The notes under the pieces were generated by a model. That model was given only the letters and a program-made list of their open reading frames with translations. It had not been told where the DNA came from and did not search any database. A program made the position numbers and the translations under genes. Of a DNA stretch of 64,000 nt, positions 1 to 64,000 are shown piece after piece. The stretch is from Bedellia somnulentella. Its lineage: Eukaryota > Arthropoda > Insecta > Lepidoptera > Bedelliidae. The stretch's first letter is position 1; every line of letters starts with the position of its first letter. The stretch covers positions 12,925,608-12,989,607 of the forward strand of contig OY755191.1 of NCBI GenBank assembly GCA_963576735.1. Reading direction: 5' to 3'.

Positions 1-504
1 GATGGCTGCCGCGGCGTGGGTTGTGTTTGTAACTAACTTCACGCCAATGCTATCGATGTGAATGAGTTATGAAAATGCCATACGATTGGATGGCGCGTAT
101 TTATGAATTTCGTAAATGACTAGGGCCTGATATTTTTTATCGCTTACACTTTTTAGCTTGAAATAATGTGATGAAATAAAATGTTATTATAAATTTAATT
201 GCAATGACAATGTTAGTAATGTATAATAAACAAGTAAAAAGTGAAGTTCAATCAATTTACTCTTATAGATTTATAATTATATTGATATGAATACTAAATT
301 CGGGAGATCTTACATGGCTAGGGCCTGATGTTTGGAGTAAGAAGTGGCAATTTTCGGAAATAAATATTATTTTGATGTATATCGAAATGAGTGACCAAAT
401 TTAAGGAAGTTTATAAAATCGCATAGTAGTTTCAAACATTGGATAAAATTTATATTAATAAGTGAAAATTGAAGCTAACACCAAGTTAACCAAATTTCAA
501 ATAA
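1..504. other. AT-rich flank, no gene seen
   Basis: No coding signal was seen. The 12-base word CTAGGGCCTGAT occurs twice, near 119 and 317, in otherwise unrelated context. The stretch directly abuts the broken 3' side of the LINE that begins at 505. Confidence 0.5.
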
Positions 505-2208
505 TTACCCAGCTAGTGTTGTTGACCTGTTTTTTCTAAATCCGTGCTGTGGGTCACAAAATATATTATATTTTTCATAGAACGAGTAAAGTCGCGCTGC
601 CATCGCACTCTCAAAAATCTTAGATGATGTAGTTAGTTGGGCAATGGGGCGATAGTTATTAGGGTCTGTTTTGATGCCCTTTTTATATATAGGTTTAACT
701 AGTGCTGTTTTAAGTGCTTCTGGAAAAACACCTTCGATAAAAGATTGGTTAATTAGATTAGTATAAGGAACAGTAAGTTCGGCTGCGCATTTTTTTATTA
801 ACGAGGGAGGAAGTTCATCTATTCCTGAGCTACATTTGTTTTTAAGATTTTTAATAATGTTATGGACTTCTTTTGGTTCAACTAGATGTAAGAAAAAAGT
901 ATTTTGTATTATATTTACAGGTTTAATTTTTTGTTTAGCTTGCAAAGAGAGCGGTTTTGAATTTCCTACCGAAGTGAAGAAATCATTAAAAGTATTAGCC
1001 ATTATTTTTGGGCAGTCCACTAAAGTATTATCAATTTTAAGTTGAATATTGTTTTTAATTCGAGAAGGCATCTTGTTAGTTTCATTGTGTATTATTTGCC
1101 ACATGGTTCGGGTTTTATTTTCCTGTGTATTGAATTTACGTATGTTGTAGAGTTTTTTCGATTTCTTTGCTAGTCTTTTTAGGATTTTTGAATAGGTTTT
1201 GTGGTGTTCCTTTAAGACAGTACTTTTTGTTTGAGAAGCTAGTATTCTAAGTAATCTTTTATTACGGCATGATATTTTTATTCCTTTAGTTAGATAGGGT
1301 TTTTTTGATTTGGTATAAACTTTTAGCTGTGTTCGTGGTATACATAGATCAATAATTTTCCGTAGAGATTCAATGAATGAATTAAAATTGTCATTTACAG
1401 ATTTATTAGATGTTAGTTTATCGTCCCAATTTATACTTATGAGTTCGTTTTTAAATTTAATTATATTTTTTTCTGAGAAAATTCTACGATTTGTGTAAAA
1501 GTATGGTATGCGTGACTGCTCTATTGGCATCGCGAATGTAACTCCTTTGTGATCTGAAAACCCAAATTCTGTTACATTGATAAAACAGTCTTTGTCATTA
1601 AAATTTACAAACAATAAATCTAGGCATGTAGAGCTAGATGCTGTTACTCTAGTTGGGTGTTTTACTTTTTGGATGAAGTTATATGTTAACATAAGGTTAG
1701 ATAGTCTTTGTTTCAGATTGTTGTGTTTACTCTTTGGCATAAAATCAACGTTAAAATCCCCCCCTATAATTATGTTTTTGTTATTTTCTTTTGTGTGAAT
1801 GATACTTAAAAGTTTTTCTAGTTTATCAAAGAATACATCAATTTCTCTACTACAGTCTGGCCAATATAAGCAGATTAGTAATATATTTAACTTATTTAAC
1901 TCTACTGCGCATATCTCAAAAATATACTCGAAAGACAAGTTATTCAAATCGACTCTATCTTTACTTTCACAGTCATTAGATAAAATAATGCATGTACCTT
2001 CACAGTCAAACCTTTCGCGGCAGAAAGAAGCTCGTACTGTGTAATTGTTTATGGAAAGTAATTCAATTTTTTCCTTTTTCATCCATGTTTCTGTAATACA
2101 AATAGCTTGAATTTTGGGGTTTTCTTCCAGGTAAGCTTCAAGTAAGTGTGTTTTGTTGTTAAGGCTCTGCATATTTTGGTAGAGAATTTCAAATCGATTG
2201 GCCTGCAC
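505..2208 (-). pseudogene. LINE ORF2, APE endonuclease plus N-terminal half of reverse transcriptase (truncated)
   Basis: 567 codons from the ATG at 2206-2208. The first ~235 residues form an apurinic-type endonuclease: QNMQSL near the start, catalytic-type TETW, GGDFNVDF, STCLDLLF and the closing SDHKG. A linker follows, then the RT fingers with SSGIDELPPSLIKK, TALVKPIYKKG, NYRPIAQLTTSSKIFE and HGFRKNRSTT. The frame ends immediately after this motif, so the catalytic palm Asp pair is absent and the protein could not reverse-transcribe. The APE would nick the target DNA and the RT would copy the RNA in an intact element. No stops or frameshifts occur before the break. Confidence 0.85.
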
Positions 2209-3460
2209 GAAATGTAGGGTTCTGGTCTCTTCTATTATTTTGTTTTGTGCCGTTGTGTATATCAGTTTCGTGGGTACTGCTGTTGTTTATGTTTCTCAGG
2301 TCCCGGCCTCCTCCGTTATTTTGTATTTTATTTACATGGTTGTTTTCATGGTATATTTCGTCACTGACTGTGATTGGTTTGCCTTTTATGTACAGTATAT
2401 TGTTCCTTATTACTGCATGCAATCCCTTTTCCCTGGCTTTTAGCATTTTTTCTCTTAATATTTTGCGGTCTTTTCTTGCTTTTTCTCCTAAGTGTTCGGC
2501 AACTGATAGTAGGGTTCCTTCTAGGTAGTGTTTATTTTCTAATATGTATTTTACCATTTTTTTGCTTATGAGTTCGACTACTACGGGTCGGTTTCTGCTG
2601 TGATATTTACCTAGTCTGTAGGTATCTTCAATGGAGCCATACAGATCTATATTCAATGTGTCTCGGAATGTTTCTATAAGACGTATTTCAAACTCGTATT
2701 CGGTTTCTTGGTAATACTCCTGTAGTCCATATATTACAATTTTTTTGCTATCGCTTTCATATGGTTGTTCTGTTTGTGAGGTAGAGAACTTGTTGAGTAG
2801 TTCTTTTATTTCTTTTTTAAGAGATATATTTTCTTGTTCCAGCGTTAAAATTTTACTATTTATTTGTTCTAATTCTGTCTGCCTTTCAATATTCTGTGAG
2901 TTCAAGTAGTTAATATCGTTTGTAATATCATCCTTTAGTTTGGAGATAGCCTTATTTATTTCTATTTGGATTGTACTCTGTAATTCAGATATTATAGATG
3001 AATTATTTTCCCTTAGTTTCTTTGTTATAATTTTGCTTAAGTTTTCTACCGTTAATTCCGTGTTTTCTGCCGTAAGTTTCGTGTTTGTTTCAGTTTGGGT
3101 GGAATTATCCATTTCAATGGTGTCGCCTAAGATACTAAAGCTATCTGAAAACCTGGTGGAATCTGGGTTTTTTCGATCAGTTAGTTTTTTTCTGGTAGTG
3201 ATATTGTTTCCTTCAGGTATTGATTTTATTAGATCGTTATATTTAGGGTTAATGGGTTTATCGGTGTTTCCCATTTTCGGAGTCTTACTAAGACAACCTG
3301 GACATTTCCATGTTTTCCTGTGTTCACCAGTCATAGTATTGAGATATCTTTGGATTGACACATTTGCGCATTCGATATCGTAGGTGTTGCTGCACAGACT
3401 ACATGTGAGAAACTGACGATTAGGGATATTTTGTTGACATCCCGCACACTTCAGATCCAT
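2189..3460 (-). CDS. LINE ORF1 protein: PHD-like zinc finger, coiled coil, L1-ORF1-like RNA-binding domain
   Basis: 423 codons, opening MDLKCAGCQQ. Cysteines at residues 5, 8, 20, 23, 31, 53 and 56 match the PHD pattern, with Asp28 where the usual His would be. Residues about 165-232 are rich in E, K, L, I and N in heptad-like spacing, consistent with a coiled coil. From about residue 240 (KKIVIYGLQE) to 370 there is an L1-ORF1/FP-like RNA-binding fold with the conserved stretch RNRPVVVELI. In this family ORF1 binds the element RNA and forms the RNP with ORF2. The stop overlaps the ORF2 start by 20 bases, which suggests coupled translation. The frame is fully open, pointing to a fairly young copy. 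Confidence 0.8.
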   Translation of the reverse strand: MDLKCAGCQQNIPNRQFLTCSLCSNTYDIECANVSIQRYLNTMTGEHRKTWKCPGCLSKTPKMGNTDKPINPKYNDLIKSIPEGNNITTRKKLTDRKNPDSTRFSDSFSILGDTIEMDNSTQTETNTKLTAENTELTVENLSKIITKKLRENNSSIISELQSTIQIEINKAISKLKDDITNDINYLNSQNIERQTELEQINSKILTLEQENISLKKEIKELLNKFSTSQTEQPYESDSKKIVIYGLQEYYQETEYEFEIRLIETFRDTLNIDLYGSIEDTYRLGKYHSRNRPVVVELISKKMVKYILENKHYLEGTLLSVAEHLGEKARKDRKILREKMLKAREKGLHAVIRNNILYIKGKPITVSDEIYHENNHVNKIQNNGGGRDLRNINNSSTHETDIHNGTKQNNRRDQNPTFRAGQSI

Positions 3461-3470
3461 GTTTTTATGC

Positions 3471-3788
3471 TTTTATAATAAAAGTTCTATTTATCATAAG
3501 TAAGTAAGAAAGTAGAGCTGTTTAGATTCCTGTTTAATATCTTCAGTATTATATATATATATCAATTTAGTGCCCTCTAGTAGTGAGTAGTGGAATTAAC
3601 TTAATCTTGTATTGAGTATTTAACAATTTAGTATAGTAGTTCTGAGTTTATTTGCTAGATGTCACTAGGTTGTATTATTTATAATAATTTGAATTGTTGG
3701 ATTCGTTGGGTCCAAGGGTCATTTATATTGTTCACTGGTTCTTGTAAAGTTATTGATGTTTGTAGGCAGAATTTATCACTTTGAGTCT
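3471..3788. other. AT-rich region upstream of the LINE
   Basis: Probable 5' UTR or flank of the minus-strand LINE. It contains a short (TA)n run near 3549-3561. No other coding or repeat signal was recognised. Confidence 0.4.
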
Positions 3789-3926
3789 TTAAGGCGCCGT
3801 TGGTTCAGCAAAAATATCATTTCAGGGGGTGCTGCCCCCGCGGGCGCGGGGAAGCGCTTGCGCGCCGATCGGGCGGCCGTCTCCCCGACGCGACGCAGTG
3901 CGCGCGTTTTAAAAACATACAGTAGG

Positions 3927-4093
3927 GTAAGCAATACAGTTTTTGTCAACTCGACAGTTTTAGCCACTCGCAAATATTTTCTATGGTATGGGTTCGGACA
4001 TTTGTTTATGACTATTTACATTTTTTGTCAAAAATATTTGCGAGTGGCTATAACAGTCAGGGTGACGAAACTGTATCGCATACCCAAGGTTAT
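3927..4093. repeat. Inverted repeat nested in the TTAA element
   Basis: Arms of about 55 bases, both containing AGCCACTCGCAAATATTT, face each other around a ~60-base spacer. The outer ends read GGGTAAGCAATACAG and its partner GGGTATGCGATACAG. Copy 2 of the TTAA element keeps one arm at about 7236-7300. It could be a small MITE nested in the larger element. Confidence 0.6.
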
Positions 4094-4210
4094 CAAATTC
4101 AAAAATTGTTTCTACCATAGCCGTTTACAATATAAAATGTAATGATAGGATAGATTTGTCTACCCCTGTCAGTTTATACAAAATTATTACAGTGTTAATT
4201 TCATAATTTT

Positions 4211-4451
4211 TGCCGTGTCGTGTCGGCTTAGAAAAACACTACCCCATTTCTACCCGTGATCGTAAGAGGCGACTTAGGGTTTAGGGGATTTTTAAGTGAT
4301 TTTTGGGCGAAGTGGTTGGAGAACCGTCAACGAAATGATTTATTATTACAATCTTTTCCCAAATCAACTTCCAAAAGTGGCTGAGGAATTTCTCATTCCA
4401 AAGCTCTGGCTATCCCGTTAAGGGATTTATAGCCGTGAGTATATGTATGTA
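4211..4451 (+). repeat. Family A retroposon
   Basis: Near full-length copy inside the TTAA element. It runs from TGCCGTGTCGTGTCGGCTTA to GCCGTGAGTATATGTATGTA and contains the conserved GTAAGAGGCGACT and GGTTGGAGAACC blocks. The same insertion, relative to the host element, is present in the inverted copy at 6862-7110. Confidence 0.9.
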
Positions 4452-5167
4452 ATTGTCAGTTTACACCTGTTACTAGGTATTAAATATTATTTATTGAAAT
4501 TAGAAGTTACTTTAACGATTTTGTTCTTTTTCCCACTCCTAATAAATTAAACAATAATAATAAAAATGAGTGAAATATAAAAATGAGTGAAATCTATAAA
4601 TTGAATGAATTCTTTTATATTTGCTAATGCTAACCGTACGCACAGTCACACTCACGCCTACATTGACGCGCATCGTATACAGATAGGTCACTCGCACACT
4701 AACGGCGCCGCACGCGTGTAAATTGTTAGATCTGTAACTCAAGGCGCGCGCGACACAGGTCCAACCCCTAGGGCAGCTCGCCGAGCTCTGGTCGAGCGGC
4801 GGGCGGCGCTCGGGCACGAGTAGGACCGTGATTATCGATGTTTTTAAAATATTTGTTTTATTGAATTTATTAAAAAAGAAAAATAATCGCCAATTATTAT
4901 TAGAAATACAAATGTTCAAATTATGATGTAAGTTATATGAAAGTAGGTAAAATAAATAAAATGTAAAACCATTTTAAAGACTGTAATTAGAGGTATGTTG
5001 GCGATTTTTTTCTATCGAGCGAAAATTTATTAATCATGTTTCGAATCGCCAATTTCACTGCAGAAAAGCCTCAAGATTTCGATGTATTTTTTTTAAAACC
5101 ATATTATTATAAACATACGCACAATCAACTTTCAAAAACCCTGTTCGCTGGACTAACGGCACCTTAA

Positions 5168-5624
5168 CTGAATTTTCTTTAGGAGTTATAATATAGTCAC
5201 TTTACACTGTTTTACATATTTTGTGTTTATTATTTGTATTTTCGAAAAATTATTTGTATATCCTTATATTGCACTTTTGAACACTTTAATGCGAATATTC
5301 ACTGAGATAACACTATCACTTATAATTTGATCTTTTCCGAGTATTTCTAAACATCTATTTGTTGATTCTTATAATTTTTATCGTGGTAAATATTTAAATT
5401 ACGCGGAGTCAATGTTTTCCGTGGCACTAGCGCCCTCTCTAAAAAGTATATATAATATAATTGATATGTATTACAAGTATTAATTTATTGTATCATATGT
5501 ATGTATATGTTTGTTAATATGTTATTATTTTTAATTTAATAACTAGAACTAGAAAATTAACGCATAGTCATCATATCAGTTTCACCATGTTGTTGGACAT
5601 CTATCTCACATGACTTTAATTTAT
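5168..5624. other. AT-rich, no gene seen
   Basis: Nothing identifiable. Long A/T runs and no coding frame of note. Confidence 0.4.
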
Positions 5625-6055
5625 TGACCTCTCCATTCAAAGGTTGTCTGGAAGAGATCGCTTTTAGTGATAAGACCGCCAATTGTAAAGCTGTGTAGTG
5701 TCGGCTAAGCTGTGTAGTGTCGGCTTAGAATAGCACTACCCCATTTCTTCCGGTGGGTGTACGTAAGTGGCGACTAACGGTATTGGGGCTTTTAAGGGAT
5801 TTTTGGGCGATGCGGTTGGAGACCCATCACCAACAATCTTTATTTCACCATCTTTTCCCCACGCAACTTCCAAAAGTGGCTGAGGAATTTCTAATTCCCT
5901 AGCTCTGGCTACCCCTTTAAGGGATTTATAGCCGTGAGTATATGTATGTATGTATGTGCCGCCAATTGTTCTTTTGTTAATTAATTCTGTTTATTTGTAA
6001 ATGTTTCTCCTTTTTGATGTGCATTTAAGAGTTTTCTATTCTATTCTATAGGCCA
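5625..6055 (+). repeat. LINE 3'-UTR-like repeat (family E) interrupted by family A
   Basis: The left part (5625-5686) contains AGGTTGTCTGGAAGAGATCG and ATAAGACCGCCAATTG. After the A insertion the right part (5970-6055) continues to TTTTCTATTCTATTCTATAG. Related pieces occur near 24000, 24530, 35640 and 63175. The polyadenylation-like AATAAAG followed by simple-repeat tails suggests the 3' end of a CR1/Jockey-type LINE. Confidence 0.7.
5687..5958 (+). repeat. Family A retroposon with target-site duplication
   Basis: Full copy flanked by the 11-base direct repeat CCGCCAATTGT (5676-5686 and 5959-5969), which belongs to the surrounding family E repeat. The head GCTGTGTAGTGTCGGCT is doubled in tandem at the 5' end. 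The tail is (ATGT)n. Confidence 0.95.
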
Positions 6056-6287
6056 TTTACTATCACACTGAATTTCAAAAGAGGTTATTTAAAATAAATT
6101 CGAATAGGTGAAACGTTTTTTTTTTTACCCTCTGAAATAAATTACAAGAATAAAGCGTAGGAAATTCGATTTAAGTCAATCTTAATAACAACCTTAATAC
6201 ATCAATTTGCTCATCTATCTACTAGGGCTATTCGTTAAATGCTATTGAACTTAAGACAAAAATAGTACAAGAAATATCATATAAAAT

Positions 6288-6392
6288 ATATACTCATGGT
6301 TATAAATCCCAAATATTCGAAGCTATGGTTTTACAATTTGAAATTTTGCAACCACTTATGAAAGTTGAGTGGGGAAAACTTGGTAAAAAAAG
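6288..6392 (-). repeat. Family A fragment, degenerate
   Basis: The 3' part of the family in reverse orientation, from TACTCATGGTTATAAATCCC to the GTTGAGTGGGGAAAA block. It is strongly diverged. Confidence 0.6.
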
Positions 6393-6450
6393 AATGTTTG
6401 ATACAAGATAAAAAACGTTGTTTTGCCACATAAATTATTTTTAGGGAATT

Positions 6451-6484
6451 TACATACATATGCTCACGGCCCTAAATCCCTTAA
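6451..6484 (-). repeat. Family A tail fragment cut by a TTAA element
   Basis: TACATACATATGCTCACGG followed by CCCTAAATCCCTTAA. The TTAA at 6481-6484 is the insertion point of the DNA transposon that starts at 6485. Confidence 0.7.
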
Positions 6485-7352
6485 GGTGCCGTTAGTCCAG
6501 CGAATAGAGTTTTTAAACTTTATTATGCGTATGTTTATAATAATATGGTTTTGAAAAAAATACATCGAAATCTTGAGACTCTTCTGCAGTGAAATTGGCG
6601 AATCTAAACATGATTAATAAATTTTCGCTCGATAGAAAAAAATTGCCGTTAGTGTGCGAGAGACCTATCTGTATACGATGCACGTCAATGTAGGCGTGAG
6701 AGTGACCATGAGTACGGTTAGCATTAGCAAATGTAAAAGAATTCATTCAATTTATAGATTTCACTCATTTTTACATTTTATGTAAAAACAAAACAAAATC
6801 GTTAAAGTAACTTCTAATTTCAATTAATAATATTAAATAGTTACAGGTGTAAACTGAAAATTACATACATACATACATATACTCACGGCTATAAACCCCT
6901 TAACGGGATAGCCAGAGCTTTGGAATGAGAAATCCCTCAGCCACTTTTGGAAGTTGATTTGGGAAAAGATGGTAATAATAAATGATTTCGGTGACGGTTC
7001 TCCAACCACGTCGCCCAAAAATCACTTCAAAAGCCCCTATACCCTAAGTCGCCTCTTAGGATCACGGGTAGAAATGGGGTAGTGTTATTCTAAGCCGACA
7101 CGACACGGCAAAAAATATGAAATTAACACTGTAATAATTTTGTATAAACTGACAGGGGTAGACAAATCTATCCTATCATTACATTTAACTTATATTGTAA
7201 ACGGCCATGGTAGAAACTGTTTTTGAAATTGATAATCTAGGGTAAGCGATACAGTTTTCGTCACCCTGACTGTTATAGCCACTTGCAAATATTTAAGAAA
7301 GAAAATGTAAATAGTCATAAACAAATGTCCGAACCCATACCATAGGAACTAT
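6485..7352. mobile_element. TTAA-flanked DNA transposon, truncated inverted copy 2
   Basis: Starts with GGTGCCGTTAGTCCAGCG right after TTAA and follows copy 1 (3793-5163) in reverse order. It lacks the ~300-base GC-rich block of copy 1. It contains the same internal family A copy and ends without its second terminus, where another family A copy begins at 7353. The junction with copy 1's extra block falls on the microhomology GGC. Confidence 0.75.
6862..7110 (-). repeat. Family A retroposon
   Basis: Near full-length reverse-orientation copy, (TACA)n at the left and CCGACACGACACGGCA at the right. It sits inside TTAA element copy 2 at the position matching 4211-4451 in copy 1. Confidence 0.9.
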
Positions 7353-7617
7353 TTACATACATACATACATATACTCACGGCTATAAATCCCTTAACGGGG
7401 TAGCCAGAGCTTTGGAGTGAAAAATTCGACTAAGGGTATAGGGGGCTTTTTAAGTGATTTTTGGGCGATGCGGTTGGAGACCCATCACCAACAACCTTAA
7501 TCTCACCATCTTTTCCCCATTCAAATTTCCAAAAGTGGCTAAGTAATTTCTTATTCCTTAGCTCTGGCTACCCTATCTAGGGATTTATAGCCGTGAGTAT
7601 ATGTATGTATGTATGTA
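7353..7617. repeat. Family A inverted dimer
   Basis: The left part (7353-7426) is a reverse-orientation 3' end. At the junction AAAATTCGACTAAGGG it switches to a forward copy (about 7427-7617) that runs to a (ATGT)n tail. The inner parts are missing, so the unit reads as tail-junction-tail. Confidence 0.8.
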
Positions 7618-7774
7618 ATATTCTACAAAGGGCGTGTTTTCCAGTGGAAATTAAAAAAAAACTTGTTTATTTACCAAAACAGATTATATTTAACAATTAA
7701 AACCAATTATATCTTGAATTACAAAAGAGATTGCTAAATAGTGTCTAGATTATTACGTAAGCTTGGAATTGAAC

Positions 7775-7936
7775 TTACCGATTTCTTTCCGTGGCTGACT
7801 TGGGTTTTGGGGAATTTTATGTGATTCTTGGGCGATATGTCTGGAGACCCGTCACCAATTATTTTCATTTATATCACGCCACACGGCTATTAATCCCTAG
7901 AAAGGGTGGCCAGAGCTTCAGAATAAGAAAATCTAG
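7775..7936. repeat. Family A fragments, degenerate, both orientations
   Basis: 7775-7865 is a forward middle piece with TTGGGCGATATGTCTGGAGA. 7870-7936 is a reverse 3' piece with ACGGCTATTAATCCCTAG. Both are worn. Confidence 0.6.
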
Positions 7937-7959
7937 AGACTAATATAAACTAGTGGGTA

Positions 7960-8215
7960 ACCCTGGCGCGACTAATCGCGTCCATTAAAAGGAGTTTATT
8001 GCGAAATTTTCCGACCAATCACAGCGCAGCTCTTTTGAATTTCTAGTGAATTTTTATGATTGGCCGGTTTAAAAAAAATCCGATTAATCACAGCGCATCT
8101 CTGATCGCCTAAAGTTTGCGCGCGCTTATGACACTCAAGCAAAGTCTATGGGCCAAAATCGAAACTTTGAAATTCTGTAACAATTAACTTAATCCAGTTC
8201 CATCAGATGTCTGAA
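7960..8215. repeat. Dispersed repeat piece containing ATTGGCCGGTTT
   Basis: The stretch around 8036-8085 (TTTCTAGTGAATTTTTATGA, then TTGGCCGGTTTAAAAAAAA) recurs at 54024-54065. Paired CCAATCACAGCGCA words also occur. The family is unknown. Confidence 0.5.
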
Positions 8216-8219
8216 TTTT

Positions 8220-8441
8220 GTGCACACCACGGCCGCAAACTGTACAAAACGATACCTGAACCAAATTTCTAGCTTAATTCATCGTGTCACAGGCTTCCGG
8301 GCAAGAAAGAGGCTTACAGAAATAATATATAAAGATTATACCACCACTCACCACTTCATACATGCTGTGCAGCGTGGAAATGCTGCCAGTGTGATGGGAA
8401 CCTTTGGGCCGGGTATGACTTGGGGCGGTTTGTTAGCCTAA
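8220..8441 (+). pseudogene. Possible retroelement C-terminal remnant
   Basis: 73 codons whose centre reads HHFIHAVQRGNAASVMGTFG. A His-x-Ala-x-Gln...GNAASV(L/M)GT ending is remembered from insect retroelement-derived proteins, but the family could not be named. An AT-rich tail with ATGTATGTAT follows. Only the C-terminal piece is present. It could also be a chance frame. Confidence 0.3.
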
Positions 8442-9507
8442 TTTTGACGTGTTACTTTTAATTATATTTTTTTTTCTATTATTTTTGATTTAGTTAAAGT
8501 TAATGTATGTATGTATAATTATATTTTTTTATTATAAATATATTTAGCGTAATTAAGAGGTGGTCTAAAATAAATTAGTATGATGTTCTTGTTAATATTG
8601 TGACAAAGCATATAGATATTTAAGGTTGGTGATAGATAGATATTTTAAGATATTATAAATACATATATACCGTGTATATTAATTTTAAATGTAACATTGT
8701 TTAATCATCTGCTTCCCATTGTTTTTTTTGTTTTGTCTTATTATTTTCATGAAATGTAAGTATAAGTAAAAGAACAACGAATATTTACTACTTAATATTT
8801 TCCTCTCCTGGGGTTTTAGTAATTTTGATTTCAAATCAAAATGTAATTAAGAAATGAATTTCGTATCGTTCACAAATAACATCTAAGAATTCTGAAATTG
8901 GTAAGCTATTTTAGGCTATTTTTGACTCTTTGTTTACCAAAATTATTTACGCAATTTAATTTTAATTTGTCTGATCAATCTTCATTACGTAGATTTTAAT
9001 CTTATGTTTTATAATTAACTCCTCGATAAATATTTATTAAAATAGAAATAATCTGGCCTTAGAACTAAAATTATTAAATGGGTGTTGTATGAAAACATAT
9101 GAATGTTGTACACCAAAAGTAAGAGGTTTAACTAGATAATACTTATTGGCGTCAGATTATCTCTGCCCTAATCAATCGTAACGAATCGCGAGAAATAACT
9201 CTTACAAATATTCACGACTAACTAGAGATTAAAAATGTTTGCAATGATTGCTTAGTATTGTTTACAAATACACTTTTCAACTCTCGCGGTTTGTGGACAT
9301 TAACATTATACATTTTGAATATTATGTTTATTATATAAACATAATAATTTTATATTTTCAACTCAGAACCCTGAAGTGAACTGAACGGTGGTCAAGGACC
9401 ATGTCTAGATGGTTTATGTCAATTTTGATAAAAATCGGATGTACCACGGAGGAATAATCACCATTAAAAAAATACAATGTTAGTCTATGGAAAAATTACG
9501 TAAACAA
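8442..9507. other. AT-rich, no gene seen
   Basis: Nothing recognised over about 1 kb; no open frame with protein-like composition. Confidence 0.4.
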
Positions 9508-9569
9508 TGCATACATACATACATACATATACTCACGGCTATAAATCCCTTAACGGGGTAGCCAGAGCC
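9508..9569 (-). repeat. Family A, truncated to its 3' end
   Basis: (TACA)n followed by TATACTCACGGCTATAAATC and GGGGTAGCCAGAGCC, then unrelated sequence. A strongly 5'-truncated copy. Confidence 0.8.
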
Positions 9570-9634
9570 CATGCCAACCTAGTTTATTTCTGTGTAGTAA
9601 TTAATAAATATTTTCATTCTTTATTTCTAAACTG

Positions 9635-9935
9635 AAAATAGAGAGGCGGGGGTCCGAAGTGAGAAGAATAAAAGAGCATGTATGACAAGAATAATGAATG
9701 TAAGGGAAGCAAGAGAGGTTTGTCGAGATCGTACTAAGTGACGATCGATAGTCTCTGCCTGCCCCAATGGGAATAATGGGCGTGAGTATAAGTAAGTAAG
9801 TAAGTAAAATAGAGAATGTGCTAAAAAAGGGAAAGCGTCTGTAGTTTGAAGAATATAAAAGCATATATGTAAAAAAAACAGTCCTTGCCCACCTCAATTG
9901 GAACTAATGGCGTGAGTATATCTATGTATATTTGT
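9635..9935 (+). repeat. Family C LINE 3' ends, two in tandem
   Basis: The first unit (9635-9807) holds AATAAAAGAGCATGTATGA, AGAGAGGTTTGTCGAGATCG and GATCGATAGTCTCTGCCTGC, then a (AAGT)n tail. The second, shorter unit (9808-9935) starts again at the same internal region and loses part of the middle. Translation gives a remnant of the family C ORF2 tail. Confidence 0.8.
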
Positions 9936-10243
9936 ATTTTACTATTCATTACGTCAAAATTTGCTCTGTTTCGGACGTATCAGAATTACATTTTCATTAC
10001 TTAAAACTTTCATCATTACATAAAACGAACATATTACTTCCTTTTCGAATATTTCAACGGTTGTATTTATGGTTGAAATTTTAATTGGTCTACAATCAGC
10101 TCGCATGACTAAATGTCGATATTTAAATTGGTTCAGTTTCGATCGGAATTACAACTGCTAATTAACACGAGTATTATACATAAATGTGGAAAATAATAAC
10201 AAATAATCGGAATCGAAATTTACGTATATACAATACATATACT
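9936..10243. other. AT-rich, no gene seen
   Basis: Nothing recognised. Confidence 0.4.
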
Positions 10244-10501
10244 CATACATACATACATACATACATATACTCACGGCTATAAATCCCTAGAAGGGGTAGC
10301 CAGGGCTAAGGAATTCGAAATTCCTCAGCCATGTTTGGAAAGTTGAGTGGGGAAAAGATGGTAAAATAAAGGTTGTTGGTGATGATTCTCCAACCGCATC
10401 GCCCAAAAATCCCTTAAAAGCCCCGATACCGTTAGTCGCCTCTTACGTACACCCGCCGGAAGAAATGGGGTAGTGCTATTCTAAGCCGACACTACACAGC
10501 A
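10244..10501 (-). repeat. Family A retroposon
   Basis: Full reverse-orientation copy, (TACA)n to CCGACACTACACAGCA, with all conserved blocks. Confidence 0.95.
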
Positions 10502-10711
10502 AATATACTCACTTTGGAATAAGAAACTCCTGAAGCCACTTTTAGAAGTTGAGTGGGGAAAAAATGCTATAATAAATAATTGTTGGTGACGGGTTTCCAA
10601 CTACATCGCACAAAAAAACACTTTAGAAGCCCCTATCCCCTTAGTCGCCTCTTACGATCACCCACAGGGGTAGAAATGGGGAAGTGTTATTCTAAGCTGA
10701 CACAACGCAGC
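10502..10711 (-). repeat. Family A retroposon, second subfamily, abutting the previous copy
   Basis: Starts within the family at ATATACTCACTTTGGAATAA and ends at CTGACACAACGCAGC. It shows the GATCACCCACAGGGG variant rather than the GTACACCCACCGG variant, so it comes from another subfamily. Confidence 0.85.
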
Positions 10712-10754
10712 TCTGCAATTTTATGTCTGTATTGAATATCATTCAGCCATTTTT

Positions 10755-10945
10755 TTCTGCGTTTTACGAGGCGACTAGGTTATTGGAGTTTTTTGAGTGT
10801 TTGTTGGAATATGTGGTTAAAGTTAATATTAAGTTAACCATATTTTATTTAAAATCTTTATTCACAAAACTTACTAACGTGGCTGAGATCTATTTAATGA
10901 CTAAGCTCTGGCTACGCCTCCTTGCGATTTATAACCGTGAGTATA
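10755..10945 (+). repeat. Family A fragment, degenerate
   Basis: Forward piece from TTTTACGAGGCGACTAGG to ATTTATAACCGTGAGTATAA; the middle is heavily diverged. Confidence 0.65.
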
Positions 10946-11571
10946 AAATATACTACAATAGGTAAGCAAAAGTAACTCATACAAAACTTCTACGATTAAA
11001 AGTAATTGTTAAATGGTTAATTACGAAGTTATAATTACTGCTTTTTGTATGTAATTAAACTTAAACTTTTTCACGCGTTAAAAATCAGCATTAATTATGA
11101 AAAGATCAAATTTTAAAGTAAAAGAGTTCTTCTGGTAATTAATAACATTAGCGGTCCTCTTCAAGGTTTATTAAATACATTTTTTTATACTAAAACTCTA
11201 ACTTATTGTCTTTCAAAGCATCAATGTAAGCCGATTAAGTTATTATTAAAATCATCCGTTTAATTTAATACGTGAGCAATTATTTCTCCAGATTGTCTAT
11301 ATTCGGCTTAATTTGCTTAGGTTAATAGAAGAATATGTTGGACTGAGAACGAGATACGGTGCGTGGGGACAAAAATCATATCCAACGTTACAAGATCAGT
11401 ATGTTCACGATTTTAAAAAGCAAGAAAAAATTTACGTAAGATAAATTAAATTATATCTGTGTCTGAGAAAAAAAAACTGTTAAATACTTTGAAGAAACGG
11501 CTAGTACCTAAGTCAGAAATCCAGTTCATACTGGATACCGCGTTTTATTTTTATTTCTTAACTAGTGGATC
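10946..11571. other. AT-rich, no gene seen
   Basis: Nothing recognised. Confidence 0.4.
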
Positions 11572-12379
11572 GTCCCAGCTTCGCACGGGTAGCGTTGTTT
11601 TTTTAAATATCTGAGGTTTCTTTCTTCAGTTACTGCTCAAGCATTGTGAAATTCAGCGTAATGTTTTCAATTTATTAAATTTATAGCACTCCCTTAACAG
11701 TGTAGTTTGGTGATTTTGAATGCGCTTTAATGAACGGTTCAGTATTTCCGTTTAATAGCAAATTTTAGAATAAAACGCCATGAAGTATTTATAACAATTT
11801 AAAAAATAAATCATTACGTTATGTAGGATGCAACTACTGGCGCCATCTAGTATGTTATATGTAAATTAGTAAAGATTTGGTTTCGATCACGGGCGCGATG
11901 GCTTATTTTATAAATAATTTTGGTGTTTGTCTACCGATTTCTATGATTCTTTTTTTATTGAATAGGTAATAATGTTACCTTTTTTAAATTAGGGATGAGT
12001 GAGAGGTTTACAAACGTAAGAGTAAACAAATATAATCAGGATGTTCCGAACTGCTAAGCTATTAGGAATTACACGTGTTATTGTGAGTCAACCGTAAAAG
12101 ATAGACATAAACTGTTGAGGTTTTTTTTTTAGATAATTTTATGAAGAATATGTCCGCCACACATGATTTCTATGTAAGTTTAACCATTAAGGCTGCACAC
12201 GCGACGGAAGCTTAAAAAATGGAGTAATTTCTCCCGTTTTCCCAAAATTTCCCAAAATTCCCCTTTACTTCTCTGCTGGAAAGTATACAAAAACCTGCGC
12301 AGGAGTATGAAGAATAAATGTACCAAGTTTCGTTAAAATCCGTCGAGTAGTTTTTGTTTCCATAAGGAACATACAAACC

Positions 12380-12421
<42 letters not shown>

Positions 12422-12540
12422 AATTTTACTGATTGCATTTATGGCATCAGTATCGATCCCTAATCACCACCTGATAGTTATTTTGAAAATATATTTCATG
12501 TACAGAATTGACCTCTCTACAGATTTATTATAAGTATAGA
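11572..12540 (-). mobile_element. Non-autonomous Helitron (copy 1)
   Basis: Read on the minus strand it starts TCTATACTTATAATAAATC at 12540 and ends at CTAG (11572-11575) after the hairpin-like CCCGTGCGAAGCTGGGACG. It lies between A and T with no target duplication, the Helitron signature. It includes a (CAGA)n run at 12378-12418. A second copy lies at 19741-20690 in the other orientation. No Rep/helicase gene is present. Confidence 0.85.
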
Positions 12541-13072
12541 TAACGTTATTAATTACCTTATCCTAATTTCAAAAGCGGCTAAGCAATTGTTAATTGTAAG
12601 CTTTGATGTTTCAATTCAGAATGGTAAGCAGGTTCAAAAATGCATACTTACCAAAAAAAATTCTTAATATGTAGGACTTTTTTCAATTTCCTAAATTGCG
12701 ATTTTATTTTACGGCATTTTTTTAATTATTTTATTTATAATGAACGTAAGTATCGTACGCTACGTTCAAAATATGTCTTTCAAATCTTTTTGTAAAAACG
12801 AGACGAGATACAAAGACTTTTTCATAATGATTTTCTCTTGAAAAAGAATATTGTTATAAGAATTTCCCAATTAAGTTGAAGCAATTAGTGCAAACGGCAA
12901 TGGCTTTATTGGACACATTAAAATTCAGGTCAGGTTGCGACCACGTGTGCGGAACTATTCCACTCGACTGGAATAAAGAATTACTTGGCTTCTGATTCGG
13001 TTTTCATACTTAGATCCGATTAGTTTCAACAGTTCCACTTAGTACACTGAATAAAGGAAAAAGAGGAAATTC
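12541..13072. other. AT-rich, no gene seen
   Basis: Nothing recognised apart from long A/T runs. Confidence 0.4.
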
Positions 13073-13321
13073 TGCGTAGTATCGGCTTAGAAAAGCACTA
13101 CCCCATTTCTTCCCGTGGGTGTACGTAAGAGGCGACTGAGGATATTGGGGCTTTTTAAGAGATTTTTGTGCGATGCAGTTGGAGACCCATCACCGAACAC
13201 CTTTATTTTACCATCTTTTCCCCTCTCAACTTCCAAAAGTGGCTGAGGCATTTTCAATTCTTCAGCTCTGGCTACCCCTTTTAGGAATTTATAGCCGTGA
13301 GTTTATGTATGTATGTATGTA
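13073..13321 (+). repeat. Family A retroposon
   Basis: Full forward copy from TGCGTAGTATCGGCTTAG to a (ATGT)n tail. The short word AGGAAAT occurs on both sides, a possible 7-base target duplication. Confidence 0.9.
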
Positions 13322-13383
13322 GGAAATGTTAATCAAGAACGTTTGGACCCATAGAGAGGAGATGGATAAATTTTATAAAGATG

Positions 13384-13480
13384 ACGTCCGTGGCCGAGTT
13401 GACAGGTAGGTAGATTCTTGGTCCGGAGGTTGCGGGTTCGATCCCCGCTCAGAGCAACATCTATGTGATTGGAAGTTATT
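13384..13480 (+). repeat. tRNA-like SINE head (Leu/Ser-like)
   Basis: Contains CCGTGGCCGAGTTGACAG as an A-box-like block and GGTTGCGGGTTCGATCCCC as a B-box-like block. It ends at CTCAGAGCAACATCTATGTG. A relative lies on the minus strand at 46600-46690. The paired stems are imperfect, so it is a SINE rather than a working tRNA. Confidence 0.65.
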
Positions 13481-13517
13481 TATATTTTTATTATATAATA
13501 TTAAATATATACTTGAG

Positions 13518-13880
13518 TTACATAACATAAACGTTCACGCCGAATATTCCCGAAGGGGTTGGCAGAGGTATTTATACTTCTGTACATCACGTCACTTTGT
13601 CACCTGGTGATCAGAGTACCCACGTTTTGTATGGACAGTGCACTCACGTGATAGGGGGCAGGCCTCTCGCCGTTTTGTACGAATATACTGTCACATGACT
13701 AAGTACAACTCAGCCATGTGGGTTTTCTCACGATGTTTTCCCTCAACGTTAACAACGATGATAAATTGATCCCACATATGTCTTTAGAAAAGACAAATTG
13801 GTGTAGGCCCGACCCGGGATTTGAACACTAGTCGCTTGCACGTTAACCGGTGTATACCCATTGAGCTATCACGTCGTCTT
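13518..13880 (-). repeat. Family B SINE (head 1, body a)
   Basis: Full reverse-orientation copy. Left end ACATAACATAAACGTTCACG; centre TCACGATGTTTTCCCTCAACG; tRNA-like head at 13815-13880 with the A box as GTATACCCATTGAGCTATCA. Confidence 0.9.
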
Positions 13881-14169
13881 AGATATAAGGATATTTAGTT
13901 TTTAACATATATTGAATTTAGTTATTGAACTATTATATCTGTTATTCTAACATTTTTTTTATAAATTTGGCCCACTATTGTTAGTATTGATAATTGAAAA
14001 GTAATAAATATTTTAATAATTTTAGTCTCAATTTCCATATTTATCTACCCTCAACAAAATCATTTACTAATGAGTCCATTAAATCAAAAGAATACTAAAT
14101 CGGTTTATAAACTGTTACAGCTTCAGATCCAGACTGTGTAGATGCAATAATCATTCATTTATAATCAAT

Positions 14170-14425
14170 TATAATGCCGTGTAGTGTCGGCTTAGAATAA
14201 AACTACCCCATTTCTACCCGTGGGTGATCGTAAGAGGCGACTAAGGGTATAGGGGCTTTTTAATTGATTCTTGGGCGATGTGGTTGGAGACCCGTCACCA
14301 AAAACATTTATTATTACCATCTTTTCCTCAATCAACTTCCAAAAGTGGCTGAGGAATTTCTCATTCCAAAGCTCTGGCTACCCCGTTAAGGGATTTATAG
14401 CCGTGAGTATATGTATGAATGTATG
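14170..14425 (+). repeat. Family A retroposon with target-site duplication
   Basis: Full forward copy flanked by the perfect 11-base repeat TTATAATCAAT (14159-14169 and 14426-14436). Confidence 0.95.
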
Positions 14426-14436
14426 TTATAATCAAT

Positions 14437-14871
14437 GAAATGGCAATAAGTGAATGTTGCTTTTTTATCAACTGCTGGTCTTTTTCACGTATTATAATAC
14501 TAAAGATTGTCACAAACATAGACCTATAAAAAATTAAGACAGTCACACGCTCGAGATAACGAACAGCAATAGCTATTTTCAAAAATGATGCCGACGCTCA
14601 TTTGAAATCAGTCATTGGTGGCAAAAACCACATGTTGTTCAATTAATAAGAATAAAATCAAAACATATGTTACCTTGTTAAGTCAAACGGTTGAGATAAG
14701 ATAATAAAATAAAAATAATTCTAATGATGGCGGTCTTAACAAGTCATTTTAACTGATTTACAAGCTAAAGCTTAATTATTATAAAAATATATGTGAGAAA
14801 GAATAAGTAAAAAATCTCTTGTTGTTAAGTGTTATACAAATTTCAAAATAGACGTATTCGTTACTTCGTTT
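14437..14871. other. AT-rich, no gene seen
   Basis: Nothing recognised. Confidence 0.4.
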
Positions 14872-15121
14872 TATACATATATACATATACTCACGGCTAT
14901 AAATCCCTAGAAGGGGTAGCCAGAGCTAAGGAATTAGAAAATCCTCAGCCACTTTTGGAAGTTGCGTGGGGAAATGATGGTAAAATAAAGATTGTTGGTG
15001 ATGGGTCTCCAACTGTATCGCCCAAAAATCCCTTAAAAAGCCCCAATGCCGTTAGTCGCCTTTTACGTACACCCACCGGACGAAATGGGGTAGTGCTATT
15101 CTAAGCCGACACTTCACAGCA
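14872..15121 (-). repeat. Family A retroposon
   Basis: Full reverse-orientation copy, ACATATACTCACGGCTATAA to CCGACACTTCACAGCA. Confidence 0.9.
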
Positions 15122-15189
15122 AATTCAATACAATTAATTCGTTTTATTTTTCCTATCTATCTATTTTTCTTGTAATAAGATCAGTTGTG

Positions 15190-15358
15190 TGTGACGGCGA
15201 TAGGCCTGCCCCCTATCACGTGAGTACACTGTCCAAGCAAAACGTGGGTACCTTCCCTGGACACTAGATGGCGCTGTCATGTGAGTTCAGAAGAATTGGT
15301 ACCTCTGCCAACCCCTTCGGGGATAAACGGCCTGAACGTTTATGTTTATGTTATGTTG
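15190..15358 (+). repeat. Family B SINE, 5'-truncated (body b)
   Basis: Starts inside the family at GACGGCGATAGGCCTGCCCC and runs to GAACGTTTATGTTTATGTT. It has the body-b signature ACTAGATGGCGCTGTCATG. Head and central block are missing. Confidence 0.85.
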
Positions 15359-15937
15359 TGACGAATCTCCACAGTATGTTGTCTAGATTTCAGAGTTAAA
15401 ATTATAAATAAATAGTAATAAACTAGAAAGTTTTTCTTAAATTACTTTTCCAAAAGATTTCATTGTGTCGTAAGTAAATTATGTTTTCTATCTACTAATC
15501 AGGTTATACTTTCTAGGCACACACTAAAATATACAAGTGAATCGTTTTTTATTGGTGTTTTGTTCGAAGTACTCGGTTTAGGTTTTATTATAGGTCTATG
15601 GTCTCAATTAGTCTCTTTTTACGATTCAATAAAGACATCAAATACTGAGTGAGAAATTAGGAGTTAAGCAACACTTTTTCAGAATTACGCGCCATTTTTT
15701 AAACGTTTTTCCGTAATCTTAACGAGATGCACAGATATTTAGCAACCATTTCGCTATTTTTACTGAAAAGCTTTTAGCCATGGAACAAACACAACGAAGA
15801 TGTACTTCGCTATATGGTGGTTGTTGCTTCCTTTGCTGCCTATCCATCATCACTCATTATTGATGACAATTCCCCATACCTATAGTAGTATAGGTTTTAA
15901 CCATACCTAGTAAACATAGTATACCACCAATTAAAAG
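15359..15937. other. AT-rich, no gene seen
   Basis: Nothing recognised. The stretch around 15780-15870 is slightly richer in G/C but has no convincing frame. Confidence 0.4.
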
Positions 15938-16170
15938 TATACTCACGGTTATAAATTCCTTGAAGGGGTAGCCAGAGCTAGGCAATTACAAATTCCTCAG
16001 CCACTTTTGGAAGTTGCGTGTTTAAAAGATGGTTCAATAAAGGTTGTTGGTGATGGGTCTCCAACCGCATCGCCCAAAAATCCCTTAAAAGTAAGAATAA
16101 CGTTAGTCGCACTTACGTACGCCCAGCAGAAGAAATGGGGTAGTGCTATTCTAAGCCGACACTACAAAGG
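15938..16170 (-). repeat. Family A retroposon
   Basis: Reverse-orientation copy. ACCAATTAA lies just outside both ends (near 15926 and 16172), consistent with a target duplication. The usual GCCCCAATACC block is rewritten. Confidence 0.85.
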
Positions 16171-16181
16171 TACCAATTAAG

Positions 16182-16598
16182 TGTACATAATTTTCGGAAT
16201 ATCAGTAGCTACAAGAGCTTAACGTTACTATATAAGCTAGTTTTGAATGTGGAAAGGGGAAAAAATATTTCAAAGAATCGTAACAATTTACGATAGAAAA
16301 TGTATTATGAATCATACATTAGAAAGAAAGTGATAGTCATACGTATCTGCCAAAGTCCTTACTCCTTAACTTGAACAATTTTATTTATGTATGCAGCTCA
16401 ATCTGCGCCTTTTTTAAACTAAAGTCTAAAGTGCCAATAATTGGCGAAGAGCCAACATATGGGTTCTTTACCCTATAAATGAAGACTAAATGCTGCAAAT
16501 ACAACGAAAATGAACTATGTTAAAAATAATTTAATTAATTCAGAACTAAAACAAAAACTCGTAATTAAATAAATCGAATTTATATTTAAGGGTTTATT
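16182..16598. other. AT-rich, no gene seen
   Basis: Nothing recognised. Confidence 0.4.
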
Positions 16599-16705
16599 TT
16601 ACAATTTTAGCCCCACAGAACTTCCAAACGTGGCCGAGGAATTTTTTATTCCGAAACTCTGGCTCCCCTTCTAGGGATACGTAGCTGTGAGTATATGTAT
16701 GTATA
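16599..16705 (+). repeat. Family A, 5'-truncated
   Basis: The last ~105 bases of the family; its tail GTATATGTATGTATA is the insertion point of the element at 16706. Confidence 0.8.
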
Positions 16706-17314
16706 TGTCGTGGCCATATCGTAAATTTAAACATATAGACGAAATGATCGATCATTTCATGAAATGGTCGTATTTCATGAAATGTTCAACTGTTTATTGG
16801 CCACATCGTGATGTGGTTTGGGCAGATCAATGATAAGAAATCGTTTCTCGATATGGCCAACAAAACGCGCGGCCCCTTCATGAAATGGTTAAGATTATTT
16901 GGTCATATCGTAAAGTAGTTACATTAATTACCGGTAGAGGCGCTGAAAACGCTTTTTTTATGTGTGAAGATGGCGGTCGCTGTCAAAAGTGTTATTTCTC
17001 GTAGTAAAAAAGTTAATAATTCGCTATTAAGCGAGGAAGAAAGTGATAACCAAAGAGTTTTCGACGAAAAGGTTCTCGAATACTTTGCAAATTACGAAAA
17101 AACTGAGCAATATGTTAAAAAACCGTAAAGTTTGGATCGCATTTCACAGGTTACTCTATTTCTACGATCTGGCCAAGCGTGAATGACAAAATCGTGAAAC
17201 GTTGACGATTTTATGATCTGGTCAAATGAAGTTGGCCACATCATGAAATGTGACCATTTCATGAAATGATCGATCATTTCACGATGTGTTCAAATCTACG
17301 ATATGGCCACGACA
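16706..17314. mobile_element. Long-TIR transposon with TGTCG termini and TATA duplication (Ginger-like features)
   Basis: Begins TGTCGTGGCCATATCGTA and ends with its inverted repeat TACGATATGGCCACGACA. The arms match over about 65-75 bases and contain repeated palindromes such as ATGATCGATCAT and TTTCATGAAA. TATA flanks both sides (16702-16705 and 17315-17318). TGTNR ends plus a 4-base duplication are features described for Ginger transposons, but no integrase is present, so the assignment is tentative. It holds the short frame at 16970-17128. Confidence 0.8.
16970..17128 (+). pseudogene. N-terminal stub ORF inside the TGTCG element
   Basis: 52 codons, MAVAVKSVISRSKKVNNSLL at the start, then acidic SEEESDNQ and FDEKVLEYFANYEKTEQYVK. 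Composition is protein-like. It could be the 5' end of the parent transposase gene left in a deletion derivative. It ends where the right arm's unique flank begins. No family was recognised. Confidence 0.4.
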
Positions 17315-17318
17315 TATA

Positions 17319-17862
17319 TAAGGGCATTTAAGCGTACGTATCTTTTTCCACTCTGTTCGTTGTACCAAAATATCCGAAGGGAGAAGCAACGAATGCTCTC
17401 CGTGTAATTGCAAACAGCTTTTAGCAGAGCGATGTAACGTCTTGCCTTTTGATAAGTGTACGCTTGAATGCTTGTAAACGAAGTATTACCGAGCGAAACT
17501 TTTACTGCTTTTTCGTTTATTTGTTCTACTGGATACTAGAGCGGAGTTTCAAGAGATTGTATTCAGGTTGCATAGAAATTGTCGGGATGTTTTCTTAATT
17601 TACAGAATTGATAAATAACCAAATTTAAATTTTGCTCATGTTTAATGTAGATTTATTAGAAAACGGACACGATTAGACACAAAAATACAAGAGTATACGA
17701 ATAAACAAGTCATACGATATGCATAACTATCCATCGTATCTTTTAAAAATGAGGCAAAAGTACACATTTTGAAAAAAAATCCTAATTAAAAACACTTACC
17801 CATTTGATAGAGGGCAAGCTACAAGCAGAACGTCTCGTTTTACAGATGCAGCGTCCCATGAC
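17319..17862. other. AT-rich, no gene seen
   Basis: Nothing recognised. Confidence 0.4.
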
Positions 17863-17874
17863 GAAATACAGTGT

Positions 17875-18070
17875 ACATACATACATACATACATACATAT
17901 ACTCACGGCTATATTTCCCTAGAAGGGGTAACCAGAGCTAAGGAATTATAAATTCCTCAGCCACTTTTGGAAGTTGAGTGAGGAAAAGAGGTAAAAATAA
18001 AAGTTTTTGGTGATGGGTCTACAACCGCATCGCCAAAAAATCCAATAAAAAGCCCCAATACCCGTGGGTA
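17875..18070 (-). repeat. Family A, 5'-truncated, with target-site duplication
   Basis: Reverse-orientation copy flanked by GAAATACAGTGT on both sides (17863-17874 and 18071-18082). It lacks the head. The right-hand duplication is itself followed by a second AAAATACAGTGTCACATGAC unit. Confidence 0.9.
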
Positions 18071-18144
18071 GAAATACAGTGTCACATGACAAAATACAGT
18101 GTCACATGACTTAATATGAACTGTAGGTGATTCGTAGTTGTATT

Positions 18145-18401
18145 AACATACATACATATATATACACACGGCAATTAATCCCTTAAAGGGGTAGCCGCAG
18201 ATTCAGAATCAGTAAATTCTTCAGCCACTTTTAGAAATTAAGGTGAGTAAAGATTGTAAAATAAATATTTTTGGTGACGGGTCTCCAACCGCATCGCCCA
18301 AAAATCACTAAAAAGCCCCGATACCCTTCCCTTAGCCGCCTCTTACGATTATACATGGGAAGATATGGGGTAGTACTATTCTAAGCTGACACTTTGCAGC
18401 A
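18145..18401 (-). repeat. Family A retroposon, diverged
   Basis: Reverse copy, ACATACATACATATATATAC to CTGACACTTTGCAGC. Confidence 0.85.
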
Positions 18402-18476
18402 ATTTTAGGTGTATTTGTGTAACATTAAGCTATGCATGTTTTTGTTCGTCAAAAAAAACTCAGAGAAGCACACATC

Positions 18477-18733
18477 CATACATACATACATACATACATA
18501 TACTCATGGCTATAAATCCCTAGAAGGGGTAGCCAGAGCTAAGGAACTAGAAGTTCCTCAGCCACTTTTGGAAAGTTGAGTGGGGAAAAGATGGCAAAAT
18601 AAAGGTTATTGGTGATGGGTCTCCAACCGCATCGCCCAAAATCCCTCAAAATCCCCAATACCGTTAGTCGCCTCTTACGTACACCCACCGGAAGAAATGG
18701 GGTAGTGTTATTCTAAGCCGACACTACACAGCA
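18477..18733 (-). repeat. Family A retroposon
   Basis: Full reverse copy close to the consensus, ending CCGACACTACACAGC. Confidence 0.95.
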
Positions 18734-19021
18734 AATCGTAAAAGTTAAATGTGTGCTTCTTCACAAGGGTCACAAGGGCCTGATTCATAACTTGAACCCG
18801 TATTTTCTGTATTCAAGGCTGAATATCTTAAAACCACCAAACCCGGTTAGATCGATAACCCCTTATAAATAGGCCTGTAATTATTAATGCATATCTTATT
18901 AAAGGATAACGATTTGAATAGCTGACGGGGTCCCAAAGGATTGTATCCGATTTCAGTATAAGGCTATCTCTCCTCTAGTATGAAGCTAAACAGCGATGAG
19001 AAATTAAATAAAAACATATTT

Positions 19022-19170
19022 ATATACATATTCTCACGCCGTTAGTTCCCATTGTGTTACGCAGAGACTATTTATCGCCACTTTGTACGATCCTGGAAAA
19101 CCTCTCTAGCTTCGTTCACATCCATCAATCTTTTCATACATGTTCTTTTATTCTTCGAATGGAAATGATG
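19022..19170 (-). repeat. Family C LINE 3' end
   Basis: Reverse orientation: TATTCTCACGCCGTTAGTTC, then the complement of the WRSIVSAYP coding block, ending near TCTTTTATTCTTCGAATGG. Confidence 0.75.
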
Positions 19171-19740
19171 GCAGCTACGATACTCGCTCAGGTTTTTATG
19201 AATATTCATACTATATTAAGATAATACAATTTTAATAGTTCCGGGTAGATTGAAATAATACCTGATTCATGCTTTGTTTTTCAATTTCTTGCTTAAATTG
19301 TTAAAAAGCTTACAAATAAACCATTAATGGTTGTAAATTTGTTTATTAGTGCGTATTTCATCCACACAAGTGTTATCTAAGGGTAATATTAAGTGAATGT
19401 GACAAAAGAAGTGATTTAAGTTTGTGACGTTTTAACGGCCGAAACCAATCAAAGAAAAACACTGCTAGTCAGTAGAATCCAGTGTATTAATACATTTTTG
19501 AACAATAATACGTAAGTCAATTTGATTAAATTCCGATATTAGTTATAAAACAACGCTCACATGACTATTCACCCCTCTAATTTCCTTTGGAATAATATTA
19601 TATTTCCTAGTTTGATATTGTAATTATTTAGTTTCTTTCGTTTGTATGTATATGTATAAGTCACATTGTAATCCTTGTCGATTGGAATGAAATTTTCAAC
19701 GTAAGTTTGTTTATACTGATAACAACGGAAAGCTAAATAA
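19171..19740. other. AT-rich, no gene seen
   Basis: Nothing recognised. Confidence 0.4.
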
Positions 19741-20690
19741 TCTATACTTATAATAAATCTGTTGAGACGTCAATTCTGTACATGAAATATATTTTCAAAA
19801 TAACTATCAGGTGGTGATAAGGGATCGATACTGATGCCAAAAATGCAATCAGTAAAATTTTTGTCTGTCTGTCTGTCGGTTTGTATGTTTCTTATGGAAA
19901 CAAAAACTACTCGACGGATTTTAATAAAACTTGGTACAATTATTTTCCATACTCCTGGGCAGGTTTTTGTATACTTTCCAGCAGAGTAGCAAAGGGGAAT
20001 TTTGGGAAATTTTGGGAAAACGGGAGAAGTCACTACATTTTTTAGCTTCCGTCGCGTGTGCAGCCTTAATGGTTAAACTTACATCGAAATCATGTATGAC
20101 GGAAATATTCTTCATAAAATTATTAAAAAAAAATCCTCAACAGTTTATGTCTATCTTTTACGGTTGACTCACAATAACACGTGTAATTCCTGATAGCTTA
20201 GCAGTTCGGAACATTCTGATTATATTTGTTTACTCTTACGTTTGTAAACCTCTCACTCATCCCTAATTTAAAAAAGGTTACATTATTACCTATTCAATAA
20301 AAAAAGAATCATAAAAATCGGTGGACAAACACCGAAATTATACATAAAATAAGCCATCGCACCCGTGACCAAAACCGAATCGTTACTAATTTACATATAA
20401 CATACTAGATGGCGCCAGTAGTTGCATCCTACAACACGTAATGATTTATTTTTTAGATTGTTATAAATACTTCATAGCTTTATTCCAAAATTTGCTATTA
20501 AACGGAAATACTGAACCGTTCATTAAAGCGAATTAATAATCACCAAACTACACTGTTTAGGGAGTGCTATAAATTTGATAAATTGAAAACATTGCGCTGA
20601 ATTTCACAATGCTTGAGCAGTGACTAAAGAAAGAAACCTCAGATATTTAAAAAACAACGCTACCCGTGCGAAGCTGGGACGTTCCACTAG
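19741..20690 (+). mobile_element. Non-autonomous Helitron (copy 2)
   Basis: TCTATACTTATAATAAATCT at the 5' end; 3' end CCCGTGCGAAGCTGGGACG followed by TTCCACTAG. It sits between A (19740) and T (20691). It matches copy 1 (11572-12540) along its whole length in opposite orientation. It includes the (CTGT)n run near 19861 and no helicase gene. Confidence 0.85.
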
Positions 20691-20776
20691 TAAATAATGT
20701 ATATCCAAATTGGCGGCCGATTTAAGATGGCGGATTGGATATCTTTTCATGCATTTTTAAAATATGGTGACTAAAT

Positions 20777-21014
20777 TGTAGTGTCGGCTTACAATGTCAC
20801 TACACCTTTTTACCCACGGGTGTCGCAAGAGGCGACTAAGGGTATCCTCTTTTAGGAGGTTTTTAGGCGATGCGGTTTGAGACCCATAACCAATGATACT
20901 TTATTTCCAACATCTTATCTCCTATCAACTTCCAACTTGGCTGAGGAGTTTCTAGCTCTTAAGCTCTGGCTACCCCTTTTTGGGATTTATGGCCGTGAGT
21001 ATGCATATATGTAT
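20777..21014 (+). repeat. Family A retroposon, diverged subfamily
   Basis: TGTAGTGTCGGCTTACAATG through GTCGCAAGAGGCGACTAAGG to ATTTATGGCCGTGAGTATGC. It uses the CCCACGGGTGTCG variant. Confidence 0.9.
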
Positions 21015-21069
21015 TAAATTAAAGGGTTTGTTGAGATATAGTCAGAATTTGAATATATTTTCATTTGCG

Positions 21070-21440
21070 TTGCATCAGTGGCTTTATATCTTTTTGTTTT
21101 GCTTAGTGACGTTAGTGGTGTGGGTGTAGGCAGAGGTACTGGCTTTGGGAGTGGTGCGGGAGAGAGTGAAGTGACGCCGGGAGAGGCCGTGGTGCAGCAG
21201 GGAGGGTTGGTACCGTGGGCCAAGGTGATGGTGCAGTGGCCAGTGGAAGCCGAAGTACTGGCCGAGGTCGCAGCATTATCTTCAGGGTATGTCAGAGTCG
21301 TCTTTTATCGAATAAACTTAATCTTATCGCCGCTGTTTAATTGTTTTAATATGTTTAATTTAATATTTTTTGCATAGTTTGGTCTCAAGTACAAGAGGGA
21401 GCCGACGCAGTGGCAGTGGTGTTGGTAATAAAAGGCCGTC
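21070..21440 (+). other. GC-rich, exon-like segment, unidentified
   Basis: From 21110 to 21285 the base composition jumps to GC-rich against AT-rich flanks. It is bounded by an acceptor-like TTTTGTTTTGCTTAG and a donor-like CAGGGTATGTCAG. One frame gives Gly/Arg-rich peptide (GRGAAGRVGTVGQGDG, SGSRSTGRGRS). A second patch after TTTTTTGCATAG gives STRGSRRSGSGVGNKRPSTG. Phases of the two patches do not join cleanly. It may be a host exon remnant or a low-complexity repeat. Confidence 0.3.
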
Positions 21441-21492
21441 GACTGGAAACGGGTTAGATTCAAAATCTTTTCTGTTTCGCACCTATTATTAA

Positions 21493-21700
21493 AGTGGCGG
21501 CTTAGAATGGTCACTACCCCTTTCTACCCACGGGTTTGTAAGAAAAAGTAAAAAAGCTTATATTTCAAAGTTAAGTTAAAACTAACATTGTTTTAACGTC
21601 AAAATTTCTAAATTTACTCATTAATCCGTTGTTTCGGAAGGGGTTCGTAAAGAGAAGAAGCTACCATCTTGTCCCCTTTCAACTTCCACATATTTTCATA
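21493..21700 (+). repeat. Family A fragments
   Basis: The head piece GTGGCGGCTTAGAATGGTCA (21493-21545) and a middle piece CTACCATCTTGTCCCCTTTC (near 21660) are separated by unrelated sequence. Confidence 0.6.
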
Positions 21701-21717
21701 CCTGCTCTTTTATACAG

Positions 21718-22786
21718 GGTGTCCCAAGAAATAGTGTCAAGCGGAAGTCCAAGGGCAGAATACCCCTAGGGGTACCCGAAATACCCCCATGTATGTTCCT
21801 GCGACTTTTTGTAGTTTTCGAGATATGATTTTTTTTCATATTTTTTTTTTAAACCTTATTTGACATTATTGGTCACGGAGACATCAATTGTTGAGATACA
21901 AGCTTGATTTTTTTTTCTGAAATAGGTGAACAGTAGCAATTGTGAGCCGATATGCTACTATTAAGCCATTAAGAAAATGTTGAATCTTAAATTTGTTAAA
22001 ATGTTTAAATTAAAGATCTCTTTTGAAACAATTTAAAAAAAAAACTTATCCCAAAAATGTCTCCAAAATTATTCTTAAAACCTTGTCAATTTTGTCAGCT
22101 GCTTGCCATGCAAATTTGATTGAGCTATCTCCACGACTTCATACTTGAAAAAATATTTGAAACACAGTAAGTCAAAAACACTTAATTAGATTGGGCCGAA
22201 TAAAACTAAAAAAAAAATATTATTGATTGTTTATTATTAAATCACAAAAAGTTTTCGAAATGTCGCCTTTCCTGCTCGATACTAATTCTACATCGCCTTA
22301 AAAAAAAATCTTTTAGTCGTAAGAACGCTACCCTTTTGCTTTTTATTGTTTCTTCTGCTTGTCTTAACTTGTCTTGCTGTAACTGTGCTTTTCTTTGTAT
22401 GTAGCAATGAATAAATGTTTTCTTTCTTTCTTTCTTTCTTTCTTAGTTTTGTTCATAGTTCCGCTATGTTTCTCATATCCTTGGCGTAAACTTATTCTTT
22501 ATAATACCCCCAAACGAAGAAATCGACGGGGTTTAAGTCGGGAGACCGTGGCGGCCAGGCAATGCACCACGGCCGATCCACTTGTCTCCAAACCTTTCGG
22601 TTAAGTGTTGTCTGACAATCCTCGCGAAGTGACATGGAGCGCCGTCGTTTTGAAATATCATAGGTCTACATTTTCTAAAAGACCGTCGAGATCTTGCCGT
22701 AAAAATCATAGTGGATGATGAATCGATGTAGAATTTGTATCGAGCAGGCAAATTACGAATAGTTAAAACCTGTTAAACCGTGATAG
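21718..22786 (-). mobile_element. IS630/Tc1/mariner-type transposon, decayed
   Basis: The left end reads TA then CAGGGTGTCCCAAGAAATAG at 21718, like a terminal repeat next to a TA target. The minus strand carries transposase remnants at about 22244-22751. The other end is lost where a family B SINE starts at 22787. A (TTTC)n run lies at about 22422-22446. Confidence 0.7.
22244..22751 (-). pseudogene. DDE transposase remnant
   Basis: The upstream frame contains PMIFQNDGAPCHFARIVRQH and DKWIGRG, the block with the second catalytic Asp. After a frameshift the next block reads WPPRSPDLNPVDFFVWGYY, with the third Asp. After more damage the C terminus RRCRISIEQERRHFENFL ends in a stop near 22244. 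These blocks follow the order of insect IS630-related transposases. The N-terminal half with the first Asp is not visible. Frameshifts make it inactive. Confidence 0.75.
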
Positions 22787-23146
22787 CCCAGTGGGTAGAA
22801 CACTCGGTTATCGTGCAAACGACTAGTGTTCAAATCCTACCTACACCAATTTGTCTTTTCTAAAGTCATATGTGTGGTTAATTTATCATGGTTGCTAACG
22901 GTGAGGGAAAACATCGTGAGGAAACCCACATGGCTGAGTTGTACTTAGTCATGTGACAGTGTATTCGTACAAAACGGCGATAGGCCTGCCCCCTATCACG
23001 TGAGTACACTGTCTAAGCAAAACGTGGGTACCTTCTCTGGAAACTAGATGGCGCTTGCCATGTGAGTTCAGGAGTATTGGTACCTCTGCCAACCCCTTCG
23101 GGGATAAACGGCGTGAAAGTTTATGTTATGTGTATGTTATGTTATA
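22787..23146 (+). repeat. Family B SINE, chimeric (head 1, body b)
   Basis: The tRNA-like head GTGATAGCCCAGTGGGTAGA with TATCGTGCAAACGACTAG is of type 1. The 3' half carries the body-b signature AAACTAGATGGCGCTTGCC, otherwise linked with head 2. The tail is (TTATG)n-like. Confidence 0.9.
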
Positions 23147-23621
23147 TAGTAAAGAAGATCTGCATTTAAGGTACAGACATATTGGCTGTCTAATAGACAA
23201 AGAGACGGTTACTCTGGATAGTCCCATTTCCTCAACTTGTAGCGTTATATCTCAGTCACCCTTACCAAGTAATGGGATTACATTACCAGCGCTAAGCGCA
23301 CCGGCAAACAAAACTGTTAAATATGAAAAAAGGATATAAATGAGAGATTTAGTATTTTGGCATGGCCGCCATGCGAAAATAGGTTAGGTTTTGGCAAAAA
23401 TACTAAATAAATACCTTTTATAAAGTTAGGTATATGTATATATTTGTATTTATTTTATTATATAAGTATGTATTAAGATATTGTATGGGATATTTAATAT
23501 AATTATTATTAGGTATATAAATTAATGTATAGGTTGTAAATAAGTTGTGTTTAATTAATTTCCGTTTAAATTATCGTTTATTTGACCGTAATTTAAATTA
23601 AAGAGTTATTCATTTGTTACT
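23147..23621 (+). other. Unassigned, with a short protein-like frame
   Basis: 23150-23339 is open and reads KEDLHLRYRHIGCLID, then PISSTCSVISQSPLPSNGIT up to a stop. Composition is protein-like but no family was recognised; it may be the end of a decayed ORF. The remainder is AT-rich. Confidence 0.25.
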
Positions 23622-23994
23622 ATGCCGTGATAGCCCAGTGGGTAGAACACTCGGTTAACGTGCAAGCGACTAGTGTTCAAATCCCGGGTCGGGCCTACAC
23701 CAATTTGTCTTTTCTAAAGACATATGTGTGGTTAATTTATCATGGTTGTTAACGGTGAGGGAAAACATCGTGAGGAAACCCACATGGCTGAGTTGTACTT
23801 AGTCATGTGACAGTGTATTCGTACAAAACGGCGATAGGCCTGCCCCCTATCACGTGAGTACACTGTCCATGCAAAACGTGGGTACTCTGAACACCAGATG
23901 ACAAAGTCACGTGATGTTCAGAAGTATTAGTACCTCTGCCAACCCCTTCGGGGATATACGGCGTGAACGTTTATGTTTATGTATATGTTATGTT
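23622..23994 (+). repeat. Family B SINE (head 1, body a)
   Basis: Full copy. Head GTGATAGCCCAGTGGGTAG, B box GTGTTCAAATCCCGGG, centre AAACATCGTGAGGAAACCC, body a CAGATGACAAAGTCACGTG, end TTCGGGGATATACGGCGTGA. Confidence 0.95.
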
Positions 23995-23999
23995 CATTT

Positions 24000-24138
24000 G
24001 TTACTCACCATAAAGGTTGACTGGAAGAAATCGCGTTAAGGCGATAAGTCCGCCTTTGTGTATATTGACTGGTTTGTAATTTTTAAATACTGTTTGTGTG
24101 TTGTGTATTTGTATGCAATAAAGTGTTTATTATTATTA
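24000..24138 (+). repeat. Family E LINE 3'-UTR-like repeat
   Basis: GGTTGACTGGAAGAAATCGC, AAGGCGATAAGTCCGCC, then GCAATAAAGTGTTTATTATT. Compare 5625 and 63175. Confidence 0.7.
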
Positions 24139-24139
24139 T

Positions 24140-24245
24140 TATACCTTGATCAATAGCCACATTGCGTGATCCTGAGAAACCTCTCTTGCTTCCCCCACTT
24201 ACATTGTTTTTATCACACATGTCCTGTTATTCTTTCCATTGACTT
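24140..24245 (-). repeat. Family C LINE 3' end, truncated
   Basis: Reverse orientation piece with GATCCTGAGAAACCTCTCTT and TGTCCTGTTATTCTTTCCA; the terminal module is missing. Confidence 0.6.
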
Positions 24246-24519
24246 TCATAACAGGAACGTTTTCAATCTGGTTATAATACCATCCACATATACAATAGGT
24301 AGATTAGAAACTCGCTCGCCCATCTAACTGTATACTCTCTGTCAGTGGGCAGTAGCTTTATTGACGATCGCACGATCCATTGTGTATTAAAATTCATAGA
24401 TTCAATATGATCTGAGCTGGATCATCTGACATCAGCTTGAAGAGAGAGGGATATTCGTAATGGCTTGGTGCTTCCAGGGTTCAAAGGTATTGTAACAAAT
24501 ACATATTAGAACAGAATAG

Positions 24520-24662
24520 AATAGAAAACTCTTTATTGTACATCAAATATGGAAAAACAATAACAAATACACAGAATGAATTAACAAAAGTACAATTGGC
24601 GGTCTTATCACTAAAAGCGATCTCTTCCAGACAACCTTTGAATGGAGAGGTCAATAAATTAG
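24520..24662 (-). repeat. Family E LINE 3'-UTR-like repeat
   Basis: AGAATAGAATAGAAAACTC followed by TTTATTGTACATC and GGCGGTCTTATCACTAAAAG, the complement of the repeat at 5625-6055. Confidence 0.75.
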
Positions 24663-24884
24663 TTCATATTCTCGAATATAATTGAATAACTCAAGTCTAA
24701 AATACAGTGAGTTAGAACAGAGCGAAATGTTGCAAGTGAAATAGGTGGTACTAAAGTGATAAAGTACATTTGACACAAGTTAGGTACACAAGACCAAGTT
24801 ACTGCTATTTATAAAGCCGATTCTATGTTATAGATTTAGGTATTATTGTGATGTCAGTGTTGTCACGCTACGAAGGTACATACT

Positions 24885-25006
24885 AATACATACATACATA
24901 TACTCATAAATTCCTCAGCCACTTTTGGAAGTTGATTGGGGAAAAGATGATAATAATAAAAGTTTTTGGTGATGGGTCTCCAACCACATCGCCCAAAAAT
25001 CACTTA
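24885..25006 (-). repeat. Family A, truncated on both sides
   Basis: Tail plus middle only; it stops at AAAAATCACTTAA where the next copy begins. Confidence 0.8.
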
Positions 25007-25252
25007 ACATACATACATATACTCACGGCTATAAATCCCTAGATGAAATAGCCAGAGCTAAGGAATTAGAAATTCCTCAGCCACTTTTGGAAAGTAAGTG
25101 GGGAAAAGATGGTAAAATAAAGGTTTTTGGTGAGGGGTCTCCAACTGCATCGCCCAAAAATCCCTTGAAAGCCCCAATACCGTTAGTCGCCTCTTACGTA
25201 CACCCATCAGAAGAATTGGGGTAGTGCTATTCTAAGCCGACACTACACAGCA
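25007..25252 (-). repeat. Family A retroposon
   Basis: Full reverse copy, ACTCACGGCTATAAATCCC to CCGACACTACACAGC, inserted at the edge of the previous copy. Confidence 0.9.
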
Positions 25253-25326
25253 AGACCAAGTTACTGCTATTTATAAATGTTATAGATTTATTATTATGAT
25301 GCCTGTGTTGTCACGCTACGATGGTA

Positions 25327-25528
25327 AATATATACATATACTCACGGCTATAAATCCCTTAACGGGGTAACCAGAGCTTTGGAATGATTAATTCCTCAGC
25401 CACTTTTGGAAGTTAATTGGGGAAAAGATGATAATTATAAAAGGTTTTGGTGATGGGTCTTAGTCGCCTCTTACTCTTCCACGGGTAGAAATGGGGTAGT
25501 GTTATTCTAAGCCGACACTACACGGCAA
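25327..25528 (-). repeat. Family A with internal deletion
   Basis: Reverse copy; about 40 bases between GGTGATGGGTCT and TAGTCGCCTCTTAC are missing. Confidence 0.85.
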
Positions 25529-25529
25529 T

Positions 25530-26170
25530 ACGGCCGGCGGCACGATGGTACTGACTGAAAATTAGTGTTGGGAGTCAAACGGCTCTCAACTTAGTACTGT
25601 GTCAGTACCAATTCGCTATTGCAATGGTGTTAAATATTCAGGTTTTATTAATTAGTCAGAATTCAATATTAATGTGTCAAGTTGGATTTTATTGTGTTAG
25701 TTTTAAGTTAATTTTTATGTTTAATATTGTATTTTTTATTTAATTTTACATATTTTGTGTGCCACAAATGGCGAATAAACATTTTTCTTTTAAATATAAG
25801 CAATTTGAAGCTGTGATTATTCTTCATTTTATCATGATTCATGATTATAATCTATTTTTGTTTGTTTCAAATAAATTACGCAATAAGCTATAACCATATA
25901 TGGAGTAGGTTTCTTTCCTTTTTTCTCTGTTACAGTATTTGTTTCTTATTATTTAATTATTATTTTTTTGCTTCATGTTTGTTAGTATGTAGTAGATATA
26001 AGTTTGAGGTGTTGGCTGAAAACCAGCGTACTCAGCGTTTGTGTCCTGCGAGACTTGCGCTGGGTACATTTTACGCTGAGCCAAGAACTTTTTGGTATCA
26101 TTACAATGTAACAACATGTCATGTTGTATCTAATTGTTAAATACTGTTTGTAATTTTGTTTTTAATACCA
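25530..26170 (+). repeat. 3'-UTR-like repeats ending in AATAAACATTT
   Basis: Two related pieces. 25530-25800 contains GGGAGTCAAACGGCTCTCAA and ends GCGAATAAACATTTTTC. 25985-26180 contains GTGTTGGCTGAAAACCAGCG and ends CCAAATAAACATTTCAC. Both look like the polyadenylated ends of old retroelements. The family was not identified. Confidence 0.4.
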
Positions 26171-26278
26171 AATAAACATTTCACTTACTTGCTTACTTAC
26201 TCATTTTATAAAGATATCTTATTTCGCCTAACTATACCTTGGATTGAGAGTCAGAGAAGTCAAATTTGTAGCCGAGCA

Positions 26279-26460
26279 TATATAACATAACATAAACGTT
26301 CACGCCGTTTTATCCCCGAAGGGGTTGGCAGAGGTACCAATACTCCTGAACTCACATGGCAAGCGCCATCTAGTTTCCAGAGAAGGTACCCACGTTTTGC
26401 TTAGACAGTGTACTCACGTGATAGGGGGCAGGCCTATCGCCGTTTTGTACGAATATATAT
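26279..26460 (-). repeat. Family B SINE, 5'-truncated (body b)
   Basis: Reverse orientation from ATAACATAAACGTTCACGCC to CGCCGTTTTGTACGAATA; head and central block are missing. Confidence 0.85.
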
Positions 26461-26604
26461 ATAGCTATAAATCTATCTGACATGACTTATAATATAAACT
26501 AATTGATATGATAACTGTTCCTTTGATTCCTGGGGGTCTAGCTTGCAAATTCAATTGCATACATAAGTATGATGAAGACTATAACTTCCTATAAAGCCAT
26601 AACT

Positions 26605-26765
26605 AACTTATACTCACGCCCATTATTCCCATTGGTGTAGGTGGAAAATATCGATCGCCTCTTTGCAAGATCCTGACAATTCTCTCTAGTTTCCCTTACA
26701 TTCATTATTCTTCTCTACATCCTCTTTTATTCTTTTCACTTCAGAATTGAAAATTCCTCAGCCAC
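26605..26765 (-). repeat. Family C LINE 3' end
   Basis: ACTCACGCCCATTATTCCCA, then the complement of the WRSIVSAYP block (GCCTCTTTGCAAGATCCTGA), to TCTTTTATTCTTTTCAC. Confidence 0.75.
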
Positions 26766-26871
26766 TTGTGGAATTTTATTTGGTAAACGATTATCAAACA
26801 AAGGATGGGCCTTTAGCCAAATATAATATCACTTAAAATGCTCCAAAATCCCTTAATCACCCTTTATGATA

Positions 26872-27034
26872 CTACATACATACATACATATACTCACGGC
26901 TATAAATCCCTTGAAGGGTTAGCCAGAGCTAAGGAATGAGACATTCCTCAGCCACCTTTGGAAGTTGCGTGGGGAAAAGATGGTGAAATAAAGGTTGGTT
27001 GGGTTGTGCTATTCTAAGCCGACACTACACAGCA
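26872..27034 (-). repeat. Family A with internal deletion
   Basis: Reverse copy that jumps from AAATAAAGGTTGG straight to GTGCTATTCTAAGCCG. A further scrap with CTATTCTAAGCCAGCC lies at 27062-27080. Confidence 0.85.
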
Positions 27035-27326
27035 ACATCCCTCAGGTAGTAATGACTAAGTGCTATTCTAAGCCAGCCATGACACAGCTTAATTCAATTT
27101 AATCATAAACTATAAACGATTCAATTAACCTACACACCACTATTACCCGATTCTAGACGGTGTACTGCACACGATGCACCAATTTTTCTTTAAATATTAT
27201 GAATCCTTTGGATTTCTTAATTAGACTGCGTTGAATATTATTTGACTTCAAAGAGGTATAATAAAATCAAAGTCTAAATCCTTTGGCTTTCTTATTATTA
27301 TTCTTATGGGAACACTTTTAGTTTCT

Positions 27327-27377
27327 CGCCTCTCCCATAGCCGAAACAGAAAATTAGAATTTTAAATGGGAGAGGCG
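27327..27377. other. Perfect 12-bp stem-loop in the R4/Dong 3' UTR
   Basis: CGCCTCTCCCAT and ATGGGAGAGGCG pair over 12 bases with a 27-base loop. A 3'-UTR RNA structure recognised by the element's own protein is established for R2-type LINEs and is inferred here. Confidence 0.6.
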
Positions 27378-27409
27378 GTACTCCCCGACAAGAGCACAGT
27401 CGGTCGGGG

Positions 27410-28568
27410 TCAGGGAGTCAGATTCAAGAACCGACGGACGATCCGAGCCGTATCGAGCAGCACCGCTTTCTGCATCTGTGCTGGAACCGACACGCCACAG
27501 AAATCCAACCGCCTCAAGTTGGTCGCGAGGCTGGTTGGAATTAACCCGTTCGCGGACAAAACAATTGGGATTATTTCTGTCGAAGTCACACCCCACATGT
27601 CGGTGACCCCGTGAGCCAGATCGAGATATTTCCGACGCTTCTCGGTTTCGGCTTTCACGACACCCTCGTCATGAGGGATAGTGACATCCACTAGAAATAC
27701 CCTCGACTGCGACCGATCCCATACCACGATATCAGGCTTATTCGCTAGAATAGTCCTGTCCGTGATAACGGATCGGTCCCAATAGATTTTGGCACGGTCG
27801 TTTTCTAGGATTGGCTCCGGCAGATACTTATAATACGGCAGCCTCTGTTGCAAGAGTCCGTATTTTAGAGCGAGCTCCTGATGCAGGATTTTGGCTGCTT
27901 GGTTGTGTCTGTGCAAGTACTCAGTGTTAGCAAGAGCCGAACAACCGGAAATAACATGCCTAAGTGACTCTCCGGGACGGCCACATGCTCGACAGATATC
28001 TGTGGTACCGTCCTTTAGGATGTATTTCCGATAGTTCCGCGTCTTGTATTGCACAGACAAAACCTTCGGTTTCCCCAAAGAGGTCCCCGAAACGCAGCCA
28101 ATGCAGAGAGGCTTTAAGGACCACGAAAGGTTCGTGAAGTACCTTGTAAAACCTCCCGTGCAGCTCCTTCTCTTTCCATACGGACTCCCGATCAGAGGTG
28201 CTAAGTACCTCCGGGGTTCGCCAATCCTGTGAGGCCAACGATAAGGGAGTCAGTCCTTTATCACTAGCGACCACCTCTCCCTGAATACTATCATCCGTCA
28301 TCGTCAAAAAATAGTTTCTGAGGTTGCATACCTCGCGGTTGTGCATGGTTTTGGCACTCAAGAGGCCTCGACCACCACACTTCCGCGGGATATACAATCT
28401 CATAACCGACGACCTCGGATGATGCATTCGATGAGAGGTCATCATCGTGCGGACTCGTCTGTCCAGAGCGTCGAGTTCGGTCTGAGTCCATCTGAGCACG
28501 CCAAATGTGTACATCAGTACAGGCATGACCCAGGAGTTAATGGTTCGGATCTTATTAACGCCTGACAA
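27410..28568 (-). pseudogene. R4/Dong-like ORF C terminus: thumb, zinc knuckle, restriction-like endonuclease
   Basis: The first segment (28568 to about 28050) contains INSWVMPVLMYTFGVLRWTQ, DALDRRVRTMMT, LYIPRKCGGRGL and FGETEGFVCAIQD. A frameshift near 28040 moves the rest into another frame: TRNYRKYILK, the zinc knuckle CRACG...HVISGC, then ANKPDIVVWD followed by VFLVDVTIP. The PD...D spacing fits the restriction-like endonuclease active site of R2/R4-type LINEs. It ends RFLNLTP-stop. The RT palm is missing because of 5' truncation. In intact elements this part nicks the target site. Confidence 0.8.
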
Positions 28569-28593
28569 GTAGTTATTATTACTATTCTTATTA

Positions 28594-28832
28594 TTGCTGT
28601 GTAGTGTCGGCTTAGAATAGCACTACCCCATTTCTTCCCGTGGGTGTACGTTAGAGGCGACTAAAGGTATTGGGACTTTTTAAGGGATTTTTGGGCGATG
28701 CGGTTGGAGACCCATCACCAAACACCTTTATTTTATCATCTTTTCCCCTCTTAACTTCCAAAAGTGGCTGTGGCATTTTCAATTCTGCAGCTCTTGCTAC
28801 CCCTTTTAGGGATTTATAGCCGTGAGTATATA
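28594..28832 (+). repeat. Family A retroposon
   Basis: Full forward copy directly after the TAA repeat, GCTGTGTAGTGTCGGCTTAG to GCCGTGAGTATATATA. Confidence 0.9.
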
Positions 28833-29013
28833 TAAATCTGCGTTAAATATTATTTGACTTCAAAATGGTGATTGCATTATAAAATGAAAAACTAAAAACT
28901 TACTCATAATTATTTCCTCAATCCCAACAGGGGTAGTTAGAGCTTGGGAATTAATCATTCTTCTACCAATTTCGGATGTTTAACGTCTTATATTTGCACA
29001 TAGACGCTTTTAG

Positions 29014-29252
29014 TGCTGTGTAGTGTCGGCTTAGAATAGCACTACCCCAATTCTTCCGGTGGGTGAACGTAAGAGGCGATTAACGGTATTGGGGCTTTTA
29101 AGGGATTTTTGGGCGATGCGGTTAGAGACCCATCACCAACAACCTTTATTTTACCATCTTTTCCCCACTTAACTTTCCAAAAGTGTCTAAGGAATTTCTA
29201 ATTCCTTAGCTCTGGCTACCCCATCTAGGGATTTATGGCCGTGAGTATATGA
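29014..29252 (+). repeat. Family A retroposon
   Basis: Full forward copy, GCTGTGTAGTGTCGGCTTAG to GGCCGTGAGTATATGAG. Confidence 0.9.
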
Positions 29253-29705
29253 GTATATGAATATTTGTTTCTATTTTACACAGCACTGAAAATAACTGAA
29301 TTAACGTTTTTACAGCTCAACAATACTTCAATTGCTTTTTATTAATAGGAGCCTTAGCTCTTAATAATTATTCTATCTTTATTTAATAATTTTATACTAA
29401 AAGTTTTGTCTTTGCATTTTGTCGCGAATAACCCAATCCTTTAAATAATTAAGTATGAACAAATCTTTGCTATGCAATAATTTCGAATGGCTCATATAAG
29501 GAAAGATTTGTCAGCCACATATAAAACATGAAAGATGACGAATTTGTCAAACCATCATTAGTATAGTAAAAAACCATGAAGTATTTGACAATACTCCAAG
29601 AAAGTGAGAAAGACATGGAGTAAAGTTGGTGGCACAGCAACCGTAACAACCAAAAATATTCAAAAAGGTGGTTCCATTACCGTTAATTACCTCGTACGAT
29701 ATTTA
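29253..29705. other. AT-rich, no gene seen
   Basis: Nothing recognised. Confidence 0.4.
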
Positions 29706-29715
29706 AAAATGACAT

Positions 29716-29959
29716 ACATACATACATATGCTCACGGCTATAAATCCCTAGAAGGGGTAGCCAGAGCTAAGGAATTGGAAATTCCTCAGCCACGTTTGGA
29801 AATTAGTGGGGAAAAGATGGTAAAATAAAGGTTTTCGGTGATGGGTCTCCAACCACATCGCCCAAAAATCCCTTATAAGGTCCAAATCCGTTAGTCGCCT
29901 CTTACGTACACCCACCGGAAGAAATAGGGTAGTGTTATTCTATGCCGACACTACACAGC
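29716..29959 (-). repeat. Family A retroposon with target-site duplication
   Basis: Reverse copy flanked by AAAATGACAT (29706-29715 and 29960-29969). Confidence 0.95.
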
Positions 29960-30204
29960 AAAATGACATTAAACAATATACTCAGTTGAACAGAGATACA
30001 CATAAAATTCAAACGCGCTCCTGACGAATATCTTCTGAAATCTACCAAAAGGAGCCAGCAAACCAGCTATCGATCAAGGCGTCTCATTTTTAAATCATGG
30101 ATCAAAACTATCTGACGCGCTGCTAATTAAATTGCAGTTTGTCCTGGCATCTGTTCGCCGGCACGACACTCCACAGAGATAGTTAGGGAGCTGGTGTTTG
30201 ACAC

Positions 30205-30540
30205 GAAAGTGTCTTCTCACGTTATGTGATTGGTTATTTGTGATGGACAATTTATTTTAAATATGTCAAACTAGCGTTTGGTTTTGTCGCGTAGAAAATC
30301 TTTTATAAAGTAAAAACATGTTTATAAACTGAAATTGTACAAACCATATTTTGAAAAAATGAAAAAATGTGAATGTAAAGAGTTTCTTTGTTGCTTCTTC
30401 TCTTTACGAACACCTTCCGAAGCAACGGATTAACGATTAATTTAAACCTTTGACGTTCAAAAAATGATAGTATTTAACTTTATTTTGAAAAATAAACTTT
30501 TTGACTTTTTTTTTTTGAAAGAAACAAAATGCAGGTGTCG
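30205..30540 (+). repeat. Dispersed ~330-bp repeat (family G, copy 1)
   Basis: Shared with 60635-60965: TGTGATGGACAATTTATTTT, GTCAAACTAGCGTTTGGTTT and TTGCTTCTTCTCTTTACGAA. No termini or coding function were recognised. Confidence 0.75.
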
Positions 30541-31029
30541 GTGTTTAATCGAATATTGCTTGCTATGCATCAGTAAACCGATATATTTCGTAGCCTTAAG
30601 GAAAGGAGAAATATAGGTAATAGGTTCGTAAAACAGTACAAGAAAATCTCTGTTTGTGATATTTTGCAATAAAACTTGTTCTATATATCTCAGATATTAC
30701 AAAATAATTTAGGATATAAACAATTTTTTGCTACACATTTTGTAAATACTTACTATCACATGATGTTTCATCATCTGGTGGTTTAATACATATGACATTA
30801 TATTACATACATATGACTAGAAGATTAAGCAACTTTGCAATAATGTACTGATTTCTAACTAGGTATCAACTTAGCCATGATAATACAAATATTAATTAGT
30901 TAGTTTGCTTATTTCATTCAATATCTTAGCCGTGATAATTTCTCATGATTGATGATTATTTTCCCCCCAATTAAGGACCATAATAAAATAAATGCTTCTA
31001 TACATACTAAATTTTTCTTAATATTACCT
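30541..31029. other. AT-rich, no gene seen
   Basis: Nothing recognised. Confidence 0.4.
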
Positions 31030-31104
31030 TTATTTAAAATCTTCTCCCCACACAAGTACCAAAAGCGGCTGAGGAATTTCGTATTCTGAAGCTCTTATGT
31101 ATGT
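31030..31104 (+). repeat. Family A fragment
   Basis: CCCCACACAAGTACCAAAAG and GGCTGAGGAATTTCGTATTC; truncated on both sides. Confidence 0.6.
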
Positions 31105-31129
31105 CTTAAAGATTGGAACTAATAAAAAT

Positions 31130-32130
31130 AACTTATTGATTGACACTAGGTAATTTCAATTCATACTCACGGTATTGAAATACTTTCTTGTAGTTAGACC
31201 ATATTTGTTTTTAGGATAAAGTATTCTGAGGTTGGTTATATATGACTTAACCAAGTCGCATCTGAAGATCCAGCTTCATTAATTTTTCTGAAAAACCCAC
31301 ACAAAGCGCCCAGAAACAGTATTTTTTTTAATCAAGTTTTGTATACCAGCTCCCGAGCTATGCCCCGTATTCATCTTCGTAAGTAAGTTGCGCCAAGTTC
31401 GCGCGTCGCACCAACTACAGCGCACTTGTTACCAGCTTTTTGTCCGCGGCAACTATATTATCTATTTACTTTGCTTAGCTTTAACTAACCTAACTAATGT
31501 ATGGGTGGAAAATAGGAGTACCAATGTACTCAGGAAAAAATATGGTTTATTGATCAACACTGATTTCAATTCAAACTCGCTCTATCAAAATACTTTTCGA
31601 AGTTCGTCCATATTTGTTTTTAGGATATTCCGCAAAGTGAATGTCTTGAGGTAGGTTACTTATGGCTTAACCAAGTCATTTCTGAAGATCCAGCTTCACT
31701 GATGTACTTTTTCTGAAAAACCCACAAAAAGCGACACGAAACATAGTACTTATAAGTAAAGAATAAATAAAGGAAAGAAAAATTTCGACACAGGCGGGAA
31801 TCGAACCCGCGTCGTCGTTTGTTTCGTTTTACACTTTTAAGTAGTGTTTGCTTTCCCTATCTCTTGTGGGGAGTACTAGTAATAATCCCTACATTAGGTT
31901 TTCATGAACAAAAACATTCAAATTACGAAACATAGTATTTTTTAATAAAGTTTTCGTATACCAGCTCCCGAACTATTCCCCGCATTCATCTTCGTGAGTG
32001 AATTGAGCCAAGTTCGCGCGTCGCACCAACTACAGCGCACTTGTTACCAGCTTTTTGTCCGCGGAAACTCATACCTATTTACTTTGGTTCGTTTAAATTA
32101 ACCTAACTAATGTATTGCTGGAAAATCTAA
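31130..32130. repeat. Tandem duplication (~430-bp unit), second copy split by a SINE
   Basis: The unit contains CTGAAGATCCAGCTTCA, CAAGTTCGCGCGTCGCACCA and TACCAGCTTTTTGTCCGCGG. It occurs at about 31130-31535 and 31555-32130. The second copy holds the SINE at 31749-31924. Function unknown. Confidence 0.75.
31749..31924 (-). repeat. tRNA-like SINE (family D) with 13-base target duplication
   Basis: Flanked by ACGAAACATAGTA (31736-31748 and 31925-31937). It carries CGACACAGGCGGGAATCGAA, the complement of a tRNA T-arm/B box, and the shared tail block GTAATAATCCCTACATTAGG. Relatives lie at 51576 and 54785-55262. Confidence 0.85.
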
Positions 32131-32159
32131 GCACATTCAAATACAAGTTTTTGGGAGCG

Positions 32160-32541
32160 TGTTGTATGTACATCTGTAATAAGCAAATTGAAATCTTTCG
32201 TGGACAATGCAAGTGACGTAGTAAAAAAAATTGATGAAGCTTTTACAGTTGTTGGTGATTTCAACTTGAATAGTTTAAATCAAGAGCATTTTGGACAAAC
32301 AAGAGCCGAAACAATATATTGTAAACAAATAGGCTTTTCTGTTATGGATTTCGTTTTGCTTACTGATCTTATGCCAATAAATGTTGTTGGTAATCATCAG
32401 AGTAAAATGTTGGATTTGGTTTTCACTGACTTGAATTTTCGTGTTCAACGTTTGTTATTAGTATTTGTTAAGTTAATCAAATCCTTGCCATTCACCTCTG
32501 GATATAGAGTTAATTTATATACTTTAAAAACACAAAAGTAA
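32160..32541 (+). pseudogene. LINE endonuclease fossil
   Basis: 32188-32541 is open and contains AFTVVGDFNLNSLNQ, the GDFN block of APE endonucleases, then NVVGNHQSKMLDLVFTDLN, which matches the LDL block. Catalytic parts before and after are missing or lost, and no RT follows because a family A copy begins at 32548. It is a scrap of a Jockey/CR1-like ORF2. Confidence 0.65.
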
Positions 32542-32547
32542 TTCCCA

Positions 32548-32818
32548 TCATACATACATACATATACTCATGGCTGTAATTCCCTAGAAGGGGTAGCCAG
32601 AGCCAGGGAATTAGAAACTCCTCAGCCACTTTTGGAAAATTTAGTCGGGAAAAGATGGTTAAATAAAGGTTGTTGGTGATGGGTCTCCAACCGCATCGCC
32701 CAAATATTCCTTAAAAGCCCCAATACCGTTAGTCGCCTCTTACGTACACCCACCGGAAGAAATGGGGTAGTGCTATTCTAAGCCGACACTACACAGCAAA
32801 GCCAACACTACACGGCAA
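32548..32818 (-). repeat. Family A retroposon plus extra head scrap
   Basis: Full reverse copy to CCGACACTACACAGCA (32799), followed by a second head piece AAGCCAACACTACACGGCA. Confidence 0.9.
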
Positions 32819-32847
32819 TGCAATGCAATTTAATTCCCACTTTCTAA

Positions 32848-33064
32848 TATACTCACGCCCATAAATCCCAAAAAGCGGTAGCCAGAGCCTCAGAGCTAGA
32901 AATTCCTCAGCCACATTTGGATGTAGAGATAAAGTATTGCTGGTGATGGGTCTCCAACCACATCGCCCAAAAACCATTATAATAAAGCCCCATACCCTTA
33001 GTCACCTCTTAACAAACCCGTGAGTAAAAAGGAGTAATGACATTCTAAGCCGGCACTACGCGAA
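32848..33064 (-). repeat. Family A, older subfamily
   Basis: ATACTCACGCCCATAAATCC to CTAAGCCGGCACTACGCG; it uses the CCCATAAATCCCAAAAAG variant. Confidence 0.85.
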
Positions 33065-33363
33065 ATGTAAACACTAACTCAAACATTTGCATAAACAAGT
33101 ATGCGATATTTCTGTTTATATGAGACTCCGTAAAACAATGCAACCTCTCCAACGTACTCAAGTTTACAAGGATTAACACCTCAAATCCGGGAACAAAAGC
33201 GGCTACCACATCACGTTAACGAACTAGGCAAACAGACATGTCTATTGCATCACATGTCTATGGTTTCAGCTAACAACTTGCTTTTATTGTTGTGAAACGC
33301 GCTCGAAACTAGTTTGGTTTGAATTCAGACACATACCTGGAATATTTAGTTTTAGTCATTTTA
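33065..33363. other. Unassigned
   Basis: Nothing recognised. Confidence 0.4.
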
Positions 33364-33795
33364 GCTGTGTAGTGTCAGCTTAGAATAGCACTACCCCATT
33401 TCTTCCGGTGGGTATACGTAAGAGGCGAATAACGGTATTTGGGCTTAAAAGGGATTTTTGGGCGATGCGGTTGGACACCCATCACCAACAACCTTTATTT
33501 TACCATCTTTTCCCCACTCAACTTTCCGAAGGTGGCTGAGGAATTTCTCATTCCTTAGCTCTGGCTATCCCTTCTTGGGATTTATAGCCGTGAGTATATG
33601 TATGTATGTCATTTTCAAGTAGTTTTTAGGCCATGCATTTGGAGACCAATCACCAATAACCTTTATTTACAATCTTCTCCCCACTCAAATTCCAATGTGG
33701 CTGAGGAATTTCGTATTTTGAAGCTCTGGCTACCCCTTCTAGGTATATTTAACCGTGAGTATTTAAGTATGTTGTATTTATGTATGTATGTTGGA
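33364..33795 (+). repeat. Family A, full copy followed by a partial copy
   Basis: 33364-33612 is complete. 33613-33795 resumes at TTTTTAGGCCATGCATTTGG and runs to another tail; it is older. Confidence 0.85.
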
Positions 33796-33969
33796 TACAT
33801 ACGTGGAATTTCGGATTTGTGTTAACTCAATGATTTTGGTAAGATTTTAAAGTGAAAGATTGGAGACAAGTCTAGTGAAGGTATTAAAAGCACCCGCACT
33901 GTTAAGAAAAATATTTTTTATTCAACTTATGCTAAGCTAAAATGAGGGCTACGATTTTGATGTAGGTTC

Positions 33970-34688
33970 TGCCGAATGTCGAATTCGGCCGGCTTATCGG
34001 TATGAATACATGCCGAAGCCGAATTTCGGCCGAACTTCTTCGAATAAGTGTTTGACAGTATGTTGTTGCTTTGTTACATAAATAAAGACTTTAAATAAGT
34101 CAGAAAGAAATATAAGATAATTACAAACAATACAAACATACATATACTCACGACCATAAATCCCAAAAAGGGGTAGCCAGAACTTTAGAGCTATAAACTC
34201 ATCATTTACATTTAGAAGTCGATAGGGGAAAAGTTGGTAGAAATAAAGTATCCTTGGTTATGGGTCTCCTACCACATCGCCCATAAACCACTTAAAAATG
34301 CCCCACACCCTTAGTCGCCTCTTACGACACCCGGGGTTGGAAGGGGTAGTAATATTCTAAGCCAGCACTACACGGCAACGTTTAAGATAAGAATTTGATT
34401 TATAGAAGTATTTTTTATTATTTATTGTATAACAACAATTATGTGAAATTGCTTAAAGTTTAAATCTTTAATTAATGCGTTTTTTTTATATTTAAAGCAA
34501 TCACCAAAACTGGACTCACACAGCTATTAATGTATGTATTTCCAGGACATTTTATTTTCTACCGAATTTCGGCCGAACTTCGGTTAAATCTGCCAAATCT
34601 AACCGAAATTCAGCCGAATACGAACTTCGGTAAATCTGCCGAACTTCGGTAATACCGAATGTTTAACGAATTTCGGTGCATCTCTAGT
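33970..34688. mobile_element. hAT-like element remnant rich in TTCGGCCGAA palindromes
   Basis: Repeated GAATTCGGCC and TTTCGGCCGAACTTC words occur in both halves. The right end TTCGGTGCATCTCTAG resembles the common hAT-type terminus CTAGAGATGCACCGAA. The left terminus is missing. A family A copy (34135-34378) lies inside. No transposase was seen. Confidence 0.5.
34135..34378 (-). repeat. Family A, older subfamily
   Basis: ACTCACGACCATAAATCCC to CTAAGCCAGCACTACACGGC. Confidence 0.85.
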
Positions 34689-35196
34689 ATGTATCCATGC
34701 TACTCGTATGTTTGTATTACGATAACTTCTTTACTTCTTAACGCCTTTTTAAAAATGGGGTGCCATTAGAAGCATTTTATTTATTCAATGGTTAAATACT
34801 ATAATAAAAGGAAATATAATGGTGGTGGTGGCTTTTATAGAGTTAGTTATCGTTGAGTATCAAGGCATATTTCTCACTGAATTGCTATCTTATTATAACA
34901 AAAAAAAAGTATATTTATTAAAAGAATTACAGCTTTCAACAAATTTCCAGGGGTTCCCAAACTAGCCTTAGCCTGTACCTTGGGAAACCAATTTAATTAT
35001 ATAATATAATTGAATAGGTTGTTGGGACTTCGGTATGACTGTTATGAAACCAAAAACTTAAACTTAATTGTAAAAAGATTTAACGTGATGTTGGAATGAG
35101 TATAGCTAGGCCTGCCATTTAACATTTTATTCTTCAAGCCAAAATTGAGCACTCTTAACATTATTTGATAAAATATAACTTGATATTTATAATGAA
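34689..35196. other. AT-rich, no gene seen
   Basis: Nothing recognised. Confidence 0.4.
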
Positions 35197-35198
35197 AA

Positions 35199-35530
35199 CC
35201 GTGATAGCTCGGTGGGTAGGACACCGCTTATCGTGCAAACGATGAGGGTTCAAATACCCCAATTTGTCTTTTCTAAAGATATATGTGTGTTTAAATGGTC
35301 ATTTGTGTTTAACGGTGAGGGAAAACATCGTAAAGAAACTCACATGGCTGAGCTGGACCTAGTCAAGTGACAGAGTATTTGTACAAAACGGCGATAGGTC
35401 TCCCCCTATCACGTGAGTACACTGTCCAAGCAAAACGTGGGTACTCTGAACACCAGGATACAATGTCACGAGATTCAGAAGTAATAGTACCCCTGCCAAC
35501 CCTTACGGTATCCCCGGCTTGAAAGTTTGA
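35199..35530 (+). repeat. Family B SINE, diverged (head 1, body a)
   Basis: GTGATAGCTCGGTGGGTAGG at the head, CACGAGATTCAGAAGTAATA in the body, and a worn 3' module CCTTACGGTATCCCCGGCTT. Confidence 0.85.
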
Positions 35531-35609
35531 GTTGAGATCATAATTATTATCTCTACCAAACCTTCAAAATTATGTACCATAAACTTAGTCTCCATCTCGT
35601 TTTTTAAAT

Positions 35610-35745
35610 TTCTCTATCTACCTTATTTTGAAATAGGTTGGTTAATTTGTAACCGCCTTTGTGTACTTAGTCCTAATGATCTGTACCTATATAAAAACAT
35701 TGTATTTGTATGCAATAAAATGTTCAAATAAATAAATAAATAAAT
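35610..35745 (+). repeat. Family E LINE 3'-UTR-like repeat
   Basis: GGTTAATTTGTAACCGCC, GCAATAAAATGTTCAAATAA and a (TAAA)n tail. Confidence 0.6.
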
Positions 35746-36081
35746 GCTACGACATAGAAAATCGTATAACAGCGCCATCTAGTATAAAAATTAAACCAGT
35801 AACTCAAACAATTCTACCAAACAAACTATCAAGAACTGTCAAAAACTTTATAGTCTTAGTTTGTCACTATTTTCTATCTGAACTTTTTCATTTTTCTTTC
35901 GTATGTTTTATGTTTGAACGTTTCTCGTTTTATTTCGTTCGCAGCAGGGAGAATAGATAGATTGAGTACATTTTTCCGTGGTCTTTGTCCATTTTATTGT
36001 TGTGGCATTCAATGGAGAACACAAATTGGTCAAAATATCTGTACTAAATGCACTTGAAACTTTAGTATATATTTTTTTATT
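35746..36081. other. AT-rich, no gene seen
   Basis: Nothing recognised. Confidence 0.4.
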
Positions 36082-36144
36082 ACATACATACATATACTCA
36101 CGGCTATAAATCCCTAAAAGGGGTAGCCAGAGCTAAGGAATTAG
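36082..36144 (-). repeat. Family A, strongly 5'-truncated
   Basis: Only the 3' ~60 bases, (TACA)n through GGGGTAGCCAGAGCTAAGGA, then a poly-T run. Confidence 0.85.
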
Positions 36145-36297
36145 TTTTTTTTTATTATATTTTATTTTTCTTCGGAAAACTAACAGCCTAATATCTTAAT
36201 AGCTAAACAACATGTAAACTTAATGGCCAATTAAAAGTGTCCACATATTACTAACTATATGGATTAATATATATTACATACATACATAGTTATACTA

Positions 36298-37397
36298 CTC
36301 TGTGTAAAAAGTATCGGGAATATGTCAATAAAAAGACCCGCGTAAAAGAGGTCGTTCAAATTTTTTTAGTGCATGTTGGTAACACTGTACTGATTTAGCG
36401 CGCAAAATTTGAGCGGGATCTGTCATTTAATTTGTTTTAAACTACATTTTTTGTTGGTCATAGTTTTGAGAAGCAGTAGTAGAGTTGCCTCGTTCTGGTA
36501 GACCTTCAACCGCTACGACCAAAGAAAACATCGACAGAATCAAGAAGCTAGTGCTCGAAAATCGACGTATGAGTCTGAGAGAGTTGGTTTGTGAGGTGAA
36601 CATATCTTTTAAGTCCGTCCACAACATTCTCATTGACATTTTAGGCATGAAACGCGTCGCCGCTCGATTAGTTCCAAAAGAGCTCAATTTTGTTCAAAAA
36701 GCGCAGCGAAAGCATGTCGCTGAAGACATGGTTTCCCGAGCTTCTACGGATCCGACCTTTATGAAACCTATAATAACTGGCGACGAGACATGGGTTTATG
36801 AGTACGACATGCAAACAAGCCAACAGTCTTCAGAATGGCGTCTCAAAAACGAGCCAAAACCCAAAAAACCGCGGCAAAGTCGCTCCAAAATCAAGGTGAT
36901 GCTGACAGTTTTTTTTTACTACCGTGGTGAGGTTCACTCCGAATTCCTTCCAGAGGGAGAAACAGTGAATAAAGCATATTATTTAGGCGTCATGAAGCGT
37001 TAGCGTGAGAGAAGCCGCCGATAACGTCCAGATTTGTGGCAACACAACTCATGGATGCTGCACCATGATAATGCACCATCACACACAGCCATTATAGTGA
37101 GTTCTCAAAAGTTCTCGATCAAGCACCGTATTCACCTGATATGGCTCTGTCTGACTTTTTTTTATTTCCCAAGTTAAAAGTTTTGAGTCGATAAAAGCCA
37201 TAAAAGAAAATTCGCTGAATGAGCTTAAGGCCATACCGCTAATAGCCTATGAAAAATGTATGGAAGACTGGGTGCAGCGGTGGAGATGTTGTATTGCAAG
37301 CGATGGGGCCTACTTTGAAGGCGATAAAATAAATTTAGATGAATAATTTGTATTTTTTGTTTTATTGACAAATTCCCGATACTTAGTACACAGAATG
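36298..37397 (+). mobile_element. mariner-like element with terminal inverted repeats
   Basis: The left end carries AAGTATCGGGAATATGTCAA, matched by the reverse complement of the right end, AAGTATCGGGAATTTGTCAA. The elements abut TA dinucleotides. A broken transposase fills the interior. The length of about 1.1 kb is slightly below a full mariner, in line with the missing N terminus. Confidence 0.9.
36485..37349 (+). pseudogene. mariner transposase pseudogene
   Basis: The open part (36485-37003) begins PRSGRPSTATTKENIDRI, after the lost N-terminal helix-turn-helix. It includes ITGDETWVYEYD (first catalytic Asp) and SEFLPEGETVNKAYYLGVMK. In-frame stops follow at 37001-37003 and in the next line. 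HHDNAPSHT near 37070 holds the second Asp, and after a frameshift YSPDMALSDFFLFPK holds the third. The end reads AYEKCMEDWVQRW, then SDGAYFEGDKINLDE-stop near 37349. The order and spacing fit the DD34D mariner pattern. At least two stops and two frameshifts make it inactive. No nested insertion disturbs it. Confidence 0.9.
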
Positions 37398-37420
37398 TAT
37401 ATATATATATATATATATAA
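37395..37420. repeat. (TA)n microsatellite
   Basis: Perfect TA run at the right edge of the mariner element, probably seeded by its TA target duplication. Confidence 0.8.
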
Positions 37421-37427
37421 ATCACAT

Positions 37428-37796
37428 GACAAGCGACATGATAGTCCAGTGGGTAGAACACCCGCCCGAAAACAGAAGGGCGTGAGTTCCAATCCTGGGA
37501 CGGGCCTACACCAATTTGTCTTTTCTAAAGTCATATGTGTGGTTAATTTATCATGGTTGCTAACGGTGAGGGAAAACATCGTGAGGAAACCCACATGGCT
37601 GAGATGTACTTAGTCATGTGACAGTGTATTCGTACAAAACGGCGATAGGCCTGCCCCCTATCACGTGAGTACACTGTCTAAGCAAAACGTGGGTACCTTC
37701 TCTGGAAACTAGATGGCGCTTGCCATGTGAGTTCAGGAGTATTGGTATCTCTGCCAACCCCTTCGGGGATAAACGGCGTGAAGTTTATGTTATGTT
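37428..37796 (+). repeat. Family B SINE (head 2, body b)
   Basis: Head GACATGATAGTCCAGTGGGT with the alternative anticodon-arm block CCCGCCCGAAAACAGAAGGG, body AAACTAGATGGCGCTTGCC, end GGGGATAAACGGCGTGAAG. Confidence 0.95.
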
Positions 37797-38557
37797 ATAT
37801 AAATCACAACAAACTATTTTCCGCACAGTAAACGTAAAACAAAATTAACATCACTGTGGTAAACAAAAGTAAAAAAAGAACAAAGCGACAAAAAACATAC
37901 ATCTTAAATTACATTGCTTAAAACAAATTACCTTTCGAAGAACTGATTGACTGAGCACTAGAACTATATATACGAAGAGGGATAGTGCTATTCTTTGCCA
38001 ACACTACACAGCAAGGAAAAAGATTTATCTAGTGTTTTGAACTCAAACTTTTACAGCGTACCATAAGTGCACAAATAGTTGGTGTAATCACGGTACAGTA
38101 GTATAATATAACATGTGGACAAGACAAGTAATATAAGATATGACCCTGCCTGTTGGGCACATGCAATTTCACAAGAGGGTTGTAGATACAAAAAAAATAT
38201 AATTAGATTATTCGGTAGCATAACTGCAGAGTTGAAACCAAGGTTGAAACACTGCGGCATAATACAGTATTTATTTGCCATTTTGTATCACAAAACTATA
38301 AAAACTCCATGCGTACGCAAGCGTGAGCGACGAATGGCGGGGCTATGACGTCACATCGTCACTTTGCCCGCGCCAACCGCAATTAACTCCGTTGGCCAAA
38401 ATGCGCACTTTGAACCTAAATATTTCAGCCATTTTTCAAGTTATAGAAAAAGTAAAAATACAGTTTTTCTCGTAATTTTTGTAGATTTATTTGGCGTATA
38501 AAATAATAAATGTTGGTCAGGTCCATTGTCCCATCTATAAGTAATACATAGACATAC
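37797..38557. other. Unassigned
   Basis: Mostly AT-rich. 38300-38400 is GC-richer, with GCGTACGCAAGCGTGAGCGA and TGACGTCACATCGTCAC. The TGACGTCAC word is shared with the THAP element at 44190 but the relation is weak. No convincing gene. Confidence 0.35.
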
Positions 38558-38812
38558 ATACGAGTACATACATTAATCCACGGCCATAAATCCAAAAAAG
38601 GATTAGTCAGAGCTTTAGAGCTTGAAACTCTTCAGTCACATTTCGAAGTTTATAGGGGACAAGAACTAGAACTAAAGTATCATTGGTGATGCGTCTCCTA
38701 CCGCATCGCCCAAACACCACTTCAAAAATGCCCCATACTCTTAGTCGCCTCTTACGACACCCGTGGGTAGAAAGGGTAGTGACATTCTAAGCTGGCACGA
38801 AACGGAATTATA
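38558..38812 (-). repeat. Family A, older subfamily
   Basis: TAATCCACGGCCATAAATCC to CTAAGCTGGCACGAAACGG. Confidence 0.8.
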
Positions 38813-39728
38813 GATACATAATTACGACATTAGGTCCCATTTGTTTGAGCTAATGACATTTCGTTTAGATTAATCAATATTCTCATCATCTTCTTATTCA
38901 GAATGCCTGTTTAAATACTATTTGGTGTAAATGTGTTCATGAATCATACTTTGTGGCCATCTTCTGCTGACATTATGACCCAAATAATCTAATTGGGCAA
39001 ACATTCAGCGATCGAAATTTTAATTATTCTTTACTAGAATATAATATAAGGATAAAACTATCGCAGCTCTTCCCGTTGGTGTTTTACGAAGAAAGTACTA
39101 TTAGCTGAGTCAAAGTTATTTGAGTTTTGTAGATCTTTATTTATTTACTACAATCGATATTTTTTTCTTAAATATTTAATATGTAAACATTGACTGCCAG
39201 TATACTTAAAATTTGAACATACAGCTGAGAATTTTAAAGTAGTTAGAATAAAAATAAGATACACATACTTTCATTCCGACTTAAAGTAGAAAGTTAGATG
39301 TTTACATTTCATTTGGAGCTTTCTTCAAAAAGCTCTTTACTTTCGAAACGAAATTTCGCTTTCAGATGTTTTAATGCATTTTAAATGTTATTTAAAATAG
39401 TGGTTCCAACATAAATCTCTCTAGATATCAGAACAGACACAAAATGTGCTCGAAATAAGGAAGCTGTCTCGAGTTTGCAATAAAATTTCAAATTCTTCCG
39501 CCTTTCTGTCAGAGAATACGTACTCTACTTTTACTTAAACATCGCTTTCAAAAGTATTTCATGATAAAGGTTATTTCAAATGAAATATGTGAAGAAAAGA
39601 TGTGTTATAAAACCATTCGAAGTGGTAAGTATAAAAGAGCACTTATGAATATTTTGATGGATTGATTCTGCCTACCACAGTGGTATTCATGGGTGCGTTT
39701 ATTAATATAAAGCACACCATTACTTACA
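38813..39728. other. AT-rich, no gene seen
   Basis: Nothing recognised over about 0.9 kb. Confidence 0.4.
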
Positions 39729-39955
39729 GCTTATAATTGTAAATTCCTAAAAGGGGTAGCCAGAGCTTCAGAATCAGAAAATTCATTAGCCACTTTTAGG
39801 AGTGAGGTGGGGAAAAGAATGTAAAATGTATGTTTTTCGTGATGGGTCTCCAACCGCATCGCCCAAAAGTCACATAAAATCTCCGATACCCTTAGTCGCC
39901 TCTTACGACCCATGGGAAGAAATGGGGTTGTTCTAATCTAAGTCGACACCTCACC
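39729..39955 (-). repeat. Family A, diverged
   Basis: CTTATAATTGTAAATTCC to CTAAGTCGACACCTCACC; the tail lacks a clean (TACA)n. Confidence 0.8.
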
Positions 39956-40154
39956 TCATTTAAAAAAATAAATAAATATATTTTTTATTTAACCTTTCAC
40001 AGATATCCTGCCGTTAACATGACAGGTATCTTCCAGCTTTAATTAATTCTTTCGTGCAAATATTAATATGCCTACAAATAAAACCATAAATTAAACTTGA
40101 ATTTATATAACTAATTTATTTTATGATTAAACACATCGCTAGTACAAGAAGTAC

Positions 40155-40350
40155 TAAGTTGTACTTAGCCCTGTAAGTGTATTCATTCAAAAAGAGCCAT
40201 AGGCCTGCCCCCCTATCACGTGAGTATACTGTCCAAGTAAAAAATGAGTACTCTGAACACCAGGTGACAATTTCACGTAATGTTCAGAAGTGTTAGTACC
40301 TCTGCCAACTTCTTCGGGAATGTGTGGCGTGAAAATTTGGGATGAGTTGA
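40155..40350 (+). repeat. Family B SINE, 5'-truncated (body a)
   Basis: TTGTACTTAGCCCTGTAAGT through CCTATCACGTGAGTATACTG to GGCGTGAAAATTTGGG. Confidence 0.85.
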
Positions 40351-40514
40351 GTACAAGAAGAAAGAGTGCAATATTTTCAAAGAAAAGTTGGGTTTTGTCT
40401 TTCAACTTAAATTGAATTGAACCTGAGACCTCTAGATTGTAAGTCACCAATAGCGCGCAGAGGCAAGATTGACCTAAAAATATTTTATTGATAAGATATG
40501 GAAATGAAAATGTA

Positions 40515-40800
40515 AGGTAATATTATAAGAGGACGATCGCAGAGAACACATTTAGACAAAATAGAAAGTGTGCTCAAAAAGGCCGGCGTCCAAAGTATAA
40601 ATTGATGGATGTAAACGAAGCTATAGAGGTTTGCCATGATCGTTCCCCAATAGGATTAGTTCCCATTAGGGTAGGCAGACACTTTCGATCACCACTTTAT
40701 ACGATCCTGACAAACCTGTCTACAATCATCAATCATGCAAGCTTTGCTCTTTTATTCTTCACATTACGGAGGCCTAACATTTTATCCCTAATCTGTGTTT
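40515..40800. repeat. Family C LINE 3' ends, head-to-head inverted pair
   Basis: The forward part (40515-40645) encodes RGRSQRTHLDKIESVLKKAG and then the AREVC-type block. It meets a reverse part (about 40647-40800) that reads CCCATTAGGGTAGGCAGACA and on to TCTTTTATTCTTCACATTAC. This is the longest piece of the ORF2 C terminus in the window. Confidence 0.8.
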
Positions 40801-41213
40801 GAACTGAATCCCCCGTGATCGTATTCTAATACATACATGTACCATATAAGGCCCATCTCTCACTTTGATGTCCAATCTCCATACCTTTTCGCAATCAGAA
40901 TATCAATCAGATAAAGGTCTTCACAAACTATCTAATTAAGCATGCTATAGAAACCCATGATAAATATCCGGTGGATCCCGACCGGAATAATTTATGTCCG
41001 CTGTCACAGAAGCACTTAATGAATTGACTCTGACCCGATGCGCGCCACCCCTAGCTTTTCAGTCAAACGAATTCAACTGAGTTCTTGTTACTTATGAATG
41101 AAACATAGGGTTGCCACTTGGCATATGACGTGAGTAATAAATTACAGGTTTTGTGGTCAATAATAGTGTAGAGTGATTAGAAGATTCGATTGGTAGATTT
41201 GAATAAATCAACG
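40801..41213. other. Unassigned
   Basis: Nothing recognised. Confidence 0.4.
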
Positions 41214-41415
41214 CTGTGTAGTGTTGGCTTAGAATATCACTATACTATTGCTTCCTGTGGTTGCCGTAAAAAGCTATGTCACTAGAAAAAATCACCGAAA
41301 AGACTTTATTTTACCATATTTCGCCTTTGTTACTAAATAGTGGCGAAAGAAAAGTAAATTTGAAAGCACTGGCTTCCTCTATTTTTCAAATTTATAGCTA
41401 TGAGTGTATTACCGT
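41214..41415 (+). repeat. Family A, degenerate
   Basis: GCTGTGTAGTGTTGGCTTAG at the head, worn middle, TTATAGCTATGAGTGTAT at the end. Confidence 0.65.
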
Positions 41416-41597
41416 ATAACGTAACGTGTTAGCATATTACCGTAAAACTTGGCTTACTCAACTAATAATCGCTTGTTTTACTACGGACGAAGAAAATTAG
41501 CTATTTTTTATTTTAATCTCTGTAGTAAATTACAAAATACAAGGTCTTTTAACTTTACTTCAACATTTCAATGGGTTTTTAATAAAGTAAGCAAATT

Positions 41598-41965
41598 AAC
41601 ATAACATAACATAACATAAACGTTCACGCTGAATATTCCCGAAGGGGTTGGCAGAGGTACTAATACTTCTGAACCACGTGACTTTGTCACCTGGTGTTCA
41701 GAGTACCCACGTTTTGCATGGACAGTGTACTCACGTGATAGGGGGCAGGCCTATCGCCGTTTTGTACGAATACACTGTCACATGACTAAGTACAACTCAG
41801 CCATATGGGTTTCCTCACGATGTTTTCCCTCACCGTTAACAACCATGATAAATTAACCACACATATGCCTTTAGAAAAGACAAATTGGTGTAGGCCCGAC
41901 CCAGGATTTGAACACTAGTCGTTTGCACGATAACCGAGTGTTCTACCCACTGGGCTATCACGGCA
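41598..41965 (-). repeat. Family B SINE (head 1, body a)
   Basis: Full reverse copy with an expanded (ACATA)n tail at the left and the head CCACTGGGCTATCACGGC at the right. Confidence 0.95.
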
Positions 41966-41990
41966 AATTAACGCTGATAATAATCAAGAT

Positions 41991-42240
41991 ATAGCTTTGC
42001 CGTGTAGTGCCGGCTTAGAATGTCACTACCCCTTCCTACCCACGGGTGTCGTAAGAGGCGACTAAGTGTATTGAGGCTTTTTATGGGATTTTCGGACGAT
42101 ACGGTTGGAGACCCATCACCAAAAACCTTTATTTTTACCATCTTTTCCCCACTTAACATCCAAAAGTGGTTGAGGAATTTATAATTCCTTAGCTCTGGTT
42201 TCCCTTTCTAGGGAAATATAGCCGTGAGTATATGTATGTA
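41991..42240 (+). repeat. Family A retroposon with target-site duplication
   Basis: Forward copy flanked by ATAATCAAGAT (41980-41990 and 42241-42251). It has the GCCGTGTAGTGCCGG head variant. Confidence 0.95.
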
Positions 42241-42254
42241 ATAATCAAGATCTC

Positions 42255-42535
42255 AAACTCAAACTCAAACATTCACGCTGTATATCCCCGAAGGGGTACT
42301 AATTCTTCTAAACATCACGTGACATTGTCACCTGGTGTTCAGAGTTCCCACGTTTTTCTTGGACAGTGTACTCACGTGATCGGGTGCAGGGCTATCGCCG
42401 TTTCGTACGAATATACTGTCGCATAACTAAGGACAACTCAGCCATATGGGTTTCCTCACGATGTTTTCCCTCCCCGTTAATAACCATGATAATTTAACCA
42501 CAAATATGTCTTTAGAAAAGACAAATTTTAAAGAA
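42255..42535 (-). repeat. Family B SINE, head missing
   Basis: AAACTCAAACATTCACGCTG to TCTTTAGAAAAGACAAATTT; it stops before the tRNA-like part. Confidence 0.85.
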
Positions 42536-42536
42536 G

Positions 42537-42685
42537 TTGTAGGGTGATGGGGTTGGACACTCATCACCAACAACCTTTATATCACAATCATTTTCTCCTC
42601 TCAACATTAGAAAAGTTACTTATTCCGAAGCTCTGGCTACCTCTGCTAGAGTTTCATAGCCGTGAATATATGTATGTGTGTAGTT
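42537..42685 (+). repeat. Family A, 5'-truncated and worn
   Basis: GGGTGATGGGGTTGGACACT to CATAGCCGTGAATATATG. Confidence 0.75.
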
Positions 42686-42769
42686 TTATGTTCTCTTCAG
42701 GTGGGTACCTACTCTGAAAATCGAAATCGACACGTAAAAATATATGTTTCTTTAATGGACTAGATTCTG

Positions 42770-43222
42770 AAATAAGCTATTTGACTAAGTTTTGAAAACT
42801 ATCTTACGGTGTTATATTTGTTTATAAGGAGCCCTAAAAAAATATTTTTCTGTCTTCATTTTAGCTATTTTATAAAAAAATCGAAAAAGAAAATGCAATA
42901 TTCAAATGTGCCGCGAAAACGCGACTTTAAGTAATATGGCGGCTGTAGCACAAATGACGTCAATTCCGCATTAAACACTTACGAGCGAAGCGATACACGG
43001 TCAGTTTATGTGCAATCTACGTCATTATAGAAATAGCCAATCACGGTTGTTTTTAGTCACGTGACATTTGCATTAAAAATACTTATTTTAGAAGACGGAT
43101 TTTAGTGAAATAATGCAATATTTTTATCTCGCATTATTACATATTGCTCCAAAAAAGAAATATAAAGACTAATGAAATAAAAGAAATGTATATTTTTATT
43201 ACAGTCAAATAGCCTTTTATAT
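42770..43222. mobile_element. MITE related to the THAP-domain transposon
   Basis: The ends are inverted repeats: AATAAGCTATTTGACTAAG and, from the right, AAAAGGCTATTTGACTG. The left 35 bases align with the left end of the THAP element at 44190. The interior shares ATGACGTCA and AGTCACGTGACA blocks with it. No coding frame. Confidence 0.7.
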
Positions 43223-43439
43223 GTATAGTTCGTTATGCAGTGTTTTAATTAAGGGCATACTCGCAAGAGTAAGTCTAAATTGTTTGTTTTAAAACGCTAT
43301 AAAGTCTAGTTGGTTGTTGTTTTAACAACCTAAATAAAATACATGATACAGTTTACTTTATGTCCTTAAAATTTTCTGTTTATAACTTGCATTATGAAAA
43401 CCGTGAAGGCTGTATTAAAATAGATTGAAACACATGTCG

Positions 43440-43555
43440 TGTGAAACACAAATAAACTGTCAAACAACTAAGTTCAACTTAGCCATTTGGGTTTTCTCAC
43501 GCTGTTTTCCCTCACCGTAAAAAAACATGATCACGCTTTGAATGACTTTGAAACC
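43440..43555 (-). repeat. Family B SINE fragment
   Basis: Central block only, CAACTAAGTTCAACTTAGCC and CTCACGCTGTTTTCCCTCAC. Confidence 0.7.
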
Positions 43556-43591
43556 CACACGTGTTAAATTAAACATTACCGTTTTATAACA

Positions 43592-43958
43592 TATACATAA
43601 TAACATGAACGTTCACGCCGAATATCCCCGAAGGGGTTGGCAGAGGTACTAATAGTTCTGAACATCACGTGACATTGTCACCTGGTGTTCAGAGTACCCA
43701 CGTTTTGCATGGATAGTGTACTCATGTAATAGGGGGCAGGCCCTATCGCCGTTTTTGTACGAATACACTGTCACATGACTAAGTACAACTCAGCCATGTG
43801 GGTTTCCTCACGATGTTTTCCCTCACCGTTAACAACCGTGATAAATTAACCACACATATGTCTTTAGAAAAGACAAATTGGTGTAGGCTCGACCCGGGAT
43901 TTGAACACTAGTCGCTTGCACGTCAACCGGTGTTCTACCCACTGAGCTATCACGTCGT
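43592..43958 (-). repeat. Family B SINE (head 1, body a)
   Basis: Full reverse copy, CATGAACGTTCACGCCG to CCACTGAGCTATCACGTCG. Confidence 0.95.
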
Positions 43959-43982
43959 CGGTACCGTTTTAGTCATCTGCTA

Positions 43983-44090
43983 AAATACACACACACATTG
44001 GGTAACCATTGTCTATCTATCGCCACTTTGCACAATCCTGAAAAAACCTCTCTAGATAAGTTTACATCCATCAATCTTTCAATAAATGCT
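43983..44090 (-). repeat. Family C LINE 3' end fragment
   Basis: CTATCGCCACTTTGCACAAT and CCTCTCTAGATAAGTTTACA, the complement of the ORF2-tail coding block. Confidence 0.65.
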
Positions 44091-44442
44091 ACTGCAAATA
44101 TAATACACTCTACTAGCTAGTCAATAAATAATTTCCTCTCAAAAGCAACTCGGATTTCCTTTGTCAAATACGTTTACAAAATAAAGTCAAGAATAGGCTA
44201 GTTGACTAAATTTCAATAACTGCTTAATAATTTAGCTTATTAGGCATTTTATCGAAAAAAAATGTTTATTTATTTTTAATCGAGCGTTTTCATTATAAAT
44301 TTAGCGTTTTAAAAAACTAATTTCAATTTGGTTCCAAAACGCACAAGACTGTCATGGCGTCTTGAATGACGTCACGCCGTGCGAAACAAACCAAAGAGCG
44401 ATCGTGTCTTCGTACGTGATAGCTAGTTTTTATCGTTTAAAA

Positions 44443-45562
44443 ATGAATTTCTCATATTATAAGTACTGTATGGTGCCCCATTGTGATAGCACGACTTTAA
44501 AAACGCCAATCAAGTTATTTATATATGTTCCAAACAATGGAGAAATACGGAAAAAGTGGTTAAAACTTGCAAGAAGAGATGATGCTCATACTTTATCAAC
44601 AGGTTCAAGAATGTATTTTTGTGAAGATCATTTTGATGTATGTATTTCACACAATACAATCTATTACTTTATTCGAGCAAACTAGATGTGTTTTGTAGAA
44701 TCCATACATACATACATACATATACTCACGGCTATATTTCCCTAGAAGGGGTAACCAGAGCTAAGGAATTATAAATTCCTCAGCCACTTTTGGAAGTTGA
44801 GTGGGGAAAAGATGGTAAAAATAAAGGTTTTTGGTGATGGGTGTCCAACCGCATTGCCTAAAAATCCAATATAGCCCCAATACCCTTAGTCGCCTCTTAC
44901 GACACACGTGGGTAGAAAGGGGTAGCGACATTCTAAGCCGGCACTACACGGCAAATTGTAGAATCCCTATTTTCTAAATAATAAATACATGAGTTCAGGT
45001 TAAGTTGTTTCACTTTTAGAAGTGAACGTTTTATTTTAGTTTTCTAATTAATGTTACAAACATACTCATTTTATTATTCTAGTTGCCAAATGATATGATA
45101 AATGACATGGAGTACCATATGAAGGGAACAGTATCACAAGTGCGTATGAAACCAGGTTGTATGCCTAGTAAATTTGGATGTCAAGAAGACAGAAGAAAAC
45201 GAACATGCAGCAGTACAGAACGGCTATATATTCTAAAAAAACAAAGAAAGATGATAATAGAATAGAAGAGTGTCTGAATGAATCGAAAGAAAGTTGTACT
45301 CCAAGTGTTGTATCAATTTTCTTGCAAAATGTACGTCAAAACATTAAATCCTTGTGTACCGAACTGAAATGTCACATAGCATTTATGCTTATAATAAATA
45401 TTTTATACTTACAAGGAAGTTTTAACATTTTGAAATTCAGATGAGCAAAAGTCACTGTTCGACGCGAAAAAATTTCCAAGCATAACGGCATCGATTCTGG
45501 CCAAATTATTACTGTCTGCTTTGCTGAATCCCGATTCCATGGTTAATTCTTTCAAATTATAA
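44443..45562 (+). pseudogene. THAP zinc-finger gene with intron, frameshifted
   Basis: Exon 1 (44443-44637) starts MNFSYYKYCMVPHCD and continues through KKWLKLARRD to FCEDHFD, giving the C-x4-C...C-x2-H zinc ligands of a THAP domain. A phase-0 donor GTATGT (44638) and acceptor TTATTATTCTAG (to 45082) bound an intron that holds a family A copy. Exon 2 resumes LPNDMINDMEYHMKG, then SQVRMKPGCMPSKFGCQ and KKQRKMIIE before a stop at 45263. The likely continuation EECLNESKES lies in another frame, so a frameshift is present. A third exon-like block (45441-45562) reads EQKSLFDAKKFPSITASILA to a stop. THAP domains bind DNA, often at transposon ends. Confidence 0.75.
44701..44955 (-). repeat. Family A retroposon inside the THAP intron
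   Basis: Full reverse copy of the CTATATTTCCCTAGAAGG variant, the same subfamily as 17875, ending CCGGCACTACACGGCA. Confidence 0.95.
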
Positions 45563-45868
45563 TCAGCAAAAACTGTATCAACTTGATATTAGTTGTTAAA
45601 AACCAAAATTTTATCAAGAACCGGTAGTGATACTCGCAACGTCAAAGACACGATTGGAGTTTCGCACGGCGTGACGTAACGCTTTCTGATTGGTGTTCAC
45701 TGTCACGTGACTAAAGGTTGCATTTTACGAAATTTATTTTTTAAAAATATTAATAATCTGTAACGTTTTTAATAATTAAAATTGTTTGTTATATTCTCCA
45801 TAATATAATTAATCATTATAAACCCCTATCCATTATATTCATTCTTAATGGACACAAGCCTATTCTCG

Positions 45869-46164
45869 TCTTCAGTGTTTCGAATAAGCGTTACAAAATT
45901 GCCCAGTGATTCGTTAAACCAACGTGGTTGGTTTTAGAAGTACACTAAAATTGGCAGAGAGCCAAGTAGCAGGCCACTGTGCACTTTTGTTCAGATTAAT
46001 TGGCGCTACTTTTGCCAAATGTACCGTTTTGGTTCAATTTATTAGATCTTTTTAAGCCTTGGTTGCGATTGTACTGGTTAAGCCTATTAAATGAGTTCAT
46101 TTAGCAATGTCGTTTTGCCTTGAATCTTTATGCTGCTTTATGAGATGTCTGGATTTAATACATA
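45869..46164. other. Unassigned
   Basis: Nothing recognised. Confidence 0.4.
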
Positions 46165-46168
46165 TATA

Positions 46169-47092
46169 TGTCGTTGGATGATTTGATGTGTAGGTTTTTT
46201 GCAAAAAACCTAGGGATTTTGCAAAAATCCGGATAATTAAACAACGGTTATAATATTTTCTAATCTTATTAGGATTTTTGCAAAAAAAACTAGTTGGTTT
46301 AGTAAGATTGTATTTCTTTAATGCTGATTGGCTGATTTCTGATTGCTCGCCTACACTTATTCTGATTTGTTCGTCATTGTGGTATAAAGATATTATAGCT
46401 AGAGTTATAAAGGGTAAGAAATGACAATGCTTATTTGATACTAGGAATTAAATATTTATTTTTACTCTTTTGTTGGAGTAAAATTACAATCACGTTCGGA
46501 CATATTATATACATATCAAGTTACCCCAAACTAAGTAACACTTGCATTATGGGATACTAACTCAGCGATGTATTTAAAATAATATAATACACATATGCTC
46601 ATCACATAAATGTTGCTCTCAGCGGGGATCAAACCCGCAACCTGCAGACCGAAAAGCCTATCCACTCGGCCACGGAATTCTTCAATATAGGTAGGCACAA
46701 TAAAGTAAGTACGTTTTAAATTGTAGTATTGAGGTATTATAGCTAGGGTTATAAAGGGAAACGACAATACTATTTTGATACTTAGGAACTTTTTGAAACT
46801 AAAATTAAAATAACTATCAAATTAAATGTAGGTAGGAACAATGAAGTAAGTACGTCTTAATTAACAACCAATCAGAGATGACGTGTTAATGGGGCACTGC
46901 AATCGACCAATCAGTGTACAGTATTCATAAAAACTGACATTCCTTTTCAGAGTCATACTAAACCAACTAGTTTTTTTGCAAAAATCCTAGTAAGATAAGA
47001 AAATATTCTTACCGTTGTCTAATTATCCGGATTTTTGCAAAATCCCTAGGTTTTTTTGCAAAAAAACCTAAACATCAAATCATCCTACGACA
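46169..47092. mobile_element. Long-TIR transposon with TGTCG termini and TATA duplication (second type)
   Basis: Begins TGTCGTTGGATGATTTGATG and ends with its inverted form CATCAAATCATCCTACGACA. The arms match over about 140 bases and contain TTTTTTGCAAAAAA palindromes. TATA lies on both sides (46165-46168 and 47093-47096). The interior has a direct duplication (TTATAGCTAG...TTATAAAGGG at 46393 and 46738) and a nested tRNA-like SINE. No transposase was seen. Superfamily tentative, Ginger-like by termini. Confidence 0.8.
46600..46690 (-). repeat. tRNA-like SINE head (Leu/Ser-like)
   Basis: The minus strand reads CCGTGGCCGAGTGGATAGGC and GGTTGCGGGTTTGATCCCC. Same family as 13384-13480. Nested in the TGTCG element at 46169. 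Confidence 0.7.
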
Positions 47093-47119
47093 TATACAAT
47101 ACGGCTATATTGGTGCCAT

Positions 47120-47345
47120 AATAACATCACGGTTATAAATCCAAAGAATAGGGTAGCCAGAGCATAAAAATCTGAAATTCGTAAACCAGTTTTGGATGTT
47201 AAGTCCTGAAACAGAGGATGATAGGTGACCTTCGGTCAAGCCACATCACCTAACAATCTCTTAAAAGCCCCAAACCTAAAGTCGCCTCATGGAACAACCG
47301 CGGGAAGAAGAGTATAGTGATATTCTGAGCCAGCTTTCAGCTTTA
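47120..47345 (-). repeat. Family A, degenerate
   Basis: ATCACGGTTATAAATCC to GTGATATTCTGAGCCAGC. Confidence 0.7.
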
Positions 47346-47377
47346 AAATCATGCAGTTGATATATGTTATTTTATAC

Positions 47378-47742
47378 ATAAACATAACATAAACGTTCAC
47401 GCCAAATATCCCCGAAGGGGTTGGCAGAGCTACTAATACTTCTGAACATCCCGTGACTTTTTCACCTGGTGTTCAGAGTACCCACGTTTTGCATAGACAG
47501 TGTACTCACATGATAGGGGGCAGACCTATCGCCGTTTTGTACCAACACACTGTCACATGACTAAGTACAACTCAGCCATGTGGGTTTCCTCACGATGTTT
47601 TCCCTCACCATTAACAACCATTGTAAATTAACCACACATATGAATTTAGAATAAACAAATTGATGTAGGCCCGGCCTGGGATTTGAACACTAGTCTCTTG
47701 CACGTTAACTGGTGTTCTACCCATTGAGCTATCACGTGGTCG
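47378..47742 (-). repeat. Family B SINE (head 1, body a)
   Basis: Full reverse copy, ACATAACATAAACGTTCACG to CCATTGAGCTATCACG. Confidence 0.95.
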
Positions 47743-48769
47743 TCGTTATTTTATCAATATTGATTAATTTTAAAACAATTTATTTCAACCATTAAAAAAA
47801 GCATAAAATGACTTAATCATTATTATCGATCTAACATGAATGCGGTAATAACGTTAACAACAAAATACTTAGGCGAACTTGATATATGGCACAGTAATAT
47901 CTTCTTTAACCTACGGCCGGTATGCAATTACTCATCTCGGGAGCGCCACTGATACGGGACTGAGAGGTGGATAATATATATAGATATTGCATTATATATT
48001 AAATATACAAACATTGTTGCACTGTTTTTGCTTCAAAACTCCTTCGAAATGGCTTTTTACTACATTTTGTGATATTATTCAGTTGACCTAAAAAAGGTCG
48101 TTAATCTGTCAACTCGCTTATATTAGCTTCACCTTTATGTATGTAAGAATTTATGTATGTAAGTATGTATGTAACCGACTTCTTTAGACTCGGAAATGGA
48201 CTAATTCAATTCCAAATTTGTACTCTTATCGGGATAAAAATATAGGTATATCCTAGTAATAAGTATAAAGAGGTAAGAAAAGACGAACAAACAATGCTTT
48301 TTGTCCAGAAACTCCACTTTATTTTAATTCAAAAACAAACGTTCGGCTTTCACAGATTCATAAACAGGTACTTTTCTAAACCGGGAATAAAAAGAATCGA
48401 TCTTTTATTGAACAATATTCTTCTCTCTCTCTCTGTTCTGTGTTAAAAACATTTATTTCATCCAGAATCTATCATGAAGCAATTAAAACATACTCGATGT
48501 GGAATGTTACTGAACGCTCCAATCTGACTGGTGATTTTGTAATTTATATATACCGACATGGAACACTCCAGTTGGTGAACAATACTGAATTATCAGCTCG
48601 GGTACGCTCAAATTTAACACATACCTACGTAAAATTACAGTTACGTTGCGTGTAATTTGGATTACCTGCCATTATCAAGTCTATAAATCGAAAAATAGTA
48701 AAATTTTGGAAACTGTTAGATTGTAAAATAAAGACACATCGACCAGAGGGAGAAAACCTATTGCACAAC
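47743..48769. other. AT-rich, no gene seen
   Basis: Nothing recognised. A short (TATG)n run occurs near 48136-48172. Confidence 0.4.
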
Positions 48770-49072
48770 ACTCAACCTAACTCAACATTTACGGCGTAAA
48801 TCCCTTAAGAGATGGCAGAGGTATTTATTCCTCTTTCATCACGTGACCTTTTATGGATGCTAAAATATCAGTATAGTTTAGTAAAACAGTATACTGTGTC
48901 AGCTGAGTTAAACAAAACTGTCATTTGACAGTGTACTCGTATAGCCTTATTACGTATTTACAATGTTGAAGTAATACTTGGGTACACTGATCTGAACATC
49001 ACGTGACAAATATATCATGTGGTGTGCGGAAGAAATAGTATCTCTTACACTTTTATAGAGAATTAAGGTGTG
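48770..49072. repeat. Family B fragments, both orientations, degenerate
   Basis: A reverse piece ACTCAACATTTACGGCGTAA to TTCATCACGTGACC (48778-48848). A forward piece CTGAACATCACGTGAC to AAGGTGTGAATGTCG (48965-49072). Confidence 0.6.
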
Positions 49073-49890
49073 AATGTCGAAATTATGTTTTTTTTTAAAA
49101 TATTCTTTAATGCAGATGAAACCAAGCGCACAAAATTCAATAGCAACCATTTTTGATGATTTTGGATATGAACAATACTTTAAATATGCAACGGTACTTC
49201 CCTAGTTCAGAAATATAAGTACCGGATTTTCACATGCTACAAAAACCGAAACATATTTAATTGGAAAGGATTAATTTGTGCGATACAGTTCAAAGAGCTT
49301 TTTATATTTGAACAATGAAATATCATCCAAAAACTCTAAAGAGAACTTAGGCCCTTTTGGCAGTAACAATTGTAACTAAAAACTGTGTTGTTGGTATTGA
49401 ATCTATCGATTTCTTTTAGTTAACAGGTTATTCGACTGCAACAAACATTTTTGGGGAAGTTGTATGTTGCTTGCTACTTTCTTTTAAATTTAATTAAATG
49501 TGCGTAACTTAAGGCCTATTGCAAAATTAACTTTGAGTCCCTTGGTACAGTGGCGTAGAAAAGGGGATAGGCCTCTTCACCGCGCTGATGTCATGTTTTG
49601 TTTGATGACAGTGTTTGCGTGAGTAATCACGATTTAATTAAACTATTATTTTATTAATTTACTTGCGACCATGGACGTGTCCGAAACGTTAGGATTAAAT
49701 TAAATAAAAACGCAGTAGTATCCGAACAATAAATCGTTACACAATTAATAAATAAAAAAACGCTTCCACTGATATATTATTCGAGGAATCCTCCACAAAT
49801 ACTACTATATATAAAACAGAGATGCCCTATCGCTAATCTATTTATTATTTATTTATTTACGGAAAACAAACAGCTTCAACACAACATTTA
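49073..49890. other. AT-rich, no gene seen
   Basis: Nothing recognised. A slightly GC-richer patch at 49540-49630 has no convincing frame. Confidence 0.4.
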
Positions 49891-49894
49891 ACAA

Positions 49895-50345
49895 AAAACA
49901 AAAAAGGTTCTTTTTTGCGAGTAAATGACATAAGAAAACACTTGTCCACATTCAAATTCAATCTGCTTGTTTCACAATAATCCTGAAATGTACGTAGATC
50001 ATCCTGCAGACTATAGCAGACCTGAAGATGATCCACAAACTTTATGATTTTCAGATCGTCAGCAAATAAAACATTTTTTAATAATGAAAACGTTCTACTA
50101 TATCGTTAATAAAAATCACAAATAATAATGGACCCAGAAAAAAACTTTAAGGTATACCATAAGCCTACTAGCCTACCTACTTAGATATGAACGCATTGGC
50201 AACAACACACTGGGTTCTTTTAGAAGTATAAGATTCGAACCACCTGAGCAAATCACCGTGGATGCCTAAAGCCTCTTGCCTCTCCAATAATAGAATATGA
50301 TCAATTCGATCAAATGCCTTTCGGTAATCGGTAAACGCAACATCA
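49895..50345 (-). pseudogene. Reverse-transcriptase fossil (Jockey/CR1-like)
   Basis: Minus-strand translation gives FTDYRKAFDRIDHILLLER near 50290-50335, the RT motif with the first catalytic Asp. RWFESYTSKRTQCVV follows. After damage, NVLFADDLKIIKFVDHLQ near 50040-50070 is the FADD motif with the catalytic pair, and LNLNVDKCFLMSF comes next. Stops and shifts lie between the blocks, so it is dead. The order matches the RT palm of LINE ORF2. No single long open frame reveals it. Confidence 0.75.
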
Positions 50346-50555
50346 ACCTATCTACCCGCATCGATACCGTTGGAAATATGTTCATGTGTTAATATGAGAT
50401 TGGAAGTTGTTAATAAGTTGCTAATCCAGAATTCTTGACATCTAACTAATAAACAACCAGCTGGCCCGTTCCAAATTCTTGGCATCATCAGTGGCAGATC
50501 AGCCGGCTGTCCTGTTGGAGTGAGAAAGTACTCTTCCAAACAGTGTATGTATGAA

Positions 50556-50640
50556 CGGACTACGCAGTCCGTAGCACGCAGTTCGTAACACGCAGTAGTA
50601 GCACGCAGTCCGTAGCACGCAAAAATAGTACGCAGGGTGT
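50556..50640. repeat. Minisatellite, 13-14-bp unit
   Basis: About six imperfect copies of ACGCAGTCCGTAGC in tandem (CGCAGTTCGTAACA, CGCAGTAGTAGCA and so on). Confidence 0.85.
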
Positions 50641-50829
50641 CGTCTCAGCACGTGTCCCGTTTCTGGCTTACAAGACAACAGACTTTTGGCAATATACATT
50701 CATTGATTTTGAATATTTCGTGTTTTTGTTATGTTTTATTCTGTCTTGTTGTGTTAATTTGCGAACTAAATGTCTTTTACTTTTTAACTTTACTTATAGC
50801 GCAGTGTAGGTAGGTAGTAGGTATCCCAC

Positions 50830-50968
50830 AAGATGTACCAACGACTTGGTAAAGGTCACGGGAAGCCAATGGATGAGGGTAACACAGGATCGGTCGCTGT
50901 GGTGAAATTTGGGGGAGTCCTATGTCCAGCAGTGGAAGATTATTGGGCATGATGATGAGTGAAAAAGT
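50830..50968 (+). pseudogene. LINE ORF2 C-terminal tail
   Basis: One frame reads SQWMRVTQDRSLW, a stop, then NLGESYVQQWKIIGHDDE, followed by a (GAT)n-like end. A WxxxxQDRxxWRxLxE(A/S) tail is typical of RTE-type LINE ORF2 ends in insects. The family differs from C and from 54147. One stop interrupts it. Confidence 0.55.
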
Positions 50969-51228
50969 TTAAAACGGTTATTTATCATTTGTTTGTGGAA
51001 TAGTAGTTTTAATAAGCCAAGCTTAGTGTATTAGTCATGGAACAAGAGGCAATAGCTAGAAAGAAAATATTTAATTTCAACTTATTAAATATTTTGGAAA
51101 CCATGTTGTAATGATCCATGAAGTTTATCAATGTCAAAAAAAAAAACGTTTTGCTTTTAACTTTTAATGTGTTGACTGCTCTAACTTGTACACAGGGCTC
51201 ATACAAAATATTTTATTTTCGTTAAATA

Positions 51229-51472
51229 GCTTTGTAGTGTCGTCTTAGGATAGCAATACCCCGTTTCTTCCAGTTGGTGTACGTAAGAGGTGACTTAGGG
51301 TGTTGGGGATTTTTAATGGATTTTTGGGCGATGTAGTTGGAGACCCATCAACAACCTTTATTTTTCCATCATTTCCCCACTTAACTTGCAACATTGTCCA
51401 AGGGATTTCAAATTCCTTAGCTCTGGCTACCCCTTCTAGGGATTTATAGCCGTGGGTATAAGTATGTATGTT
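51229..51472 (+). repeat. Family A retroposon
   Basis: TTTGTAGTGTCGTCTTAGGA to GCCGTGGGTATAAGTATGTA. Confidence 0.9.
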
Positions 51473-51575
51473 AAAGAAGCACCAAGTTTTGAATTATTCA
51501 AGATAAGAAAAGTCTTCCAAAACTAAGATGCAAGATTTATATTTAGTTTATTGTCTAAATATGCTCCGATACTTG

Positions 51576-51925
51576 TGACTGCCTCCGTGGTCTCGCGGTT
51601 AAGCGCTTGGTTTCAAATACGGAGGTCTCGGGTTCGATTCCCGGGGGTTACTCACACATTTGATTTGTAAGATTTAACCCAGTTTGGAAGGATATGGCAG
51701 GCTTGAATCACCTGATTATCCGAAAATTAAGATGCTTCCGTGCTTCGGAGTACGGTCAAATCACTCTATATAGGGTAGGTTTGAACCCTTCGGTGGGGAC
51801 ATATAAGGCCTGTCTAAAAAAAATTAAATAAAACTTCTCAAAAAGTAAAGAAAATTTTTCTTTCCTTTATTTATTCTTTATTTATTAGTAATAATCCCCA
51901 CATGAGGTTTTCATAAACAAAAAGA
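51576..51925 (+). repeat. tRNA-like SINE and linked repeat (family D)
   Basis: CCTCCGTGGTCTCGCGGTTA and GGTCTCGGGTTCGATTCCCG form A- and B-box-like blocks. The downstream part includes CCTTCGGTGGGGACATATAA. A tail block TAGTAATAATCCCCACATGA is shared with 31870 and 55220. Confidence 0.7.
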
Positions 51926-52334
51926 TTTAAATTCTCAAAAAGTGTTAATCAAGAGTAATAAAAATACAAATTATTCAGAAATATTCAAAATAATTTATTA
52001 CAACCTTATAATTTGATGGTTAAAGGCAACCTTATCTTTTAGAGGCTTGGCAAAAAACGGGTGTTTTAAAAAGCACGTAGCAATGTAATTGAGCTATTTG
52101 GCACACCACCCACCGCACAATATGAAATTGAGCCAATTATAGAGCATCGTGTAGGCTCTCTATGATTTTAGAAAATATAATTTTTGGGTGATATGATTAA
52201 AACCTTAGTTCATTTTGGCCATACAAAGGGGCAATACATTCAACCTTATTACTGAAACCCTACCACCAAGCGGCAGCGATGTTGTTATTTTTTTTATATT
52301 AGATAGTTACATTTTTATTTTTGCATATAATTAA
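51926..52334. other. AT-rich, no gene seen
   Basis: Nothing recognised. Confidence 0.4.
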
Positions 52335-52472
52335 GCCTGCCCCCTATCACGTGATTACACTGTCCATGCCAAACGTGGGTAGTCTGAACACCAAGTGACA
52401 AAGTCACGTGATGTTCAGAAGTATTAGTACCTCTGCCAACCCCTTCGGGGCTATTCGGCGTGAACGTTTATG
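52335..52472 (+). repeat. Family B SINE, 5'-truncated (body a)
   Basis: AAGCCTGCCCCCTATCACGT to TTCGGCGTGAACGTTTATG. Confidence 0.9.
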
Positions 52473-52494
52473 ATGATCATAATGATTAAAAATA

Positions 52495-52736
52495 ACATAC
52501 ATACATAAACTCAGGGCAATAAATCCCATAAAGGGGTAGCTAGAGCTTTAGAGCTGAAAACTCTTCAGCCACGTTTGGAAGTTGATAGGAAACAAGATGG
52601 TAGAAATAAATTATCGTTGATGATGGGTCTTCAACCCTATCGCACAAAAACCACTTCAAAAAGCCCCATACCTCTTACATCTTACAACACCCGTGGGTAA
52701 AAAGGGGTGATGACATTCAAAGCCAGCACTACACAG
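52495..52736 (-). repeat. Family A, older subfamily
   Basis: ATACATAAACTCAGGGCAAT to AGCCAGCACTACACAG. Confidence 0.85.
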
Positions 52737-53379
52737 AGACTAAAAACTAATAAATAAGAAACCTAGTAGAGAATTAATTTGACACTATCTCGAGACTTTT
52801 TCTCTAACGGGCTGACCGATTTAAATCGAGGGAATACAAAAACAACTGTCATTCTTTATTTGCGTCGGCATTTAATTTCCCGACACGTTCAGTACATACT
52901 AACAAGTCTTTAGTTGCCATTCAAACTGTATAAGGGATTTTAATCGCCACTTTGCACGATTTAAATTTCATACATTTTTCATTCATGCCCTCGAATCACT
53001 TCGTAATCTTACTTTATTAGCTCAGTTTCTAAATTTGATGAATAATTCATTGTCTTTTAAACTTTAAACTTTATTAAAAAATATGTTTGATCTAAAAAAC
53101 TACACAACATAGGCATTGTGTACTGTCTGTCAGAGATAGATTGTCCTAACAAACAAAAACAGCTTGATATTATTTCTCATACGAATACCAAAGTATGGTT
53201 ACCCTAGTGTTACGGCACGTAAATGCAGTTGTTTAATGAAGATATCATTAATTTAAGTGGTTTTACAATAGCGCCAAATAGCTGAAGTGGCTCGCGAAAC
53301 GGTTTTGATTACAGCATTTTATAATATATTATTGGAGCTCCATTTACCCCTTACTTTGCATTGAACTAACATAAATACA
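52737..53379. other. AT-rich, mostly unassigned
   Basis: A scrap resembling family C in reverse orientation (TTAATCGCCACTTTGCACG) lies near 52930. Nothing else was seen. Confidence 0.35.
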
Positions 53380-54008
53380 ATCATATAGTCAGGACCATAA
53401 ATCCCAAAACGGGGTAGCCAGAACTTTAGAGCTAGAAATTCCTTAGCCACATTTAGAAGTTAATAGAAGACAAGACGCTGGAAATAAAGTATCGTTGGTG
53501 GGTCACCAACAGCATCGCCCAAAAACCACTTAAAACAGCCCAAAACAGCCCCATACCGTTCGTCTCCTCTTACAACACCCATAACATATAACATAACATA
53601 AACGTTCACGCCGTTTATCCCCGAAGGGGTTGGCAGAGGTACCAATACTTCTGAACTCACTTGGCAGCGCCATCTAGTGTCCAGAGATGGTACCCACGTT
53701 TTGCTTAGACAGTGTACTCGCATGATAGGGGGCAGGCCTATCGCCGTTTTGTACGAATACACTGTCACATGACTAAGTACAACTCAGCCATGTGAGTTTC
53801 CTCACGATGTTTTCCCTCACCGTTAACAACCATGATAAATTAACCACACATATGTCTTTAGAAAAGACAAATTGGTGTAGGCCCGACCCAGGATCGGAAC
53901 TCACGCCCTTTTGTTTTCGGGCGGGTGTTCTACCCACTGCACTATCATGTCATTACGACACCCGTGGGTAGAAAAGTATAGTAACATTCTAAGCCGGTAC
54001 TACACGGC
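53380..54008 (-). repeat. Family A, older subfamily, split by a family B SINE
   Basis: The left part (53380-53580) ends TCCTCTTACAACACCC. The right part resumes TTACGACACCCGTGGG at 53953 and ends CGGTACTACACGGCA. Together they form one reverse copy. Confidence 0.9.
53581..53952 (-). repeat. Family B SINE (head 2, body b) with target-site duplication
   Basis: Inserted in a family A copy with TTACAACACCC (53570-53580) and TTACGACACCC (53953-53963) on the two sides. Head 2 block CCCTTTTGTTTTCGGGCGGG is present. Confidence 0.95.
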
Positions 54009-54146
54009 AGGTCATTAAATGTAATTTCTAGTGAATTTTTCTCATTGGCCGGTTTAAAAAAAAACGACGTGGTGATCGATAGTTATTCCATATTTTTACG
54101 GAGTTAAATAGATTTGATAGTAGTGAACCCAATATGAGGAACAGAG

Positions 54147-54712
54147 ATGGACATCGAAACCCGCCTAAACAAAGCTAGAGGTGCTTTTGCCTAGTTAAAG
54201 CCGGTGTGGAGCTCTAACGTCATGACCCGGCGTACAAAAGTGAGGATGTTCGAGTCTAACGTAAAGTCAGTCTTGCTATACGGTTGCGAAACATGGTTCG
54301 TTCGGAAAGACCTATCCAGCAAGCTACAGGTATTTATCAACAAATGCCTAAGGCGAATTTTGGGGATTTACTGGCCACGAACCATTTCGAACGCGGAACT
54401 GTGGAGGCTGACTAAGCAGAAACCCATCGATCAGGAAATCCTCACAAGAAAATTGAGGTGGCTGGGTCATACCCTCAGAAGACACGAAGAATTCCCGTCG
54501 AAGCAAGTGCTCAGCTGGCAGCCAACCGGAAAACGTAAACGGGGCCGCCCAAAAACAACCTGGCAACGTTCTGTGGAGAATGAGGCAAAATTTGTGGGAA
54601 TGAAGTGGGAGGATCTCGCAGCCGCTACCCAAGATCGAGCCAGATGGAGAAATCTACTCAAGGCCCTTTGTCCCTGCTGAGAGACGTCAGGATGGATGTA
54701 TGTATGTATGTA
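54147..54712 (+). pseudogene. RTE-like LINE ORF2 C terminus and 3' end
   Basis: From 54147 the frame reads MDIETRLNKARGAFA, a stop at 54192-54194, then an open stretch to 54680. The open stretch includes RTKVRMFESNVKSVLLYGCE, CLRRILGIYWPRTISNAELW, KLRWLGHTLRRH, GKRKRGRPKTTW, QDRARWRNLLKALCPC and a stop. These blocks are typical of RTE-type ORF2 after the RT palm. The 3' UTR is only ~30 bases and passes into (ATGT)n at 54693-54710. The RT and endonuclease halves are missing through 5' truncation. Confidence 0.85.
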
Positions 54713-54784
54713 AATAGATTGTGAGTTTATTAGTGGTTAATTTATTTTTCTTGGTAATCTACATAAACTCACGGCTATAAATAA

Positions 54785-54890
54785 AAGATGTTATTAAAGG
54801 AAAGAAAAATTTCGACACTGGCGGGGTTCGAACCCGCGACCTTCGGGTATACGCCCCCGTCGCTTTTTTTTTTCTTTCCTTTAATAACAT
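54785..54890 (-). repeat. tRNA-like SINE arm (family D), inverted partner
   Basis: TTTCGACACTGGCGGGGTTC and GAACCCGCGACCTTCGGGTA form the complement of the tRNA-like unit at 55105-55178. Confidence 0.8.
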
Positions 54891-55074
54891 CTTTTATTTA
54901 TGAGTAATAATTCCCACATGAGGTATTCATGTCAAAAAACATTAAATTATGTGATAGTTAGGCGTTTCCAACATTTGCATTCTATCTGAAAAGGTAGACA
55001 AGTGGCCGTCCGAATTAGTTAAAATTCGGAGGTAGGAAACGCAAACACTACTTGAACGTGTAAAAAAGAAACAA

Positions 55075-55262
55075 AGGATAGAGAAATTTCGCGCTGGATG
55101 CCAACTGACACTGTAGCTCAGTTGGCAGAGCGACGGGGGCGTATACCCGAAGGTCGCGGGTTCGAACCCCGCCAGTGTCGAAATTTTTCTTTCCTTTAAT
55201 AACATCTTTTATTTATGAGTAATAATCCCCACATGAGGTATTCATGTCAAAAAACATTAAAT
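55075..55262 (+). repeat. tRNA-like SINE (family D), near-tRNA head
   Basis: GACACTG pairs perfectly with CAGTGTC over 7 bases. GCTCAGTTGGCAGAGC gives a D arm and GCGGGTTCGAACCCCGC a T arm. The anticodon arm (CGGG, 8-base loop, CCCG) is one base too long and has only four clean pairs. It is therefore a SINE head rather than a working tRNA. The tail block AGTAATAATCCCCACATGAG follows. Confidence 0.7.
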
Positions 55263-55350
55263 CACGGCTATAAATCCCAAAAAACTGTGGCCAAATTCTA
55301 CGAATTGGAAACTCCTCATCCATTTTTAGAAGAAAAGGGGGAAATTGGGT
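55257..55350 (-). repeat. Family A fragment, degenerate
   Basis: ATCACGGCTATAAATCCC and GAAACTCCTCATCCATTTTT. Confidence 0.65.
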
Positions 55351-55819
55351 GCAATGAAGAATGGAAAGATAAAAATCTATCAGGAAGTAACATCTAAGAA
55401 AATACAATCAGGAATGTAAAATAATTCGCTCCGCCAAGATAACATTATTGCAGTGTCTCGCTTCGATGTACTGGTATGTTGGATTTAGTAGTAAATACAT
55501 AATTATTATTTAACACCGTTTCAAAGTTTACGTATTTCAATTTGGTATACATTACCCTTTCCTGTTATATTTTCATTAGAGTGGGTAGTTCATATGGCAG
55601 TTCTGAAGTCGAGATGAGAAAGTTTGCGAAAACTTCAGTCAACTTTAACTCTTGCTTTAGTGCAGGGGTTCTCAGATAGTAGTTGCTTTTTTGATAACAA
55701 ATAGACTTTTAAATTAGATTTCATTTCAAATAGAAGAAATCTATTTGCGTCTCGGGTGCAGTTTTCATCAAGAAAGTACGATATTATTGAGCACCTATTG
55801 GCATAGCAAATTTTCGAAA
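55351..55819. other. AT-rich, no gene seen
   Basis: Nothing recognised. Confidence 0.4.
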
Positions 55820-55995
55820 AGTTTTAAAAAGGCAGGTGTCCGCAGTATGAAGAATAAAAGAGCATGTATGAAAAAATTGATGGATGTAGACGAAGCCAGA
55901 GAGGTTTGCCAGAATCGTACGTAGTGGCGATCGATAGTCTCTGCCTACCCCAATGGGAACTAACGGCTTGAGAATATGTATGTTTGTATGTTTAA
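55820..55995 (+). repeat. Family C LINE 3' end with readable ORF2 tail
   Basis: Translation gives KAGVRSMKNKRACMKKLMDV, then DEAREVCQNRT, a stop, and WRSIVSAYPNGN-stop. The 3' module and tail ATATGTATGTTTGTATGT follow. This is the clearest copy of the family C coding end. Confidence 0.85.
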
Positions 55996-56515
55996 AAAAA
56001 TAGAAAGTGTTTTTGCCAAAGATTCGATTGTGCTTGTGTGCGTGCTTTGTGACCTTATGATTTTCAATTATTGTTAGTAAAACAACGTAAATATATGAAA
56101 ACTTTTAGTGTCTAAGAACAGCACTACCTCTTCTCTTGTTGCAGGTTCGTAGGGCACATTTAACTTTAAAACAAAATTATTATTTATTAATTTGCCACCT
56201 ATAAAAGTAAATGACTTCTTTTATCTCCAGTAAATCGTAAAAAGCAAATGTTGGTAAAATAATATCATAAATTTTAAAGAGGGGTTTAGAACGTCTGGCA
56301 GAGTATATGTGCTACGGAATGGGACAGAATAATAACAAATAAAAACATATAGTTGGTTTTGTCGTGGAAATACTTTATGCCGTAATTTTCTTATATGTTT
56401 ACAGAAAGGTTTAATAATGATAAAGAATCTTATATTCAAGCAAAGACATATAAAGGAAAGACAGATGTATTTATTCTTTTCAATATCAAGTGGTACTATC
56501 TTACAACTAAAACTC
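55996..56515. other. AT-rich, no gene seen
   Basis: Nothing recognised. Confidence 0.4.
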
Positions 56516-56692
56516 AAACATTCACGCCGTATTTCTCCGAAGGGGTTGGCTGAGGTATAATATTGGACAGTGTACTTACGTGATAAGTACACTGTCCAAT
56601 ATTATACACTGTATAATATAAGTACAACTAAGCCATGTTCGAATGCTTACTATGTTTTCCGTCACCGTTAACAATCATGATAAATACTAATA
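56516..56692 (-). repeat. Family B SINE, cut by a MITE, with internal loss
   Basis: AAACATTCACGCCGTATTTC at the left. An inverted TAAGTACACTGTCCAATATT block and CCGTTAACAATCATGATAAA follow before the MITE at about 56693. Confidence 0.75.
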
Positions 56693-56985
56693 TTAATAAA
56701 TTTCTTCGCTCAATTCCGCTAAATAATACCTGCAGTCCACCGACTGACTCGGTGGTCAGCTGCCGAACTGTCTACTGCTCGTCAATGACTCGTGTTGAGT
56801 CGAAACGCGTCGCATGTTTGTGGTTGCCTGTGGTTTTCGCTTGCGGGTGTGTGTGTGGTGCATTGTCTGCTTTTCGATTTCTTGTAAGTGGAAGGGCGGG
56901 CGGTGCACAGTGCATGTTGCATGAAGACTGCAGGTATTATTTAGCGGAATTAAGCGAAGAAATTTATTAATATTAATACCGGTAA
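56693..56985. mobile_element. MITE with ~50-bp near-perfect terminal inverted repeats
   Basis: The left arm contains AATAAATTTCTTCGCTCAAT and CCGCTAAATAATACCTGCAG. The right arm is its reverse complement with one mismatch (GAATTAAGCGAAGAAATTTA). The GC-rich core (56750-56935) has no matching repeat in the window. No transposase; superfamily unknown. Confidence 0.8.
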
Positions 56986-57037
56986 TTTAGATTACTAGAA
57001 AATTTAGTTGTTAGGCCATTTTAATCGGATTAGACAT

Positions 57038-57140
57038 AATACTCACGGCTATCCCGAAAAGGGGTAGTATTATATCTCTATGGGATATACATAATACTCA
57101 AGGCTATCCCGAAAAGGGGTAGCCAGGGCTTTAGAACCAT
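57038..57140 (-). repeat. Family A tail pieces, tandem
   Basis: ATACTCACGGCTATCCCGAA and ATACTCAAGGCTATCCCGAA, two successive short 3' ends. Confidence 0.7.
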
Positions 57141-57207
57141 TATTTTATTGGACACATTTTCATTTAATCATTAATGATACGCTATAAAAGCTTTTCTCTT
57201 CTATCCT

Positions 57208-57445
57208 GCCGTGTAGTGTCGGCTTAGAATAGCACTACCCCGTTTCTACCGGTGGGTTTACGTAAGAGGCGACTAACGGTATTCGGGCTTTTAAGGGATT
57301 TTTGGGCGATGCGGTTGGAGACCCACCTTTACTTTACCATCCTTACCCCACTCAATTTTCCAAAGGTGGCTGAGAAATTTCTTAGCTCTGGCTACCCCTT
57401 CTAGGGATTTATAGCCGTGGGTATATGTATGTATGTATGTATGTC
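57208..57445 (+). repeat. Family A retroposon
   Basis: TGCCGTGTAGTGTCGGCTTA to GCCGTGGGTATATGTATGTA, with a small loss in the CATCACCAACAACC region. Confidence 0.9.
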
Positions 57446-57462
57446 TTCTATCCTATTTTATA

Positions 57463-57590
57463 TTGCCGTGTTAGTGCCGTGGCTTAGAATGAGAGTGGCG
57501 TACCCTTTTCTGCCAATGAGGCGACTAAGGGTATGAGCTTTTTAAAGTATGTTAAGTTATTGGGATTTATGGCTGTGAGTATAGCATTCA
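57463..57590 (+). repeat. Family A with large internal deletion
   Basis: Head GTGCCGTGGCTTAGAATG followed by ATGAGGCGACTAAGGGTA and then the end GGGATTTATGGCTGTGAGTA. Confidence 0.75.
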
Positions 57591-57623
57591 GTCAAATCCA
57601 AACTTTAATATAAACCACATAAT

Positions 57624-57985
57624 GAAGTGATAGCTCAATGGGTAGAACAACGGTTATCGTGCAAACGACTAGTGTTCCAATCCCGGGTCGGGCCTACATC
57701 AACTTGTCTTTTCTAAAGACACATGTGTGGTTAATTTATCAAGATTGTTAAAGGTGAGGAAAAACATCGTGAGGAAACCCACATGGCTGAGTTGTACTTA
57801 GTCATGTGACGGTGTAATTGTACAAAACGGCGATAGGCCTGCCCCCTATCACGTGAGTACACTGTCGATGCAAAACGTGGGTACTCTGAACACCAGGTGA
57901 CAAAGTCACGTGATGTTCAGAAGTATTAGTACCTCTGTCAATCCCTTCGGGGATATTCGGTGTGAACGTTTATGTTTATGTTATA
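57624..57985 (+). repeat. Family B SINE (head 1, body a)
   Basis: Full copy, AGTGATAGCTCAATGGGTAG to TTCGGTGTGAACGTTTATG. Confidence 0.95.
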
Positions 57986-58310
57986 TGTTTATAATGAAGT
58001 AATAAGAACATAAAAGAAGTAGGTAAACGTTCCAGTAATAGATCAGTCGGCGGCGGTCGTCTTTGTCAGCCGCAGACATACTTCAGTTTTCAGACGCTTG
58101 TTAAACGAGGATTATTGTGATCACTATTCACCATACAATTGTACCGATAATTTAGTTTACTAGAAAATGGTTTAGTTGTAACCGGAATATACATAAAACT
58201 CAAGGCTATCCCAAAAAGGGGTAGCCAGGGCTTAAGAACCAGAATTTTATTGGACATTTATTATTTTTTATACATATTCTACCTTTTCTTTTCCATTCTG
58301 TTTTAGTAAC

Positions 58311-58710
58311 GTATAGTGCCGGCTTAGAATGTCACTACCCTTTTCTACCAATGGCTCAGTGGATCATCCACGCGGCTCTAAGTCGAGGCTCGGCACGCGC
58401 GGGATGGGTTTCGGGATTGCTCCCATGACCCGGCTTCTTCACGGGGGGGATCGTCCCTCCCGGTCGTTGGGCATCTCCCCAGGCGATAAGGGGAGGGGTG
58501 GCTATCCCATTGCTGGGGTGTTGTGCTACTAAGGGTATCGAGCTTTTTATATTAGATTTGAGCTATGCGATTGGAGGCCCATCACCAACGATACTTTATT
58601 TCTACCATCTTGTCCCCTATTAACTTCCAAATGTAGCTGAAGAGTTTCTAGTTTTGAAGCTCTGGCTACCCTTTTTTAGGATTTGTAGCCGTGAGAATAT
58701 TGTATGTATA
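58311..58710 (+). repeat. Family A with a 165-bp GC-rich extra segment
   Basis: Head TATAGTGCCGGCTTAGAATG and the normal 3' half are present. Between CTACCAATGG (58353) and CTAAGGGTATCG (58530) lies a GC-rich block including GGCTCTAAGTCGAGGCTCGG and CCCCAGGCGATAAGGGGAGG. All other copies have only about 15 bases there. It may be sequence of a longer parent element or an insertion. Confidence 0.75.
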
Positions 58711-58949
58711 TATTTTTAGCAACACTACATAATAAAGTAATGAGAACATAAAATAAGTAGGAAAATGCTCCAGTAATTGGTCAGTCGGCGGTTAGTAAAC
58801 CAGGTCTTTGTCGGCCGCAGACATACTTCACATTTCAGACGCTTGTTAAACAAGGATTATTAATCACTATTCACTAGTGAGTATTCACTAGTAATTCAGT
58901 TTACCAGGAAAGGGTTTATAGTTCGGCCATTTTAATCGGAATATACAGA

Positions 58950-59000
58950 GAATAGAATAGAAAATTCTTTATTGCACATCACAATACCTTACATAATATA
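58950..59000 (-). repeat. Family E LINE 3' end fragment
   Basis: GAGAATAGAATAGAAAATTC and TTTATTGCACATCACA, the complement of an AATAAAG-type end. Confidence 0.6.
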
Positions 59001-59184
59001 AGAAATATAGAGTTTTACAAAATAAATAGTACAGTTGTTGATGATGGTGTAAACATAGCAAAAGAGCAATAAATTACAGTCAAGGTCTATTAAAATATAA
59101 CATCTAAGTTTATGATTATCAAAGAACTGACTTGCTTCTACATCGAAAACTTAATAATTTTCAAAATACGAGATATTAAAACCA

Positions 59185-59193
59185 ACTTTATTT
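59185..59193 (-). promoter_or_regulatory. Polyadenylation signal of the 5'-nucleotidase gene
   Basis: AATAAA on the minus strand (59192-59187) about 20 bases after the TGA stop. The short 3' UTR this implies is inferred. Confidence 0.6.
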
Positions 59194-59211
59194 TAAACCA
59201 ACTATAGTTAT

Positions 59212-59346
59212 TCAAACGCAAGCATTAGATATCTGTATTCTGCCATCCACTTCACTAAAAACAGGGGATTGCTTCTTGATGTAATCTTGTAGAACTGCGT
59301 AGTCCACGCCGACCACTTCCACATTACGTCTGTTGGCTGGAATCAT
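59212..59346 (-). CDS. 5'-nucleotidase/apyrase-like gene, terminal exon
   Basis: After the acceptor TTCTTTCCTTCCCAG the exon starts MIPANRRNVEVVGVDYAVLQ. It continues DYIKKQSPVFSEVDGRIQIS and ends NACV with TGA at 59212-59214. In 5'-nucleotidases the GGDGF motif is followed by Met-Ile and a domain closing on (V/D)GRI, which matches this exon joined to alpha or beta. The join is phase 0. The protein ends soon after GRI with no hydrophobic tail, so a GPI anchor is unlikely and a secreted form is possible. The enzyme hydrolyses nucleotide phosphates outside the cell or in saliva in known relatives. Confidence 0.8.
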   Translation of the reverse strand: MIPANRRNVEVVGVDYAVLQDYIKKQSPVFSEVDGRIQISNACV

Positions 59347-59375
59347 CTGGGAAGGAAAGAAGATTGCGATTAATA

Positions 59376-59543
59376 CATACATACATACATATACTCACGG
59401 CTATAAATCCCTTAACGGGGTAGCCAGAGCTTTGGAATGAGAAATTCCTTAGCTACTTTTGGAAGTTGATTGGGGAAAAGGTGGTAATAATAAATGTTTT
59501 TGGTGACGGGTCTCCAACCACATCGCCCAAAAACCACTTTATG
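59376..59543 (-). repeat. Family A, 5'-truncated, with target-site duplication
   Basis: In the 5'-nucleotidase intron. Flanked by GCGATTAATA (59366-59375 and 59544-59553). It stops in the middle of the family at CCCAAAAACCACTTTAT. Confidence 0.95.
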
Positions 59544-59744
59544 GCGATTAATAAGCCAAATTAAATAAGTAAAGGTTATAGTTGTTCCTAACCTACTCTC
59601 AACATTCAATATTCGTTAACAAGTGTAAGGTTCAAATTATATTTTGGTTAGCAAATGTTAATAAAAATCTGAAGTCTTATACAAGAGAGATGTTTTTACG
59701 AGAAAAAATATGTAGGTATTTAATTTTTAACGAAATTTGGTAAT

Positions 59745-59855
59745 TTAAATGGATTGATGTAAACGAAGCTAGAGAGGTTTGCCAGGATCGTACAAAATGG
59801 CGATCGATAGTCTCTGCCTACTCCAATGGGAAATAATGGCGGGAGTAAATGTATG
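59745..59855 (+). repeat. Family C LINE 3' end
   Basis: GATGTAAACGAAGCTAGAGA, then ATCGTACAAAATGGCGATCG to TGGCGGGAGTAAATGTATGC. Encodes the AREVCQDRTKWRSIVSAY block. Confidence 0.8.
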
Positions 59856-59879
59856 CATTTGGTTATTTAATTGTATTTA

Positions 59880-60017
59880 ATCACCGACAACCTTTATCTC
59901 ACCATCTTTTCCCCACTCAACTTTCCAAAAGTGGCTGAAGGATTTCTAATTCCTTGGCTCTATCTACCCCTTCTAGGGATTTATAGCCGTGAGTATATGT
60001 ATGTATATGTGTGTTAA
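59880..60017 (+). repeat. Family A, 5'-truncated
   Basis: Starts at ATCACCGACAACCTTTATC and runs to GCCGTGAGTATATGTATG. Confidence 0.85.
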
Positions 60018-60634
60018 TGAGATAAAGATATTTAAAATGATGAAATGGATAGCCCAAAAGCCTGCTACCACTGCAGAAAATGTATGCATATTTAATATAT
60101 TTCGTGAATTTTCGTGATAGATGATCGGCTCAGCGTATCGTGAAATTCAGTTGAGCATGTAAATAATTACGGTTCGGAGTATTGGATTTATTTTCCCGGT
60201 GAATTAATTACTCGACCCTTTTTGGTATTAGTCTTTTAATAATTAATAATTAATTGAGTCGTCCGATGGATTAAAGTATAATGTTTCTAATTTGTTTTCT
60301 GATTTTCAGTATTTTCAAAAAGTTCTTTAGTAACAGCCCTCATAAGTCCCCAGTGTCCCCAAAGAAAGGCTTAACCTAAATAGTATAAATACTGGATAAA
60401 GTATTAAATAGGGTAATTGGCTATAAATTACGGTCTGGTGTAATACGCCCTCATACATTTAATTACTAGGTCAGTCAGGACCAATTTTTAACATGCCCTC
60501 TGAGGAATGCTTTTAAAGAAATCTTACTACAGTGTTTAAGATTTTTTAAATGACAAGAACCCAACACGCACATGACCGTGTCCGTAAAGCTATAAATCTT
60601 CCCTCGTTATTCCCAGGAATAATTGTCTGGTGAG
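60018..60634. other. AT-rich intron sequence, nothing assigned
   Basis: No coding or repeat signal was recognised. Confidence 0.4.
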
Positions 60635-60965
60635 GATTTTTCTTCTCACGTTATGTAATTGTTTTTTTGTGATGGACAATTTATTTTAATTATGTCAAAC
60701 TAGCGTTTGGTTTCGTCGCATAGAAAATCCTTTATAAAGTAAACATATGTTACGCCCAAAATTGTACAAACCATATGTTGAAAAAATGTGAATGTAAAGA
60801 ATTTCTTTGTTGCTTCTTCTCTTTACGAACACCTTCAACAGCTACGAATAAAAAATTTAAAAAATTTGACGTTAAAAAAATGATAGTTTGTAACTTAATT
60901 TTGAAAAATAAAATTTTTGTAATTTTTTTTGAGGCAAGGAAACATCTTATTTTTCGACAGGCCGG
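60635..60965 (+). repeat. Dispersed ~330-bp repeat (family G, copy 2)
   Basis: Matches 30205-30540: CTTCTCACGTTATGTAATTG, GTCAAACTAGCGTTTGGTTT and TGTACAAACCATATGTTGAA. Confidence 0.75.
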
Positions 60966-61023
60966 ATATTTTTATAGAACTTACAATGTCCGAACTAACT
61001 GGGATAAACTATACATACATAAC

Positions 61024-61215
61024 AACAAATACTCACGACTATAAAACCCACAAAGTGGAAGCCAGAGATTCAGTATTAGAAACTCTTCAGTGACTTTTAG
61101 CTGGCGAAACGATCGTAAAATAATTATCTGCATCGCTCACCAATAACTTCAAAAGCCTAATGCCTCTCACTACACTCGTAGAAAGAAATAGGTATATGCT
61201 ACTCTTAGCTGTATC
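61024..61215 (-). repeat. Family A, degenerate
   Basis: AATACTCACGACTATAAAAC to a worn head near CTACTCTTAGCTGTATCAAC. Confidence 0.65.
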
Positions 61216-61254
61216 AACACAGCACACAAGAGTTGAATCTACCCTGATATTAAC

Positions 61255-61492
61255 TACTCAAACATTCACGCCGCATATCCCAGAAGGTGTTGGCATTGAA
61301 ACTAATACATGAACTAAGTACAACTGAGCCATGTGGGTTTCCTCATGGTGTTTTGCCTTTCCGTTAACAACCATGATAAATTAACCGCTCATATGTCTTT
61401 AGAAAAAACATATTGGTGTAGGGCCAACCCAGGATTTGAACCCTCATCGTCGCCCGATAAGCAATGTTCTACCCACTGAGCTTTCACGGTTG
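61255..61492 (-). repeat. Family B SINE with internal deletion
   Basis: CTCAAACATTCACGCCGCAT, a jump to TGAACTAAGTACAACTGAGC, and the head CCACTGAGCTTTCACGG. Confidence 0.8.
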
Positions 61493-61880
61493 TCGTACTT
61501 GTTATTACTGCTATATACATGCACTGTTATTATGCGTTGTGTGAACTTTTTTTGGCATTGTAACAGAGCCGAATCTAAATTTTTGTAAAAAGGGTAATGT
61601 TTTGTTATAATGCTGTTTGTGTACGTATCAATTATATAAATTAAACTAAATTATATGTACCGTACCGTATGAAATACGAGTACAATACCGAAGTATGAAT
61701 TTCGTAGATACAAGTTACCGCATTATGAAAGCTTCAGTATAGGGTTGTCGATGTATAAATTTTCGGAGAAAGGGTTTCCGGAATCACGTATGAAATATAA
61801 CCTATCCTATTTCTAGCTAATGCATGTGTGAGTAATAGGATAAATTGTGCACCCCTTTTTTTGTTACCGTTATTAGGAAT
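61493..61880. other. AT-rich intron sequence, nothing assigned
   Basis: No coding or repeat signal was recognised. Confidence 0.4.
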
Positions 61881-62144
61881 ATACATACATACATACATAC
61901 ATACATATACTCACGGCTATAAATCCCTAGAAGGGGTAGCCAGAGCTAAGGAATTAGAAATTCCTCAGCCACTTTTGGAAGTTGCGTGGGGAAAAGATGG
62001 TAAAATAAAGGTTGTTGGTGATGGGTATCCAACCGCATCGCCCAAAAATCCCTTAATAGCCCCAATACCGTTAGTCGCCTCTTACGTACACCCACCGGCA
62101 GAAATGGGGTAGTGTTATTCTAAGCCGACACTACACAGCAATAT
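61881..62144 (-). repeat. Family A retroposon
   Basis: Full reverse copy with a long (TACA)n tail; close to the consensus and probably young. Confidence 0.95.
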
Positions 62145-62278
62145 ATTTTTTATTTTTATATTATTTTTAAGAGTAATCCATCCATCACCATCACCACCAG
62201 TGTCTGAAAGTTTTGATTTTAGAAACTAGATATATTCTCCTAGCTGTGATTTTTATACAAATAAGTTACATTACTTAC

Positions 62279-62445
62279 ACTGAAACCACCTCCGCCACCG
62301 GCAAGAAAATCTGTTGATACCACTTTGTACCATTTGTTTGCCATTAGTGGCACATATTTAGGCACATCACATTCAATACACCTCACTGTCACATTCAGGA
62401 CTCTGGTTCCATAGGGTTGTGCACCATCGTAAGTTGGTTTAATGC
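62279..62445 (-). CDS. 5'-nucleotidase-like gene, alternative exon beta
   Basis: 167 nt after acceptor ATTTTACAG, donor GTAAGT. It encodes (G)IKPTYDGAQPYG, then VLNVTVRCIECDVPKYVPL, WYKVVSTDFLAGGGGGFS. This is the C-terminal nucleotide-binding domain of 5'-nucleotidases. The paired Cys (CIEC) and the adenine-stacking-type Phe of DFLA are kept. The Asp of GGDGF is Gly here. In CD73 that Asp contacts the ribose, so substrate binding may differ. Phase 1 entry and phase 0 exit equal those of exon alpha. No stop or frameshift. Confidence 0.8.
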
Positions 62446-62481
62446 CTGTAAAATGATTCGAAGTGTATGCGTGAAACTTAC
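62446..62481 (-). other. 36-nt spacer between exons alpha and beta
   Basis: Runs from donor GTAAGT of alpha to acceptor TTTTACAG of beta, only 36 nt in all. This is shorter than working animal introns usually are, so alpha-to-beta splicing is unlikely. Confidence 0.8.
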
Positions 62482-62648
62482 AGCGAAACCATCCCCGCCT
62501 TCGCCTAAGAAGGTTTGCGATACAATTTTGTAATATTGGTTGAGGTCTAAAGGCTCGTAGCGAGGAATATCGCATTGCAGGCAGCGAACTGTGACGTTGA
62601 CAACCCTATTGCCTATTGGTCGCGACCCGTCGTATTTTGGTCGGATTC
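62482..62648 (-). CDS. 5'-nucleotidase-like gene, alternative exon alpha
   Basis: 167 nt after acceptor TTTCTTCCAG, donor GTAAGT. It encodes (G)IRPKYDGSRPIG, then VVNVTVRCLQCDIPRYEPL, YYKIVSQTFLGEGGDGFA. It has the complete GGDGF motif, the CxxC pair and the TFLG Phe of the nucleotide-binding domain. About 32 of 55 residues equal exon beta. Joined to the terminal exon it gives GGDGFA-MIPAN, the order seen in CD73-type enzymes. Upstream exons with the metal-binding N-terminal domain lie outside the window. Confidence 0.85.
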
Positions 62649-62711
62649 CTGGAAGAAATTTTGAGATGATGATTACATGAGGTTTATTTTGATGTGATTA
62701 AAATTGGTTAC

Positions 62712-63078
62712 AACGACATGATAGTCCAGTGGGTAGAACACACGCCCGAAAACAGAAGGGCGTGAGTTCCAATCTTGGGTCGGGCCTTCACCAATTTGTC
62801 TTTTCTAAAGTCATATGTGTGGTTAATTTATCATGGTTGTAAACGGTGAGGGAAAACATCGTGAGGAAACCCACATGGCTGAGTTGTATTTAGTCATGTG
62901 ACAATGTATTCGTACAAAACGGCGATAGGCCTGCCCCCTATCACGTGAGTACACTGTCTAAGGAAAACGTGGGTACCTTCTCTGGAAACTAGATGGCGCT
63001 TGCCATGTGAGTTCAGAAGTATTGGTACCTCTGCCAACCCCTTCGGGGATAAACGGCGTGAACGTTTATGTTTATGTA
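62712..63078 (+). repeat. Family B SINE (head 2, body b)
   Basis: Full copy upstream of exon alpha, CGACATGATAGTCCAGTGGG to ACGGCGTGAACGTTTATG. Confidence 0.95.
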
Positions 63079-63171
63079 AAATTGGTTAATTCTCATAAAC
63101 TCAACGCAAACGTTCACTCCGAAGGAGTGATTGGTATTGTTGTTGGTTGGCATATGTAATTAATTTACCGA

Positions 63172-63312
63172 TCTCACCTTCCAAAGGTTGTCTGGAAGAG
63201 ATCGCTTTTAGCGATAAGACCGCCAATTATACCTCACTGTAAACTGTTTAATCATATATTTTTTTGTAAATTTGTGTTTGATGTGCAATAAAGAGTTATT
63301 CTATTTTATTAT
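63172..63312 (+). repeat. Family E LINE 3'-UTR-like repeat
   Basis: AAGGTTGTCTGGAAGAGATC, TTAGCGATAAGACCGCC, GCAATAAAGAGTTATTC and a TATTTTATT tail. Confidence 0.75.
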
Positions 63313-63315
63313 ATA

Positions 63316-63505
63316 TGTACTAATACTTCTGAACATCACATGACATTGTCACTACGTTTTGCTTGGACATTGTACTCATATGATGCCCCCTGCAGGCCTA
63401 TCGCCGTTCTGTACGATTACACTGTCACGTGACTAAATACAACTCATCCATGTGGGTTGTTCGATGTTTTCCCTCACCGTTAACAATCATGATAAATTAA
63501 CCACA
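63316..63505 (-). repeat. Family B SINE, degenerate
   Basis: ACTTCTGAACATCACATGAC, then GTTTTCCCTCACCGTTAACA to GATAAATTAACCACACATTT. Confidence 0.75.
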
Positions 63506-63509
63506 CATT

Positions 63510-63736
63510 TCCTTCAACTTATAGTTAGTATTTTAGTTTTTTTTAATACGTATATTGAAAGTAAACGTTCATTTTATAAACCGTCCTTTGTTGTTTTAAA
63601 ATCATCGATGAGTTTGCAAATTTTATTGATTGGTGAAACAATGCGTGACAACCTTAATGACAATGACATTATTCCAAATCCACAATGGCCTACAATACAA
63701 ATTGGCGGAATTTATGTATATTTTATAAAATCTTAG
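63510..63736 (+). other. Unidentified short open frame
   Basis: The last ~60 codons (KPSFVVLKSSMSLQILLIGE, then DNDIIPNPQWPTIQIGGIYV) have protein-like composition but no recognised family. The frame begins inside a SINE remnant, so any real start is unclear. It may be a transposon scrap. Confidence 0.25.
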
Positions 63737-63804
63737 TTTTTGTTGGTGGAAACGAATAGTTTTTATCTTCCTTTTTAATATATATTTCATGCTCGGTCCA
63801 TTTT

Positions 63805-63850
63805 CAACCCCTGATGAGGGATTTATAGCCGTAAGTTTAGGTAGGTTTCT
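63805..63850 (+). repeat. Family A 3' end scrap
   Basis: CCCCTGATGAGGGATTTATA followed by GCCGTAAGTTTAGGTAGG. Confidence 0.6.
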
Positions 63851-64000
63851 ACTGCGAGAAAATCTCTGTGTTCTTTTAACAGCAACATTTTATAATTTTT
63901 TTTATATTTTGTGTCAAATTTCCTAATGTAAAATGGTAATAGTATGGTATGTACATTTCTAATTTGAAATAGTAGTTGTTTATAAAGGGATCATATTTGT

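What the first reader, a model, noticed from the sequence alone, without database searches (positions are those of the whole stretch)
59212..62648. Two tandem, strictly mutually exclusive exons in a 5'-nucleotidase gene that switch a substrate-contact residue
Exons alpha and beta are both exactly 167 nt, enter in phase 1 and leave in phase 0, and share about 32 of 55 residues. Using both would shift the frame. The spacer between them is only 36 nt, too short for normal splicing, so two independent constraints force one-or-other use. Alpha keeps the GGDGF Asp (equivalent to CD73 Asp506, which contacts ribose); beta has Gly. The same gene could therefore make two enzymes with different nucleotide binding.
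Basis: partly seen in the sequence, partly recalled or inferred. Interest (0 to 1): 0.88.

Follow-up and report, generated by a model that had tools for sequence, protein, structure and literature searches.

The report
Swappable exon in moth nucleotide enzyme
A moth or butterfly gene for a nucleotide-cutting enzyme carries two alternative versions of one exon that do not fit together in one message, and they differ at an amino acid that in the human enzyme grips the sugar of the substrate; some relatives show the same arrangement, so one gene probably makes two enzymes that handle nucleotides differently.

Summary
On the minus strand lie an Asp-type exon (62648-62482), a 36-nt spacer, a Gly-type exon (62445-62279) and one terminal exon (59346-59212). 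Both alternatives are 167 nt, enter in phase 1, leave in phase 0 and share 33 of 56 residues. Using both, keeping the spacer or skipping both breaks the frame. The Asp exon is the upstream one. Closest relatives are lepidopteran CD73-like "apyrases". Four other species show both exon types: Iphiclides (two records identical except for 12 residues inside this exon, one being Asp/Gly), Arctia, Spodoptera frugiperda and Epargyreus. The Asp aligns without gap to CD73 Asp506, which hydrogen-bonds both ribose hydroxyls. So a conserved kind of mutually exclusive exon pair is well supported as gene structure; its use in RNA and any change of substrate are inferred, and whether the window's own pair is orthologous to the others is unresolved. 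Such exon pairs are a known kind, and a fly nucleotidase (CG42249) with mutually exclusive exons that change catalytic residues is in print, so this is a new member, not a new kind.

The parts
62482..62648 (-). Asp-type alternative exon (upstream, 167 nt, phase 1 in, phase 0 out), encodes ...TFLGEGGDGFA
   Evidence: structure and Pfam PF02872 matches with the terminal exon; tblastn
62491..62493 (-). Codon for the Asp equivalent to CD73 Asp506
   Evidence: ungapped alignments to CD73 chains; ribose contact
62446..62481 (-). 36-nt spacer GTAAGT...TTTTACAG: donor of the Asp exon and acceptor of the Gly exon; every A in it is at most 34 nt from the donor
62279..62445 (-). Gly-type alternative exon (downstream, 167 nt, same phases), encodes ...DFLAGGGGGFS
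62288..62290 (-). Codon for Gly at the Asp506 position
59347..62278 (-). Intron of 2932 nt between the alternative exons and the terminal exon, holding copies of a dispersed repeat
59212..59346 (-). Terminal coding exon with stop codon (MIPANRRNVEVVG...ISNACV*), in frame with either alternative
62488..62489 (-). GT inside the Asp exon (GATG|GTTTCG), phase 1, 44 nt from the Gly exon: could fuse a shortened Asp exon to the Gly exon in frame
   Evidence: the S. frugiperda model P0014 joins after the same residues (GGDG)

Best explanation
[quoted passage not shown] If the upstream Asp exon is chosen, its donor lies too close to any branch point in the spacer for the two exons to be joined, and a joined or spacer-retaining form shifts the frame and stops early (116 nt before the last junction in the joined form). 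If the Gly exon is chosen, the Asp exon is removed as part of the intron. Shown: exon anatomy, phases, frame outcomes, homology, and both exon types in records of single genes or loci of relatives. Inferred: the branch-point block, decay of faulty forms, and use in this species. Inferred with less certainty: the Gly isoform keeps the base clamp (Phe417, Phe500), Asn390 and Arg395 but lacks the acidic ribose contact, so it binds nucleotides differently (affinity, ribose versus deoxyribose, or mono- versus di/triphosphates) rather than being dead.
For: Anatomy and frames. With the terminal exon, the two versions match solved 5'-nucleotidases at best E 1.3e-17 and 1.1e-18 (cobra venom enzyme; human CD73 at best 4.4e-17 and 3.4e-14) and PF02872 at 37.5 and 32.7 bits, cut-off 23.6. 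Iphiclides P0002/P0021: 528 of 540 identical, all 12 differences inside this exon, Asp versus Gly, contigs of the same listed length. Arctia P0017 holds the Asp exon followed by part of a Gly-type exon (GGGEF); P0081 has the Asp exon alone, and 477 of its 479 residues agree with P0017. S. frugiperda P0014 and Epargyreus P0001 hold a shortened Asp-type exon followed by a Gly-type exon, as models forced to use both would. Seven records named isoform X2 or X3 carry a non-Asp exon: Ostrinia, Helicoverpa, Anticarsia, S. frugiperda, T. ni, Choristoneura (Gly) and Plodia (Ala). With the last residues left out, the 14 non-Asp exons need 4 changes on the tree, against 9-14 in 500 shuffles over 58 labelled rows. 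Contact positions in 44 chosen relatives: N390 N in 44, R395 R in 43, F417 F in 43, F500 F in 37 and Y in 7. AlphaFold model of the Iphiclides Gly isoform: mean pLDDT 91.7, best PDB matches human CD73.
Against: No RNA evidence for this species; the search of its assembly did not complete. The homologue database is clustered at 90%, so partner isoforms are mostly hidden, and an 'isoform' name does not prove this switch: the Pectinophora pair (P0012/P0013) and the Papilio xuthus pair (P0053/P0066) differ elsewhere and carry Asp in both. Arctia P0081 and P0017 are on contigs of different listed length, perhaps two assemblies, and P0081 also lacks 39 residues upstream. The window's Asp exon is not closer to the Asp exons of Iphiclides, Epargyreus and S. 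frugiperda (34, 28, 31 of 52) than to their Gly exons (36, 32, 33); its Gly exon is only slightly closer to theirs (33, 31, 30) than to their Asp exons (32, 27, 28). So its pair may be an independent duplication. One clade of non-Asp exons is not rejected (AU p 0.324) but appears in 0% of 200 bootstrap trees. Plutella P0009 pairs with the window's Gly exon in one tree yet has Asp. The CD73 phosphate contact R354 is R in only 4 of 44, so CD73 is an imperfect guide to function.
Confidence: 0.8

Rival explanations
1. The two exons belong to two tandem genes, or one is a remnant of a partial gene duplication.
For: Tandem copies of this gene occur in Lepidoptera: models P0014 and P0016 run two copies together, and Epargyreus P0001/P0019 lie on contigs of the same listed length with 78% identity.
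Against: Only 36 nt separate the exons, and no second terminal or other exon was found in the 64 kb. Both exons keep phase, splice sites and open frame. Iphiclides records share everything but this exon.
Confidence: 0.04
2. A third form is also made: a shortened Asp exon joined in frame to the Gly exon, giving a protein with the segment repeated.
For: Models P0001 (591 aa) and P0014 contain such joins, and the window has an in-exon phase-1 GT 44 nt from the Gly exon.
Against: GTTTCG is a poor match to the usual donor, the intron would be 44 nt, and some 50 residues would be inserted within the folded C-terminal domain. The two models cut at different points, as gene finders forced to keep a frame would. 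These are judgements; no test was run.
Confidence: 0.06
3. The Gly exon is a decaying copy, seldom used and without function.
For: It lacks a conserved contact residue; its acceptor has few pyrimidines and any branch point in the spacer is crowded; its own end branch is long (0.59 against a median of 0.11).
Against: No stop in frame and an intact GTAAGT donor; differences between the exons fall 18, 16 and 34 at codon positions 1, 2 and 3. Gly-type exons appear in annotated proteins of several families. A separate paralogue group lacks the Asp altogether (0 of 7 rows).
Confidence: 0.06
4. The pair is real, but the switch matters for stability, secretion or partner binding rather than for substrate (this overlaps with the best explanation, whose functional half it would replace).
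For: 23 of 56 residues differ between the exons, not only position 506.
Against: Non-Asp at 506 recurs in exons of many species while neighbours vary; but exons were sorted into types by that residue, so this is partly circular.
Confidence: 0.25

Closest known systems
Homologous mutually exclusive exons (criteria in PMC3228551; human survey PMC5740500)
   Same: Similar length, same phases and splice sites, homologous sequence; [quoted passage not shown]
   Different: Gene and lineage; here both blocks coincide at one 36-nt spacer
Drosophila CG42249, a probable nucleotidase with mutually exclusive exons that change catalytic residues (PMC7954323, section 13 read)
   Same: Same enzyme family by their PDB reference 1USH; exon choice changes active-site residues
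   Different: PMC3228551 (passage) says its exons are used in groups rather than singly and that it is probably trans-spliced; which residues change is in a figure that I could not see
Human CD73 / NT5E
   Same: Fold, ungapped alignment of this segment, N390, R395, F417, F500, and D506 in the Asp form
   Different: No tandem exon pair known to me (recall, not searched); the splice variant NT5E-2 (search listing only; loss of exon 7 is recalled) drops a segment instead of swapping it; R354 is mostly replaced in the insect proteins
Second lepidopteran apyrase group (e.g. P0086, P0089)
   Same: Same family; Gly or Ser at the 506 position in the 7 rows examined
   Different: About 50% identical to the gene discussed, Tyr at the F500 position; not examined for an exon pair

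Membership tests
Homologous mutually exclusive exon pair | Similar length | tested here: met
   167 and 167 nt
Homologous mutually exclusive exon pair | Conserved splice sites and reading frame | tested here: met
   AG/GT sites, phase 1 in and phase 0 out, open frames
Homologous mutually exclusive exon pair | Sequence homology | tested here: met
   33 of 56 residues identical
Homologous mutually exclusive exon pair | Combined inclusion blocked or non-functional | tested here: met
   Frame shift and stop when both are used or the spacer is kept; a block of splicing itself is inferred from 36 nt, and an in-frame cryptic join remains possible
Homologous mutually exclusive exon pair | Splice-junction reads for each exon and none joining them | not testable with these tools
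   No RNA data held; records of relatives only
5'-nucleotidase/apyrase family (CD73-like) | C-terminal nucleotide-binding domain PF02872 | tested here: met
   37.5 and 32.7 bits, cut-off 23.6, over profile positions 105-156 of 158
5'-nucleotidase/apyrase family (CD73-like) | N-terminal metallophosphatase domain with metal ligands | not testable with these tools
   Upstream exons lie outside the window and the own assembly could not be searched; PF00149 is listed for relatives

The most novel reading that the evidence does not exclude
An old, selectively kept specificity switch: through one exon choice a lepidopteran extracellular nucleotidase gene makes an Asp form that favours ribonucleotides and a Gly form relaxed at the 2'/3' hydroxyls, which also takes deoxynucleotides or di/triphosphates, perhaps divided between gut, saliva and other tissues.
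Probability: 0.2. Interest if true: 0.72.

Novelty: new member of a known kind. Interest (0 to 1): 0.5.

Why it matters
It gives a natural within-gene swap at a well-studied substrate contact of the CD73 family, with like records in several moth and butterfly families, so the role of that residue can be tested with two native isoforms. Caterpillar saliva contains apyrase and lowers ATP in tomato leaves (PMC3405022; start of the abstract and one passage seen), so isoform choice could bear on feeding. Three annotated models (P0001, P0014, P0017) appear to fuse such exon pairs, so the arrangement may be under-recorded.

Tried and rejected
Tandem genes: rejected on 36-nt spacing, one terminal exon and the Iphiclides records. 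Chance: rejected. Dating the duplication from exon trees: tried; 50-56 columns are too few, and neither one origin nor several is shown. Identities by type support separate Asp and Gly lineages among Epargyreus, Iphiclides and S. frugiperda in most but not all comparisons (one Iphiclides-S. frugiperda cross value, 36 of 52, equals the Asp-Asp value), and not for the window's exons. dN/dS between the two exons: dN 0.38, dS saturated, so no ratio. Finding the 5' exons: none in the window. Naming the species: not achieved; among the rows of the tree the nearest to the Asp exon is 71% identical. Literature: the listings of searches (open-access library only) showed no title on a swap in lepidopteran apyrase; I opened PMC7954323, PMC3405022, PMC8677862, PMC3228551 and PMC5740500 only, by passages or one section.

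Full report
Observation. On the minus strand the window holds the last part of a gene: exon 62648-62482, a 36-nt spacer, exon 62445-62279, a 2932-nt intron and a terminal coding exon 59346-59212. The alternative exons are both 167 nt, enter in phase 1 and leave in phase 0, have AG acceptors and GTAAGT donors, and encode peptides that agree in 33 of 56 positions. The Asp (GGDGF) is in the upstream exon and the Gly (GGGGF) in the downstream one.

Frame logic. Using both exons gives a stop in the second exon, 116 nt before its junction with the last exon; keeping the 36-nt spacer leaves the same frame and the same stop; skipping both also breaks the frame. Every A of the spacer is at most 34 nt from the first donor. 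[quoted passage not shown] this case has both features. That a 36-nt intron cannot be spliced in this insect is inference. An in-exon GT at 62489 and one in the spacer would give in-frame joins, so exclusion is not absolute on paper.

Identity. With the terminal exon, both versions match CD73 and other 5'-nucleotidases over 94-97 of 100 residues in the closest hits and PF02872 above its cut-off. The 13 full-length relatives of the first search are all lepidopteran, and those with a descriptive name are called apyrase (some are unnamed); later searches add flies, beetles and others. In a gapless alignment the Asp falls six residues after the Phe that is F500 in CD73, that is at D506 (residue numbers are from PMC8677862, and I fitted them to the chain by spacing). 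PMC8677862 (passages) states that Asp506 hydrogen-bonds both ribose hydroxyls, with Asn390 also at the ribose; Phe417 and Phe500 stack the base; Arg354 and Arg395 hold the phosphate. In 44 relatives that I chose from 127, N390 is N in 44, R395 is R in 43, F417 is F in 43, and R354 is R in only 4.

Relatives with both exon types. Iphiclides P0002 and P0021 are identical in 528 of 540 residues and all 12 differences lie in this exon. Arctia P0017 holds the Asp exon followed by part of a Gly-type exon; P0081 has the Asp exon alone, agrees with P0017 in 477 of 479 residues, lacks a further 39-residue stretch, and is on a contig of different listed length. S. frugiperda P0014 and Epargyreus P0001 run a shortened Asp-type exon into a Gly-type exon; in P0001 the cut falls before residue 506, so the Asp itself is not seen there. 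Order upstream-Asp-type, downstream-Gly-type is thus seen in Arctia, S. frugiperda, Epargyreus and the window; for Iphiclides it is unknown. Models P0078, P0080 and P0099 read through the Asp exon's end as V-S, what GTAAGT would give, which places that end at the same spot. Seven records named isoform X2 or X3 have a non-Asp exon, but their partners are hidden by 90% clustering, and the named isoform pairs of Pectinophora and Papilio xuthus differ elsewhere, with Asp in both.

Evolution. I hand-picked 63 of the 127 proteins for exon trees; 69 distinct exon rows, the two window exons included, entered (weak, partial and duplicate rows dropped in the script; four outgroup rows dropped) entered, with residues 51-56 removed. 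Labels went to 58 rows: 14 non-Asp and 44 Asp, one of the latter (Epargyreus P0001, first exon) by position only. The non-Asp rows need 4 changes against 9-14 in 500 shuffles; related sequences cluster anyway, so this shows only that the type is not scattered. One clade for them is not rejected (p 0.324) and is found in none of 200 bootstrap trees. The window's own exons do not pair clearly by type with those of others. A second, separate paralogue group has no Asp at this site in 7 of 7 rows examined, though P0051's second domain has GGDGY. In a fly, P0079 has GGGGF, GGDGF and GGYGY in its three domains. So loss of the Asp seems tolerated repeatedly in this family, which speaks for altered rather than lost function; this is inference.

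Structure. An AlphaFold model of the Iphiclides Gly isoform has mean pLDDT 91.7, and its best PDB matches are human CD73 (37-38% identity). This shows that the Gly form is compatible with the fold, not that it is active.

Verdict. A real mutually exclusive exon pair as far as genome and annotation can show, with like arrangements in four other species; use in RNA and effect on substrate remain to be tested. Prior work makes it a new member of a known kind: PMC7954323 (section 13 read) reports a fly nucleotidase, CG42249, with mutually exclusive exons that change catalytic residues, and PMC3228551 (passage) says that gene uses exon groups. The listings of my searches did not show the lepidopteran case.

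Noticed in passing
46 places in the window, e.g. 59396-59412, 61912-61928, 59975-59991: A dispersed repeat with core CACGGCTATAAATCCCT (up to 3 mismatches) occurs 46 times on both strands within 64 kb (0.15 expected by shuffling); several copies sit in the intron before the terminal exon. Its nature is unknown; a short interspersed or miniature element is a guess.
   Followed up: partly
505-3472, minus: Two overlapping open frames; the one at 505-2286 carries an endonuclease-reverse transcriptase domain (PF14529 above its cut-off; PF00078 below it), so probably a non-LTR retrotransposon; the other matched no Pfam family.
   Followed up: partly
36470-37003, plus: Open frame with a partial transposase domain (PF01359); mariner-like by recall.
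   Followed up: partly
44305-44685, plus: Open frame with a THAP DNA-binding domain.
   Followed up: no
55106-55181, plus: tRNA-like fold with an odd four-base anticodon, perhaps a tRNA-derived short element.
   Followed up: no
Proteins P0001, P0014, P0017: Annotated lepidopteran apyrases in which gene models seem to fuse the two alternative exons.
   Followed up: partly
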